NCBI RefSeq assembly: GCF_007556585.1
Contig: NZ_VJNA01000003.1
Location: 1-64,000, forward strand
DNA from: Tepidimonas aquatica
Lineage (GTDB): Bacteria > Pseudomonadota > Gammaproteobacteria > Burkholderiales > Burkholderiaceae_C
Direction of reading: 5' to 3'
DNA: 64,000 nt
Shown: piece by piece, positions 1-64,000 of the stretch
Position numbering within the stretch: the stretch's first letter is position 1
Layout: every line of letters begins with the position of its first letter
Notes under the pieces: model-generated
Seen by the model: the letters and a program-made list of their open reading frames with translations, nothing else
Told to the model about the DNA's origin: nothing
Database searches by the model: none
Position numbers and translations under genes: made by a program

Positions 1-2
1 AC

Positions 3-152
3 CCGCAAAGCGTGGTGCACTCGATGGTGCAGTACCGCGACCGTTCGGTGGTGGCGCAGCTGGGCACGCCCGACATGCGCGTGCCGATCGCCTACGGTCA
101 GCGCCAGCCCGACCCCCAGCCACGCCGCTGCGCCGCCATGCACCCCACTTAG
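3..152 (+). pseudogene. dxr: dxr fragment (1-deoxy-D-xylulose 5-phosphate reductoisomerase), out of context
   Basis: The frame from position 3 reads a stretch typical of DXR, the enzyme that converts DXP to MEP in isoprenoid synthesis, including [18 protein letters not shown]. The match ends at about position 98. After that the frame continues with about 17 unrelated residues to a TAG at 150-152, where a real DXR would have well over 100 more residues. In related genomes dxr lies downstream of cdsA on the same strand as uppS, but here it runs the opposite way and collides with cdsA. I infer a chimeric junction (assembly artefact) or an inversion breakpoint. It is not a working gene in this window. 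Confidence 0.8.
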
Positions 153-290
153 GCGCGCCCATTCCCAGCCGGCGGCCCCCATCAGCACCAGCGTCAGCAT
201 GGCAAAGGGGCCGCTGCCGCCGGGGTACAACAGCGCTGGCAGCAACACAGCCAGCAGCACGACGGCGGTGATGACCCGTTGGCGCAACAC
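100..290 (-). pseudogene. cdsA: cdsA 5' part (phosphatidate cytidylyltransferase), truncated at junction
   Basis: Downstream of uppS on the - strand, a GTG at 290-288 opens a hydrophobic frame beginning VLRQRVITAVVLLAVLLPAL, followed by GWEWARLSG. This is the usual N-terminus of CdsA, the membrane enzyme that makes CDP-diacylglycerol. About 63 residues are CdsA-like, ending near LALT. From about position 100 to the window edge the frame stays open but is only the antisense of the dxr fragment. Location 30 bp after uppS and the first hydrophobic segments fit the conserved frr-uppS-cdsA-dxr order. The gene is therefore interrupted here, either by a misassembly or by a real rearrangement. Confidence 0.75.
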
Positions 291-319
291 GGCAAACGTC
301 TTTCGGTCGGCGTGATGCT

Positions 320-1069
320 CTAGGCCGCAGCCGCTTGCTCCGGCGTACGGCCAAAGCGCCGCTGGCGCTGCGCGTAGGCCGCCAGCGCGCGGTCCAGCTC
401 GGCCTCGTCGAACGCTGGCCACAGCGTGTCGGTGAAATACAGCTCGCTGTAGGCCAGCTGCCACAGCACAAAGTTGCTGACGCGCTGCTCGCCCCCGGTG
501 CGGATCACCAGGTCCGGGTCGGGCACATGGGCCAGCGCCAGCGCACCGGCCAAGCTGGCTTCGGTGATGGGCGCACCCTGCTGCGCCAGGCGCTGCGCGG
601 CCTGCACGATGTCCCAGCGCCCGCCGTAGTTGAAGCACACGTTGAGGATGAGCGCCGTGTTGCCGGCGGTGGCGCACTCGGCCTCGGCGATGCCCTGCAC
701 CAACTCCGGCGCCAGCCCGCTGCGCTCACCCACCACGTGCAGCCGCACACCCGCTTGTTGCAAGCGTGGCACTTCGTCGATGAGGGCCTGCGCCAGCAGA
801 CGCAGGATGGCGTCCACCTCGTCAGGGGGGCGGGCCCAGTTTTCCGACGAAAACGCGAATACCGTCAGCACCCGCACGCCGCGCTCGGCGCACCACCCCA
901 GCACGCGGCGCAGGGTTTCCCTGCCCGCACGGTGCCCGGCCACGCGCGGCAGCAAGCGCTGGCGCGCCCAGCGCCCGTTGCCATCCATCACGATGGCGAT
1001 GTGGTGCGGCACCGACGGCGTCCCCAAACCCCGCTCCTTGGCAACCCGTGCGTGGCCCGACACGCTCAA
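320..1069 (-). CDS. uppS: Isoprenyl transferase (undecaprenyl pyrophosphate synthase)
   Basis: Cytosolic cis-prenyltransferase that condenses IPP units onto FPP to make undecaprenyl diphosphate, the lipid carrier for peptidoglycan and other surface glycans. The 249-residue product has the family signature [13 protein letters not shown] at about residues 23-35, with the catalytic Asp at 29. It also has the SSENW segment and the C-terminal block [20 protein letters not shown] that binds the homoallylic substrate. The ATG overlaps the frr stop by 4 bp (ATGA), so translation is probably coupled. It is the last intact gene of the rpsB-tsf-pyrH-frr-uppS series before the broken cdsA. Confidence 0.96.
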
Positions 1070-1629
1070 ATCGCCATGATGTCGGCCTCTTTGGCCGCCA
1101 CCATCTTGTCCACCTCGGCGATCATGCGGTCGGTGAGCTTTTGGATATCGTCCTGCGCGCGGCGCTCGTCGTCTTCGGAGGCGAGCTTGTCCTTGACCAG
1201 GCGCTTGACGTGCTCGTTGGCGTCACGGCGCAGGTTGCGAATCGCCACCTTGGCGTGTTCGCCTTCGGCCTTGACGACCTTGACCAGCTCGCGACGGCGC
1301 TCTTCGGTCATCGGCGGGATCGGCACGCGGATCAGATCACCGTGCGAAGCCGGGTTGAGCCCCAGGTCGGACTCGCGGATCGCCTTTTCGATCTTGGCGC
1401 CCATGCCTTTTTCCCACGGCGCCACGCCGATGGTGCGTGCGTCCAGCAGGGTCAGGTTGGCCACTTGGCTGATCGGCACCATCGTGCCGTAGTACTCCAC
1501 CTGCACCGTGTCCAGCAGCGCCGGATTGGCGCGCCCGGTGCGCACCTTGGCCAAGTTGGCACGCAGCGCTTCGAGCGACTGCTGCATCTTTTGTTCGGCG
1601 GTCTTTTTAATCTCGGGAATGCTGCTCAT
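1066..1629 (-). CDS. frr: Ribosome recycling factor
   Basis: Releases post-termination ribosomes from mRNA together with EF-G. The 187-residue product matches the usual 185-residue size and has the conserved core [13 protein letters not shown] near residues 29-41 and the helical C-terminal region with [20 protein letters not shown]. It lies 27 bp downstream of pyrH and overlaps uppS by 4 bp, the standard bacterial arrangement. The ATG at 1629 opens MSSIPEIKK, a normal N-terminus. Confidence 0.97.
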
Positions 1630-1656
1630 CGTCGTATCGGCCTTGCGTAGCTCGTG

Positions 1657-2367
1657 TCAGACGTGCACCAACGTGCCTTCGTCCTCACCCATGACGACGC
1701 GCTTGAGCGCGCCGGGCTTGAAAATCGAAAACACCCGCACCGGCAGGTTTTGGTCGCGGCACAGGGCAAAGGCGGTGGCATCCATGACCTGGAGCTGGCG
1801 CACCATCGCCTCGTCGAAACTGATGCGCTGGTAGCGCTGGGCGCTGGGGTCTTTTTTGGGGTCGGCGGTGTAGACGCCGTCGACCTTGGTGGCCTTCAGC
1901 ACGAGCTGCGCACCGATTTCCGCGCCGCGCAGCGCCGCGGCGGTGTCGGTGGTGAAAAACGGGTTGCCGGTGCCGGCGGCGAACACCACGACCTTGCCCT
2001 CTTCCAGGTACTGCAGCGCCTTGGGGCGCACGTACGGCTCGACGACCTGGTCGATGGCGATGGCCGACATCACCCGCGCGCGCACACCGGCGCGCTCCAG
2101 CGCGTCACCCAGGGCCAGCGCGTTCATGACGGTGGCCAACATGCCCATGTAGTCCGCCGTGGCGCGGTCCATCCCGACGGCCCCCCCGGCCACACCGCGA
2201 AACAGGTTGCCGCCACCGATGACGATGGCCACCTGCACACCCAGGTGGGCGACCTCGGCCACCTCGGTCACGATGCGCTCGATGGTGCCGCGGTGAATGC
2301 CAAACGCTTCGTCGCCCATCAGGGCTTCACCAGACAATTTAAGGAGGATGCGCTGCAGTGCGGGCAT
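1657..2367 (-). CDS. pyrH: UMP kinase
   Basis: Phosphorylates UMP to UDP in pyrimidine nucleotide synthesis. It belongs to the amino-acid kinase fold, unlike eukaryotic UMP/CMP kinase. The product begins [18 protein letters not shown] and has the glycine-rich GGGNLFRG loop at about residues 57-64 and the [16 protein letters not shown] segment. I chose the ATG at 2367, giving 236 residues. The frame stays open upstream to 2424, but that Pro/Ala-rich 19-residue extension is absent from the family, and AAATTGTCTGGTGAAGC-type kinase sequence starts right after this ATG. Neighbours are tsf upstream, separated by an intrinsic terminator, and frr downstream. Confidence 0.96.
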
Positions 2368-2422
2368 GGATGCAATCCGGATGTGGGGCGATTGTACGGG
2401 GCTTGGTGCGGGTGCGGGTTGC

Positions 2423-2458
2423 AAAAAGGGCCGGCCTCCAACCCGAGGAGCCGGCCCT
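2423..2458 (-). terminator. Intrinsic terminator after tsf
   Basis: Read on the - strand, an AGGGCCGGC arm pairs with GCCGGCCCT across a short loop and is followed at once by TTTTT. This is a classical Rho-independent terminator just past the tsf stop. It separates rpsB-tsf from pyrH-frr-uppS, so pyrH probably depends on readthrough or on its own promoter. Confidence 0.8.
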
Positions 2459-2477
2459 AACGGCGCAGAGGGCGCGG

Positions 2478-3374
2478 TCAGGCTTTTTGCGCCGCGGCCA
2501 CCTGGGCAGCCACTTCGGCGGCAAAGTCGTCTTGCTTTTTCTCGATGCCTTCGCCAACCACGAACAGCGTAAACGACTGCACCGCGGTGTTGGCGCCCTT
2601 CAGGTACTGGCCCACGGTCTGCTTGCCGTCGGCGGCCTTGACGAACACCTGGTCCAGCAGCGAGACTTCCTTGAGGTACTTCTGCACCGCGCCCTCGACC
2701 ATCTTGGCCACGATGTCGGCGGGCTTGCCCGATTCGGCCGCCTTTTGTTCGGCGATCGAGCGCTCCTTGGCCACGAGCTCGGCCGGCACGTCGGCGCCCG
2801 ACAGCGCCACCGGCTTCATCGCGGCGATGTGCATCGCCACATCCTTGGCCGCCGTGGCGTCACCTTGGTACTGCACCAGCACGCCGATGCGCACGCCGTG
2901 CAGGTACACCGCCAGGTTGCCACCGCCGCTGTAGCGCTTGAAGCGGCGAATCGTCATGTTCTCGCCGATCTTGCCGATCAGCCCCTTGCGCACGTCTTCC
3001 ACGGTGGGGCCAAAGCCTTCCATGCTCAGCGGCAGCGCGGCCAACGCGGCCACATCGGCCGGGTCGTGCTCGGCCACCAGGCGCGCCAGCGCCTGCGCAA
3101 AGCCGCCGAACAGCTCGTTTTTCGACACGAAGTCGGTTTCGCAGTTGACTTCGACCAACGCGCCGGTGCTGCCGTCCACGTGCGCCGCCACGACACCCTC
3201 GGCGGTGACGCGGCTGGCGGCTTTGCTGGCCTTGTTGCCCAGCTTGACGCGCAGGATTTCCTCGGCCTTTTCCATGTTGCCGTCGGCCTCGGTCAGGGCC
3301 TTTTTGCACTCCATCATGGGGGCGTCGGTCTTGGCGCGGAGTTCCGCGACCATGCTGGCGGTGATGGCTGCCAT
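2478..3374 (-). CDS. tsf: Elongation factor Ts
   Basis: Guanine nucleotide exchange factor for EF-Tu. The 298-residue product has the N-terminal UBA-like region with [18 protein letters not shown] at about residues 16-33 and the signature [14 protein letters not shown] at about residues 77-90. The length is close to the usual 280-300. It follows rpsB, the near-universal order, with a 175-bp gap that contains a terminator-like hairpin. AGGAGCATCAC precedes the ATG and supplies a good ribosome binding site. Confidence 0.97.
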
Positions 3375-3501
3375 TGTGATGCTCCTGTTGACGGGTGGCC
3401 GCCTTGGCCACCCTCAAATCATTGACGCTGTGTTCGACAACCCGATGACACCCTGAGCGCGAACCAAGCGCGCGCCGGCGGCGTCATCGGGCCAAGATAC
3501 G

Positions 3502-3522
3502 AAAAAGGGGCTGCTGCGCCCC
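3502..3522 (-). terminator. Short terminator/attenuator between rpsB and tsf
   Basis: On the - strand GGGGC and GCCCC form a 5-bp stem with a 6-base loop followed by TTTTT. It lies 28 bp after the rpsB stop, inside the rpsB-tsf gap. The stem is short, so it may be a partial terminator that sets the S2 to EF-Ts ratio. Confidence 0.6.
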
Positions 3523-3549
3523 ATCGAAAGCGGCCTCGTGGGCGCGCCC

Positions 3550-4290
3550 TCAGCCCTCCTGCACCTCGACGAATTCGTCGTCGGCGCGTACGGCCTCCAC
3601 CACCGCGTTGAGTGCGGCGTTGCGGCCTTCGAGCACGGCGTCGGCGATGCCGCGGGCGTAGATCGCCACGGCCTTGGCCGAGTCGTCGTTGCCGGGGATG
3701 ACGTAGTCGATGCCCTCGGGCGAGTGGTTGGTGTCGACGACACCGATGACCGGAATGCCCAGTTTGTTGGCTTCGGCCACGGCGATCTTGTGGTAGCCGA
3801 CATCGACCACGAACATCGCGTCGGGCAGCGCGTTCATGTCCTGGATGCCGCCGATGTCGCGCTCGAGCTTGGCCAGCTCACGCAAAAACAGCAGCTGCTC
3901 CTTTTTCGACATATTGTCCAGGCCAGCGTCGCGCTGGGCCTGCATGTCCTTCAGGCGCTTGATCGAGGTCTTGACGGTCTTGAAGTTGGTCAGCATGCCG
4001 CCCAGCCAGCGCTGCTCGACGTACGGCACGCCCGCACGCTGCGCCTCGGCTGCGATGATGTCGCGCGACTGGCGCTTGGTGCCCACCATCAGCAGGGTAC
4101 CGCCGTTGGCGGTGAGTTGGCGCACAAACTTGCACGCCGCCTCGAACATCGGCACCGTCTTTTCGAGGTTGATAATGTGGATCTTGTTGCGATGGCCGAA
4201 AATGTACGGGGCCATCTTGGGGTTCCAGAAGCGCGTCTGGTGCCCGAAGTGGACACCGGCTTCCAGCATTTCGCGCATGGACACGGGCAT
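3550..4290 (-). CDS. rpsB: 30S ribosomal protein S2
   Basis: Structural protein of the small ribosomal subunit. The product has 246 residues from the ATG at 4290 and starts [19 protein letters not shown], the textbook S2 N-terminus, with [20 protein letters not shown] following. GGAAAG lies upstream of this ATG. The frame extends to 4488 with a longer reading, but the extra 66 residues are low-complexity and overlap the nnr gene, so I reject that start. It is first in the translation operon. Its leader of about 160 bp could carry S2 autoregulation, which is inference. Confidence 0.97.
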
Positions 4291-4462
4291 GATATGGACT
4301 TTCCAAAGGTTGGGCCTAAAGCCGGCCGACGACCACCACCCGCGCACGGGCGGCGGCACCCGGAAGGGGCCGGCTTGCGATTGCCTTGCCACACCCACCG
4401 ACCCAGAGCCGACAGGCCTTGCAGCAAAACTTTGAGATTTTAGCACGCACGACGTGTCCACC

Positions 4463-6001
4463 ATGCAGCGTATCCTCCCTTGCCCCACGCCCAGCGCGCC
4501 CCCCCGCCCCTTGCACGACCGGCTTGCCAGCCGTCAACTCGAACAGCGTCTGGCGGCGTCGCTGCCACCCCACACGCTGATGCAGCGCGCGGGCCTGGCA
4601 GTGGCGCGCCTGGCGATGGCATGGCAGCCCCACGCCCAGCGCATCGTGGTGCTGGCCGGCGGTGGCAACAACGGTGGCGACGGGCTGGTGGCGGCCACCC
4701 GGCTGGCGCGCGACTGGCCGCAGCGCGACGTCGCGGTGTGGTGGCAGGGGGCGCCCGAGCGCCTGCCCGACGACGCCCGCTGGGCCTGGCAGCAAGCGCG
4801 CGCCGCCAACCTGACGTGGCTGCAAGCCGCGCCCGAACACCCCCCCGACCTGGTGATCGACGCGCTGTTGGGGCTGGGGCTGGACCGCCCCGTGCGCGGC
4901 ACGGCGCTGGCGGCCTTGCGTTGGCTGCAAGCCTGCCCCGCCCCGACACTGTGCGTCGATCTGCCCAGCGGCCTGGATGCCAACACCGGCCACTGGTGGG
5001 CCGACGCACCGCCCCAACCCGCCGCCCAGCGCGCCACGCTGTCGTTGCTGACGCTCAAACCCGGCCTGTTCACCGGGCATGGTCGGGTGGTGGCCGGTGC
5101 GTCGATCTGGTTCGACGACCTCGGGGCCGAACCGGAACCGGGTACCGCCGCCGCGTGGCTGGTCGCGCCGGGGGGCTGGCCCGACACGGCCGCGCTGCGG
5201 GCAGACCACGCCAGCCACAAAGGCAGCCGCGGTGACGTGCTGGTGCTGGGCGGTGCCCTGCCCCACGCGCACGCGGGCATCGGCATGGGCGGCGCGGCGC
5301 TGCTGGCGGCGCGCGCGGCCCTGCGTGCTGGCGCCGGCCGCGTCTACGCCGCGCTGCTGGGCGACGCCGAGCAGGTCCCGCCGTGGGACATGGGCCAGCC
5401 CGCGTTGATGCTGCGCAGCGCCACAGCAGCGCTGGACAGCGACCTACCCGAGCGCGCCACGGTGGTGGCCGGCTGCGGCGGTGGCCCGGCAATGGCGACG
5501 CTGCTGGACGCCGTGCTGGCCCGCTGCCCGCGGCTGGTGCTGGACGCCGACGCGCTCAATGCCCTGGCGCAACGACCCGACCCCGAGCCGTTGGCCGCTC
5601 GCCAGGCGCGTGGCTGGTGGACCGTGCTGACGCCGCACCCGCTGGAAGCGGCCCGGCTGTTGCGCACCGACACCGCCACCGTGCAGCGCGACCGGCTGGC
5701 CGCCGCCCGCACCCTGGCCGAACGGTGGCACGCCGTCGTCGTGCTCAAAGGCAGCGGCAGCGTGGTGGCCGCGCCCGGCCTTACGCCGCGCATCGTGGCC
5801 AGCGGCAGCGGTTGGCTGGCCACTGCCGGCAGCGGTGACACGCTGGCCGGGTTGCTGGGCGCGCGCCTGAGCACGCTGCCTTGGCCCGCCCCGCCCGAGG
5901 ACCTGCAGGCCGCGGTGGCCGACACCGTGGCCCTGCACGGCACCTTGCCCGAACACTGGCCGCACCGCTGGCCGCCCACCGCCAGCGACCTGCTGCCCTG
6001 A
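4463..6001 (+). CDS. nnr: Bifunctional NAD(P)HX epimerase/dehydratase
   Basis: Repairs damaged hydrated NADH and NADPH. The N-terminal domain (YjeF-N/NnrE) epimerises R- and S-NAD(P)HX and the C-terminal domain (NnrD, ribokinase-like) dehydrates S-NAD(P)HX using ADP. The product has about 512 residues. The N-domain shows [14 protein letters not shown] at about residues 66-78 and [12 protein letters not shown] further on. The C-domain starts near [13 protein letters not shown] and ends with the phosphate loop [19 protein letters not shown] nine bases upstream (4454) is an equally possible start. It is divergent from rpsB and is followed after 24 bp by an acyl-CoA synthetase, perhaps on the same transcript. 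Confidence 0.9.
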
Positions 6002-6025
6002 CCACCCCCCTGCAGGAGACGACCG

Positions 6026-7681
6026 ATGCCGATCGCCGACCACGATCTGCCGCGCTGCGCCGCCAACCATGCGCCGCTGACGCCCTTGGATTTTTTACGC
6101 CGCACCGCCGAGGTGCACCCGCAGCTGCCGGCCATCGTGCACGGCACCGGCGCGCACGCGGCGAACCAGACTTGGGGCGAGACCGCCCAACGCTGCCGCC
6201 GCATGGCCAGCGCGCTGCGGCGCGCCGGGGTGCAGCGCGGGGACGTCGTGGCCACCTTGCTGCCCAACACCCCGCCGATGGTCGAGGCCCACTTTGGCGT
6301 GCCGCTGGCGGGCGCGGTGCTCAATGCCCTCAACACCCGGCTGGAGCCGGCGTCCATCGCCTACATGCTGGACCACGGCGAAGCCCGGGTCATCCTGGTC
6401 GACCCGGAGTTCAGCGCGCTGCTGGCGCAAGCCCTGCCGCTGCGCACGCGGCGCGAGCCGCTGCTGGTGGTGCAAACCCAGGATCCATGGTTCGGCGCCC
6501 CCACCGCCACGCTGGACGCGGTGGACTACGAGGACTGGCTGCGCCAAGGTGACCCAGACTTCCCCTGGGAGGGGCCACCCGACGAGTGGGACGCGATCGC
6601 CCTCAACTACACCAGTGGCACCACCGGTCATCCCAAGGGGGTGGTTTACCACCACCGTGGCGCGGCCCTCAACGCCGTGTCCAACATCCTCGAGTGGGAC
6701 ATGCCCAAGCACCCCGTCTACCTGTGGACGTTGCCGATGTTCCACTGCAACGGCTGGTGCTTCCCCTGGACCTTGGCGGCGCGCGCCGGGCTCAACGTCT
6801 GCTTGCGCAAGGTGGATGCGGCCACCGTGCTGGGTTTGATGCGCGCCTGGCGCGTCACCCACTACTGCGGAGCGCCGATCGTGCACGCGATGCTGGCCAA
6901 CGCCCCGGATGAGCTCAAAGCCGGCCTGCACCCGGGCATACGGGGCATGGTGGCGGCCTCGGCGCCACCGGCGGCGCTGCTGGAGGCGATGGCACGCATG
7001 GGCATCGAGCTGACGCACGTGTATGGCCTGACCGAGGTGTACGGGCCGGCCACGGTGTGCGCCCTCCAGCCCGGCTGGCGTGACCTGCCGCTGCAGGAGC
7101 AAGCCCGTTTGCACGCGCGCCAGGGCGTGCGGTACCACCTGCAACAAGACGCGCGGGTGCTGGACCCGGCCACGCTGCAGCCGGTGCCGTGGGACGGCGA
7201 AACGATCGGCGAGGTGATGTTTCGCGGCAACATCGTGATGAAGGGCTACCTGAAAAACCCCGAGGCGACCGCGCAAGCGCTGGCCGGTGGCTGGTTCCAC
7301 ACCGGCGACCTGGCGGTGCAACACCCGGACGGCTACATCAAGATCAAGGACCGCAGCAAGGACATCATCATCTCGGGCGGCGAGAACATCTCGTCGATCG
7401 AAATCGAAGACGTGCTGTACCGTCACCCTGCGGTGCAAGCGGCGGCGGTGGTGGCCAAACCCGACCCGCGCTGGGGCGAGACCCCGTGCGCGTTCATCGA
7501 ACTCAAGCCCGGCGCGCACGCCAGCGTCGAGGACATCATCGCGCACTGCCGCGCCCATCTGGCGGGGTTCAAAATCCCGCGCGCGGTGGTGTTCACCGAA
7601 TTGCCCAAGACCAGCACCGGCAAAATTCAGAAATTTGAGCTGCGGCGCCTGGCGGGGTCGGTGCAGGCGATCGACGTGTAG
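6026..7681 (+). CDS. AMP-forming acyl-CoA synthetase
   Basis: Activates a carboxylic (probably fatty) acid with ATP and CoA through an acyl-adenylate. The 551-residue product has the AMP-binding loop YTSGTTGHPKG at residues 195-205, a TLPMFHCNGW segment, the GLTEVYGP motif, WFHTGDLAVQHPDGY, and the C-terminal catalytic lysine region PKTSTGKIQKFELR. This form resembles the medium-chain / 3-methylmercaptopropionyl-CoA ligase group, but substrate cannot be assigned from sequence alone. AGGAGAC precedes the ATG. Its last 89 bp overlap the convergent nuclease gene. Confidence 0.9.
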   Translation: MPIADHDLPRCAANHAPLTPLDFLRRTAEVHPQLPAIVHGTGAHAANQTWGETAQRCRRMASALRRAGVQRGDVVATLLPNTPPMVEAHFGVPLAGAVLNALNTRLEPASIAYMLDHGEARVILVDPEFSALLAQALPLRTRREPLLVVQTQDPWFGAPTATLDAVDYEDWLRQGDPDFPWEGPPDEWDAIALNYTSGTTGHPKGVVYHHRGAALNAVSNILEWDMPKHPVYLWTLPMFHCNGWCFPWTLAARAGLNVCLRKVDAATVLGLMRAWRVTHYCGAPIVHAMLANAPDELKAGLHPGIRGMVAASAPPAALLEAMARMGIELTHVYGLTEVYGPATVCALQPGWRDLPLQEQARLHARQGVRYHLQQDARVLDPATLQPVPWDGETIGEVMFRGNIVMKGYLKNPEATAQALAGGWFHTGDLAVQHPDGYIKIKDRSKDIIISGGENISSIEIEDVLYRHPAVQAAAVVAKPDPRWGETPCAFIELKPGAHASVEDIIAHCRAHLAGFKIPRAVVFTELPKTSTGKIQKFELRRLAGSVQAIDV

Positions 7682-8225
7682 CGCGCCGCCACTCCCACGG
7701 GGGCAGCGCCTCATCCTGCGCCCACAAACCACGCCCTACCGCACGGGCAGCGAACTCGGCTGCGCGGTAGTGCCACCGCTCCAGCCAGGGTTGCTGGTGA
7801 GCGTGACGGGCGTCGTGCCACGCCCAGCCTTGCTGCAGCAAGGCCAGGTTGACATCCTGCACGAGCCGTTCGTCCTCGGGCGATGGCCCTCGGACCACCG
7901 CCAGCCAACGTCCGTAACGGTCCACCCCACGGTCGTCCAGACGCACCGCGCGACCCAGCACCCACGCACGCAGCGCATCGCGCGCCTGCTGGCCGGCGGG
8001 CTGGTCCAGTTCCGGGGCATCGATGCCTGCCAGGCGCACGGTGCGCAGCCGCGCATCGGGGCCGCGCACACGCAGCGTGTCGCCATCGTGCACGGCCACC
8101 ACCACCCAATCGGCCTGGGCCTGCACCGCAGAAGAGCCAGCGCCGACACACCCGCCCAGGCCGCACAGCAGCGCCAGCAGCACCAGGCCGGCGACCCACA
8201 CCGCACGATCCAAGACGCCCGTCAT
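7593..8225 (-). CDS. Thermonuclease-like (SNase fold) nuclease, probable lipoprotein or secreted
   Basis: Staphylococcal-nuclease family, Ca-dependent phosphodiesterase fold. Of 210 residues the first 25 are hydrophobic and end in GLGGC, which could be a lipobox or part of a signal peptide. The nuclease core follows: VVAVHDGDTLRVRG, VRLAGIDAPELDQP and DRYGRWLAVV contain the expected Asp and Arg catalytic positions, and PPWEWRR is the common C-terminal end of YncB-like enzymes. About 25 further residues overlap the convergent acyl-CoA synthetase, so the true stop region is under double coding constraint. The ATG overlaps the stop of the IclR regulator (ATGA), implying co-transcription. Confidence 0.82.
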   Translation of the reverse strand: MTGVLDRAVWVAGLVLLALLCGLGGCVGAGSSAVQAQADWVVVAVHDGDTLRVRGPDARLRTVRLAGIDAPELDQPAGQQARDALRAWVLGRAVRLDDRGVDRYGRWLAVVRGPSPEDERLVQDVNLALLQQGWAWHDARHAHQQPWLERWHYRAAEFAARAVGRGLWAQDEALPPWEWRRATRRSPAPTPPGAAAQISEFCRCWSWAIR

Positions 8226-9070
8226 AGCAGCGGCCGCAGCTCACGCGCGGCCTCCTGCAACAGCGGCAGCAGTTCGTGCTGCACGGCCCCGGCCTGCAAG
8301 CGCTGCTGCGACAGCACGGCGTTGATCGCCGCCACCGTGCGGCCCTGCATGTCGCGCAGCGGCACCGCCACCGCGTGCACGCCCAGCTCGTGCTCCTCGC
8401 TGCACACACAGTGGTCGGCCTGGCGCACCTGCTGCAGGATGCGCCGCAGCACCGCGGGGTCGGTGACGGTGTACGGCGTCAGACGCGGCAGACCCGCCCC
8501 GGCGGTGCAACGGGCGGCCAGCCAACGCCGCAACTGCACCGCGGGCAGGGCCGCCAACAGCACCCGGCCGGTGGAGGTGACGTGCGCGGGCAGCCGCGCC
8601 CCTAAGTGCAAGCCGTAGGCCAGCCGCTGCGGTCGCGCCGGCCACGCCCCGCCCGGGGCCCCAAGCGAGCCCCCTTGCCAATCCACACTGGGCTCATGCG
8701 CCGCGGGCGGCACGCTGCGCGCCACCACGACCACCGCCTCGTCGTCCAGCACCGTCACCGAAAACGGTTCGCGCACGCGCGCGGCCAGCCGGTCCAGCAC
8801 CGGCTGCACCGTGCGCGGCAAGCGCGCCGACGCCAGGTAGCGCCCCGCCAGACGCAGCACCTTGGGCGCCAGCCAGTAATCGTGCCCGTCGGTTTCCAGG
8901 TAGCCCAGGTGCGCCAGCGTCAACAGGTGGCGCCGCGCCGCCGCACGCGACAGCCCCGTGCGCTGGGCCGCCAGCGTGGCGTTGAGGCGCTGGCGCTCGG
9001 TGTCGAAGCTCTCCAGCACGGCCAGACCTTTGACCAGCCCGGCGATGGTGTCGGCGGCAGCGAGATCCAT
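8222..9070 (-). CDS. pobR: IclR-family regulator, probably PobR
   Basis: Transcription factor of 282 residues with an N-terminal winged helix (about residues 10-70, including NATLAAQRTGLSRAAARRHL) and the IclR effector domain containing VTSTGRVLLAAL and EEHELGVHAVAVPLRD. It starts at the ATG at 9070. The open frame further upstream runs through the operator region and is not credible as protein. It is divergent from pobA, the classical position of PobR, the 4-hydroxybenzoate-responsive activator. A pair of repeats lies between them. The pob assignment rests on context. A 4-bp overlap links it to the nuclease gene. Confidence 0.85.
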   Translation of the reverse strand: MDLAAADTIAGLVKGLAVLESFDTERQRLNATLAAQRTGLSRAAARRHLLTLAHLGYLETDGHDYWLAPKVLRLAGRYLASARLPRTVQPVLDRLAARVREPFSVTVLDDEAVVVVARSVPPAAHEPSVDWQGGSLGAPGGAWPARPQRLAYGLHLGARLPAHVTSTGRVLLAALPAVQLRRWLAARCTAGAGLPRLTPYTVTDPAVLRRILQQVRQADHCVCSEEHELGVHAVAVPLRDMQGRTVAAINAVLSQQRLQAGAVQHELLPLLQEAARELRPLL

Positions 9071-9084
9071 GGCGACAACGATAG

Positions 9085-12743
<3,659 letters not shown>

Positions 12744-12776
12744 GGCGCGTCTGGTGGGGGCTCTGGGCCCGACGAC

Positions 12777-12804
12777 GTTGGCCAGCCTCACAGGGCTGGC
12801 CAAC
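12777..12804. repeat. Perfect 11-bp inverted repeat upstream of ygiQ
   Basis: GTTGGCCAGCC at 12777-12787 is the exact complement of GGCTGGCCAAC at 12794-12804, with a 6-base loop. It lies in the 155-bp gap between the MaoC stop and the ygiQ start. No run of T follows on either strand, so it is not a standard intrinsic terminator. It could be an mRNA hairpin or an operator. Confidence 0.7.
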
Positions 12805-12898
12805 ACAGGGCTGCGCATTGTAGGCGCGGTGGCTGCGGCGCACCATCCCTGCCGCGCAATCCCCTACGCGCGCCGGGGACGCCGGCCGCGCGATGCGC

Positions 12899-13387
12899 TT
12901 ACACGCCCCCCGGCGTGCGGCGCCGGAACATGCCCCAGCCTTCCATCTGCAGCACTTGCTCGCCGTGCTGGTTGAACATCTGCCAAACGGTGCGCACCAG
13001 GCCGACGTCGGGGCGCTTGTTCATCGGTCGTTTGTCGACGATGCTGTGCCGCAGCGTCAGCGTGTCGCCGGGGAACACCGGCTTGAGCCAGCGCAGGCTG
13101 TCCAGTCCCGGCGAACCCAGGCTCGAGGTGCGGTGCAAAAAGTTCGTCACCATCAGGCGCATGGCCAGCGCGCACGTGTGCCAGCCGCTGGCGCACAACG
13201 CCCCGAACACCGAGTGGCGCGCCGCTTCGTGGTCCAAATGAAACGGCTGCGGGTCGAACTGGCGCGCAAACGCAACGATTTCGTCTTCGGTGACGGTCAG
13301 GCTGCCCAGCTCGCGCGTGTCGCCGACGGCAAGGTCTTCCCACCACAGTTCGATGTGCGGGCTGGTCACGGGGTCGATCGCGGTCAT
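12899..13387 (-). CDS. MaoC family dehydratase
   Basis: Hot-dog fold hydratase/dehydratase acting on enoyl- or 3-hydroxyacyl-CoA thioesters. The 162-residue product contains [20 protein letters not shown] at about residues 40-59, with the Asp and His of the hydratase motif, and [12 protein letters not shown]. It starts at the ATG at 13387 ([11 protein letters not shown]). A longer open frame upstream is the antisense of other genes. It follows the esterase gene after a 94-bp gap and may be co-transcribed with it. The specific substrate is unknown. Confidence 0.88.
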
Positions 13388-13481
13388 GCCGCCATCATAA
13401 GTCGTGCAGGGCTTGTTGCACCAGGTCGGCAAAGCGCGCCTCGTCACCCAGGTGATAGGTGGGCAACGATCGACTTGCCGC

Positions 13482-14438
13482 CTACGCATCCATCGCCTGC
13501 CGCAGCGCACGCGCGGCGTCCTGGTGCGCACGCAACGCCTCGGGGATCGCCCGGCCCATTTTGATGAACTCGTGCGTGACGCCGTGGTAGATCTCCAGCT
13601 CCACCGGCACACCGGCCAGCCGCAAGGCGTCGGCCAGTTGCACGCCTTCGTCGACCAACGGGTCGCACTCGGCCAGGCCGATCCAGGCGGGCGCCGCGCC
13701 GTCGAAGTCGGGCGCCAGCAGCGGCGCAAAGCGCCAGTCCTCGCGCTGCGCATCGTCGATGTAGTGACGGAAAAACCACTGGATCGTTTCCGCCTCCAGC
13801 ACAAAGCCGTGCGCGAAGCGGCGGTGCGAGGGCGTGTCTTGCCACGCGCTGCAGCCGGGGTAGAACAGCAGTTGCAGCGCCAGCGGCCAGCCGGCATCAC
13901 GCGCCTGCAGCGCGGTCACCACCGCCAGCGTGCCGCCGGCGCTGTCGCCACCCACCGCGATGCGGCTGGCGTCCAACCCCAGCGCCCCGGCCTGCCCGCG
14001 CAGCCAGGCCAGCGCATCCAAGGCGTCGTGCACCGCGGTGGGGAAGCGGTGCTCGGGCGCCAGGCGGTAGTCCACCGAAAGCACCGCCACGCCGCTGAGG
14101 TGCGCCAAGTGGCGGCACAACGCCGCGTGCGTGCGCACGCTGCCGACGACGAACCCACCGCCGTGAAGGTACAGCAGCACCGGCGGCGCTGGCGGCGCAC
14201 CGTGCGCCACCACCAGTTCGGCCGGCAGTGTGGCGCCGTCGCGGGTCGGGATGCCCACCGTCTGCACCCGCGCCATGCGCGGCGGCGGCAGGTCCAGCAC
14301 GCTGGCGCCAGCCTCGTAAAAGGCCCGCGCCTGCGCCGGCGTCATGGCATGCATCGGCGGCCGCCCGGCGCGCGCCATGCGGTCGATCACGCCCCGCATC
14401 GCAGGGCTCAACAGGTGGCGAGGGTTGGGGTGGTGCAT
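13482..14438 (-). CDS. HSL-type alpha/beta hydrolase (esterase/lipase)
   Basis: Carboxylesterase of the hormone-sensitive-lipase family. The 318-residue product from the ATG at 14438 has the oxyanion motif YLHGGGFVVGS, the nucleophile elbow GGDSAGG, a DPLVDEG segment with the catalytic Asp, and the His in YHGVTHEFIK. The start at 14438 (MHHPNPRHLL) is favoured. The frame runs open to 14516 but that addition looks like intergenic sequence. It is divergent from the iron alcohol dehydrogenase with a gap of about 130 bp. The natural substrate is not predictable. Confidence 0.9.
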   Translation of the reverse strand: MHHPNPRHLLSPAMRGVIDRMARAGRPPMHAMTPAQARAFYEAGASVLDLPPPRMARVQTVGIPTRDGATLPAELVVAHGAPPAPPVLLYLHGGGFVVGSVRTHAALCRHLAHLSGVAVLSVDYRLAPEHRFPTAVHDALDALAWLRGQAGALGLDASRIAVGGDSAGGTLAVVTALQARDAGWPLALQLLFYPGCSAWQDTPSHRRFAHGFVLEAETIQWFFRHYIDDAQREDWRFAPLLAPDFDGAAPAWIGLAECDPLVDEGVQLADALRLAGVPVELEIYHGVTHEFIKMGRAIPEALRAHQDAARALRQAMDA

Positions 14439-14568
14439 GCTGCGCCGATTGTCGTGCAAGCGGAGCGTTGCTGGCTTGCCCGGGTGTTGCCCGCCTGCCA
14501 CCTTGGCGTCAGCCATGCACCGCGGCCCGTGCTAGCCTAGACTACCTTGGTGCGAGGAGACAACGACG

Positions 14569-15708
14569 ATGGCCGAAATCCGCTACCTGACCACGATCCA
14601 GATCGAACCGGGTGCGCTGCGCCTGCTGCCCGCCGAGTGCGCGCGGGTGGGGATACGGCGGCCACTGATCGTGACCGACGCCGGGGTGCGTGGCGCTGGC
14701 TTGTTGCAGCGGGTGCTGGACACGCTGGGCGCTGGAGTGGTGCTGGCCGTGTTCGACGGCACCCCATCCAACCCCACCGAGGCCGCGGTGCGCAGCGCGG
14801 CGGCGCTGTACCGCGACGCCGGCTGCGACGGCCTGATCGCGCTGGGCGGTGGCAGCCCGATCGACTGCGCCAAGGGCGTGGCCATCGCCGTCACGCACGA
14901 CGGGCCGCTCAAAACCTACGCCACCATCGAAGGCGGCTCGCCGCGCATCACCGAGCGGGTGCCGCCACTGGTCGCGATCCCCACCACCGCCGGCACCGGC
15001 AGCGAGGTGGCGCGCGGCGCCATCATCATCGTCGACGATGGGCGCAAGCTCGGCTTTCACAGCTGGCACCTGCTGCCCAAAGCGGCGATTTTGGACCCCG
15101 AGCTGACCGTCGGCCTGCCGCCGCGGTTGACCGCAGCCACCGGCATGGACGCCATCGCGCACTGCATCGAAACGTTTTTGGCGCCGGCGTTCAACCCGCC
15201 CGCCGACGGCATCGCGCTGGACGGCCTGCAGCGGGGCTGGGCGCACATCGAGCGCGCGGTGCGCGATGGCCACGACCTGCAGGCGCGGCTGCAGATGCTG
15301 AGCGCCAGCATGCAAGGGGCCATGGCGTTCCAAAAAGGCCTGGGGTGCGTGCACTCGCTCAGCCACAGCTTGGGCGGGCTCAACCCGGCCCTGCACCACG
15401 GCACGCTCAACGCCATCTTTTTGCCGGCGGTGATCGAATTCAACGCCCGGGCCGACAGCGTGCGCCACGAGCGGCGGCTACAGCGGCTGGCGCAGGCCAT
15501 GGGCTTGGCCGACGCCCAGGAGGTGGCCCCGGCCATTCGCTCGATGACCGCACGGCTGGGGTTGCCCACCGGCCTGGGTGAGCTGGGGGTGACCCGCGCC
15601 ATGTTCGCACGCATCATCGAAGGCGCGCTGGCCGACCACTGCCACAAGACCAACCCACGGCTGGCCACGGCCGACGACTACGAAGCCATGCTCGAAGCGT
15701 CGCTGTGA
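14569..15708 (+). CDS. Iron-containing alcohol dehydrogenase
   Basis: Group III NAD(P)-dependent alcohol/aldehyde oxidoreductase. The 379-residue product has the cofactor-binding loop IALGGGSPIDCAKGVA at about residues 90-105, IPTTAGTGSEVARGA, and the metal site supplied by GMDAIAHCIET and HSLSHSLGGLNPALHHG with the expected Asp and three His. A good site (GAGGAGA) precedes the ATG. It stands alone on the + strand between the divergent esterase and the convergent patatin-like gene. Possible substrates include maleylacetate-like or short-chain alcohols, unassigned. Confidence 0.9.
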   Translation: MAEIRYLTTIQIEPGALRLLPAECARVGIRRPLIVTDAGVRGAGLLQRVLDTLGAGVVLAVFDGTPSNPTEAAVRSAAALYRDAGCDGLIALGGGSPIDCAKGVAIAVTHDGPLKTYATIEGGSPRITERVPPLVAIPTTAGTGSEVARGAIIIVDDGRKLGFHSWHLLPKAAILDPELTVGLPPRLTAATGMDAIAHCIETFLAPAFNPPADGIALDGLQRGWAHIERAVRDGHDLQARLQMLSASMQGAMAFQKGLGCVHSLSHSLGGLNPALHHGTLNAIFLPAVIEFNARADSVRHERRLQRLAQAMGLADAQEVAPAIRSMTARLGLPTGLGELGVTRAMFARIIEGALADHCHKTNPRLATADDYEAMLEASL

Positions 15709-15736
15709 CGCGCTGCCCGCGCGGGCGGCGCGGCCG

Positions 15737-16822
15737 TCACAGCGGCTCGACGACGCTGGGGTCTGGGCGCTGCAGCCAGGTCTCGAACTCGTCGGCCAGG
15801 CGCTGCGCCTCACGCACCGCGGTGGTCCAGGCGCGCATACGCGCCGCCAAGTCCCGGCCATAACGGGGGAAGTCGCTGCGGTCGGGCAACTTGCCATTGG
15901 GCAGCGTGCGCACCCACTGCGGGTCGGGGGCCAGCACCAGGGTGTGCGCCAGCGCGTCGGTGGCCCGGTGGCGCCACGGCAGCGCTTTGTCCAACCAGCC
16001 GGGCACCACGTGGCGCTGAAAGTGCGGGTACAGCACCAACCCCAGCTCGGGGCGCCAGCGCAGGTGCAGGTGGTAGTCGGTGATGCCGCCGTCCCAGTAC
16101 GCGCCCGGCGGCGCGCCGGGGATGTCGTGCACCGCCTGCAGCACGAACGGGATCGAGCAACTGGCCTGCAGCGCCGGCATGAAATTGTCGGCGCTGAGTG
16201 TGACGGTGCGGGTGCGGTAGTCGCGCGTATCAAACGGCAGCTCGGGGGGCGCTGCGCCGGCTGCGGCGGTGGTGAATACCACCCGTTCCAGCCAGGCCTG
16301 CAGCGCACGCCGGTGCACGGCGTTGCTAACGTAGGCCGCAGCGTAGCCCAGCGGCGTGCGCCAGCGCCCCTCGCGCGCCAGCACGTGGCGCCCCCGCGCG
16401 GTGACGATGTGCACGCGCCAGTGCGGGTGCTGCAGCACCTCGTGCACACGGCCACCAAAAAACAGCTGCAGGTTGTGCGCAAACGCTGCGCTGACGTGCT
16501 GTGGCGTGGGCCGCGTGCGGCCGGGCTCGACGACGTAGTCCTGCGCAATGTAATCGCGCTGCAGCCGCTCGAACGCCGCCACGCAGTCATGCAAGCAGGC
16601 GGTGGCCATGCGCCATGCCCCAATCGAGGCCCCAACCAGATGCACGGTGCGCTGGGCCTGCGGCAACCAGTGGCCAAACAACCACCGATCCAGCGGCCCC
16701 AGGATCAATCCCTTGGGCCCACCGGCCGCGCCGGGCACGACGCCAACGTCGTGCGGGCGCAGCCCGTGCTGGCGCAGGTGCGCCCGGGCCGCCGCTCCGG
16801 CGTAGATGCGCAGCGCCCGCAT
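15737..16822 (-). CDS. Patatin-like phospholipase family protein
   Basis: Predicted serine acyl hydrolase with a Ser-Asp dyad. The 361-residue product shows an oxyanion-type loop GAAGGPKG at about residues 32-39, the nucleophile elbow GASIG at about 64-68, and the Asp in WDGGITDYH near residue 245. No signal peptide is evident. The ATG at 16822 overlaps the stop of the upstream HDOD gene by one base (TGATG). A GTG at 16825 is also possible. The substrate is unknown, and the linkage to two HDOD genes suggests co-expression. Confidence 0.82.
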   Translation of the reverse strand: MRALRIYAGAAARAHLRQHGLRPHDVGVVPGAAGGPKGLILGPLDRWLFGHWLPQAQRTVHLVGASIGAWRMATACLHDCVAAFERLQRDYIAQDYVVEPGRTRPTPQHVSAAFAHNLQLFFGGRVHEVLQHPHWRVHIVTARGRHVLAREGRWRTPLGYAAAYVSNAVHRRALQAWLERVVFTTAAAGAAPPELPFDTRDYRTRTVTLSADNFMPALQASCSIPFVLQAVHDIPGAPPGAYWDGGITDYHLHLRWRPELGLVLYPHFQRHVVPGWLDKALPWRHRATDALAHTLVLAPDPQWVRTLPNGKLPDRSDFPRYGRDLAARMRAWTTAVREAQRLADEFETWLQRPDPSVVEPL

Positions 16823-17628
16823 CACGCCCCCTGCCCCGCCGGCACGACGTCCGGGTCGACCAGCAGGTCAGGGTCGAGCTGCAGCAGTTCGCCCACCGCG
16901 TCAGGGTAGCTGTGGATCAGCGTGTCGCGCGCGTTGTCCGTCATCCACACCCGGGCGCGCCACGCCACCATGTGCACCACCGCCGCCAGCGGATCCGGGG
17001 GCTCGTGGCGCAGCGGCTGCACGTGCTGCGCAATGGCGCGCACCAGCGTGTCCGGCAGCCGCCAGTGCGCCGCCAGCGCTGCCCCGACGTTGGCGTAGGT
17101 GTAGCCCAGCGCCTGCTGCTCGGCCAGCGGGCGCTGCAGCGACCACCATGGCACCTGGTCCTGCAGCGCCAGCATCGGCGCCGGCATCACCTGGTGCATA
17201 ACCAGTGTGCCCACCCCATGCAGCAGCGCGGCAGTCAACGCCACCGCGTCATCGAGCCGCCGCGGCGCGCACACGGTACGCGCCAGGCCGGCGGCGGCCA
17301 GGCTGTAGTCCCAAAACCGCTCCAGTTCGATACCGGCCGGCGCCGGGAAGCGGCTTTGCACCGCCGCAGCCAACACCAGCGCGCGCAGCCGCGTCAGGCC
17401 CAGCACCCACACGGCGTCGCGCACGCTGTGCACCGGGCGCAGCAGCCGCAACAAGGCCGAATTGGCCTGACGCAGCACCCGCGCCGACAACGCGGGGTCT
17501 TGCTCCAACGCGTGCGCCACCTCGTTGAGGTCGACCTCCGTCTGACCGAAGGTGGCGATCAGCCGTGCCGCCACCTCCGGCACCACCGGCAGGGCTTCGG
17601 GTCGTTGCAGCAGTTCGTCCAGGCGCAT
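16822..17628 (-). CDS. HDOD domain protein (second of tandem pair)
   Basis: HDOD domains are HD-like modules without a full catalytic metal site, usually acting in signalling. This 268-residue protein is almost entirely one HDOD domain, starting MRLDELLQRPEALPVVPEVA with ALLHGVGTLVMHQ at about 137-149 and LGYTYANVGAALAAHW at about 175-190. It closely parallels the next upstream gene block for block, and starts 9 bp after it, so the pair arose by tandem duplication. The stop overlaps the patatin-like gene. Confidence 0.88.
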   Translation of the reverse strand: MRLDELLQRPEALPVVPEVAARLIATFGQTEVDLNEVAHALEQDPALSARVLRQANSALLRLLRPVHSVRDAVWVLGLTRLRALVLAAAVQSRFPAPAGIELERFWDYSLAAAGLARTVCAPRRLDDAVALTAALLHGVGTLVMHQVMPAPMLALQDQVPWWSLQRPLAEQQALGYTYANVGAALAAHWRLPDTLVRAIAQHVQPLRHEPPDPLAAVVHMVAWRARVWMTDNARDTLIHSYPDAVGELLQLDPDLLVDPDVVPAGQGA

Positions 17629-17637
17629 CGTCGTCGC

Positions 17638-18465
17638 TCAATGCAAAAAAGCGGCCAACTCCCCCGCCGACGTCCACTGCTGCGGGTCTTTGTCCAGCAC
17701 CGTGTCCAGGCTTAGCCCCAACAGGGTGGCCACCACGTCGGGGAAAGTCGCCCGCATCGCCTCGCGGTCCAGCCCCATTTCTTGCACCCGCGCACGCCAT
17801 GCGGCCATGTGCACCACACCCGCCAGCGGCTCGTAAATATCGCCTTCGAACGGCACCAACTGGTGCTTCAGCGCGGTGACGATGGCCACGGGGAAATCCC
17901 AGCGCTGGGCGAACGCCGCGCTGACGTCGGCGTAGGTGTAGCCCAGCACCGAGCGTTCGACCTCCGCGCGGGTGAGGTCAAACGGCGACACGCGCCAGTC
18001 GATTTTGGCCACGACGTCAGGCATGCCGATGTGCATGACCAGGTCGCCCACGGCGTGCACCAACCCCGCGGTGAACGCGGAGCCGTCGGGCAGTTTGAGG
18101 CTGCGCGCCAGCGGCCGGCAGATCTTGGCGGCGTTGAGGCTGTAGCGCCAAAACTGCTCCAGGTTGACGCCGGGCACGGTTTTGAAGCTGGTGCCCAGCG
18201 CCACCGCCTGCACCAGCGTGCGCAGGTGGTTGAGCCCCAGCACCTGGATGGCTTCGTCGACCGAGTCGATTTGCCGCGTCAGCCCGAAAAAGGCCGAGTT
18301 GGCCAGCTTCAGCAGCCGTGCGGTCAGCCCGGGGTCGGTGGCGATAAGCTCACTCAGCCGGCAGGGATCGGGGTCGTCACGGTCCAGCTCGGTCAGGACC
18401 TCGGACACCACCCGCGGGATGCTGGGAATGGCTTTGGCCTGTTGCAGCAGTTCGTCCAACGTCAT
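17638..18465 (-). CDS. HDOD domain protein (first of tandem pair)
   Basis: The 275-residue HDOD protein from the ATG at 18465 begins MTLDELLQQAKAIPSIPRVV and contains TAGLVHAVGDLVMHIGMP and LGYTYADVSAAFAQRW, aligning along its length with the following gene. It is the first gene of a likely three-gene unit HDOD-HDOD-patatin. The frame is open upstream to 18618 but those 51 residues run into the GNAT relic region and are not conserved. A role in signal-dependent regulation is inferred from the family only. Confidence 0.88.
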   Translation of the reverse strand: MTLDELLQQAKAIPSIPRVVSEVLTELDRDDPDPCRLSELIATDPGLTARLLKLANSAFFGLTRQIDSVDEAIQVLGLNHLRTLVQAVALGTSFKTVPGVNLEQFWRYSLNAAKICRPLARSLKLPDGSAFTAGLVHAVGDLVMHIGMPDVVAKIDWRVSPFDLTRAEVERSVLGYTYADVSAAFAQRWDFPVAIVTALKHQLVPFEGDIYEPLAGVVHMAAWRARVQEMGLDREAMRATFPDVVATLLGLSLDTVLDKDPQQWTSAGELAAFLH

Positions 18466-18551
18466 GGTAGGGCCGATGATAGCTTGCACGCCCCTGCCGG
18501 CTTGCGCAGGCCGTTGCCCTTGCCCAGCAAGAAGCGGCACATTGCCGCCAC

Positions 18552-18735
18552 AAGAAACCGATCCACAAGCTCGCTGCCAAGGATTCAACGGAAGGCTTCG
18601 ACTGCGGACAACCGGCACTGAATCAGTTCCTGCAACGCTACGCCCTCGTCAACCAGAAGGCCCACAGCGCCCAGACGTACGTGTGCTGCACGAGTGGCAA
18701 AGTCGTGGGCTTTTACAGTCTGGCGGTTGGCAGTG
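18552..18735 (+). pseudogene. Relic of a GNAT acetyltransferase toxin
   Basis: The frame from 18552 reads KPIHKLAAKDSTEGFDCG and then ALNQFLQRYALVNQ and GKVVGFYSLAVGS. This is the characteristic N-terminal third of TacT-like GNAT toxins that usually pair with a ribbon-helix-helix antitoxin. There is no credible start or ribosome binding site, the homology stops abruptly at about 18735 before the acetyl-CoA-binding part, and no antitoxin lies upstream. I therefore call it a decayed toxin-antitoxin remnant. The rest of the 382-bp stretch from 18466 to 18847 shows nothing else I can identify. Confidence 0.75.
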
Positions 18736-18847
18736 GCCTGAAGATTTTTGGCGTCATGGCGAAGCTGAGGTCCGGCCACGGGGGGCGGTGCTGTTCGTTT
18801 TTTGCCCTGTCAAGTATAGTCCGAACGCCGCTGTTGTGGTTGGATGT

Positions 18848-21187
<2,340 letters not shown>

Positions 21188-21288
21188 GGGATTCGCGGTC
21201 ACTCGAAGAGTGCGAAAGTGTGCCACAGGCGCTTCGGCACGCCGTTTGCTACCCAGTGGGAAAACGCTATTTCCTTCGTGCTGCTTCT

Positions 21289-21901
21289 ATGGCCCATCCC
21301 GCCCTTGCCGTTGACAACTACCTGCCTTACATGCCCGATGTGGTGCGCTGCGAAACGTCGCTGCGCGAGCTCAACGTGATGTGGCGACTGATCGAGTCGA
21401 CCGCCCGCATGGTTTGCCCCACCGAAGCTCAGGCGATCCTGCCGACCATCGCCGCCACCCGCTCCGGCTTCGACCGGCTGGAAAGCGAGCTGGTGCGCAG
21501 CCTGGTAACGGAAAAGATCGACAACGTCATGTCAGCCATCGCGACACGGGCGGGCTACATCATCGACATCGTGGTGCGCAACCTGTACGAGCGCACGGCC
21601 GACGTGGGCTTCTTGGCCATCGACCGGGTGCTGTGCGAGTTCGTCGCCGGCCACGTGCGCGACGTCGACGCGGTGCGTGCACGGCTGCGGTCGTACCGGC
21701 GCAAGTACACCGTGTACGACGAGATTTTTCTGCTGGACACCGAGGGCAACGTGCTCGTGCAGACCGACCCGGCGTACGCGGTCGAGAGCCTTCGGCGGCA
21801 GCAGCCGGCGACTGATCGACCGCCTGATACGTGCCCGCGGGGGACAGGTGCTGATCGCCGTGTTGGACAACGACCGCCTGTTCACGGCGATGCACGGTTG
21901 A
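21289..21901 (+). pseudogene. Truncated, frameshifted cache-sensor/CheW-like gene
   Basis: From the ATG at 21289 about 165 residues read as a sensory N-terminus: NYLPYMPDVVRCETSLRELN, LYERTADVGFLAIDRVLC, YDEIFLLDTEGNVLVQTD. Such segments occur in Burkholderiales proteins with a cache-like domain and a C-terminal CheW-like domain. After AYAVES the frame becomes unrelated, while the next frame reads RRLIDRLIRARGGQVLIAVL and ends LFTAMHG with a stop at 21899-21901. It looks like a gene tail. I infer an internal deletion plus frameshift. The product family is moderately certain. Confidence 0.6.
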
Positions 21902-22820
21902 GGGCGTCGACGCCGTCCATGCCGCGCAGCGCCGCGCGCAGCTGCGCGCCCACCTCGGGCCGCTCGGCGAACGGGTCGGGCGGATTGGTGCCGGCGACGA
22001 TGGCCTGCAGACGCTCGCGCACCCCGTCCAGCGCGTGGGGGTGGCTGTAAATGTAAAAGCGGTCGTGCTCCACGGCGTCGAGCACGGCACGCGCGACATC
22101 CGCAGCACTGACCTTGCCGCTGGCCACCGCCTTTTGGCTCATCGCCTGACCGATGAGCTGGCTGCGCGTCGGCGCGCCGCCCGCCAGCGCGGCAGGGCGG
22201 TTGCGCTCGCTGTGCGCGATGCCCGTGGGCACGAAATAGGGGCACAGCACGCTGGCGCTCACCTGGTCGGTCACCAGCCTGAGGTCCTGGTACAACGTTT
22301 CGGTCAACGCCACCACCGCGTGCTTGCTGACGTTGTACACCCCCATGTTGGGCGGCGTCAGCAAGCCGGCCATGCTGGCGGTGTTGACGATATGCCCGCG
22401 CCACGTGGGATCGGCGCGGGCGGCTTGCAGCATCATCGGCGTGAACAGGCGCACCCCGTGGATGACACCCCACAGGTTGACGCCCAGCACCCACTGCCAA
22501 TCGGCGACGGTGTTTTCCCACACCAGACCGCCCGCGGCCACACCGGCGTTGTTGAACACCAGGTGGGGCGCGCCGAGGTGCGCGTGCACCTCCGCCGCCA
22601 GCGCTTCCATCTGGGCGGCGTCGGCCACGTCGACGCGGCGCGCCAGCAACGCCGGCACCTGGGGCTGCAGCTCCTGCGCCGCGCGCTGCAAAGCGTCGTC
22701 CTGCACGTCCACCAGCACCAGGCGCATGCCACGCGCCGCGCACAACCGGGCCAACTCCAGCCCAAACCCTGATCCCGCACCGGTGATGACCGCGGTGCGC
22801 CCGCTCCATGGGTCCAACAT
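21882..22820 (-). CDS. SDR family NAD(P)-dependent oxidoreductase
   Basis: Classical short-chain dehydrogenase. The 312-residue product from the ATG at 22820 has the cofactor motif TGAGSGFG at residues 14-21, the NNAG motif (VFNNAGVAAGG), the catalytic Ser in NTASMAG and the YNVSK motif, with an unusually long C-terminus for an SDR. It is the last gene of the - strand fatty-acid operon, 16 bp after the CurA-like reductase. Its stop overlaps the 3' end of the opposite-strand pseudogene by 20 bp. The substrate is unknown, though context favours an acyl intermediate or alcohol. Confidence 0.9.
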   Translation of the reverse strand: MLDPWSGRTAVITGAGSGFGLELARLCAARGMRLVLVDVQDDALQRAAQELQPQVPALLARRVDVADAAQMEALAAEVHAHLGAPHLVFNNAGVAAGGLVWENTVADWQWVLGVNLWGVIHGVRLFTPMMLQAARADPTWRGHIVNTASMAGLLTPPNMGVYNVSKHAVVALTETLYQDLRLVTDQVSASVLCPYFVPTGIAHSERNRPAALAGGAPTRSQLIGQAMSQKAVASGKVSAADVARAVLDAVEHDRFYIYSHPHALDGVRERLQAIVAGTNPPDPFAERPEVGAQLRAALRGMDGVDALNRASP

Positions 22821-22836
22821 GGCGCTGCCCTCCGCC

Positions 22837-23859
22837 TCAATCGTCCACCAGCTTGACCAGTTGCTTGCCGAAGTTGCGCCCTTTGAGCATGCCCAAAAAC
22901 GCCTCCGGCGCCGCCGCGAGTCCCTGCGCCACGCTCTCACGCGGGCGAAAACGCCCACTGCCAACGAGCTCACCCAGCTCGGCCAGCGCCTCGGGCCAGA
23001 CCTCCATGTGCTCGCTGACGATGAAGCCCTCGATGCGCATGCGGTTGATGAGGATCAGCGCCGGGTTGAGCATCGGCAACGGCTGCCCGTCGTAGCCAGC
23101 GATCATGCCGCACAGCGCCACGCGCGCGAAGGCATTGGCGCGCAGCATCACGGCGTCCAGCACCGTGCCGCCGACGTTTTCGAAGTGCCCGTCGATGCCA
23201 TCCGGGCAGGCGGCCTTGAGCGCGCCCGCCAGCGCGCGCAGGTCGGGGTGCTGCTTGTAGTCGATGCAGTCGTCAAAGCCCAGCTCGTCGCGCACGTAAG
23301 CGCACTTGTCCGGCCCACCGGCGATGCCAACGACGCGGCAGCCGCGCTGCTTGGCCAGCACCCCGACGGCGCTGCCCACCGCGCCTGCGGCGGCGCTGAC
23401 CGTGATGGTCTGCCCAGGCTTGGGCTCGATGATCTTGACCAGACCGTACCAGGCGGTCACGCCCGGCATGCCCACCGCCCCCAGGTAGTGGCTCGGCGGA
23501 ATGCGCGACACATCGACCTTGCGCAGCACGCCTGGCTGGTTGGCATCGACCACGCTGTACAACTGCCAGCCCCCCATGCCGACGACCCAGTCGCCCGGCG
23601 CGTAGCGTGGGTGGCGGCTTTCGACCACCCGGCCCACCGTGCCGCCGATCATCACCTCGTTCAGCGGCTGCGGCGCCGCGTAGCTTTTGCCTTCGTTCAT
23701 GCGCCCACGCATGTAAGGGTCAAGGCTCAGGTAGTGGTGCTGCACCAACACCTGACCGTCCGACAGCGGTGGCGTGTCGCTCTCGACCAGGCGAAAGTTG
23801 TCCACCGAGGCTTGGCCCTGCGGGCGGCTGACCAGCAGGATTTGTTGGTTACGGGGCAT
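22837..23859 (-). CDS. NADP-dependent oxidoreductase (CurA / leukotriene B4 dehydrogenase-like)
   Basis: Zinc-free medium-chain reductase that typically reduces the double bond of enones with NADPH. The 340-residue product has LSLDPYMRGRM near residues 44-54, VGMPGVTAWYGL, the nucleotide-binding motif SAAAGAVGSAVGVLAK and a YKQH region, and lacks the zinc ligands of alcohol dehydrogenases. It lies 12 bp after the thioesterase in the fatty-acid operon, so a role in reducing unsaturated acyl or enone by-products is inferred. Confidence 0.9.
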   Translation of the reverse strand: MPRNQQILLVSRPQGQASVDNFRLVESDTPPLSDGQVLVQHHYLSLDPYMRGRMNEGKSYAAPQPLNEVMIGGTVGRVVESRHPRYAPGDWVVGMGGWQLYSVVDANQPGVLRKVDVSRIPPSHYLGAVGMPGVTAWYGLVKIIEPKPGQTITVSAAAGAVGSAVGVLAKQRGCRVVGIAGGPDKCAYVRDELGFDDCIDYKQHPDLRALAGALKAACPDGIDGHFENVGGTVLDAVMLRANAFARVALCGMIAGYDGQPLPMLNPALILINRMRIEGFIVSEHMEVWPEALAELGELVGSGRFRPRESVAQGLAAAPEAFLGMLKGRNFGKQLVKLVDD

Positions 23860-23871
23860 CGTGCGATCCTT

Positions 23872-24360
23872 TCATGGACATGGCGCAGCGGGGGCGTTGG
23901 ACACAACGTCGGGCGCCACCGCTTTGGTTTGCAGGGGTTGCACCGTGCGGTCGGCGGCGGGCAGCCGACGCACGTAGCGGAAGGTGCCACTGGCGTGCGC
24001 ACACAGCCGCCCTTGGGCGTCGCGCACCTCGCCCTCGGTAAAGGCCAGCGTGGCGGTGCGGTGCAGCAGCCGCCCGCGGGCTCGCAACGGCCCCTTGGCC
24101 GCTTGCATGAAACTCGTCTTCATCTCGATCGTGACCACGCCCACATCGCGCTGCACACTGCGCGCCGCATGCGCCATGGCCACGTCCAACAGCGTCATGC
24201 TCACCCCGCCGTGCACCACGCCAAAGGAGTTGAGGTGCTGCCCGGTGGGGTCCAGCGCGATCTCCGCCACCCCCTCGTCCCAGCGACACAGGCGCAAGCC
24301 CAGCAGCTCGACGAACGGGATGTGCACGCTGAACGGCAGATCAGCCTCCGGTGACGGCAC
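23872..24360 (-). CDS. PaaI-type hot-dog thioesterase
   Basis: Hydrolyses acyl-CoA thioesters. The 162-residue product contains LNSFGVVHGGVSMTLLDVAM at about residues 43-62, the substrate-binding HGG motif of PaaI-like enzymes, and VVTIEMKTSFMQAAKGPL. I chose the GTG at 24360, which overlaps the upstream SDR by 20 bp. No ATG precedes the conserved part, and a second GTG lies about 13 codons in. The position inside the beta-oxidation operon fits release of CoA from dead-end acyl-CoAs. Confidence 0.85.
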   Translation of the reverse strand: MPSPEADLPFSVHIPFVELLGLRLCRWDEGVAEIALDPTGQHLNSFGVVHGGVSMTLLDVAMAHAARSVQRDVGVVTIEMKTSFMQAAKGPLRARGRLLHRTATLAFTEGEVRDAQGRLCAHASGTFRYVRRLPAADRTVQPLQTKAVAPDVVSNAPAAPCP

Positions 24361-25132
24361 TGACGCCTCCGTCCACCGCCAGCCACTGCCCGGTGATGTG
24401 CTTGCCTGCGTCGGACGCGAACAGCACCGCGGTGCCCTTGAGGTCCTCGTCATCGCCCAAGCGGTTCAGCGGCGCGTGCGCCGCCAGCCGCTCCTGCCCC
24501 AGGGCTTCGAGCGTGCCGCGCGTCATCTTGCTAGGGAAAAAGCCCGGGCAGATGGCGTTGACGCGGATACCGTAACGCCCCCACTCCGCCGCCAGCGCAC
24601 GGGTGAAGTTGATCACCGCGCCCTTGGAAGTGTTGTACGCGATGGTTTTGAGGTCGGGCGGGTTGCCCCCGAGGCCGGCGATGGAGGCCACGTTGATGAT
24701 GCTGCCGCGGCGACGCGGGATCATGCTGTGCTTGCCGACGTACTGACTGAGGATGAAGTAGCCCCGGATGTTGAGGTTCATCACCTTGTCCCACGCGGCC
24801 AACGGGTGCTCTTCGGCCGGCGCGCCCCAGGCGGCGCCCGCGTTGTTGACCAGGATGTCGATGTCGCCCAGCCGTTGCAGGGTTTCACTGCCCAACCGGT
24901 GTAGGTCGTCGGGGTCGGCGCAGTCGGCCGCGATCCAACGCGCGTCGATGCCACGCGCCTGCAGCTCGGCGGTGGCCTGCTCCAGCTCATCGGCCTTGCG
25001 CGCCGCCAGCATCACTTTGGCGCCGGCTTCGCCCAAGGCTTGGGCGATCTGCAAGCCCAGCCCGCGCGAGCCGCCGGTGACCAGCGCGACGCGGCCGCGC
25101 AGGTCAAAAAGTTCGTGGATGGTTCGGGTCAT
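24341..25132 (-). CDS. SDR family oxidoreductase (gluconate/3-oxoacyl reductase-like)
   Basis: Short-chain dehydrogenase of 263 residues from the ATG at 25132. It shows VALVTGGSRGLGLQIA at residues 15-30, LVNNAGAAWG, INVASIAG and the catalytic YNTSKGA, followed by PGFFPSKMT and an AVDGG end. GGAGACACC before the ATG supplies a ribosome binding site. It follows the acyl-CoA dehydrogenase by 26 bp and overlaps the thioesterase. It may interconvert 3-hydroxy and 3-oxoacyl intermediates, but family resemblance does not fix the substrate. Confidence 0.9.
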   Translation of the reverse strand: MTRTIHELFDLRGRVALVTGGSRGLGLQIAQALGEAGAKVMLAARKADELEQATAELQARGIDARWIAADCADPDDLHRLGSETLQRLGDIDILVNNAGAAWGAPAEEHPLAAWDKVMNLNIRGYFILSQYVGKHSMIPRRRGSIINVASIAGLGGNPPDLKTIAYNTSKGAVINFTRALAAEWGRYGIRVNAICPGFFPSKMTRGTLEALGQERLAAHAPLNRLGDDEDLKGTAVLFASDAGKHITGQWLAVDGGVSAVTGG

Positions 25133-25158
25133 GGTGTCTCCTTGCGGGGGTGGTCGTG

Positions 25159-27003
25159 TCAAAACGCGGCTTCAGGCATCTCGGCGCAGGTCAGGTCGCG
25201 CGTGCGCACCACCTGCAGCCAGGCCGCGATCTTGGGCAGTTCGTAGTGGAAAAAGTACCGGCAGGCTTGGCGCCGCCCGCGCTGGGCGGCGTCACCCGCG
25301 TCTGCGGCGAGCAGCGCCACGTCGAGCCAGATCCAGGCCAGCACCGTGTGGCCAAAGGCCTGCAGGTACGGCACCGCGTTGGCCAGCGCCGCCGCGGCGT
25401 CGTCGTCCGCCCACGCGGCACGGGTGGCGTCCAGCACCTCCTGCCACGCACGTTGCAGCGCGTGCGCGTGCGCCTGCAACGCAGCGTCGCCCTGCGCGCG
25501 CGACACCGTAGCGGCGATGCGCTGGCCCAGCAGTTGCAGGCCACGACCGGCCTCCATGCGCACCTTGCGCCCCAGCAGGTCCAGCGCCTGGATGCCGTGC
25601 GTACCCTCGTGGATCATGTTGAGGCGGTTGTCGCGCCAGTACTGCTCGACCGGGAAGTCGCGCGTGTAGCCGTAGCCACCGTGCACCTGAATGGCCAGGC
25701 TGTTGGCCTCCAGGCACCACTCGCTCGGCCAGCTCTTGGCGATCGGTGTCAGCACCTCCAGCAGCAGGCGGGCCTCGTCAGCTGCCGCAGGGGCGCCGGT
25801 GCGCTGCTCGTCCACCAGCCGCGCGCAGTACAGCTCCAGCGCCAGCGCCCCTTCGCAATAGGCCTTTTGCGCCAGCAGCATGCGCTTGACGTCGGCGTGC
25901 TGGATGATTGGCACCGGCGGTTGCGTGGGGTCTTTGCCAGCCGGGCCCAGCGGCCGTCCCTGCAGCCGCGTGCGCGCGTAATCCAGGCTGGCGAGGTAGC
26001 CCGCCATGCCCAGCATCGTCGCCGCCATGCCCACGCCGATGCGCGCCTCGTTCATCATGTGGAACATGCAGCGCAGGCCCTGCCCCACCGCCCCCACCCG
26101 GTAACCGATGGCCCCGGCACCCTGCCCGTCCAGCCCCGGCGGGCGCACCGGGTAGCGGCCCTCGCCAAAGTTGAGCAGCGTGTTGGTGGTGCCACGCCAG
26201 CCGCACTTGTGGTTGAGGCCGGCCAGAGCCACGTCGTTGCGCTCGCCGGTGAGCTGGCCCTCGGTGTCCACCAGCTTCTTGGGCACGATGAACAGCGAAA
26301 TCCCCTGCACGCCCGGCACCAAGCGCCCATCCGGCCCGGGAATCTTGGCCAGCACCAGGTGCACGATGTTGTCGGTGAGTTCGTGCTCGCCGGCGCTGAT
26401 CCACATTTTGTTGCCGCGCAGGCGGTAGCGTGGCCCGAGCGCATCGGACTCGAAGTCGGGCCCATCCGGCACGGCGCGCGTGGAGATGTCGCTCAGGCTG
26501 GAGCCGGCCTGCGGCTCGCTCAGGCACATCGTGCCGGAAAAGCGCCCGGCCAACTGCGGCAGCGCAAACGCGCGCTGCTGCGCGGGAGTGCCGTGCGCCA
26601 GCAGCAGGTTGGCGTTGCCCACTGTCAGCATGCCCGCCCCGATGCTGACCGAGGCCGCCGCGAAAAACGCGTTGCCCGCCGCTTCCACGGTGTACGGCAG
26701 TTGCATGCCGCCCAGCTCGTAATCCTGGGCTGCCGCCAGCATGCCGCTGGCGGCGTAGGCTTGCCAGGCTTCGTGCGTGGCGCGCGGCAAGACCACGCGC
26801 TCGCCGTCGAAGCGCGGCTCTTCCGTGTCCACCAGGCGGTTGAAGGGCGCGTACTTCTCGCGGGCAATGCGCTCGCAGGTGTCGAGCACCGCGTCGAACG
26901 TCTCGCGCGAGTGCTCGGCGTAGCGGGGTCGGGTGGTCAGGGTTTGCACCTGCAACCACCCGTACAACAAAAAGTCGATAGCTGCGCGCAAACCCTGGGC
27001 CAT
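25159..27003 (-). CDS. Acyl-CoA dehydrogenase (long FadE-like type with C-terminal domain)
   Basis: FAD enzyme that makes the trans-2-enoyl-CoA in beta-oxidation. The 614-residue product is of the larger class with an extra C-terminal helical domain, as in DmdC-like dehydrogenases. Signatures include MCLSEPQAGSSLSDISTRAV near residue 157, GNKMWISAGEH, QVHGGYGYTRDFPVEQYWRD and MIHEGTHGIQALDLLGRK, the region carrying the catalytic base in relatives. It begins one base after the thiolase stop (TGACATG), so the two are translationally linked. It probably handles medium- or long-chain acyl-CoA. Confidence 0.93.
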   Translation of the reverse strand: MAQGLRAAIDFLLYGWLQVQTLTTRPRYAEHSRETFDAVLDTCERIAREKYAPFNRLVDTEEPRFDGERVVLPRATHEAWQAYAASGMLAAAQDYELGGMQLPYTVEAAGNAFFAAASVSIGAGMLTVGNANLLLAHGTPAQQRAFALPQLAGRFSGTMCLSEPQAGSSLSDISTRAVPDGPDFESDALGPRYRLRGNKMWISAGEHELTDNIVHLVLAKIPGPDGRLVPGVQGISLFIVPKKLVDTEGQLTGERNDVALAGLNHKCGWRGTTNTLLNFGEGRYPVRPPGLDGQGAGAIGYRVGAVGQGLRCMFHMMNEARIGVGMAATMLGMAGYLASLDYARTRLQGRPLGPAGKDPTQPPVPIIQHADVKRMLLAQKAYCEGALALELYCARLVDEQRTGAPAAADEARLLLEVLTPIAKSWPSEWCLEANSLAIQVHGGYGYTRDFPVEQYWRDNRLNMIHEGTHGIQALDLLGRKVRMEAGRGLQLLGQRIAATVSRAQGDAALQAHAHALQRAWQEVLDATRAAWADDDAAAALANAVPYLQAFGHTVLAWIWLDVALLAADAGDAAQRGRRQACRYFFHYELPKIAAWLQVVRTRDLTCAEMPEAAF

Positions 27004-27004
27004 G

Positions 27005-28180
<1,176 letters not shown>

Positions 28181-28217
28181 GTCGGTATTCCTTGTCTGCT
28201 TCGGGGGGCGGACGCCT

Positions 28218-30335
28218 TCAGGCGGCGGCAAAACCTTTGCCTTCGGCCACCAAGCGCTGGATCAGCGGGGCCGGCTGCCAGAACTGCGCGTCGTCGTGCG
28301 GGTTGAGCGCAAAGCGCTTCATGGCCTGCATCACGTTAAACAGCCCGTACTGCTCGGCGTAGTGCATGGGGCCACCGCGCCACACGGGGAAGCCGTAGCC
28401 GGTCAGGTACACCATGTCGATGTCGCTGGCGCGCGCGGCGATTTTTTCTTCCAGGATGTGCGCGCCTTCGTTGACCAGCGCAAACACCAGCCGCTGCACG
28501 ATTTCCTCGTCGCTGATCTTGCGCGGGGTGATGCCCAGCTCCTTGCGGTACTCCTCGATCATTTGGTTGACCACCGCACTGGGAATGGCGTCACGCTTGC
28601 CGGGCGCATAGTCGTACCAGCCGGCGCCGGTCTTTTGCCCGAAGCGCCCCATTTCGCACAGCCGGTCGGCCACCTTGCTGTAGCGCATGTGCGGCTTTTC
28701 GACGTAGCGGCGCTTGCGGATGTACCAGCCGACGTCGTTGCCGGCCAGGTCGCCCATGCGGAACGGCCCCATCGCAAAGCCGAACTTTTCGATCGCCTTG
28801 TCCACCTGCTCGGGTGTGCACCCCTCTTCCAGCAAGAAGCCGGCTTGGCGGCTGTACTGTTCGATCATGCGGTTGCCGATGAAGCCGTCGCACACCCCGC
28901 TGACGACACAGGTCTTTTTGATTTTCTTGCCCAATGCCATCACGGTGGCCAGCACGTCCTTGGCGGTGGCCGCGCCGCGCACCACCTCCAGCAGCTTCAT
29001 CACGTTGGCCGGGCTGAAAAAGTGCGTGCCCACCACGTCCTGCGGCCGCTTCGTGAACGAGGCGATCTTGTTGACGTCCAACGTCGAGGTGTTGGTGGCC
29101 AGAATCGCGCCGGGCTTCATCACGGCGTCGAGCCGCTCGAACACCTGACGCTTGACCTCGATGTCTTCGAACACCGCTTCGATGACCATGTCGGCGTCGC
29201 GGATGTCGTCGTAGCTGAGCGTCGTGCGCAGCAGCGCCAGGCGCTGCTCGGCCTGCTCGGGTTTGAGTTTGCCCTTCTTGACCTGCCCCTCGTACACCGA
29301 GCGGATGTGCGCCACGCCGCGGTCCAGTGCCTCTTGCTTGGTTTCCAGCAGCGTCACCGGCAGCCCGATGTTGAGGAAGTTGATCGCGATGCCGCTGCCC
29401 ATCGTGCCAGCACCAATGATGGCCAGGCTGCGCACCTCGCGCAGCGGGGCGTCTTCGGGCACGTCGGCGATCTTGCCAGCCGCGCGTTCGGCCATGAACA
29501 CATGGCGCAGCGCGATGCTGACCGGGTCGGTCATCAGGTTGAGGAAGGTCTGCCGCTCCTGCGCCAACCCTTCGTCAAACGGCTTGGTGGTGGCAGCTTG
29601 CACCGCGTCGATGCATTTCAACGGCGCCGGGTAGTGTTTGGCCTGGGCACCCACCATGTTGCGCGCGAACTGGAAGTACGCCTCGGCCTGCGGGTGCTTG
29701 CACGGCAGGTCGCGCACGCGCGGCAGCGGCGCCCCCTGGGCGTGGCGTTCGGCGGCCTCGCGCGCCAGGGCCAGCGCCTCGTCCAGCAGCGTGTCAGCGC
29801 TGGCGGCGATCTTGTCGAACAGCTTTTGGCCGGGCAGCTGCGCCAGCAGCTCCGCGTTGACCGGCTCGCCGCTGACGATCATGTTGAGCGCCGGCTCCAC
29901 ACCCAGCACCCGGGGCAGGCGCTGCGTGCCGCCCGCGCCCGGGATGAGGCCCAGCTTGACCTCTGGCAACGCGACCTTGGTGCCCGGCGCCGCGATGCGG
30001 TAGTGCGCACCCAGCGCCAGCTCCAAACCACCGCCCATGCAGACGCTGTGCACCGCAGCCACCACGGGCTTGCGGGCATGGTCCAGCGTCAGGATCAGGC
30101 TGAGCAGGTTCGGATCCTGGTACGCCTTGGGCGAGCCAAACTCCTTGATGTCGGCGCCGCCTGAAAAGGCTTTGCCCGCCCCGGTGATGACGATGGCGCG
30201 CACCGCCGCGTCGTCGTGGGCGCGGTCCAGCCCCTGGGCGATGGCCTGCCGGGTGGACAGCCCCAACCCGTTGACGGGCGGGTTGTCCAGCGTGATCACG
30301 GCCACGTCGCCGCGGACCTCGTAATGAGCGGTCAT
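28218..30335 (-). CDS. Enoyl-CoA hydratase / 3-hydroxyacyl-CoA dehydrogenase (FadB/FadJ-type)
   Basis: Bifunctional beta-oxidation enzyme of 705 residues. The N-terminal crotonase domain has [25 protein letters not shown] and [20 protein letters not shown] with the two catalytic Glu. A linker leads to the NAD-binding domain starting [14 protein letters not shown] near residue 300, with [19 protein letters not shown] carrying the catalytic His. Two C-terminal HAD domains follow. The ATG at 30335 starts [13 protein letters not shown]. It is the first gene of the seven-gene operon, and a TetR-type palindrome lies 29 bp upstream. Confidence 0.95.
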
Positions 30336-30363
30336 GATGCCTCCTGCACAAGCGATGACAAGC

Positions 30364-30387
30364 AAAACTGAACGATCGTTCGGTTTT
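30364..30387. promoter_or_regulatory. 24-bp near-palindrome upstream of the fatty-acid operon, probable TetR-family operator
   Basis: The core GAACGATCGTTC is a perfect palindrome flanked by AAAACt and gGTTTT, so 22 of 24 bases are symmetric. It lies 29 bp before the start of the first beta-oxidation gene. Fatty-acid regulators of the TetR family (PsrA, FadP and similar) use palindromes of this size. The regulator itself is not encoded in the window. Confidence 0.75.
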
Positions 30388-30456
30388 GGATGGATTCTAG
30401 GGGGCGCCCCTGCGTTCGGCCAGCGCCGACTGTCGCGCAGTTGTCTGACGGGGGCA

Positions 30457-31155
30457 TCAGCCCACCTCCAGCCACTCGCGGCGCACGTACGGGTTGGCGC
30501 GCAGCTCGTCGGGCGTGCCCTCGAACACGATGCTGCCGTGCCCCATCACCAGCACCCGGTCGGAAATCTCCAGCGCGATGGTGAGTTTTTGCTCGATCAG
30601 CAGCACCGAAATGCCGCGCGCCTTGAGCGCGCGCAGGTACTGCGCCACCTGCTCGACGATCTTGGGCGCCAACCCCTCCGTGGGTTCGTCGATGATGATC
30701 AGGTCAGGGTCGCCCATCAGCGAGCGGCACAGCGTGAGCATCTGCTGCTCACCGCCGGACAACACGCCGGCTTCGGTGTGTTGGCGCTCTTTGAGGCGCG
30801 GAAAGAGCGCGTACATGTCCTCGTAGCTCCAGCGCGAGCCCTTGCCGCTGCCCTTGATGCCCAGCGTCAGGTTCTGGTGCACCGTCAGCTTGGGGAAAAT
30901 GTCGCGGCTTTCGGGCACGTAGCCAATGCCTCGGTGCGCCACCTCGAACGGCTTGAGCCCGGTGATGCGCTCGCCCTTGAAGCGCACGTCGCCCTCGGCA
31001 TCGACCAGGCCCATGATGGCTTTGGCGGTGGTCGAGCGCCCCGAGCCGTTGCGCCCCAGCAGCGCCACGATCTCGCCCTCGCCGACGCGGAAGTGCACCC
31101 CGTGCAGCACGTGGCTTTTGCCGTAAAAGGCGTGCAAATTGTCGATCTGCAGCAT
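30457..31155 (-). CDS. livF: Branched-chain amino acid-type ABC transporter, ATP-binding protein LivF
   Basis: One of two cytoplasmic ATPases of a Liv/HAAT importer. The 232-residue product from the ATG at 31155 has the signature LSGGEQQML, Walker B LIIIDEPTEGLAP and the usual LivF C-terminus. The Walker A loop reads GRNGSGRST at residues 34-42, with Arg40 (codon 31038-31036, CGC) where the invariant Lys normally contacts ATP phosphate. The partner LivG has a normal GPNGAGKST. It is the last gene of the ligase-livKHMGF run. Confidence 0.93.
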   Translation of the reverse strand: MLQIDNLHAFYGKSHVLHGVHFRVGEGEIVALLGRNGSGRSTTAKAIMGLVDAEGDVRFKGERITGLKPFEVAHRGIGYVPESRDIFPKLTVHQNLTLGIKGSGKGSRWSYEDMYALFPRLKERQHTEAGVLSGGEQQMLTLCRSLMGDPDLIIIDEPTEGLAPKIVEQVAQYLRALKARGISVLLIEQKLTIALEISDRVLVMGHGSIVFEGTPDELRANPYVRREWLEVG

Positions 31156-31180
31156 CGTTGAACCTTTGCGTTGGCGCGCC

Positions 31181-31987
31181 TCAGTGCACCACTTCGGCGG
31201 CCTGTTGCTCGGCCAGCACGGAGCCGAGGTAGGCCTCCTGCACGCGCGCGTTGGCCTTGACCGCTTCGGGCGTGTCAAACGCGATCACCTCGCCGTACAC
31301 CACCACCGCGATGCGGTCGGCCAGCCCGAACACCACCCCCATGTCGTGCTCCACCGTCAGCAGCGTTTTGCCCTCGGTGACTTCGCGGATGAAGTCGATG
31401 AAGCGGCGCGTCTCGCTCTTGCTCATGCCGGCGGTGGGCTCGTCCAGCAAAATCACCTCGGCGCCGCCGGCGATCGTGATGCCGATCTCCAGCGCACGCT
31501 GCTCGGCGTAGGTGAGGTTCATGGCCAGCGTGTCGCGTTTTTTGTGCAGCCCGATGCGGTCCAGCAACTGCTCGGCACGCTCGTTGGCGTCGTCCAGGTC
31601 GGCCAAAAATTTGAAAAACGTGTAGCGATACCCCAGGCTCCACAGCACCGCGCAGCGCAGGTTGTCGAACACGCTCAGCTTGGGGAAGATGTTGGTGATC
31701 TGAAAGCTGCGGCTCAGGCCCATGCGGTTGATCTCGAACGGCTTTTTGCCATCGATGCGGCGTCCGTTGAGCAGAATTTCGCCGCTGGTGGGAACAAAGC
31801 GGCCGCTGATCAAATTGAACAGCGTGGACTTGCCGGCCCCGTTGGGGCCGATGACCGCCACGCGCTCGCCGCGGCGCACCTGCAAATCGACACCGCGGAT
31901 GATTTCGGTCTTGCCAAAGCGCTTGGTCACGCCGCGCAGCTCCAGCGCGGGCGGCTGCGCGCCCGCCGGGGTGTGAAGGGTGCTCAT
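31181..31987 (-). CDS. livG: Branched-chain amino acid-type ABC transporter, ATP-binding protein LivG
   Basis: Second ATPase of the importer. The 268-residue product from the ATG at 31987 has Walker A GPNGAGKST at about residues 47-55, the LivG-type signature LTYAEQRALEIG, and Walker B VILLDEPTAGMS. It includes the LivG-specific insert with the FPKLSVFDNLRCAV region. The start overlaps the livM stop by 4 bp (ATGA). Livs of this type are used by many bacteria for non-amino-acid carboxylates, so the substrate is open. Confidence 0.95.
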   Translation of the reverse strand: MSTLHTPAGAQPPALELRGVTKRFGKTEIIRGVDLQVRRGERVAVIGPNGAGKSTLFNLISGRFVPTSGEILLNGRRIDGKKPFEINRMGLSRSFQITNIFPKLSVFDNLRCAVLWSLGYRYTFFKFLADLDDANERAEQLLDRIGLHKKRDTLAMNLTYAEQRALEIGITIAGGAEVILLDEPTAGMSKSETRRFIDFIREVTEGKTLLTVEHDMGVVFGLADRIAVVVYGEVIAFDTPEAVKANARVQEAYLGSVLAEQQAAEVVH

Positions 31988-33279
31988 GCCGCCAACTCCC
32001 GCCGCTTGATTTCTTTTTCGATGTCGACCTGGATCTCGTTCCAGTGCGCGCGGAAGTGCCGCCGCGCCACCTCGAACAAGCCCGCCCCGGTCAACATCAC
32101 GAACACCGAGCCAAACCAGCTCTGCGCCGAGGTCACGTCCAGCACCACACCCAGGTAGCGCAACTCGCCCCCCAGCGTCGCCCCCAGCTGCAGGTGGTAC
32201 ACCATCTCGACGATGGCCCCTGCCCCGGCCAGCGCCACCAGCGCCGTGCCGGCCAGCGCCAGGTAGCTGACCCACAGCTCACGCAGCCGGCCAAACGACG
32301 CCACCCGCAGGTTCATCATGATCAGGCTGGCGATGCCGCCCGGCGCATACATCACCATGAACAAAAATACGAGCCCCAAGTACAGCAGCCAGGCCTTGGT
32401 CAGCTCCGACAGCAGCACGAGCGCCAGCACCATCAACACGCCGCCGATGATGGGGCCGAAGAAAAAGGTCGCCCCACCCAGAAACGTGAACAGCAGGTAA
32501 GCGCCCGAGCGCAGCGGCCCGACGACCTCGGCCGTGACGATCTCGAACTGGATCGCGCCCAGCCCGCCCGCGATGCCGGCGAAAAATCCCGAAATCATGA
32601 ACGCCAGATAGCGCACGACCTGGGTGTTGTAGCCGACGAACTCCACCCGCTCCGGGTTGTCGCGCACGGCATTCAGAATGCGCCCGAGCGGCGTGCGGGT
32701 GAAGGCGTACATGGCCGCCACGCAGACGAAGGTGTAGAGGGCGATCAGGTAGTACACCTGCACCGCTGGACCGAAGGTGATGCCCAGCACCGGGTCGCCG
32801 ACCACGCGGTTGGCGCTGATGCCGGCCTCGCCACCGAAGAAGTCCGAAAACATCAGCGACAGCGCAAACACCAGCTCGCCCACGCCCAGCGTGATCATGG
32901 CAAACGCCGTGCCGGCCTTGCGTGTCGTCACCCAGCCAAACAGCGCCGCGAAGAACAGCCCTGCCAGACCCCCGACCAACGGGATCAGTGACACGGGCAG
33001 CCACAGCGTGCCTGCGGCCACCTTCAGCAACGTGTGGATCGCCACGTACGACCCCAGCCCCGAGTACACCGCGTGCCCGAAGCTGAGCATGCCCCCCTGC
33101 CCCAGCAGTATGTTGTACGACAGGCAGGCGATGATGGCGATGCCCATCTGCGCCAGCATGCTGATCGACAGGTTGCTGGTGAACACCAGCGGCGCCAGCG
33201 CCAGCAGCAGCGCGAACAGCGACCAGACGACCCAGCGCCCGACGTTGTACGGTTGAAAAGCGTAGTAAGCCTTGCTCAT
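31984..33279 (-). CDS. livM: Branched-chain amino acid-type ABC transporter permease LivM
   Basis: Inner-membrane permease, 431 residues with about nine to ten hydrophobic segments. The family region LSYNILLGQGGMLSFGHAVY occurs near residue 55, with GWVTTRKAGTAFAMITLGVG and GGATFFFGPIIGG later. The C-terminal tail (about residues 330-431) has further hydrophobic segments and a charged end. It lies 25 bp after livH and overlaps livG. Confidence 0.95.
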   Translation of the reverse strand: MSKAYYAFQPYNVGRWVVWSLFALLLALAPLVFTSNLSISMLAQMGIAIIACLSYNILLGQGGMLSFGHAVYSGLGSYVAIHTLLKVAAGTLWLPVSLIPLVGGLAGLFFAALFGWVTTRKAGTAFAMITLGVGELVFALSLMFSDFFGGEAGISANRVVGDPVLGITFGPAVQVYYLIALYTFVCVAAMYAFTRTPLGRILNAVRDNPERVEFVGYNTQVVRYLAFMISGFFAGIAGGLGAIQFEIVTAEVVGPLRSGAYLLFTFLGGATFFFGPIIGGVLMVLALVLLSELTKAWLLYLGLVFLFMVMYAPGGIASLIMMNLRVASFGRLRELWVSYLALAGTALVALAGAGAIVEMVYHLQLGATLGGELRYLGVVLDVTSAQSWFGSVFVMLTGAGLFEVARRHFRAHWNEIQVDIEKEIKRRELAA

Positions 33280-33304
33280 CTCGATGCGGCCCCGTGCGCG
33301 GTGG

Positions 33305-34321
33305 TCAGTGGTCGCGCGTGCCCAGCAGCCCTTTGGGCCGGAAAATCAGAATCAACACCAGCAGCAGGTACGGCAACACCGGTGCCATCTGCGACAGCGT
33401 CAGGCGCAACAAGTTTTTGCTGCGCGCGGCTTCGCTCAGCGGCAGCCCCAGGCTGGCCAGCAGCGAGCCGATCGAGTGGTCGATGGCCACGGCAAACGTC
33501 TGGATGATGCCGATCAGCAGCGACGCCACGAAGGCGCCGGGCAGCGAGCCCAGCCCACCGATCACCACCACCGCGAACACCAGCGAGCCCAGGGTCGCGG
33601 CCATGGCCGGCTCGGTCACAAAGGTGCTGCCGCCGATCACCCCTGCCAGGCCCGCCAGCGCGCAGCCAGCGCCGAACACCAGCATGAACACGCGCGGCAC
33701 GTTGTGCCCCAGCGCCTCGACCATCTGCGGGTGTGTGAGCGCCGCCTGGATCACCAACCCCACCCGGGTACGGGTGATCAAGAGCCACAACGCCACCAAC
33801 ATGCTCACCGCCACCAGCATCATGAACGCGCGTGTGGCCGGAAACGGCGTGCACGCGGCTTGCGCGCACAGCTCGGCCGGGGCCTGGCCCCACACGAAGC
33901 CCATCGCGTCGTCCGCGTGGTGGATCAGTGTGAACGCCGGCCCCTGCAACAGCTCCGGCGGTCGAAACGGCACCGCCGTGCGCCCCCACACCAGTTGCAC
34001 CAGCTCCAGGATCACGTACGACAGGCCGAACGTGATCAGCAGCTCGGGCACGTGGCCGTAGGCGTGCACCTTGCGCAGGCTGTAGCGCTCGAACAGCGCG
34101 CCGGCCAGTCCCACCAGCAGCGGCGCCATCAGCAACGCCCCCCAAAAACCCAACACGCCACTCAGCGCGTAGGCGAAATACGCCCCCAGCATGTAAAAGC
34201 TCGCGTGCGCAAAGTTGAGCACGCCCATCATCGAAAAGATCAGCGTCAAGCCGGAGCTGAGCATGAACAGCAGCAGCCCGTAACTCACACCGTTGAGCAG
34301 CGAGACGAGGACGAATTCCAT
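33305..34321 (-). CDS. livH: Branched-chain amino acid-type ABC transporter permease LivH
   Basis: Partner inner-membrane permease of 338 residues from the ATG at 34321 (MEFVLVSLLNGVSYG). It shows the typical SSGLTLIFSMMGVLNFAHAS and YMLGAYFAY segments at the N-terminus and GGLGSLPGAFVASLLIGIIQ in the C-terminal half. There is an extra stretch of about 30 residues with two Cys in the central periplasmic part (LCAQAACTPFP), seen in some relatives. A longer open frame upstream crosses the hairpin and is rejected. Confidence 0.94.
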   Translation of the reverse strand: MEFVLVSLLNGVSYGLLLFMLSSGLTLIFSMMGVLNFAHASFYMLGAYFAYALSGVLGFWGALLMAPLLVGLAGALFERYSLRKVHAYGHVPELLITFGLSYVILELVQLVWGRTAVPFRPPELLQGPAFTLIHHADDAMGFVWGQAPAELCAQAACTPFPATRAFMMLVAVSMLVALWLLITRTRVGLVIQAALTHPQMVEALGHNVPRVFMLVFGAGCALAGLAGVIGGSTFVTEPAMAATLGSLVFAVVVIGGLGSLPGAFVASLLIGIIQTFAVAIDHSIGSLLASLGLPLSEAARSKNLLRLTLSQMAPVLPYLLLVLILIFRPKGLLGTRDH

Positions 34322-34377
34322 GGCTTGGGATGGCAAAACGTGGTGCCCTAGGGGCTGAGCCGGCGCAACCCCGCCCG

Positions 34378-34400
34378 CCCACCCGCAACAGGCGGGTGGG
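34378..34400. repeat. Stem-loop between livK and livH
   Basis: CCCACCCGC (34378-34386) pairs exactly with GCGGGTGGG (34392-34400) across a 5-base loop, in the 144-bp gap after the substrate-binding protein gene. No T-run follows in the direction of transcription. Hairpins at this place in ABC importer operons often protect the binding-protein mRNA and reduce downstream expression, which I infer here. Confidence 0.65.
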
Positions 34401-34465
34401 GCGGCGGCCAACGTCGCACGGTCACACGTGCGCGCGGGCCACAGCGGCGTGACAGCCTCCAGCGG

Positions 34466-35767
34466 TCAGTTGGGACGCTGCATGTTGCAGCTGGTGGGCG
34501 TGCTGGACACGTAGGACGGGAATTCACGCACCAAGGCAAACGTCATGCCGGTGTTTTCCACGTTGTAGGTGAATTTGTTGTCCGTCTTTTGCCAGCGCGA
34601 CAGATACAGCGGCTGCTGCAGTTGGTGGTCGGTCTTGCGCATCTCGACCTCACCGTTGAAGCTGGTGAACTTCAGGCCCTCCAGCTCCTTGGCGACCTTG
34701 ACCGGATCCGTGGACTTGGCCCGAGCCATCGCCTCGCTGAGCGCACGGTAGATGTGGATCACCGAGCCCGTGTAGAAATCGGCGTTGAACCTCTTCTTGA
34801 ACTCGTCTTGCCACTGCGAGTACTCGCCGCCCATGTGGTAGTGGTTGTACGAAATCTGATACACCTTGCCCGCGGCGGACTGCCCCAGCGCCGTGGGCGT
34901 GCCGGTGACACCCGCGTAGTAGGTGTAGAACTTGCCGTTGTAGCCCCCTTCGACCGCGGCCTTGACCAGCAGCGCCAGGTCCGAGCCCCAGTTGCCGGTG
35001 ATCACCGCGTCGGCGCCGGAGGCCTTGATCTTGGCGATGTACGGCGCGAAGTCGCGCACCTGCGCCAGCGGGTGCAGGTCTTCGCCCACGATCTGGATGT
35101 CGGGCCGCTTGCGCGCCAGCAGTTCCTTCGCGTACTTGGCCACCTGATGGCCGTGCGAATAGTTTTGATTGAGCAGATAGACCTTCTTGACGTCGGCTTC
35201 GTCCTTTATGAAGGTGGTCAGCGCCTCCATCTTCATCGAGGTATCGGCGTCGAAGCGGAAGTGCCAGTAGTTGCACTTGCTGTTGGTGAAGTCCGGATCG
35301 ACCGCCGAGTGATTCAGAACGACGACCTCTTTGCCCGGATTGCGCGCGTTGTGGCGCGCCACCGCTTCGATCAGCGCACCGGCCACCGACGAGCCATTGC
35401 CCTGTGTGATGTAGCGGATGCCCTGGTCGATGGCCGACTGCAGCGCCGTCAGGCTCTCGGCGGGACTGAGCTTGTTGTCGAACGGCACCACCTCCCACTT
35501 GACGCCGGCGGGGTTGTGCTTGTTGGGGCCGCTGAACTTCTCGGCAAAGAACTGAAAGCTCTTGACCTGGTTGGAGCCCACCGGCGCCATCAGGCCCGAC
35601 AGCGGGTCGATCCAGGCGATTTTGACGGTTTGCCCGGCCAACGGCGCGGCGCCGGCCGCCTGGGCCTGCTCGCGTTTGGCCTGACGCGCGCTTTGCGCCT
35701 GCGCGGTGGCGGTCAGCGCCAGCCCCAGCATGGCCGCCACAACGATCGGTCGAATGGTCAGTTGCAT
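34466..35767 (-). CDS. ABC transporter substrate-binding protein (Liv/Leu-Ile-Val-binding type)
   Basis: Periplasmic solute-binding protein that captures the ligand for LivHM. The 433-residue product from the ATG at 35767 starts with a signal peptide (MQLTIRPIVVAAMLGLALTA, cleavage likely after AQA near residue 24). The mature part has GQTVKIAWIDPLSGLMAPVG, ITQGNGSSVAGALIEAVARH and ADAVITGNWGSDLALLVKA. It follows an acyl-CoA ligase by 139 bp, suggesting a carboxylate ligand rather than an amino acid. Confidence 0.92.
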   Translation of the reverse strand: MQLTIRPIVVAAMLGLALTATAQAQSARQAKREQAQAAGAAPLAGQTVKIAWIDPLSGLMAPVGSNQVKSFQFFAEKFSGPNKHNPAGVKWEVVPFDNKLSPAESLTALQSAIDQGIRYITQGNGSSVAGALIEAVARHNARNPGKEVVVLNHSAVDPDFTNSKCNYWHFRFDADTSMKMEALTTFIKDEADVKKVYLLNQNYSHGHQVAKYAKELLARKRPDIQIVGEDLHPLAQVRDFAPYIAKIKASGADAVITGNWGSDLALLVKAAVEGGYNGKFYTYYAGVTGTPTALGQSAAGKVYQISYNHYHMGGEYSQWQDEFKKRFNADFYTGSVIHIYRALSEAMARAKSTDPVKVAKELEGLKFTSFNGEVEMRKTDHQLQQPLYLSRWQKTDNKFTYNVENTGMTFALVREFPSYVSSTPTSCNMQRPN

Positions 35768-35906
35768 GGTTGTCTCCTTCGTGGGTGGGGTTGCAGCTTC
35801 GCAGCTTACGCCGCATGTTGCGCCGCAACGATCAGGGAAAGCCCGCATACCTATCACCTTGGCGACTGTCGTGCCAGCCACAGTCGCCAGCCTTCGCCGC
35901 AGGCCG

Positions 35907-37544
<1,638 letters not shown>

Positions 37545-37706
37545 GGTCTCCGACTCCTCAACAGGTGGATGGCGGGGCGCTTCGGGGTGGCCCCGTACTT
37601 CCGCTAAGCTTACGACGATGGCAAACCGTACCGGCGCTGTCAAGCTGGTGAACCCGTCCCTGCAAGGCCCCCATTTGTCGCTCACCCGACACTCCCGCAC
37701 CCCGTC

Positions 37707-38987
37707 ATGACGCTCGACCCCCGCCACCCCGTGCGCATCTTTTTGTCGCAGCAGCCGTGGTTTCACGACTTGGAGGCAACGACGCAGCACGAGCTGGTGC
37801 ACGCCATGCTGCTGCAGCGCGCGGCGCGTGGCGAGCTGCTGGTGCGCCGCGGCACCGAGGTCGTGGCCTGGTGGGCCGTGCTGGCCGGCATGGCCAAGCT
37901 GCAGACCGAGGGGCCGCATGGTCGCGTGTCGGCGTTTTTGGGCGTGCCGGCAGGCGAATGGTTTGGCGAAGGCACCGTGCTCAAGGGCAGCCCGTGGCGC
38001 TACGACGTCGTGGCCGTGCGCGACACCACGCTGGTGGGCATGCCGCTGGCCTGGTTTCGGCGCCTGCACGCCACCCATTTGCCGTTCAATCACTTTTTGA
38101 TCGAGCGGCTCAACGAGCGCCTGGGGCAGGCCATGACGACCATCGAAGCGGGCCGGCTGCGCACGCCGCAGGAGCGGGTGGCGCAAATTCTGCTGATGTT
38201 TTGCAGCGCCGGCGTGCCACGCATCACCCTGTCGCAGGAGGATCTGGGCCACCTGGCGGGGTTGTCACGCCAGACGATCAACCGGGTGCTCAAGCAGTTC
38301 GAAGCGCGCGGCTGGGTGACGCTCGATTTCAACCGGGTGGAGGTGTGTTGCAGCGCCTCGCTGCACGCGCTACTGCCTCAATTCGGCCGCGCTGCGCTGG
38401 ACCGATGGCCACAACACCCCCACGGGTGGTGGCCCCGACGCATAATCGCCCCCATGCGTTGGTTGCTCGATTTCGCGCCGCTGGTGGCGTTCTTTGTCGC
38501 GTACCGCTGGGACGGCATTTACACCGCCACAGCGGTGTTGATGGCGGCCACCACCGTGCAAATGGCCATCATTTACGCGCTGGACCGCCGGCTGCAGGCG
38601 CTGCACAAGATCACGTTGGCGTTGATTTGGGTGTTCGGGGCGCTGACGCTGGCGCTGCACGACGAGCGCTTCATCAAATGGAAGCCCGCCGTGCTGTACG
38701 GGGCGCTGGCGCTGACGCTGGCGGCGGCCCTGTGGGGCTGGCGGCGTAACGTGCTGCAGCTGTTGCTGGGCAGCCAGCTGCCGCTGCCGTCCACCGTGTG
38801 GCACCGGCTGACGGTGGCCTGGATCGCCTACTGCGTGTTCATGGCCGTGCTCAACGGCGTCGTGGCCGCCTGGTGGTCCACCGACGCCTGGGTCGATTTC
38901 AAGCTCTGGGGCTATATCTTCCCGCTCGCCTTCATCGTCGGTCAGGGGCTGTATGTGGCCCGCCACCTCAAGGACGACACCGCATGA
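37707..38987 (+). CDS. Crp/Fnr-family regulator in one reading frame with YciB
   Basis: A single uninterrupted frame of 426 codons. Residues 1 to about 235 form a Crp/Fnr regulator: a cyclic-nucleotide-binding-like beta-roll (about 15-125), a dimerisation helix, and a helix-turn-helix in [20 protein letters not shown]. Residues 250-426 are complete YciB. The 24 or so residues between ([13 protein letters not shown] and nearby) look like translated intergenic DNA with no stop codon. The regulator most likely once ended near ALLPQFG. Whether a true fusion is made is unknown, because YciB has its own ATG and a CATAAT element just before it. It is divergent from the ligase-liv operon. Confidence 0.8.
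38454..38987 (+). CDS. yciB: Septation protein A / inner membrane-spanning protein YciB (internal start)
   Basis: Small polytopic inner-membrane protein linked to cell envelope and septum integrity. From the internal ATG at 38454 the product is 177 residues, beginning [20 protein letters not shown], the standard YciB start, with about five hydrophobic segments and [12 protein letters not shown] in the middle. It is in frame with the upstream Crp-family gene with no stop between. A CATAAT hexamer at 38441-38446 could be a -10 element for independent expression, although it lies only about 10 bp before the ATG. Its stop overlaps bolA by 4 bp. Confidence 0.88.
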
Positions 38988-39286
38988 CCCCCAGCACCCC
39001 CCGTAGCCAGCCCAGCGCCGAGCTGCTGGCTGCGCTGCTGCGCCAGCGCTTGCAGCCCCGGCAGCTCGAAGTGATCGACGAGAGCGCGGCCCACGCCGGC
39101 CACCTGGAAGCCAGCGCCAGCGGCCGTGGCACCCACTTTCGGGTGCGCATCGCCGCCGACGCGCTCGACGGGCTCAGCCGCGTGGCGGCCCATCGCCTTG
39201 TGTATGATGCGTTGCGCCCGGCGTTCGACGCCGGCGTGCATGCGCTGGCGCTGGAAATCGAGCGTTCGCCCACGCCCGCCGTGTGA
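38984..39286 (+). CDS. BolA family protein
   Basis: The 100-residue BolA/IbaG-like protein has the class-II KH-like fold seen in ESAASHAGH-type sequence (here [14 protein letters not shown] at about residues 29-42) and [12 protein letters not shown] near the C-terminus. Such proteins bind monothiol glutaredoxins and iron-sulfur clusters and influence stress and cell shape. The ATG overlaps the yciB stop (ATGA). The order yciB-bolA-ppiC is typical for Burkholderiales. Confidence 0.92.
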
Positions 39287-39313
39287 CCCATCCCTCTGCA
39301 TTCTGACGTTCTG

Positions 39314-40090
39314 ATGAAACATACCCTTACCCGCGCGGTGCTGGCCGTGGCGCTGGCTGGTGCCGGCGCCGTCCACGCGCAAAACCTGGCCATCGTCAAC
39401 GGCAAGCCGGTGCCCAGTGCACGGCTCAAGGCCCTGGAGCAGCAAATCGCCCGTTCGGGCCGCCCGGTCGACGACCAGGTGCGCGCCCAGCTGAAAGAGG
39501 AAGCCATCCTGCGCGAAATCTTCATGCAGGAAGCCGAGCGCCGCGGCCTGCGCGCCTCGCCCGAGGTCAAGGCGCAGCTGGAGCTGGCCACGCAAACCGT
39601 GCTGATCCGCGAGCTGTTTGCCGACGAGCAGCGCCGCCACCCCATCACCGACGCCGAGCTGCGTGCCGAGTACGACCGCATCGCGCAGGCCATGGGCCAG
39701 GAATACCGCGCACGCCACATCCTGGTCGACAGCGAAGACGAAGCCAAAGCGGTGCTGGCCGAGCTGGCCAAAGGGGCCAAGTTCGAAGACCTCGCACGGC
39801 AGCGCTCCAAGGACAAAGGTTCGGGCGCCAACGGTGGCGACTTGGATTGGGCCACCCCCGACGTGTTCGTGCCTGAGTTCGGTCAGGCGATGGCGCAACT
39901 GGGCAAGGGTCAAACCACCTCCACCCCGGTCAAGACCCAGTTCGGCTGGCACATCATCCGGGTGGACGATGTGCGCAAAGCCCAGCTGCCCGACTTCGAA
40001 GCCGTCAAGCCGCAGCTGCAGCAGCAGCTGCAGCAGCAAAAGCTGGCCAAGTTCCAGGAAGAACTGCGCGCCAAAGCCAAGGTGCAGTGA
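39314..40090 (+). CDS. PpiC-type peptidyl-prolyl isomerase, periplasmic
   Basis: Folding factor for exported proteins. The 258-residue product has a signal peptide (about residues 1-22, ending VHA before QNLA), a helical SurA/PrsA-like N-terminal region, and a parvulin domain at about 130-225 with RARHILVDSEDEA, GGDLDWATPDVFVPEF and FGWHIIRVDDV. The C-terminus is glutamine- and lysine-rich and helical. It follows bolA by 27 bp and probably shares its transcript. It converges closely on the next gene with only a 6-bp gap. Confidence 0.93.
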   Translation: MKHTLTRAVLAVALAGAGAVHAQNLAIVNGKPVPSARLKALEQQIARSGRPVDDQVRAQLKEEAILREIFMQEAERRGLRASPEVKAQLELATQTVLIRELFADEQRRHPITDAELRAEYDRIAQAMGQEYRARHILVDSEDEAKAVLAELAKGAKFEDLARQRSKDKGSGANGGDLDWATPDVFVPEFGQAMAQLGKGQTTSTPVKTQFGWHIIRVDDVRKAQLPDFEAVKPQLQQQLQQQKLAKFQEELRAKAKVQ

Positions 40091-40096
40091 CCGGCC

Positions 40097-41056
40097 TCAG
40101 GCGCCGCTAGGCGGGCGCGGCAGGGGCAGCAGACCCAGCGGCGCCTGCAACAGCGCGTAGGCGCCAAACAGCAGCGACATACCCACCGCCTGCGCGGCGG
40201 GCACGCCCAGCCAAGCCAGCACGGCGGCGCTGGCCGCCTCGCGCGTGCCCCAGCCGCCCAGCCCCACCGGCAACGCTGCCGCCACGAAAATCGGCACCGC
40301 CGCCGGCGCCAGCCACCACCACGCCAGCGGCGCCCCCACCGCCAGCGCCGCGGCCCACAGCGCCGCCACGGTCACGGCCTGCGCCCCGACCGAAGCCAGC
40401 AACTGTTGCCGCCAGTGACGCAACGGCTCGTGCTGCGCCAGCATCGTCCACCAGCCCCACCACGGATGACGCCCACCTGAGCGCGCTGCGCCCCAGCGCA
40501 GCAACGCGCGTGGCAACCACGCCAGCACCAGCACGGCCACGCCCACCGCGGCGGCCGTAGCCCCGCGCCCGCCAGGCGCAAGCGTCAAGCGCAGCGCCGT
40601 GCCGTCCGCCAGCAGCGCCCCCACGGCACACCCTCCGCCCAGCAATGCCAGCCCCCATAGGCCGCTGATACGGTCCAGCAGCACACTGGCGCTGGCGCGC
40701 GGCCAGTCCAGCCCGGTGCGCTGCAAGGCCCAGGCGCGCCAAACATCACCCCCGACCGTGGCCCCTGGCAGCACCGCGTTGAGCGCCACGCCGCGCTGGT
40801 AGGCCACCCACGCCCACGGCCAGGCCACCTCGTGCCGCAACCAGCGCACCAACGCGCGCCACCGCCAGGCGCACGCGGTGTTGGCCAGCACGGCCAGCAG
40901 CAACCCCAGCGCAGCCCAGCCGGGGTCGGCCCCGGCAAGCGTATGCACCACATTCGACCACCCGATGGCGTGCAGCAACGCCACCAGCAACGCCAGCGAC
41001 ACCGCCAGGCGCAGCAGCAGCTTAACCCCACGCCCGAGTGGCGCCTTCAATCGCAT
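40097..41056 (-). CDS. Flippase-like membrane protein (LPG synthase TM family)
   Basis: Integral membrane protein of 319 residues with about seven to eight hydrophobic segments. Family marks are VLLDRISGLWGLALLGG near residues 125-141 and LPVGLGGWGTREAASAAVLA near 262-281, as in the lysylphosphatidylglycerol synthase TM-region / UPF0104 family, members of which include lipid or glycolipid flippases. No synthase catalytic domain is present. It overlaps the upstream glycosyltransferase gene by 10 bp, so a role in moving that enzyme's lipid-linked sugar is inferred. Confidence 0.85.
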   Translation of the reverse strand: MRLKAPLGRGVKLLLRLAVSLALLVALLHAIGWSNVVHTLAGADPGWAALGLLLAVLANTACAWRWRALVRWLRHEVAWPWAWVAYQRGVALNAVLPGATVGGDVWRAWALQRTGLDWPRASASVLLDRISGLWGLALLGGGCAVGALLADGTALRLTLAPGGRGATAAAVGVAVLVLAWLPRALLRWGAARSGGRHPWWGWWTMLAQHEPLRHWRQQLLASVGAQAVTVAALWAAALAVGAPLAWWWLAPAAVPIFVAAALPVGLGGWGTREAASAAVLAWLGVPAAQAVGMSLLFGAYALLQAPLGLLPLPRPPSGA

Positions 41057-42066
41057 GCTGGGTTCCCAGGCGCGGGCAGCGGCCGTGTGTGGTACTGCGG
41101 TCGGGCCGCCCCTTCGTGGTAGATGCGAATCAGCAACTCACCCGTCAAACCGGCCACCACGAGCTGCACCCCCATCAGCACCATCATCACACCCGCCAGC
41201 AACAGCGGCCGGTTGCCAATGTCATCCCCCATCAGCTTGACACCCAGCAGGTACGTCAGGATCAGCAGCCCCGGGGTCAGCAGCCACAGCCCGAGGCCGC
41301 CAAAGGCATGCAACGGGCGCTGGCGGTAGCGCAAGAAAAAGACGATCAGCACCAGGTCCAGGATCACGCGAAACGTACGGTCGATGCCGTACTTCGACTG
41401 ACCACGCGTGCGCGGGTGGTGCCGCACCGGCACCTCGACGATGCGGGCACCGGCCTCGCGCGCCAGCGACGGAATGAAGCGGTGCAGCTCCCCGTAGAGC
41501 CGAATGCGCTCGATGATCTCGCGCCGGTAAGCCTTCAGGGCGCAGCCATAGTCGTGCAGCGGCACCCGCGTGGCCCACGAGATCAATCGGTTGGCCAGCA
41601 CGGAGGGCAACTTGCGCGACAGCGCCTTGTCCTGCCGCTGGTGGCGCCAGCCAGAAATCACGTCCACCTCCGGGTCGCGCTCCAGGCGCTCGATCAGCGC
41701 CGGGATATCGTCCGGGTCGTTTTGCAAGTCCCCGTCCAGCGTGACGATGTAGCGCCCACGGGCGCGCTCAAAACCGGCTTGCAGCGCGGTGGACTGCCCG
41801 TAGTTGCGCGCCAGCACCACCGGGCGCAGCCAGGCGTGGCGCCGGGCCAGCTCCGCCAAAATAAGCGCGCTGTCGTCGGTGGAACCATCGTCGACGCAGA
41901 TCAATTCGAACGACCACGGCGTCGGTCCCAGCGCCTGCTGCACACGCTCAACCAACTCGCGCAAGTTGTCGCGTTCGTGGTAAACCGGCACCACGATCGA
42001 CACGTCGGGGACGCCCTGAGCAGTGCTCGGGGGCGGGTTGGCGTTGGGCATCACTTCAGAAGGCAT
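41047..42066 (-). CDS. Family 2 glycosyltransferase (ArnC/GtrB-like polyprenyl-phosphate sugar transferase)
   Basis: Transfers a sugar from a nucleotide donor to undecaprenyl phosphate at the cytoplasmic face. The 339-residue product has [20 protein letters not shown] near residue 22, VDDGSTDDS, the DxD-containing [13 protein letters not shown] near 107, and [14 protein letters not shown], all typical of ArnC/DPM1-like enzymes. Two C-terminal membrane segments follow ([11 protein letters not shown] and [15 protein letters not shown]). I use the ATG at 42066; a TTG at 42075 is less likely. It is divergent from ugd, hinting at a uronate-derived donor. Confidence 0.9.
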
Positions 42067-42191
42067 GGTGTGCAAACCTCGTGCAAACGAAGGTCAGGCG
42101 CGAGGCCGGGGTGCGGCGGCATTGTAGTGGGCCGCTGCCGTATACTGCGCCGCGCCTGACCCCGGCGCATCGGCCGTCGCCCAGCCACCCC

Positions 42192-43418
42192 ATGACCGCA
42201 CCCAGCCTGCTTCCAACCTCACCCCGCATCACCGTCGCCGGCGCCGGCTACGTCGGCCTGGCCAATGCCTTGCTGCTGGCGCAGCACCACGATGTGACGG
42301 TGCTGGACATCAACCCCGAGCGGGTGGCCGCGCTGCGCCAGCGTCGCCCCCCGGTGCATGACGCGCTGGCGGCCCAGTGGCTGGCCGAGCGCGCCGAGCT
42401 GCGCCTGCACGCCACCACCGACGCCGCGCAGGCGCTGGCGCAGGCCGACCTCGTCATCGTCGCCACCCCGACCGACTACGACCCCACCACCAATGCCTTC
42501 GACACCAGCAGCGTCGATGCCGTCGTCGCGCAGGCGCTGCAGGTGCACCCCAGCAGCACCATCGTCATCAAGTCCACCGTACCGGTGGGCTACACCGCCG
42601 CGGCGCGCCAGCGCCACGGCACCGAGCGCATCGTCTTTTCGCCGGAGTTTTTGCGCGAGGGTCAGGCGCTGCACGACAACCTGCACCCCAGCCGCATCGT
42701 CGTGGGCGACCGCGGCGCGCGCGGCCAGTGGGTGGCTGAGCTGCTGCGCGGCGGCACGGCACGCCCCGACACCCCGGTGCTGCTGACCGAGCCCACCGAA
42801 GCCGAGGCCATCAAACTCTTCGCCAACACGTACCTGGCCATGCGCGTGGCGTTTTTCAACGAACTCGACACCTACGCCGCCACCCACGGCTTGGACACGC
42901 GCCAAATCATCGACGGCGTGTGCCTGGACCCGCGCATCGGCCCAGGCTACAACAACCCCAGCTTCGGCTACGGCGGCTACTGCCTGCCCAAAGACACCAA
43001 ACAACTGCTGGCCAACTACCAGCAGGTGCCGCAAAACCTCATCGGCGCCATCGTGGCGGCCAACGCCACGCGCAAGGATTTCATCGCCGAGGACGTGCTG
43101 CGCCGCCTGCAGGCCCTGCCGCGCGGACCGCAGCCGCCTGTGGTCGGCGTGTACCGCCTGGTCATGAAGGCTGGCAGCGACAACTTCCGTGCCTCGGCCA
43201 TCCAGGGGGTCATGAAGCGCCTCAAGGCCAAGGGCGTGACGATCATCGTCTACGAGCCCGCGCTGCACGCGCCGCACTTTTTCCACTCGCCGGTGTTGCA
43301 CGACCTGCACGCCTTCAAGCAGCAGGCCGACCTGATCCTGGCCAACCGCCACCACCCGGACCTGGCCGACGTCGAACACAAGGTTTACACGCGCGACCTG
43401 TTCGGGGGGGACGCGTGA
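42192..43418 (+). CDS. ugd: UDP-glucose 6-dehydrogenase
   Basis: Oxidises UDP-glucose to UDP-glucuronate with two NAD. The 408-residue product has the Rossmann motif [18 protein letters not shown] at about residues 13-30, [28 protein letters not shown], and the catalytic Cys in [16 protein letters not shown] near 262-277. It starts at the ATG at 42192. TATACT at 42141-42146 could be its -10 element. The stop overlaps the following epimerase ATG (TGATG), so the pair makes UDP-glucuronate and then UDP-galacturonate. Confidence 0.95.
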
Positions 43419-44443
43419 TGCGTGTGTTCATCACCGGCAGCGCCGGCTTCATCGGCTTTCATCTGGCGCGGCTGCTGCTGCAACAAGGCCACACCGTGCA
43501 CGGCTACGATGGCCTGACTGACTACTACGACGTGCGCCTCAAGCAGCGCCGCCACGCGCTGCTGCGCGAATTTCCAGCCTTTGCCGCCACCGAGGCGATG
43601 CTGGAAGATGCCGCAACCCTGCAAGCGGCGGCCCGCGCCGCGCAGCCCGACGTCATCGTGCACCTGGCCGCGCAAGCGGGCGTGCGCTACAGCCTAGAAA
43701 ACCCGCGCGCCTACATCGACGCCAACCTGGTGGGCACGTTCAACCTGCTCGAAGTTGCTCGAGCGATCAAGCCACGCCACCTGCTGATGGCCTCCACCAG
43801 CAGCGTCTACGGCGCCAACCCGGAGATGCCGTTTGGCGAGCAACAAAAGACCGACTGGCCGCTGACGCTGTACGCCGCCACCAAAAAGGCCAACGAGGCG
43901 ATGGGCCACGCCTACGCGCACATCCACGGCGTGCCCACCACGATGTTTCGCTTCTTCACCGTCTACGGGCCGTGGGGCCGGCCGGACATGGCGCTGTTCA
44001 AGTTCACCAAGGGCATCCTGGAGGGCACGCCGATCGACATCTACAACCACGGCGACATGTGGCGTGACTTCACCTACGTGGACGACCTCGTGCGTGCGAT
44101 CCGGCTGCTGATCGACGTGGTGCCCCCGGCGCCCGAACAGCGCACGCCCGCGCGCGGCTGGCAGCCCATCGAAGGCGACACGCTAAGCCCCGCGGCGCCG
44201 TGGCGCGTGGTCAACATCGGCAACTCCGACAAGGTGCGGCTGCTGGACTTTGTCGAGGCCATCGAGGCCGAGGTTGGCAAGCCCGCCGTGCGCAACCACC
44301 TGCCGCTGCAAACCGGCGACGTGCCGGCCACCTGGGCCGAGTGCTCGCTGCTGCAACGGCTCACCGGCTACCGGCCGCAGACGCCGTTTCGGCAAGGCGT
44401 GGCGGCGTTTGTGCGCTGGTACCGCGACTACCACGGCGTGTAG
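43418..44443 (+). CDS. NAD-dependent epimerase, probably UDP-glucuronate 4-epimerase
   Basis: Extended SDR of 341 residues with TGSAGFIGFHLARLLL at residues 6-21, HLAAQAGVRYSLENPRAYID, the Ser in ASTSSVYGAN, the catalytic YAATKKANE, and FRFFTVYGPWGRPDMALFKF. The last is characteristic of UDP-GlcA 4-epimerases (CapI/LspL-like). One-base overlap with ugd supports a two-step supply of UDP-galacturonate. It ends upstream of a GC-rich hairpin at 44466-44487. Confidence 0.92.
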   Translation: MRVFITGSAGFIGFHLARLLLQQGHTVHGYDGLTDYYDVRLKQRRHALLREFPAFAATEAMLEDAATLQAAARAAQPDVIVHLAAQAGVRYSLENPRAYIDANLVGTFNLLEVARAIKPRHLLMASTSSVYGANPEMPFGEQQKTDWPLTLYAATKKANEAMGHAYAHIHGVPTTMFRFFTVYGPWGRPDMALFKFTKGILEGTPIDIYNHGDMWRDFTYVDDLVRAIRLLIDVVPPAPEQRTPARGWQPIEGDTLSPAAPWRVVNIGNSDKVRLLDFVEAIEAEVGKPAVRNHLPLQTGDVPATWAECSLLQRLTGYRPQTPFRQGVAAFVRWYRDYHGV

Positions 44444-44465
44444 GCGGCGACCCGCCCCAGCACCA

Positions 44466-44487
44466 CAAGGCCCGCGACGGGGCCTTG
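44466..44487. terminator. GC-rich hairpin between convergent epimerase and clpB
   Basis: CAAGGCCC and GGGCCTTG form an 8-bp stem with a short loop between two convergent genes. No T-run follows on either strand, so it is at best a weak bidirectional terminator. Confidence 0.5.
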
Positions 44488-44544
44488 CGATGGAAACGTT
44501 CGAGGCGCGCGATGGCGGGCCAGCGGCACGCCCGCCCCGCGGCG

Positions 44545-47148
44545 TCAGTGCACCGTGCGGCCGAAGATGAACTGGCCGGGCGCGCGCACCGGGTCGACGT
44601 CGACCGGAATCTCGCTCTTGGGCGGGAAGCGCCCCTCCAAGATCAACTTGGACAGCGGGTTTTCGATGCGCTGTTGGATGGCCCGCTTCAGCGGCCGCGC
44701 ACCGAACACCGGATCGTAGCCGACCTTGGCAAGCTCTTCCAACGCCGCGTCGGTGAACGACAGCGTCAGGTCCAGCTTGGCCAACCGCTCCTGCAGCGTG
44801 CGCAGCTGGATGCGCGCGATATTCTTGATGTGCTCGTTCGACAGCGGGTGGAACACCACGGTCTCGTCGATGCGGTTGAGGAACTCGGGGCGGAAGTGCG
44901 CCTTGAGCTCCTCCCACACCGCGTCCTTGATGTCCTCCATGTCGTGCCCCTGCCCAGCCAGTTGCTGGATGCGCTGCGAGCCAATGTTGGAAGTCATCAC
45001 GATGACGGTGTTCTTGAAATCCACCGTGCGGCCCTGGCCGTCGGTCAGGCGCCCATCATCGAGCACCTGCAGCAGCACGTTGAACACGTCCGGGTGGGCC
45101 TTTTCCACCTCGTCCAGCAGCACCACGCTGTAGGGCTTGCGCCGCACCGCCTCGGTCAGGTAGCCACCTTCCTCGTAGCCGACGTAGCCCGGCGGCGCGC
45201 CGATCAGGCGGCTGACCGAGTGCTTTTCCATGAACTCACTCATGTCGATGCGGATCATGTGCTGCTCGCTGTCGAACAAAAAGCCCGCCAGCGCCTTGCA
45301 CAGCTCGGTTTTACCCACGCCGGTGGGCCCCAGGAACAGGAACGACCCCAGCGGCCGGTTCGGGTCCGACAACCCCGCGCGCGCGCGCCGGATGGCGTTG
45401 GACACCGCCGCGATCGCCTCGTCCTGCCCGACGACGCGCTCGTGCAGCTTGTCTTCCATTTGCAGCAGCTTTTCGCGCTCGCCCTGCATCAGCTTGGACA
45501 CCGGGATGCCGGTGGCACGCGACACCACCTCGGCGATTTCCTCGGCCCCCACCTGCGTGCGCAGCAGCTTGAAGCCCTTGGCGCCATCCTTGCCGGCCTC
45601 GCGCGCCTGCGCCTCCTGCAAGCGACGCTCCAGTTCGGGCAGCCGACCGTACTGCAGCTCGGCCACTTTGTTGAAGTCGCCCTTGCGCTTGAGCTCCTCG
45701 ATCTGGAAGCGGATGCGGTCGATCTCTTCCTTGATCTGCGCCGAGCCTTGCACCTGGGCTTTTTCGGCCTTCCAAATCTCTTCGAGGTCGGCGTACTCCC
45801 GCTCCAGCTTGGCGATTTCTTCCTCGATCAGCTCGAGCCGCTTGCGCGAGGCTTCGTCGGTTTCTTTGCGCACGGCCTCGCGTTCGATCTTCAGTTGGAT
45901 CAGGCGGCGTTCGAGCTTGTCCATCGCCTCCGGCTTGGAGTCGATTTCCATCTTGATGCGCGCGGCGGCCTCGTCGATGAGGTCGATGGCCTTGTCCGGC
46001 AAGAAGCGGTCGGTGATGTAGCGGTGGCTCAGCTCGGCCGCGGCGACGATGGCCGGGTCGGTGATCTCGACGCCGTGGTGCAGCTCGTATTTCTCCTGCA
46101 ACCCGCGCAGGATGGCGATGGTGGCTTCGACGCTGGGCTCGTCGACCAGCACCTTTTGGAAGCGCCGCTCCAGCGCCGCGTCCTTCTCGATGTATTTGCG
46201 GTATTCGTCCAGCGTGGTGGCGCCGATGCAGTGCAGCTCGCCGCGCGCCAGGGCGGGCTTGAGCATGTTGCCGGCGTCCATCGCGCCTTCGGCCTTGCCG
46301 GCGCCCACCATCGTGTGGATTTCGTCGATGAAGAGGATGATGCGCCCTTCCTCGGCGGCGATTTCCTTCAGCACCGCCTTGAGGCGCTCCTCGAACTCGC
46401 CGCGGTACTTGGCGCCGGCCAAGAGCCCCGCCATGTCCAGCGCCAGCACACGCTTGTCTTTGAGCGTCTCCGGCACCTCACCGTTGACGATGCGCTGCGC
46501 CAGCCCCTCGACGATGGCGGTCTTGCCGACGCCCGGCTCGCCGATCAGCACCGGGTTGTTCTTGCTGCGCCGCTGCAAAATCTGGATCGTGCGGCGAATT
46601 TCGTCGTCACGGCCGATGACCGGGTCGAGCTTGCCCTGCCGGGCGCGCTCGGTCAGGTCCAGCGTGTATTTTTTCAGTGCCTCGCGCTGGTTTTCGGCTT
46701 CGGGGTTGGTCACGGCTTGTCCTCCTCGCACGGCGTCGATGGCCGCCTCCAGCGCCTTGCGGTTGAGGCCCGCGGCGCGCGCGGCGTCGGCCAGCATGAT
46801 CTTGCTGTCGGCCAGCGCGAGCAGAAACAGCTCGCTGGCGATGAACTGGTCGCCGCGCTTCAGGGCCTCCTTCTCGGCGGCCTGCAGCAGCGTGACCGTG
46901 TCGCGGCCAACCTGCACCTGCTCCTGGCCCTGCACCTGCGGCAGGCGCTGCACCGCGTCCTCAGCCGCTTTTTTGAGCTGCGCCACGTTGACCCCGGCGC
47001 GCTGCAGCAACGCCCGCGGCCCGTCCTGCGCCAACATGGCCGCCAGCACGTGCGCCGGCTCGATGTAAGCGTGGTCCTTGGCCAACGCCATCGATTGGGC
47101 CTCGGCCAGTGCTTCTTGGAATTGGGTGGTGAGTTTGTCGATGCGCAT
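44545..47148 (-). CDS. clpB: ATP-dependent disaggregase ClpB
   Basis: Hexameric AAA+ chaperone that rescues aggregated proteins with DnaK. The 867-residue product has the N-domain starting [20 protein letters not shown], the first ATPase with Walker [14 protein letters not shown] near residue 205, the coiled-coil middle domain (about 400-530, with [20 protein letters not shown]), and the second ATPase with [14 protein letters not shown] near 610. Full length is close to E. coli ClpB (857). A sigma-32-type promoter lies 31 bp upstream. Confidence 0.97.
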
Positions 47149-47178
47149 GGAAACAGCTCCGATGATGGACTGATTTCC

Positions 47179-47207
47179 ACATGGGGCGCAGCGTCCCCGA
47201 TTTCAAG
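47179..47207 (-). promoter_or_regulatory. Sigma-32 heat-shock promoter of clpB
   Basis: On the - strand CTTGAAA is followed after 14 bases by CCCCATGT, matching the sigma-32 consensus CTTGAAA-N11-16-CCCCATNT almost perfectly. The -10 end lies 31 bp before the clpB ATG. This predicts heat induction of clpB by RpoH. Confidence 0.88.
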
Positions 47208-47271
47208 GGCACGCGCATTGCGCTGGATCAAACGTCGTGCGCCCTCGTGCCCCACGCGCGGGCGGCGCCCC

Positions 47272-47769
47272 TCAGCCGGCCGCGGAACCCGCGTTGCGCG
47301 CCTCAATGCCCCAGCGCGCCAGCGCCGCGTCGTCGCTGACGCGCGCATCAACCCAGCGCGCCCCGCTGGGGGTGTGCTCTTTTTTCCAAAACGGCGCCTG
47401 CGTTTTGAGGTAATCCATCAAAAATTCGCACGCGGCAAACGCCTGCCCACGGTGTGCCGACGTGACCGCCACCAGCACGATCTGGTCTTGCGGTTGCAGC
47501 GGACCCACGCGGTGGATGACACGCACAGCGCGGATGTCGAAGCGACGCGCAGCCTCGTCGATCATGGCGTCGATGGCGCGTTCGGTCATGCCGGGGTAGT
47601 GCTCCAGTTCCATCGTCGCCACGGCGGCACCGTCGCTGACATCGCGCACCGTGCCCACGAACGCGCACACCGCCCCCACCCCGGGATCGCCCGCGCGCAG
47701 CGCGGCCACCTCGGCGCCGAGGTCGAAGTCGGCGGTTTGGATCGTGACGCTGCGCCGCAGCAAAGCCAT
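47272..47769 (-). CDS. moaE: Molybdopterin synthase catalytic subunit MoaE
   Basis: Large subunit of molybdopterin synthase, which inserts two sulfurs into cyclic pyranopterin monophosphate. The 165-residue product from the ATG at 47769 has GAVCAFVGTVRD near residue 34, LELEHYPGM-type sequence (here MELEHYPGMTERAI), VIHRVGPLQPQDQIVLVAV, and the catalytic Lys region YLKTQAPFWKKE. It lies 5 bp after moaD, its partner. Confidence 0.96.
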   Translation of the reverse strand: MALLRRSVTIQTADFDLGAEVAALRAGDPGVGAVCAFVGTVRDVSDGAAVATMELEHYPGMTERAIDAMIDEAARRFDIRAVRVIHRVGPLQPQDQIVLVAVTSAHRGQAFAACEFLMDYLKTQAPFWKKEHTPSGARWVDARVSDDAALARWGIEARNAGSAAG

Positions 47770-47774
47770 GGCCT

Positions 47775-48032
47775 TCAGCCTCCGGTGACGGGGGGAAAAA
47801 ACGCCACCTCGGCCCCGTCGGGCAACGTCGCTTCCTCGGTCGCCATGGCCTGGTTGAGCGCGACACGCACCGGACGGTGGCGACCCAGCGCCTCGGCCCA
47901 CGCGCCCCCACGGGCGATCAGCTCGTCGCGCAGCGCCCCCAGCGTGGCGGCCGCGGTGGTGTGCGCCAGCTCGGCGGTGCCCAAAGCCTCGCGCAGGCTG
48001 GCAAACAGGCGAATGCGGATGCGTTTGTCCAT
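47775..48032 (-). CDS. moaD: Molybdopterin synthase sulfur carrier subunit MoaD
   Basis: Ubiquitin-fold protein of 85 residues whose C-terminal Gly-Gly (ends FFPPVTGG) is thiocarboxylated to donate sulfur to MoaE. It starts MDKRIRIRLFASLREALG, standard for the family. It lies between moeA (24 bp upstream) and moaE (5 bp downstream), so stoichiometric co-expression is likely. Confidence 0.95.
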   Translation of the reverse strand: MDKRIRIRLFASLREALGTAELAHTTAAATLGALRDELIARGGAWAEALGRHRPVRVALNQAMATEEATLPDGAEVAFFPPVTGG

Positions 48033-48056
48033 GACGGCAAGGCCCGATCGTACATG

Positions 48057-49373
48057 CTAATCCCACCAACCATCCAGCGCACGGTACGCCACCCATTGGC
48101 CACGCGCCACGGTGGTGCCGCCGGGAATGTCGACCAGCCCGTCGGCCCACGCCACCGAGGTCAACACCGACGAGTTTTGGTTTGGAAACAAGTCGACCCC
48201 ACCGTCCGCGTTGCGGCGTACGCGCACAAACTCGCGCCGTCGGTCGGGGCGCGGCCAATCGAAGTCGGCCCGCACCCACAGCGCCGGCGGCAGCTGCGCC
48301 GCCACCGCGGCCCCGGCCAGCCGCAGCAGCACGGCGCGCGCCAGCAACGCCAACGTGACCACGCTGGACACGGGGTTGCCCGGCAACCCCAGCACGTGGC
48401 AACGCCCGTGCCCGCCCAGGCGAGCGCGGTCGATCCAGCCGTGCATGAAGGGCTTGCCCGGCTTCATCGACACCTGCCACAGGTCCAACGCGCCCAGCGC
48501 CTGTACTGCGGGCTTGACGTGGTCGGCCTCCCCCACCGACACGCCGCCGGTGGTGACGATGGCATCGTGCCGCAGCGCCGCGGCGGCCAACGCTTGCTCG
48601 GTGGCCTCGCGGTCGTCAGGCAACACCGGCAACACGGTCACTTCGAAGCCCAGGCGTTGCAGCAGCGGCACCAACACGTAGCGGCTGGAGTTGTACAGCA
48701 CCCCCGGCGGCAGGTCCGCCGGCGCCACGGTACCGGGCTGCACGAGTTCGTCGCCGGTGGGCGCCAGCGCCACGCGCAGGCGCGTCCACACCGGCACGCT
48801 GGCCATGCCCAACGACGCCGCCACCCCCAGATCCGCCGCGCGCAGCCGCTGCCCGGCCCGTAGCACGACCTGGCCGCGCGCCACGTCCTCGCCGCGGCGG
48901 CGCACCCACTGGCCGGGCTGCGGCGCGCGCTCTACGCGAATCCAGCCCAACGGTGCCTGGGGCGCGTCCGCCGGCGCCTCGGCAGGCTGGGCGTCCTCCT
49001 GCATGACCACCGCGTCGGCGCCGGCGGGCAGCGGCGCACCGGTGAAGATGCGTGCCACGGTACCCGGTGCCAACTCGACGCCGAAGTGCCCGGCCGCGAT
49101 GCGCTGCGCCACCGGCAGCGGCCGGCCTTGTTCTATGGCGCGCGCCACGTCGGCGCAGCGCACGGCGTAGCCGTCCATCTGGCTGCTGTCGAACCCCGGC
49201 ACATCGAGTTCGGCCACTACGTCCTGCGCCAAAACGCGCCCGTCGGCCTGTTCCAGTGGCACCTGCTGCACCGCCTGCACCGCGGGCGCCAGACCCTCCA
49301 ACAAACGCTGCAGCGCTTCTTCGACGCTGAGCAGCGGACCACGCGAGCTTGGGGGATTGGGGCGGTCGGTCAT
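48057..49373 (-). CDS. moeA: Molybdopterin molybdenumtransferase MoeA
   Basis: Inserts molybdate into adenylylated molybdopterin. The 438-residue product from the ATG at 49373 has domain I with DVPGFDSSQMDGYAVR near residue 65, the TGDEL-type motif ALAPTGDELVQPG, TTGGVSVGEADHVKPA, PGKPFMHGWI and VLGLPGNPVSSVVTL, with a C-terminal beta domain. It is 7 bp after thrC. A frame extending to 49508 is rejected because it lies inside thrC. Confidence 0.95.
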   Translation of the reverse strand: MTDRPNPPSSRGPLLSVEEALQRLLEGLAPAVQAVQQVPLEQADGRVLAQDVVAELDVPGFDSSQMDGYAVRCADVARAIEQGRPLPVAQRIAAGHFGVELAPGTVARIFTGAPLPAGADAVVMQEDAQPAEAPADAPQAPLGWIRVERAPQPGQWVRRRGEDVARGQVVLRAGQRLRAADLGVAASLGMASVPVWTRLRVALAPTGDELVQPGTVAPADLPPGVLYNSSRYVLVPLLQRLGFEVTVLPVLPDDREATEQALAAAALRHDAIVTTGGVSVGEADHVKPAVQALGALDLWQVSMKPGKPFMHGWIDRARLGGHGRCHVLGLPGNPVSSVVTLALLARAVLLRLAGAAVAAQLPPALWVRADFDWPRPDRRREFVRVRRNADGGVDLFPNQNSSVLTSVAWADGLVDIPGGTTVARGQWVAYRALDGWWD

Positions 49374-49380
49374 GGCACGG

Positions 49381-50814
49381 TCAACCTCCTTGGCACATCG
49401 CGGCGATGTGGTCTTTGACACGCTGGGCGTCGGCCGGCATGACCAGCACGCGCTTGGGCAGCTGCTCAATCCCCTGCAGATGCGCCGGGCGCGGCGGCTC
49501 CTGCCCAATGGCCTCGACGATGGTGGCGGCGAACTTGATGGGCAGCGCGGTTTCCAGCACGATCATCGGCACGCCGGGCTGCAGGTGTTGGCGCGCCACC
49601 TTGACGCCGTCAGCCGTGTGAGGGTCGATCAGCACGCCATGGCGCTGCCACGTGGCGCGGATCGTCTCGATGCGGTTGGCGTGGGTGCTGCGGCCGCTGA
49701 CAAAACCATAGCGCTGCCGCACCTGGGCAAACGCCGGGTGCTGCGACAGGTCGAAGCGCCCGTGCCGCGCCAGCGCCTCGGCAAACAGCCGGCGCGTGGC
49801 CGCCGCGTCGCGCCCGAGCAGGTCGAAGACGAAGCGCTCGAAGTTGCTGGCCTTGCTGATGTCCATCGACGGGCTGGAGGTCTCGTAGGTGTCGGCGCTG
49901 CCGCGCACGCGGTACACCCCGGTGCGGAAAAATTCATCCAGCACGTCGTTTTCGTTGGTGGCCACGACCAGCCGCTCGATCGGCAGCCCCATCATGCGCG
50001 CGATGTGGCCGGCGCAGACGTTGCCGAAGTTGCCGCTGGGCACGGCGAAGCTGACGCGCTGATCGTCACGCTCGGTGGCCTGGATCCAGCCCGCGACGTA
50101 GTACACCACCTGCGCCAGCAGCCGCGCCCAGTTGATCGAGTTGACCGTGCCGATGCGCCAGCGGCGCTTGAAGTCGAGGTCGGCGCTGACCGCCTTGACG
50201 ATGTCCTGGCAGTCGTCGAACACGCCCTCGATGGCGATGTTGTGGATGTTGGGGTCTTGCAGGCCGTACATCTGCGCCTGCTGAAACGGGCTCATGCGCC
50301 CGTGCGGGCTGAGCATGAAGACCCGGATGCCGCGCTTGCCGCGCATCGCGTACTCGGCGGCGCTGCCGGTGTCGCCGCTGGTGGCACCCAGAATGTTGAG
50401 GGTTTCGCCGCGGCGCGCCAGCTCGTACTCGAACAGGTGGCCCAGCAACTGCATCGCCATGTCCTTGAACGCCAACGTCGGGCCGTTGGACAGGGCCTCC
50501 AGCCACAGGCCGTCTTCCAGGTGGCGCAGCGGCACGATCTCGCCGGTGCCAAACACCTCGGCCGTGTAGGTGCGGCGCAACAACGCGCGCAGGTCGTCGG
50601 GCGGAATGTCGTCGATGTACAGCGACAGGATCTCGAAGGCCAGCTCGGCGTAGCCCTGCTCGTGGTAGATGCGCCGCCAACGCGCCAGCGTCGCGGCGTC
50701 CACCTGCGGGTAGTGTTCGGGCAGGTACAGGCCACCGTCAGGCGCGAGACCCTCCAGCAGGATGTCGCTGAAGCGGCGCCGCGCGGGCTCGCCACGGGTC
50801 GAGAGATAGCGCAT
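49381..50814 (-). CDS. thrC: Threonine synthase
   Basis: PLP enzyme converting O-phosphohomoserine to threonine. The 477-residue product has GLAPDGGLYLPEHYPQVD near the N-terminus, the PLP lysine in SNGPTLAFKDMAMQLLGH near residue 113, GATSGDTGSAAEYAMRG, and NSINWARLLAQVVYY. It belongs to the longer fold-II class found in many proteobacteria. The ATG at 50814 overlaps the hom stop by one base (TGATG), so the last steps of threonine synthesis are coupled. Confidence 0.96.
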   Translation of the reverse strand: MRYLSTRGEPARRRFSDILLEGLAPDGGLYLPEHYPQVDAATLARWRRIYHEQGYAELAFEILSLYIDDIPPDDLRALLRRTYTAEVFGTGEIVPLRHLEDGLWLEALSNGPTLAFKDMAMQLLGHLFEYELARRGETLNILGATSGDTGSAAEYAMRGKRGIRVFMLSPHGRMSPFQQAQMYGLQDPNIHNIAIEGVFDDCQDIVKAVSADLDFKRRWRIGTVNSINWARLLAQVVYYVAGWIQATERDDQRVSFAVPSGNFGNVCAGHIARMMGLPIERLVVATNENDVLDEFFRTGVYRVRGSADTYETSSPSMDISKASNFERFVFDLLGRDAAATRRLFAEALARHGRFDLSQHPAFAQVRQRYGFVSGRSTHANRIETIRATWQRHGVLIDPHTADGVKVARQHLQPGVPMIVLETALPIKFAATIVEAIGQEPPRPAHLQGIEQLPKRVLVMPADAQRVKDHIAAMCQGG

Positions 50815-52145
50815 CAGGCCAGCTCCTCCTTGCGGATGCGCACGATCGGCGCCAGCACCGTCGGCAGCGCCTGCATCGCCGCCAGCACCGCGTCCATCGT
50901 GCCCTCGGCGGTGTCGTGCGTCAGGATGATCAGGTCGGTTTGCGTGCTGCCTTCGCCGCCGACCTCGTCGGCCTCGCGCTGCAGCACGGCGTCGATGCTG
51001 ATGCCGGCGCGCGCCAGGATGCCGGTGACCTCGGCCAGCACCCCGGGCTGATCGGCCACGCGCAGCCGCAGGTAGTAGCCGGTGACCACCTGCGCCATCG
51101 GGACGATGGCCAGATCGCTCATCGCGTGCGGCTGGAACGCCAGGTGCGGCACGCGGTGCTGCGGGTCGGCGGTGTGCAGGCGCGTCACGTCCACGAGGTC
51201 GGCAATCACCGCGCTGGCGGTCGGCTCGCTGCCGGCGCCCTTGCCGTAGTACAGCGTCGTGCCCACGGCGTCGCCCTGCACCACCACCGCGTTCATCGCC
51301 CCTTCGACGTTGGCGATCAAGCGCTTGGCCGGCACCAGCGTCGGGTGCACGCGCAGCTCCACCCCACCGGCCACGCGCTTGGTGATGCCCAGCAGCTTGA
51401 TGCGGTAGCCCAGCTGCTCGGCGTAGCGGATGTCGGCCGCCTGCAGCTTCGTGATGCCTTCGACGTAGGCTTTGTCGAACTGCACCGGGATGCCAAACGC
51501 CAGCGCGCTCATCAGCGTGGCCTTGTGCGCGGCGTCGATGCCCTCGATGTCGAACGTGGGGTCGGCCTCGGCGTAGCCAAGGCGCTGCGCCTCCTTCAGC
51601 ACGACGTCGAAGTCCAGCCCCTTGTCGCGCATTTCGGACAGGATGAAGTTGGTGGTGCCGTTGATGATGCCGGCCACCCACTGGATGCGGTTGGCGGTCA
51701 ACCCTTCGCGCAAGGCCTTGATGATGGGGATGCCACCGGCCACGGCCGCCTCGAACGCCACCATCACCCCCTTGGCCTGCGCGGCAGCAAAAATCTCGCT
51801 GCCGTGCACCGCCAGCAGCGCCTTGTTGGCGGTGACGACGTGCTTGCCCGCGGCGATGGCTTCCAACACCAGTTGACGGGCGATCCCGTAGCCGCCGATG
51901 AGCTCGACGACGATGTCGATGTCGGGGTTGGCGATCACCGCGCGGGCGTCGGCCACCACCTGCGCCGCATCCCCCACGATGCCGCGCGCGCGCTCGGTGT
52001 CGAGGTCGGCCACCATCGTGATGGCGATGCCACGGCCTGCGCGGCGCCGGATCTCCTCCTGGTTGCGCTGCAGCACACGAAAGACGCCGCTGCCCACGGT
52101 GCCGATGCCCAGCAGGCCCACTTGGATGGGGGGAAGTTGAGTCAT
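50814..52145 (-). CDS. hom: Homoserine dehydrogenase
   Basis: Reduces aspartate semialdehyde to homoserine. The 443-residue product from the ATG at 52145 (MTQLPPIQVG) has the NAD-binding GLLGIGTVGSGVFRVL near residue 10, VVTANKALLAVHG, AAVAGGIPIIKALREGL, GIINGTTNFIL and a C-terminal ACT domain (YYLRLRVADQPGVLAEVTGI) for threonine feedback. It lies 58 bp after the aminotransferase gene and overlaps thrC. Confidence 0.96.
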   Translation of the reverse strand: MTQLPPIQVGLLGIGTVGSGVFRVLQRNQEEIRRRAGRGIAITMVADLDTERARGIVGDAAQVVADARAVIANPDIDIVVELIGGYGIARQLVLEAIAAGKHVVTANKALLAVHGSEIFAAAQAKGVMVAFEAAVAGGIPIIKALREGLTANRIQWVAGIINGTTNFILSEMRDKGLDFDVVLKEAQRLGYAEADPTFDIEGIDAAHKATLMSALAFGIPVQFDKAYVEGITKLQAADIRYAEQLGYRIKLLGITKRVAGGVELRVHPTLVPAKRLIANVEGAMNAVVVQGDAVGTTLYYGKGAGSEPTASAVIADLVDVTRLHTADPQHRVPHLAFQPHAMSDLAIVPMAQVVTGYYLRLRVADQPGVLAEVTGILARAGISIDAVLQREADEVGGEGSTQTDLIILTHDTAEGTMDAVLAAMQALPTVLAPIVRIRKEELA

Positions 52146-52203
52146 GTTCGCTCTTCGGATCGTTCGTCGTAACGCGGTGGGTAAAGTCAGGGGGGCCAGC
52201 GCT

Positions 52204-53445
52204 TCAGTCGGTACCGTAGCGGCGCCGCAGGTGGCCGAGGAAGCGCGCAATGCGCCCGATCGCCTCGGTCAGGTCGTCCTCGTGCGGCAAAAACACCAGG
52301 CGGAAGTGGTCCGGCGTCGGGTAGTTGAAGCCCGTACCCTGCACGATCAGCACCTTTTCCTCGGCCAGCAGGTCGTAGGCGAACTGCTGGTCATCCTCGA
52401 TCGGGTAAACCTTGGGGTCCAGGCGCGGAAACATGTACAGAGCGGCCTTCGGCTTGACACAGGTGACGCCCGGAATCTCGGTGAGCAGCCGGTGCGCCAG
52501 ATCGCGCTGGCGGCACAGCCGACCGCCCGGGGCTACCAGATCGTTGATGCTCTGGTAGCCGCCCAGGGCCGTCTGGATCGCCAGCTGCCCCGGCGTGTTG
52601 GCGCACAGCCGCATCGAGGCCAGCATGTTCAGCCCCTCGATGTAGTCCTTGGCGCGGCGCTTGTCGCCGGAGACGATCATCCACCCCGCGCGGTAGCCGC
52701 ACGAGCGGTAGTTCTTGCTCAGGCCGTTGAACGTGACGAACAGGATGTCGTCCGCCAGCGACGCGATCGAGGTGTGGACGTTGCCGTCGTAGAGCACCTT
52801 GTCGTAGATCTCGTCGGCGAAGACGATCAGCCCGTGCTTGCGCGCCAGCTCGACGATGGCCTGCAGCACCTCCACCGGGTACAGCGCGCCGGTGGGGTTG
52901 TTGGGGTTGATGACGACGATGCCCTTGGTGCGCGGCGTGATCTTGCGCGCCATGTCGTCCAGGTCCGGGATCCAGCCATTGGCCTCGTCGCACAGGTAGT
53001 GCACCGGCGTGCCGCCCGACAGCGATACGGAGGCCGTCCACAGCGGATAGTCCGGCGCCGGCACCAGGATCTCGTCGCCGGCGTTGAGCAGCGCGTTCAT
53101 GCTCATGGTGATGAGCTCGCTCGCGCCGTTGCCCAAGTAGACGTCGTCCACCGTCACGCCGGCGATGCGCTTTTCCTGCGTGTAGTGCACGATGGCCTTG
53201 CGCGGCGCGAACAGCCCCTTGCTGTCGGTGTAGCCGGCCGCCTGCGGCAGGTTGCGGATCATGTCCTGCACGATCTCGTCGGGCGGCTCCAGCCCGAACA
53301 CCGCCAGGTTGCCGATGTTGAGCTTGATGATCTTGTGCCCGTCTTCCTCCATCTGACGGGCTTTTTCGAGCACGGGGCCGCGGATGTCGTAGCAGACGTT
53401 GGCGAGTTTGGCGGATTTGTGGATGGTGGGCAGCATGGCGGGCAT
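52204..53445 (-). CDS. alaA: Pyridoxal phosphate aminotransferase (AlaA-type alanine transaminase)
   Basis: Class I aminotransferase interconverting pyruvate and alanine. The 413-residue product has KSAKLANVCYDIRGPVLEKA near the N-terminus, KLNIGNLAVFGLEPPDE, VINPNNPTGALYP, and the PLP Lys in FNGLSKNYRSCGYRAGWM. The ATG at 53445 fits GGTGA at suitable spacing; an ATG nine bases downstream is possible. Placed ahead of hom and thrC, as in many betaproteobacteria. The promoter must lie in the 38-bp divergent gap with the Mth938-like gene. Confidence 0.93.
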   Translation of the reverse strand: MPAMLPTIHKSAKLANVCYDIRGPVLEKARQMEEDGHKIIKLNIGNLAVFGLEPPDEIVQDMIRNLPQAAGYTDSKGLFAPRKAIVHYTQEKRIAGVTVDDVYLGNGASELITMSMNALLNAGDEILVPAPDYPLWTASVSLSGGTPVHYLCDEANGWIPDLDDMARKITPRTKGIVVINPNNPTGALYPVEVLQAIVELARKHGLIVFADEIYDKVLYDGNVHTSIASLADDILFVTFNGLSKNYRSCGYRAGWMIVSGDKRRAKDYIEGLNMLASMRLCANTPGQLAIQTALGGYQSINDLVAPGGRLCRQRDLAHRLLTEIPGVTCVKPKAALYMFPRLDPKVYPIEDDQQFAYDLLAEEKVLIVQGTGFNYPTPDHFRLVFLPHEDDLTEAIGRIARFLGHLRRRYGTD

Positions 53446-53483
53446 AATTTCACCACAGAATACCGCTACAGCACGCGCCGCCC

Positions 53484-53864
53484 ATGAAGATCCAGCCCGA
53501 CCGCATCGACACCCTGGCCATCCAGGCCCATGGTCCAGGCTGGCTGCACGCGGGCGGCCAGCGCTACGAGCACAGCGTCGTGATCGCCGCCAGCGGCGTG
53601 CTGCGGGCATGGGACTGTACGCGCTTCGAGGCGTTGACGGTCGAACACTTCGCGCAGCTGGCCGAGCTGGCGCCGGAAGTGGTGCTGTTTGGCAGCGGGC
53701 CGCGGCTGCGCTTTGTGCCGCCGGCGCTGCTGCGTCCGTTGATCGAACGCGGCATCGGCGTCGAGACGATGGACACGATGGCCGCGGCGCGCACCTACAA
53801 CATCTTGGCCGGCGAAGGCCGCCGCGTCGTGGCGGCGTTGCTGATCGAATCGGGCCACGGTTGA
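53484..53864 (+). CDS. Mth938-like domain (DUF498) protein
   Basis: Small 126-residue protein of the Mth938/NDUFAF3 superfamily, whose eukaryotic member helps assemble complex I; the bacterial role is not established. It shows YEHSVVIAASGVLRAWDC, the VVLFGSGPRLRFVPP strand-loop near residue 66, and the C-terminal TMAAARTYNILAGEGRRVVA. It is divergent from alaA and lies 85 bp before bcp, from which it is separated by a likely promoter. Confidence 0.88.
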   Translation: MKIQPDRIDTLAIQAHGPGWLHAGGQRYEHSVVIAASGVLRAWDCTRFEALTVEHFAQLAELAPEVVLFGSGPRLRFVPPALLRPLIERGIGVETMDTMAAARTYNILAGEGRRVVAALLIESGHG

Positions 53865-53908
53865 CCCCGCCACGCGGCGGCGCGGCCGTGGGTTGCCGCG
53901 CAGCGATG

Positions 53909-53917
53909 TGTTACAAT
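53909..53917 (+). promoter_or_regulatory. Likely extended -10 promoter of bcp
   Basis: TGTTACAAT fits an extended -10 element (TGn then TACAAT), located about 30 bp before the bcp ATG in the only non-coding gap before it. A good -35 hexamer is not visible, which is usual for extended -10 promoters. Confidence 0.45.
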
Positions 53918-53949
53918 CGGCACGTTTCTGTTATAAGGGGACTTGCTGC

Positions 53950-54429
53950 ATGGCCGTCGTCGTCAACAAACCCATACCCGAATTCGAAGCCCAAGCGACC
54001 GGCGGCATCAAAGTCACCCACCAGTCCCACCTCGGCCAGATCTTGGTGCTGTATTTTTACCCCAAGGATCACACACCGGGCTGCACCACCGAGGCTATGC
54101 AGTTCCGCGACCACTACGCGGAGTTCGTCAAGGCAGGGGCTCAGGTGTTCGGGGTGTCGCGCGACAACCTCAAGTCGCACGAAGATTTCAAAGCCAAGCT
54201 GGAACTGCCGTTCGAGCTGATCGCCGACACCGAAGAAAAAATGTGCCACATGTTCGGGGTGGTCAAAAATAAAATCATGTACGGCAAAAAGGTCAAAGGC
54301 ATCGAGCGCAGCACGTTTCTGATCAGCCCCGAGGGCATCCTGCTGCAAGAGTGGCGTGGCATCAAAGTGCCGGGTCACGTCGACGAGGTGCTCAAAGCCG
54401 TCAAAATGCTAAGCAAAAAGGCAGCGTGA
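53950..54429 (+). CDS. bcp: Thiol peroxidase Bcp (peroxiredoxin)
   Basis: Reduces peroxides with thiols. The 159-residue product starts MAVVVNKPIPEFEAQATGG and has the peroxidatic Cys in YPKDHTPGCTTEAMQFRD near residue 46, VFGVSRDNLKSHEDF, and GIERSTFLISPEG. AGGGGA supplies a ribosome binding site 8 bp before the ATG. It is followed by a strong terminator and then phoH, a conserved neighbourhood in this order. Confidence 0.95.
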   Translation: MAVVVNKPIPEFEAQATGGIKVTHQSHLGQILVLYFYPKDHTPGCTTEAMQFRDHYAEFVKAGAQVFGVSRDNLKSHEDFKAKLELPFELIADTEEKMCHMFGVVKNKIMYGKKVKGIERSTFLISPEGILLQEWRGIKVPGHVDEVLKAVKMLSKKAA

Positions 54430-54480
54430 CCCCCGTATCGCCCCGCATGGCTCACGCGCCGAAGCCCGTTTGAACCCCGC

Positions 54481-54510
54481 ACGCCGCCCCCGAGGGCGGC
54501 GTCGTCTTTT
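54481..54510 (+). terminator. Intrinsic terminator after bcp
   Basis: ACGCCGCCC pairs exactly with GGGCGGCGT across a 4-base loop, followed by CGTCTTTT. It lies 51 bp past the bcp stop and 17 bp before the phoH start, so phoH must have its own promoter or depend on readthrough. Confidence 0.8.
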
Positions 54511-54526
54511 CTGGCATCATCCCACC

Positions 54527-56284
54527 ATGCCGTTACCGCCCCCTCCACGCCGCAAAGGCGATCGCGTCCAAGCCGACGCCACCGTCCGCCGCAGCGCCAC
54601 CCCTGCCGCCCCCGCCCCACAGCCTGCGCCTTCGCCGACTGTGACCGCGCCCGTGCTGGCCACATCGGCCCCGGTGCCGACGGCGGGCGCAACGCCCGCC
54701 GCACGTCGCGCGCGGCGGCCCGCTGCGGCCGACGTGGCCAGCGCGCCAACCCCGGCCCGCGCCGCGGCGCCGGCACCGGCCCCCGAGGCGGCCCCGCTCG
54801 AGGCGGCCGCAACGGCGCCCGGCGGCGCGATGGCAGCGCCACCGCAGGCCACGCCGCGCGCCGCTGCAGGCCGCGCCACGCGGCGCAACGGCGGGCCGCG
54901 CAAGCTGTTCGTGCTCGACACCAACGTGCTGATGCACGACCCCAGTTGCCTATTCCGCTTCGAAGAGCACGACATCTACTTGCCGATGATCGTGCTGGAG
55001 GAGCTGGACAACAACAAAAAAGGCATGAGCGAGGTGGCACGCAACGCGCGCCAGGCCAGCCGCACGCTCGACGCGCTGGCCGCCACCGTGCGCGGCGACA
55101 TCCGCGACGGCGTGCCGCTGACGGCGCTGGGCCACCGGGAAGCCACCGGCACGTTGCTGTTTCAGACCGAGGCATTCAGCCACTCCCTGCCCGACGGCAT
55201 CGCCCAGGGCAAGGCCGACAACCACATCCTGGTGGTGGTGCAGGGGCTCAAGCAACGCCACCCCGAGCGCGACGTGGTGCTGGTGTCGAAAGACATCAAC
55301 ATGCGCATCAAGGCGCGGGCGCTGGGCCTGGCGGCGGAGGATTACGAAAACGACAAAACCATCGACGACGTCGAGCTGCTGTACACCGGCATGCTGGCGT
55401 TGCCCACGGACTTTTGGGCGCGCCAGGGCAAAAAAGTGGAAAGCTGGCAGCAAGGCGGCCACACCTTTTACCGTATCGGCGGCCCGCTGGTGCAGCAGAT
55501 GCTGTTAAACCAGTTCGTCTACCACGAGGCGCCGGGCGAGCCGCCGCTGTACGCGCGCGTGGTGGAGCTGCGCGGCAAAACCGCCGTGCTGCGCACGTTG
55601 AAGGATTACACGCACCTGAAAAACGCTGTGTGGGGCGTGACCGCGCGCAACCGCGAGCAAAACTTCGCGCTCAACCTGCTGATGGACCCGGAGATCGACT
55701 TCGTCACCTTGGCGGGCACCGCCGGCACCGGCAAAACGCTGATGGCGCTGGCCGCGGGGTTGACGCAGGTGCTGGACGAGCGCCGCTACACCGAGATCAT
55801 CATGACCCGCGCCACCGTCAGCGTGGGCGAGGACATCGGCTTTTTGCCCGGCACCGAGGAAGAAAAAATGGGGCCGTGGATGGGTGCGCTGGACGACAAC
55901 CTGGAGTTTTTGGCCAAGGGAGGACAAAACCCGGCTGGCGAGTGGGGACGCGCCGCGACGCAGGACCTCATCCGCAGCCGCGTCAAGATCAAGAGCATGA
56001 ACTTCATGCGCGGGCGCACCTTCCTGAACAAATACGTCATCATCGACGAGGCGCAAAACCTCACGCCCAAGCAGATGAAGACGCTCATCACCCGCGCGGG
56101 GCCGGGCACCAAACTCGTGTGCATGGGCAACCTGGCGCAAATCGACACTCCCTACCTGACGGAGGGATCGTCGGGGCTGACCTACGTCGTGGACCGCTTC
56201 AAAGGCTGGCCGCACGGCGGCCACGTCACGCTGGCGCGTGGCGAACGCTCGCGCCTGGCGGACTTTGCCAGCGAGGTTCTGTGA
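54527..56284 (+). CDS. PIN-PhoH family ATPase/RNase-helicase-like protein
   Basis: Fusion of a VapC-like PIN nuclease domain with a PhoH P-loop ATPase (PhoH2 type); related proteins have RNase and helicase activity. Of 585 residues, the first 122 are Pro/Ala/Arg-rich and look disordered. The PIN domain begins KLFVLDTNVLMHD (Asp131). Walker A GTAGTGKT is at 397-404 and Walker B YVIIDEAQN at about 503-511, with ATVSVGEDIGFLPGTEEEKM between. An upstream ATG at 54470 lies before the terminator and is rejected. Confidence 0.93.
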   Translation: MPLPPPPRRKGDRVQADATVRRSATPAAPAPQPAPSPTVTAPVLATSAPVPTAGATPAARRARRPAAADVASAPTPARAAAPAPAPEAAPLEAAATAPGGAMAAPPQATPRAAAGRATRRNGGPRKLFVLDTNVLMHDPSCLFRFEEHDIYLPMIVLEELDNNKKGMSEVARNARQASRTLDALAATVRGDIRDGVPLTALGHREATGTLLFQTEAFSHSLPDGIAQGKADNHILVVVQGLKQRHPERDVVLVSKDINMRIKARALGLAAEDYENDKTIDDVELLYTGMLALPTDFWARQGKKVESWQQGGHTFYRIGGPLVQQMLLNQFVYHEAPGEPPLYARVVELRGKTAVLRTLKDYTHLKNAVWGVTARNREQNFALNLLMDPEIDFVTLAGTAGTGKTLMALAAGLTQVLDERRYTEIIMTRATVSVGEDIGFLPGTEEEKMGPWMGALDDNLEFLAKGGQNPAGEWGRAATQDLIRSRVKIKSMNFMRGRTFLNKYVIIDEAQNLTPKQMKTLITRAGPGTKLVCMGNLAQIDTPYLTEGSSGLTYVVDRFKGWPHGGHVTLARGERSRLADFASEVL

Positions 56285-56368
56285 AGTCGCGCTTGGGGAC
56301 CGAAGGGCACCCTCAGGCCGATTGCGCCGCTCTTCACCGCACAACGCAGCCGCTTGTCGTGCCTACGG

Positions 56369-56641
56369 TCAATAGTGGTAGCGCCCCTGCAGGAATTCGA
56401 CCCGGTCGGCTTTGACGAGGTAGACGCAGCGGTGTTCCTGCGTGATGCGGCGCGACCAAACGTCCGCCCCAAGGTATTTCAGGGGCTCGGGCTTACCAAT
56501 GCCGTCGAAGGGCTCACGCAGTACCGCTTCGACGATGTCGAGCAAACGCTTGGCGGTGCGCCGGTCGGTCTCGACCCAGTGGCGCAGGTCCTCCAGGAAT
56601 TCAGGATGGCACACCGCAAGCCGGATGGACTCACGGCTCAA
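56369..56641 (-). CDS. yoeB: YoeB/Txe-type toxin
   Basis: Ribosome-dependent mRNA endonuclease of the RelE superfamily. The 90-residue product has LRHWVETDRRTAKRLLDIVE, EPFDGIGKPEPLKYLG, VWSRRITQEHRCVYLV and the C-terminal LQGRYHY with the catalytic His and Tyr. The likely start is a TTG at 56641 that overlaps the antitoxin end by 11 bp, giving translational coupling. A GTG at 56614 is an alternative. It converges on the phoH 3' end. Confidence 0.92.
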   Translation of the reverse strand: MSRESIRLAVCHPEFLEDLRHWVETDRRTAKRLLDIVEAVLREPFDGIGKPEPLKYLGADVWSRRITQEHRCVYLVKADRVEFLQGRYHY

Positions 56642-56912
56642 GGCCCACGTCCTTCCTGAGTTGGTTCAGCGTCGTGGGCTTCAGATGACCCAGGCGCGCC
56701 CGGTTGAGTGCCGTCAACAGGCGCTCGGCGTTTTTGGATGACCGCAGCAGGTGGGCTGTCTCCAACAGACCCTCGAGCTCATCGGCGGCAATCATCGCCA
56801 CAGCGCCGCCCGAGCGGCGGCGGACCACGATGACCTCGCGATCGTCCACCGCGCGATCCATCAGCACCTTGAGCTGTTCGCGCGCCTGGCTGTAGGTGGT
56901 TTCGATGGTCAT
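56631..56912 (-). CDS. yefM: YefM-type antitoxin (Phd/YefM family)
   Basis: Antitoxin and autorepressor that binds YoeB through its flexible C-terminus. The 93-residue product from the ATG at 56912 begins MTIETTYSQAREQLKVLMDR, and continues with VIVVRRRSGGAVAMIAADEL and LLETAHLLRSSKNAERLL, all typical of YefM. It overlaps yoeB by 11 bp and has two TGTACA operator palindromes 17 to 37 bp upstream, as in E. coli. The region is less GC-rich than its neighbours, which suggests acquisition by transfer. Confidence 0.93.
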   Translation of the reverse strand: MTIETTYSQAREQLKVLMDRAVDDREVIVVRRRSGGAVAMIAADELEGLLETAHLLRSSKNAERLLTALNRARLGHLKPTTLNQLRKDVGLEP

Positions 56913-56928
56913 AGCGGCATCCTCGTTG

Positions 56929-56949
56929 TTGTACAAGCTCATTGTACAA
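56929..56949. promoter_or_regulatory. YefM operator: paired TTGTACAA palindromes
   Basis: TTGTACAA occurs at 56929-56936 and 56942-56949. Both contain the TGTACA core that YefM recognises in E. coli, where core centres are about 12 bp apart; here they are 13 bp apart. Position directly before yefM supports conditional cooperativity-type autoregulation. Confidence 0.85.
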
Positions 56950-57049
56950 GTTATGAGAAACCACCGCTCAGCAAGACCGGTCCACCGCTTCAGCCTCCGC
57001 GCATAGATCCTTTGGCCGCCACCGTGCTGCGAGCCGTGGGGTCTTGCAC

Positions 57050-60000
57050 TCAGCCGTGCGCGTGCTCGACCTGCACCGGCACCGGCGTGCGGTCGGCGCC
57101 GGGCACCCGCTGGCGCGCCAGCAGCAGGTACACCGTGGGCACGACGAAAATGGTCAGCAACGTGCCCACGCTCATGCCGCCAACGATGACCCAGCCGATC
57201 TGCTGACGGCTCTCGGCGCCGGCCCCTGTGGCCAACGCCAGCGGGATCGCCCCCAGCACCATCGCGCCGGTGGTCATCAAAATCGGGCGCAGGCGCAGCT
57301 CCGCGGCGCGGCGGACCGCGTCCAGCAGGCCCAGCCCCTGCTGGCGCAGCTGGTTGGCAAACTCGACGATCAGGATGCCGTGCTTGGTGATCAAGCCCAC
57401 CAGCGTCACCAGCCCGATCTGGCTGAACACATTGAGCGTGCCACCGCTCCACTTCAGCGCCGCCAGCGCCCCCAGCATCGACAGCGGCACCGACAGCATG
57501 ATGACGAAGGGGTCGACGAAGCTTTCGAACTGCGCGGCCAGCACCAGGTAGATGAACAGCAGCGCCAGCACGAACACCACCGCCAACGACCCGGCCGCGG
57601 CGCGAAACTCGCGGCTGGAGCCGTTGAGGTCGGTGGCGTAGCCCTCGGGCAGCACCTCGCGCGCGATCGTGTCCATGACCTGCAGCGCCTCGCCCAACGC
57701 GAATTCCGGGCTGAGGTTGGCGGTGATCGAGGCGCTGCGCCGCTGGGCAAAGTGGTTGAGCTCGCGCGGCGCGACCACCTCCTGCACCTTGACCAGCGCG
57801 GCCAACGGCACCATCGCACTGTTGCGGCCACGCACGTACAGCCGCTCGATGTCCTGCGGCGCGCTGCGTCGCACCGCTTCGGTCTGCACGATGACGTCGT
57901 ACTGCTCACCCTCCCGCTTGTAGCGGCCCACCGTGCGCCCGCCGAGCATGGTCTCCACGGCGCGCGCCACGGCATCGACGCTGACACCCAACGCCGCCGC
58001 ACGCTCGCGGTCCACCTCCAGGCGCAGCTCGGGTTTGTTGATGCGCAGGTCGGTGTCCACCTGCAAAAAACCCGGGTACTGCGCCACGCGGCGCTGAAAC
58101 TCCGCCACCACGCGCGCCAGGTTGGCGTAGCTGTCGTTGGTGGTGATGACAAAGTTGACCGGACGCTCGCGAAACCCTTGCCCGAGTGAAGGTGGCGTGA
58201 TCGGAAACGCCGTCACGCCAGGCAGACTGGCGATTTTCGGCGCCATTTCGCGCGCCAGCTCCAGCGTGGAGCGTTGGCGCTCCTCCCACGGCTTGGCGCG
58301 GAAAAACACCGTTGCCTGCGACACCGTCGGGTTGCCGACGAGAGCAAAGATGCGATCGAACTCGGGGTACTGCTGGCCGATGCGCTCGATGGCCGCGGCG
58401 TAACGCGAGGTGTAGGCGGCGGTGGAGCCGTCGGGCGCGTTGACGATGTTGAGGATGACGCCGCGGTCTTCCAGCGGCGCCAGTTCCTGTTTGGTGGTCG
58501 TCAACAGCCACACGCTGGCCGCCGCGCACGCCACCATCAGCAGCACGACGGCCCAACGCGCGCGCAGCGCCCATCCCAGTGCCCACCCGTAGCCGCGGGT
58601 GACCGCGGCCAAGCCCCGCTCCATCGTGCGGTCGAACCACGAGGGCTTGGCCTGATGCCGCAGCAGCCGCGCGCACATCATCGGTGACAGCGTCAACGCC
58701 ACAAAGCCCGACACCAGCACCGCCCCGGCCAGCGCCAGCGCGAATTCGGCAAACAGCCGCCCGGTGCGTCCGGGCGTGAACGCCAGCGGCGCGTACACCG
58801 CCGCCAGCGTCAGCGTCATGGCCACCACCGCGAAGGCGATTTCGCGCGAACCTCTGATCGCTGCGGCCAGCGGCGTCATGCCCTCCTCGATGTGGCGGTG
58901 GATGTTTTCCAGCACCACGATGGCGTCGTCGACCACGAGGCCGATGGCCAGCACCAACGCCAGCAGCGTCAGGGTGTTGATCGTGAACCCGAACAACGCC
59001 ATCAGCGCAAAAGCGCCCACGAGGCTGACGGGGATGGTCACCAGCGGGATGATGGAGGCGCGAGCGGTGCGCAAAAACAGCACGATGACCAGCGTGACCA
59101 GCACCACCGCTTCGAGGATGGTCTGGTACACCGCTTTGATCGAGCGATCGATGAACACCGAGTTGTCGTTGGCCACCTGCACCTCGATGCCGGGGGGCAG
59201 GTCGGCCTGCACCTTGGCCAGCAGCGCGCGCACGCTGGCCGACAGCTCCAGCGGGTTGGCCGTGGCCTGCCGGATCACGCCCAGCGAGACCGTGTCGCGG
59301 CCGTTGAGGCGCACCGAGGTGCGCTCGTCCGCCGCGCCCTGCTCGACACGGGCCACGTCGCGCAGCCGCACCGGCAGGCCACTGGCCGCGGTGCGGATGA
59401 CCACCTCCTCGAACTGCTGCGGGGTTCGAAGGTCGGTGGCCGCGGTGACGTTGAACTCGCGCTGCAAGCTCTCGACCCGGCCGGCCGGCACCTCCAGGTT
59501 GGCGCGGCGCAGCGCGTCTTCGACGTCCTGCACGGTCAGGCCGTAGGCGGCCAGCCGGTCGGGGTCCAGCCACACCCGCATGGCAAAACGCCGCTCGCCA
59601 TAGATGCGCACCTCGGCCACACCGGTGGCCGTTTGCAGCACCGGCTTGGCGATGCGGTTGGCCAAGTCGGTCAGTTGCAGCGGCGAGTAGCGCTCGGAGC
59701 TCAGCGCGATCCAGATGACGGGGAAGGCGTCGGCTTCGACCTTGGCCACCACCGGCTCGTCGACCGTCTGCGGCAGGCGTCCGCGCACGCGCGCGACCTT
59801 GTCGCGCACCTCGGCTGCGGCGGCGTCGGGGTCGCGCTCGAGCCGGAAACGCACCGAGATCTGGCTTTGCTCGGGCCGGCTGATCGAGGTGATGACGTCC
59901 ACCCCTTCGATGCCGGCCAGCGAATCCTCCAGCACTTTGGTGACGGTGGATTCGATGACCTCGCTGGACGCGCCGGCCAACCGGGTGGTGACGGTGACCA

Positions 60001-60130
60001 CCGGCTCGTCGATCTTGGGGTACTCACGCACCGAGAGCTGCTGGAACGACACCCAGCCCACCAACACGATGAGCAGCGACAGCACGGTGGCAAACACCGG
60101 GCGGCGGATGGCGATTTCGGGCAATGGCAT
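57050..60130 (-). CDS. RND-family multidrug efflux permease (inner membrane)
   Basis: Proton-driven transporter of the AcrB/MexB/MdtB type. The 1026-residue product has twelve predicted membrane segments, two large periplasmic loops, the TM4 aspartates in AIGLVVDDAIVVLENIHRHI near residue 405, and TLLALVLAIG upstream. The C-terminal half mirrors the N-terminal half (GLVTLVGLITKHGILIVEFA). It starts MPLPEIAIRRPVFATVLSLL. It follows the adaptor by 27 bp. Subgroup resembles export systems for drugs or organic molecules rather than metals. No outer-membrane factor is present in the window. Confidence 0.94.
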   Translation of the reverse strand: MPLPEIAIRRPVFATVLSLLIVLVGWVSFQQLSVREYPKIDEPVVTVTTRLAGASSEVIESTVTKVLEDSLAGIEGVDVITSISRPEQSQISVRFRLERDPDAAAAEVRDKVARVRGRLPQTVDEPVVAKVEADAFPVIWIALSSERYSPLQLTDLANRIAKPVLQTATGVAEVRIYGERRFAMRVWLDPDRLAAYGLTVQDVEDALRRANLEVPAGRVESLQREFNVTAATDLRTPQQFEEVVIRTAASGLPVRLRDVARVEQGAADERTSVRLNGRDTVSLGVIRQATANPLELSASVRALLAKVQADLPPGIEVQVANDNSVFIDRSIKAVYQTILEAVVLVTLVIVLFLRTARASIIPLVTIPVSLVGAFALMALFGFTINTLTLLALVLAIGLVVDDAIVVLENIHRHIEEGMTPLAAAIRGSREIAFAVVAMTLTLAAVYAPLAFTPGRTGRLFAEFALALAGAVLVSGFVALTLSPMMCARLLRHQAKPSWFDRTMERGLAAVTRGYGWALGWALRARWAVVLLMVACAAASVWLLTTTKQELAPLEDRGVILNIVNAPDGSTAAYTSRYAAAIERIGQQYPEFDRIFALVGNPTVSQATVFFRAKPWEERQRSTLELAREMAPKIASLPGVTAFPITPPSLGQGFRERPVNFVITTNDSYANLARVVAEFQRRVAQYPGFLQVDTDLRINKPELRLEVDRERAAALGVSVDAVARAVETMLGGRTVGRYKREGEQYDVIVQTEAVRRSAPQDIERLYVRGRNSAMVPLAALVKVQEVVAPRELNHFAQRRSASITANLSPEFALGEALQVMDTIAREVLPEGYATDLNGSSREFRAAAGSLAVVFVLALLFIYLVLAAQFESFVDPFVIMLSVPLSMLGALAALKWSGGTLNVFSQIGLVTLVGLITKHGILIVEFANQLRQQGLGLLDAVRRAAELRLRPILMTTGAMVLGAIPLALATGAGAESRQQIGWVIVGGMSVGTLLTIFVVPTVYLLLARQRVPGADRTPVPVQVEHAHG

Positions 60131-60157
60131 GGCCGGCCTCTGCGCGCTTGTCGGAAC

Positions 60158-61405
60158 TCAGCCGCCTTGGCCGGCCTGGGACGCACGGTCCGCCCCCGCG
60201 GGCGGGTGCTGTCCCAAAGCGGCGGGGCCTACGGGGCCGCTGGCCGGGCCGCCCTGCCCGGCTTGCACGATGCGCACCGGCGTGCCGTCGCGCTGCAGGC
60301 GCTGTTGCCCCGCCACGACCACGGTGTCGCCTTCACGCAAGCCCTGCACGATGTGCACTTGGCCACCCCGGCGTGCGCCCGGCTGCACCGCCACGCGCTC
60401 GACCTCGGGCGGCTGCTCGCCCTGCGCCTGCCGCACACGCCAGACCCAGAACTGCTGGCCCTGCGGCTGGATGGCTTCCTCGGGCACCCACAGGGCAGCC
60501 GGTTCACGGCCCAGCACCAGCGCCACGCGCACGAACATGCCAGGCTGCAACCCGTGGCGGGCGTCTTGCAGCGCGGCGCGCACGATGAGGGCGCGGCCGT
60601 CAGCGTCCAGCGCCGGGTCGATGGCCTGCACCTTGGCCTCCCACACCGTTTGCGGGCGCGCGTCCGCCGTCAGGCGCAACGTCTGTCCCACCGCCACGCG
60701 CGGCTGCAGCCGCTCCGGCAAGCGGAAATCCACCACCAACTGCGACGTGTCTTCCACGTGCACGAGCTCGGCGCCATCCTTGACGTACTCGCCGACGTGC
60801 ACCTGGCGGATGCCTGCCACGCCGTCGAACGGAGCCACGATGCGCATGCGTGCCAGCCGTGCCTGCGCCAGCTCGACTTGCGCCTGAGCCACCTGCACGG
60901 CGGCGCGGCTTTCGTCGAGCACGCGCTGCGCCACAAAGCCTTGCGCCACCAGCTCCTCGTTGCGACGCAGGTTGGCTTGCTGCACCGCCAACTGAGCCTG
61001 GGCCTGGGCCAGCTCGGCTTTTTGCAGGGTGTCGTCGAGTTGGAACAACAACTGCCCTTTGCGTACCGGCGCGCCATCGGCAAACCCGATGGCGACGATG
61101 CGGCCCGCCACCTCGGGCCGCACCACGACGCGCTGGCGCGCCACCAGCGTGCCAACGGCCTGCGCTTGGTCCACCAGTGGCGCGACCTGCACCGACGCCA
61201 CTTCGACCGCCGGCGGCCCGCCGCGCCCCGGCCCCGCGGGGCCGCCCACGCCGGGTCCGGGCGCGCGCGCCGTGGGGGCCGACGCGGGCGCCGCGGCCGC
61301 CGGCGGTTGCGCGGGCGTGGCGGGGCGGCGCTGCCACCACCAAGCGGCGGCAGCCAGCGCGATCAAGGCCAACACGGCCAACGGCATCACGGCGCGACGG
61401 GGCAT
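60158..61405 (-). CDS. RND efflux adaptor (membrane fusion protein)
   Basis: Periplasmic adaptor that joins the RND permease to an outer-membrane channel. The 415-residue product from the ATG at 61405, with AGGAG five bases upstream, has one N-terminal membrane anchor (about residues 7-23), a Pro/Ala/Gly-rich spacer to about 65, then VVVRPEVAGRIVAIGFADG, the hairpin with LAQAQAQLAVQQANLRRNEE, RIVAPFDGVAGIRQVHVGEY and a beta-barrel domain. A GTG at 61411 is unlikely because it overlaps the ribosome binding site. Confidence 0.92.
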   Translation of the reverse strand: MPRRAVMPLAVLALIALAAAAWWWQRRPATPAQPPAAAAPASAPTARAPGPGVGGPAGPGRGGPPAVEVASVQVAPLVDQAQAVGTLVARQRVVVRPEVAGRIVAIGFADGAPVRKGQLLFQLDDTLQKAELAQAQAQLAVQQANLRRNEELVAQGFVAQRVLDESRAAVQVAQAQVELAQARLARMRIVAPFDGVAGIRQVHVGEYVKDGAELVHVEDTSQLVVDFRLPERLQPRVAVGQTLRLTADARPQTVWEAKVQAIDPALDADGRALIVRAALQDARHGLQPGMFVRVALVLGREPAALWVPEEAIQPQGQQFWVWRVRQAQGEQPPEVERVAVQPGARRGGQVHIVQGLREGDTVVVAGQQRLQRDGTPVRIVQAGQGGPASGPVGPAALGQHPPAGADRASQAGQGG

Positions 61406-61471
61406 CGGCACTCCTGCAAATGTGGGCCACTTGGGCAGGCGGCCACTGTAACCGAGACGCGTTGCTGGCGT

Positions 61472-61486
61472 GTTAACGGCGGTAAC
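61472..61486. promoter_or_regulatory. Small imperfect palindrome upstream of efflux adaptor
   Basis: GTTAACGGCGGTAAC has matching outer arms GTTA/TAAC and inner CG/CG with one mismatched pair, in the 111-bp gap before the adaptor gene. It could be a repressor site for the efflux operon, but no regulator is adjacent. Confidence 0.4.
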
Positions 61487-61516
61487 GTAACCCCACGGTG
61501 GGCCGCCCGCGCGCGT

Positions 61517-61954
61517 TCAGGTGCTGGGCACGCCGCGGTTGGCCAGGGCGTCGGCGCGTTCGTTGCCGGGGTCGCCGCTGTGGCCACGCACCCAGTGCCA
61601 GTGGATGTCGTGCCCGCGGCCGTGCACCAGCTCGTCCAGGCGCTGCCACAGGTCGGCGTTTTTGACCGGCTGACGGTCGGCGGTGCGCCAGCCACGCGCT
61701 TTCCAGCCGGGCAGCCACTCGGTGATGCCCTTGCGCACGTACTCGCTGTCCAGGTACAGGTGCACGCGGCACGGGCGCTTGAGCGCAGCCAGCGCCTCGA
61801 TGACCGCGGTCAGCTCCATGCGGTTGTTGGTGGTGCGGGCTTCGCCGCCCCACAGTTCTTTTTCGGCCTGGCCAGCGCGCAGCAGCGCACCCCAGCCGCC
61901 CGGGCCGGGGTTGCCTTTGCAGGCTCCGTCGGTGTAGATGATGACGTCGGTCAT
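61517..61954 (-). CDS. rnhA: Ribonuclease HI
   Basis: Cleaves RNA in RNA-DNA hybrids. The 145-residue product from the ATG at 61954 shows the four catalytic acids in [43 protein letters not shown] and [18 protein letters not shown]. It is slightly shorter than E. coli (155) at the C-terminus. The start overlaps the methyltransferase stop by 4 bp (ATGA), a conserved pairing. Confidence 0.96.
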
Positions 61955-62790
61955 GGGGGGGTGGGTTGTCCGTCGCGTCGTGCCACCACGGCCGGCGCGG
62001 CCGCGGCCCGCGTCGGACGCCAAGCCGGCCCCAGCAGCCGCATGCCACGCACGCGTTTGACGGCCACGATGAAATACACCGCGCCCAGCGGTGGCCACAG
62101 CAACGCGCCACAGCGGTCCATCCAGGCCCAGCGCCGCAGCCAGTGCTCGCTGCGCACGGCCGGGCGGTAGCAGCCGCGTTCGACGCGCTCGGCCTCCAGG
62201 CTGAGCAGGCGCAACCAGTCCAGCAATCGGCCCAGCCCGATGAACGCCCCGGCCTCCGGCAGGTAAGGGCGTGCCCAGCGCGAACCCGCCCAGCCGGCGC
62301 GGGCCCACAGGTGCGCGCGCGCCTGGCGCAGCCCCCACAGGCTCAGCGGGTTGAGGCCGCTGATGACAACGCGGCCGTTGGGCACCAGCACGCGCTCGAC
62401 CTCGCGCAGCACCGCATGGGGGTCGGCGCTGAGCTCCAGCGTGTGGGGCAACACCACCAGGTCCAGGCTGTCGGCCGCAAACGGCAGTGCCGCCGCGTGT
62501 GCCACCAGGTCGATCGGGCGCTGCGGCGGCTGGACCACGACGAGGTCAGGCGGCGCCTCCTCCGGCGCAGCCAGCCAGCGGTGGGGCATCCGGTTGGCGG
62601 CCAGCGCGTCGAGTTGCGGCATGCCCAGCTGCAACGCATGGTAGCCAAACGCATCGGCCACCGCATCGGCGAAGTGACGCGCTTCCCATGCCAGCAGGTA
62701 GCGCCCCGGCGGGGTGCAAAACCAAGCCGCCAAGGCCTGCCCCGCGCCGTGCTCGGGGGCCGCTGGGGCACGGGGGCGATCCGCGCTCAC
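61951..62790 (-). CDS. Class I SAM-dependent methyltransferase (upstream of rnhA)
   Basis: Methyltransferase-fold protein of 279 residues. The Methyltransf_11-like core includes [20 protein letters not shown] near residue 103 and [20 protein letters not shown] near 134; the glycine-rich SAM loop (ALQLGMPQ) is weaker than usual. The C-terminus is Arg/Ala/Pro-rich. Position just before rnhA matches the YafS-rnhA arrangement of proteobacteria. Substrate unknown. It lies 15 bp after the NYN-like gene. Confidence 0.85.
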
Positions 62791-62805
62791 GGCAGGGTAC
62801 GCGGT

Positions 62806-63720
62806 TCAGTCTTGCGCCACGGGCAGCGCTTCGGGCGCCGGCGCCTCGGCCGACGCGGCGTCCTCGCCCAGCACGATGTGGCGTACCATCTCGCGCATCA
62901 GGCGCTTTTCGGCAAAGCTGAGGTTGCGTCCCAGCTCGCGGCGCACCTGCATCAGGATGCTGCGGTCGGCCTCGGCAGGCACGCCTTGCTGCACGCGCAT
63001 CGCCGCCGTCAGGTCGATGCGCTCGTCGTCGGTCTGCGCCGACCACCATTGGTCGATGATGCGGGCCACTTCGGCGCGCCAATGTTCGTCTGGCTGGTCG
63101 GCCTCACGCCCCGCGTCGGTGGACTCGGCGCCGGCCGGCTGCGTCAGCGCGTCCCACGCCGCCGGCGACAACGCCACGCGCCGGTCGGCCTGCAGCAGCA
63201 GGCGCGCCCAACTCGGGTCGTCGGCGCTGAGGCGGGCAAAGTCGTGCACGCTGTCATCAGCCACCAGCACCACGCGCGCGCCGCGCCATTGGGCCTCGTC
63301 GATGTAGGGGATGAGGCGTTCGTCGTCGCTGGCCACGATCAACGTCACGCCAGGCTGGTGGCGGGCCAGCTGCGCCAGTTCGCCGCCCAGCGCACGCACC
63401 AGGCTCAGGCCGCCGTCGCTGGCGTGCGCCGGGACGGTGCGGATGACGACGTCGTCGTGCAACTCGGTGCAGGCCTGGTCGGTGAACAGCACGGTGCGCA
63501 GCAGGCCCCCTTCGGCGCCGCCGGCGCGCGCCAGTTGCGCCATGACACCGTGCAGTGCTCCACGTTGCAGCGTACGCACGGGCGCGCTGACCGTTTGACT
63601 GGCCAGCCATATCAGGTAGCGTTCATCGACCAAGGCGATGGCGGGGCCTGTCGACACGGAGGGAGAGGAGGTACGGCGATGCGGGGTCCGCACGCTGGCG
63701 GGGTAGCGAGGCTTGATCAT
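62806..63720 (-). CDS. NYN-domain-like protein
   Basis: The 304-residue protein from the ATG at 63720 has an alpha/beta core reading GPAIALVDERYLIWLASQ near residue 28, VTLIVASDDERLIPYIDEAQ near 127, and GARVVLVADDSVHDFARLS, the order of the PIN-like NYN/LabA nuclease fold. The final 90 residues are helical and acidic. A longer TTG start at 63735 is less likely. The Asp of DGGNL-type motifs appears as VDERYL, so catalysis is uncertain. It precedes the methyltransferase-rnhA pair, where other proteobacteria often carry gloB or mltD. Confidence 0.6.
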   Translation of the reverse strand: MIKPRYPASVRTPHRRTSSPSVSTGPAIALVDERYLIWLASQTVSAPVRTLQRGALHGVMAQLARAGGAEGGLLRTVLFTDQACTELHDDVVIRTVPAHASDGGLSLVRALGGELAQLARHQPGVTLIVASDDERLIPYIDEAQWRGARVVLVADDSVHDFARLSADDPSWARLLLQADRRVALSPAAWDALTQPAGAESTDAGREADQPDEHWRAEVARIIDQWWSAQTDDERIDLTAAMRVQQGVPAEADRSILMQVRRELGRNLSFAEKRLMREMVRHIVLGEDAASAEAPAPEALPVAQD

Positions 63721-63841
63721 CGAGTAAAAGGACAAAGGCCATGGCAGGGCACTGCGACTAAAGACACACCCCGCCCGGCCCTGCGGTTAGACGGCTGGGG
63801 CGCCAAGCCCACATTGTGCCGCAAGCCGCGCCGCGGCGCCG

Positions 63842-64000
63842 TCAGCGGGGGTCCGGCGCCGCCGGATCCGCCACGGCGGGGCCCGATGGCGAGCCGGCCG
63901 CTGGCGCGGCTTGGGGACGCAGCAGCCAATCCAAGCGGCGCTGCGCCTGCGCGGCGGTGGTGGTGTCGCCCAAGCGCTGGGCCATGCGCTGCTGCACCGC
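63842..64000 (-). CDS. C-terminal end of an unidentified gene (partial)
   Basis: An open frame enters from the right edge and stops with TGA at 63844-63842. The 52 visible residues begin AVQQRMAQRLGDTTTAAQAQ, continue RRLDWLLRPQ and end in an Ala/Pro-rich tail. It could be the end of a helical domain, but I cannot name the family. The 121 bp between it and the NYN-like gene show no clear motif. Confidence 0.45.
   Translation of the reverse strand, partial: AVQQRMAQRLGDTTTAAQAQRRLDWLLRPQAAPAAGSPSGPAVADPAAPDPR

Follow-up and report, generated by a model that had tools for sequence, protein, structure and literature searches.

Can a Crp/Fnr regulator and the membrane protein YciB share one open reading frame in Tepidimonas aquatica, and if so, how did that frame arise and what does it produce? 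The initial annotation of the window (the whole 64,000-nucleotide stretch of DNA analysed) had proposed that the two genes form a single stop-free frame of 426 residues. The frame was indeed uninterrupted from ATG 37707 to TGA 38985-38987 on the + strand, encoding a 48.4-kDa product. Pfam matches to this product were all over cut-off and covered cNMP_binding at residues 38-124, HTH_Crp_2 at residues 156-214 and IspA/YciB at residues 250-423, which bore out the proposal. In the Crp part, PF00027, PF13545 and PF00325 scored above cut-off, and it thus had both the sensor domain and the helix-turn-helix (HTH) of a Crp-type regulator. The regulator had been called complete, which held for these two domains but not for its C-terminus, where it fell 16 codons short of its T. 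ignava counterpart. YciB was complete and kept its own ATG, as proposed. It gave full-length family matches (PF04279, 192.6 bits; NCBIfam NF001325, septation protein A, 193.5 against a cut-off of 180), and M1 was nearly invariant (at least 90% in a 36-row alignment), making ATG 38454 credible as the start of YciB itself. The link between the two parts comprised 25 residues (225-249). The features are collected in Table 1.

Table 1. Features of the crp-yciB locus and its neighbours (positions within the window)
Feature	Position	Strand	Remarks
ORF, Crp/Fnr regulator fused to YciB	37707..38987	+	426 aa
Crp/Fnr part	37707..38378	+	residues 1-224; sensor domain and HTH kept; without the last 16 codons of T. 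ignava
Deletion scar GCGCTACTGCCTCA	38367..38380	+	single repeat copy left; from comparison with T. ignava
msrB remnant, out of frame	38368..38445	+	codons 132-156 plus TAA, still legible; forms the link in the crp/yciB frame
CATAAT	38441..38446	+	includes the msrB stop; fits the recurrent NATAAT before yciB; probable leaderless -10
yciB (septation protein A family)	38454..38987	+	own ATG 38454; 177 aa, 20.1 kDa
Palindrome TGTCG-N6-CGACA	37676..37691	+	conserved 5' of crp; probable autoregulatory operator
bolA	38984..39286	+	downstream; ATGA overlap with the yciB stop
PpiC-type peptidyl-prolyl isomerase gene	39314..40090	+	downstream
AMP-binding (acyl-CoA synthetase type) gene	35907..37544	-	divergent to crp

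The origin of the frame became clear from a comparison with T. ignava, where the gene order is crp-msrB-yciB. There, crp has 240 codons and its TGA overlaps the msrB ATG, and msrB has 156 codons and ends 8 nt before the yciB start. The T. aquatica sequence aligned with T. ignava on either side of 451 missing bp with 93% and 91% identity, in agreement with the ANIb of 93.22% reported for the two species (PMC7386788). Missing in T. aquatica were the last 16 crp codons, the crp stop and msrB codons 1-131. In T. ignava the gap is flanked by 14-nt imperfect repeats, GCGCTGCTGCGTCA in crp and GCGCTACTGCCTCA in msrB, which are identical at 12 of 14 positions and lie 451 bp apart. The gap, the imperfect repeat and the msrB remnant identified the junction as a deletion and not as an insertion in the relatives. 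The lost crp tail belongs to a region that varies among relatives: in eight genomes, the crp product ranges from 226 to 262 aa. Both the deletion and the anatomy of the locus can be read from the DNA, and they point to a recent event in the lineage of T. aquatica: 451 bp would have been deleted between the short imperfect repeats of crp and msrB, taking out msrB and joining crp in frame with yciB.

These results changed two parts of the initial view. The stop codon of the regulator was lost, as had been supposed, but it disappeared together with 451 bp that included most of msrB, and a local loss of the stop was rejected. The link had been taken for 24 residues of translated intergenic DNA. 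This was also rejected, as the sequence is the 3' end of msrB read out of frame.

The initial annotation had further suggested comparing the crp-yciB spacer in close relatives. Among 89 loci (9 found by place and 80 from a scan of the collection), crp was upstream of yciB in 23, or 19 after removal of four repeats on the same contig. The two genes were separate and msrB lay between them in all 19 distinct loci, with no fusion among them, and the split state is thus ancestral. An uninterrupted match spanning Crp and YciB was found in T. aquatica alone among 40 genomes, some of which did not have the two genes together. In T. charontis, T. thermarum and a third genome of the genus, G010, crp and msrB were much further apart (loci L039, L040 and L041). 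A gene for the SelO adenylyltransferase lay between them in G010, which suggests crp-selO-msrB-yciB as a possible ancestral operon.

The search for MsrB (PF01641) gave no match in the T. aquatica genome, whose assembly is 99.97% complete, while the domain was found once each in 9 of the 11 Tepidimonas genomes. The other genome where PF01641 was not found, G001, is 88% complete, and the crp-yciB locus was not found there either. When the T. ignava DNA across the gap was searched against the T. aquatica genome, it matched the remnant only. MsrA was found in all 11 genomes of the genus, T. aquatica included. With no PF01641 match and the remnant as the only trace, T. aquatica seems to have lost its sole MsrB.

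An artefact of sequencing or assembly, in which the organism does carry msrB but the assembly of the reads dropped it, would give the same picture. The junction rests on one short-read draft of 2,672,904 bases in 97 contigs (MiSeq 2x300, SPAdes; PMC7386788), and the genome collections used include one genome per species. However, the junction is continuous and lies 37.7 kb into a 118.5-kb contig, and the deleted DNA and MsrB were both not found in the assembly, whereas MsrA was. The 14-nt shared repeat is also shorter than the word sizes of assemblers, which counts against such an error. We consider an artefact highly unlikely, and the fusion is very probably real and recent, born from a deletion that eliminated msrB.

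An open frame across the junction could suggest that the fusion was selected. When 49,980 crp-msrB deletions were enumerated on the T. ignava sequence, 33% gave an open in-frame fusion. By itself, the open frame therefore says little about selection, which is unnecessary to explain the fusion. Compared to T. ignava, the crp part showed 12 synonymous and 4 nonsynonymous changes in 223 codons (dN/dS 0.11), and yciB showed 35 and 10, respectively, in 177 codons (dN/dS 0.08). The neighbouring bolA had 20 synonymous and 3 nonsynonymous differences. The low dN/dS indicates constraint in both halves that probably mostly predates the deletion, and the test has low power for the fusion itself because the time since the deletion is short.

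Divergence between the two species was uneven around the locus. It was low over 37769-38566, with 95-99 matches per 100 columns, compared to 93 and 73 in the blocks just upstream and 89 just downstream. The dS values were 0.073 for crp, 0.32 for yciB and 0.35 for ppiC. Exchange of a tract between the two lineages would account for the low divergence and imply a young deletion.

What the fused frame produces depends on whether yciB has retained a start of its own. The initial annotation had singled out the CATAAT element in front of yciB, and this element does matter, as the yciB genes of many relatives have it at the same fixed distance and it is part of a genome-wide class of probable leaderless starts. 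NATAAT was present 6-8 nt before the yciB ATG in 44 of 98 distinct upstreams (drawn from 103 loci). In 19,600 mononucleotide shuffles, NATAAT was found 5-8 nt before the ATG 23 times. The element was absent at 6-8 nt in 54 of the 98 upstreams, Rhodoferax and Limnohabitans loci among them, and 53 of the 98 had no NATAAT ending within 20 nt of the ATG. For 80 loci of the collection we also scored msrB. NATAAT was present in 16 of the 18 loci in which the upstream 1 kb contained no msrB and in 20 of the 62 loci in which it did, and was missing in the remaining 42 of the 62. Thus, the element travels with yciB, and more so without a preceding msrB, as a promoter would, and yciB genes that have msrB just upstream and no NATAAT may be served by the operon alone. 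When 45 upstreams were aligned on the element (spacing 5-9), ATAAT was preceded by G, not T, in 37 and followed by C in 38, and no clear -35 motif was seen.

Another explanation of CATAAT, that it is just the stop of msrB, was dropped because of this recurrence before yciB, including in the 16 of 18 loci without a nearby msrB.

In T. aquatica the arrangement is CATAAT-N7-ATG, which is the distance of a leaderless-type -10. The pattern ATAAT-N6-8-ATG occurred once in the 64-kb window, at yciB, and 39 times in the T. aquatica genome, compared to one occurrence of the reversed pattern and seven when the spacing was set to 13-15. ATGs preceded by the element opened ORFs of at least 100 codons in 28 of the 30 inspected cases, compared to 198 of 508 further ATGs located on those strands. 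The 39 sites form a class of probable leaderless genes. One of them lies just before msrA (C1:152051), and in the loci of relatives the same ATAAT signal recurs before a gene with a product starting like MSLLPHQLELLAPAR. In Burkholderia cenocepacia, leaderless mRNAs have been reported whose genes have a TA-rich motif immediately before them (PMC4603805), and in Cupriavidus metallidurans leaderless mRNAs are reported to make up 4.67% of primary starts (PMC7563307); both reports concern the same order as T. aquatica. Based on the recurrence among orthologs, the genomic class and these precedents in Burkholderiales, CATAAT at 38441-38446 is the probable -10 of a leaderless yciB mRNA that would start at 38454. 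The deletion left 74 bp of msrB-side DNA before CATAAT. A normal 20-kDa YciB would then be made from a leaderless mRNA begun by an element that lies inside the ORF and was spared by the deletion.

A different outcome would be that the chimera is the only product and the cell has no YciB other than the C-terminal portion of this 48-kDa regulator, tethered to the membrane. No good Shine-Dalgarno sequence was found before yciB (the best was -2.3 kcal/mol, 16 nt away), which fits this outcome but discriminates poorly, since crp and ppiC do not have a good one either. Furthermore, any coupling of yciB to termination at msrB, across the 8-nt gap of T. ignava, is gone, so ribosomes coming from crp would read straight through. 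In contrast, the NATAAT element is intact and belongs to the class found before 39 ATGs of this genome. The YciB start is nearly invariant and lies directly at the first hydrophobic helix, and an N-terminal addition of 249 residues may clash with the topology of YciB. On balance, a chimera without free YciB is unlikely.

At the other end of the frame, the palindrome TGTCG-N6-CGACA was located 15 nt 5' of the crp ATG, with both arms exact in T. aquatica. With at most one mismatch and within 120 nt upstream, it was present at 19 of 20 crp genes, compared to 17 of 4,000 shuffled upstreams. The layout, 5-N6-5, resembles that of CRP. The palindrome is probably the regulator's own operator, for autoregulation. 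A regulon defined by the palindrome was dropped, because the genome-wide matches (4 in each of two genomes) were too few compared to the reversed control (0 and 2) and the site is not rare enough. Between crp and the divergent AMP-binding gene, a block, TAAGCTTACG, at 37605-37614 was identical in 9 of 9 aligned Tepidimonas crp upstreams and is possibly a second operator or a promoter element. The chimera would be translated from the crp start, behind a promoter that carries its own conserved operator.

Whether such a chimera could act on DNA depends on the orientation of YciB. The structure model of the whole fusion was weak overall (mean pLDDT 67.5, pTM 0.44), most so in the YciB half, for which the alignment had 3 rows. 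The N-terminal part had a Crp-type fold and secondary structure (block pLDDT 58-94), and the link region 233-252 was below pLDDT 50. The AlphaFold model of YciB alone was better (mean pLDDT 90.6, pTM 0.80) and showed helices at 2-44, 49-68, 71-95, 100-105, 113-140, 143-152 and 155-169. Summed over the segments, K+R were more numerous at the N-terminus, loops 2 and 4 and the C-terminus than in loops 1, 3 and 5 in 36 of 36 YciB rows, which favours a location of loops 2 and 4 and the C-terminus on the inside. The N-terminus itself was not separated by these counts (mean 1.00, compared to 0.97 in loop 1, over 36 rows), and nothing that settles the orientation was listed in the literature searched for YciB topology. 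Because the model shows 2-44 as one continuous helix, the N-terminus of YciB may be periplasmic. If helix 2-44 crosses the membrane once, the chimera would be misplaced; if it is broken and spans the membrane twice, the Crp part would lie in the cytoplasm and could have access to the DNA.

Alternatively, the chimera could be made but be a dead or degraded by-product, with the function of the regulator lost and leaderless YciB the only product that matters. Consistent with this, the fusion is unique to T. aquatica among the genomes and loci examined, and a periplasmic YciB N-terminus would be ill-suited to a folded Crp domain ahead of it. However, the Crp part has no stop or frameshift and retains its HTH match, the operator arms are exact and a Crp-type fold is predicted, and we regard a dead chimera as unlikely. 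The reading that we favour, and consider likely, is a recent 451-bp deletion that removed msrB and left two nested products in one frame, namely the chimera and a separate YciB. It assumes, from the sequence features described above, that the cell produces a stable chimera, that CATAAT serves as a -10 and that YciB is also made separately. The initial annotation had offered two outcomes, of which overlapping products in one frame is the better supported; the other, a membrane-tethered transcription factor, could possibly apply to the long product. That a working membrane-tethered Crp/Fnr chimera is combined with a nested leaderless promoter giving free YciB in the same frame seems quite unlikely.

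Fusion genes born by deletion are a known kind. In the preprint of Kaul et al. 2026 (PMC12803068), deletions of intervening DNA join parts of genes in frame, and the fusions described there share with Crp-YciB the loss of intervening DNA, the single new frame and an ancestral split state. In the mlaE-htpX fusion described in that preprint, too, the new frame includes a gene fragment read out of its own frame. The narX fusion retains three recognisable domains from three operon genes. Unlike mlaE-htpX and acrR-glcD, both described there as being without catalytic motifs, Crp-YciB keeps whole Pfam domains. Compared to the fusions presented in the preprint, it also combines unrelated functions, DNA binding and a membrane protein, and the start signal of the downstream gene survives inside. 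The particular feature of this locus is that a whole regulator is joined to a whole membrane protein with an internal start signal kept.

Crp-YciB resembles Crp/Fnr regulators in its sensor and HTH domains and in the palindrome beside its gene. These regulators are as a rule soluble and cytosolic, and Crp-YciB differs by the attached membrane protein; no membrane-bound Crp regulator was named among the literature matches listed. The order of an N-terminal DNA-binding domain followed by membrane segments is shared with membrane-tethered one-component regulators such as ToxR, CadC and VtrA. ToxR and CadC have an OmpR-type winged HTH and one transmembrane helix. VtrA, also with one transmembrane helix, is likewise described as having a winged HTH of OmpR type, whereas Crp-YciB combines both Crp domains in full with a polytopic membrane protein. 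On the membrane side, the full-length domain match and the conserved start and residues agree with YciB/septation protein A (IspA, IspZ), which is encoded by a separate gene in the relatives examined. We know of no sensor role for YciB. Long open frames were present upstream of yciB in four Hydrogenophaga loci, and these matched no Pfam family.

The locus presents a young fusion in a cultured hot-spring bacterium, with the ancestral parts, the breakpoints and the lost gene all legible. The deletion removed a gene for a repair enzyme, msrB, and the analysis points to a leaderless start signal that recurs before yciB genes of Comamonadaceae. The locus makes it possible to test directly if cells can cope with a regulator attached to a membrane protein, and if such a fusion is rendered harmless by an internal promoter that escaped the deletion. 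If the tethered chimera does work, one deletion would have yielded a Crp regulator of a new kind as well as a membrane protein with two isoforms.
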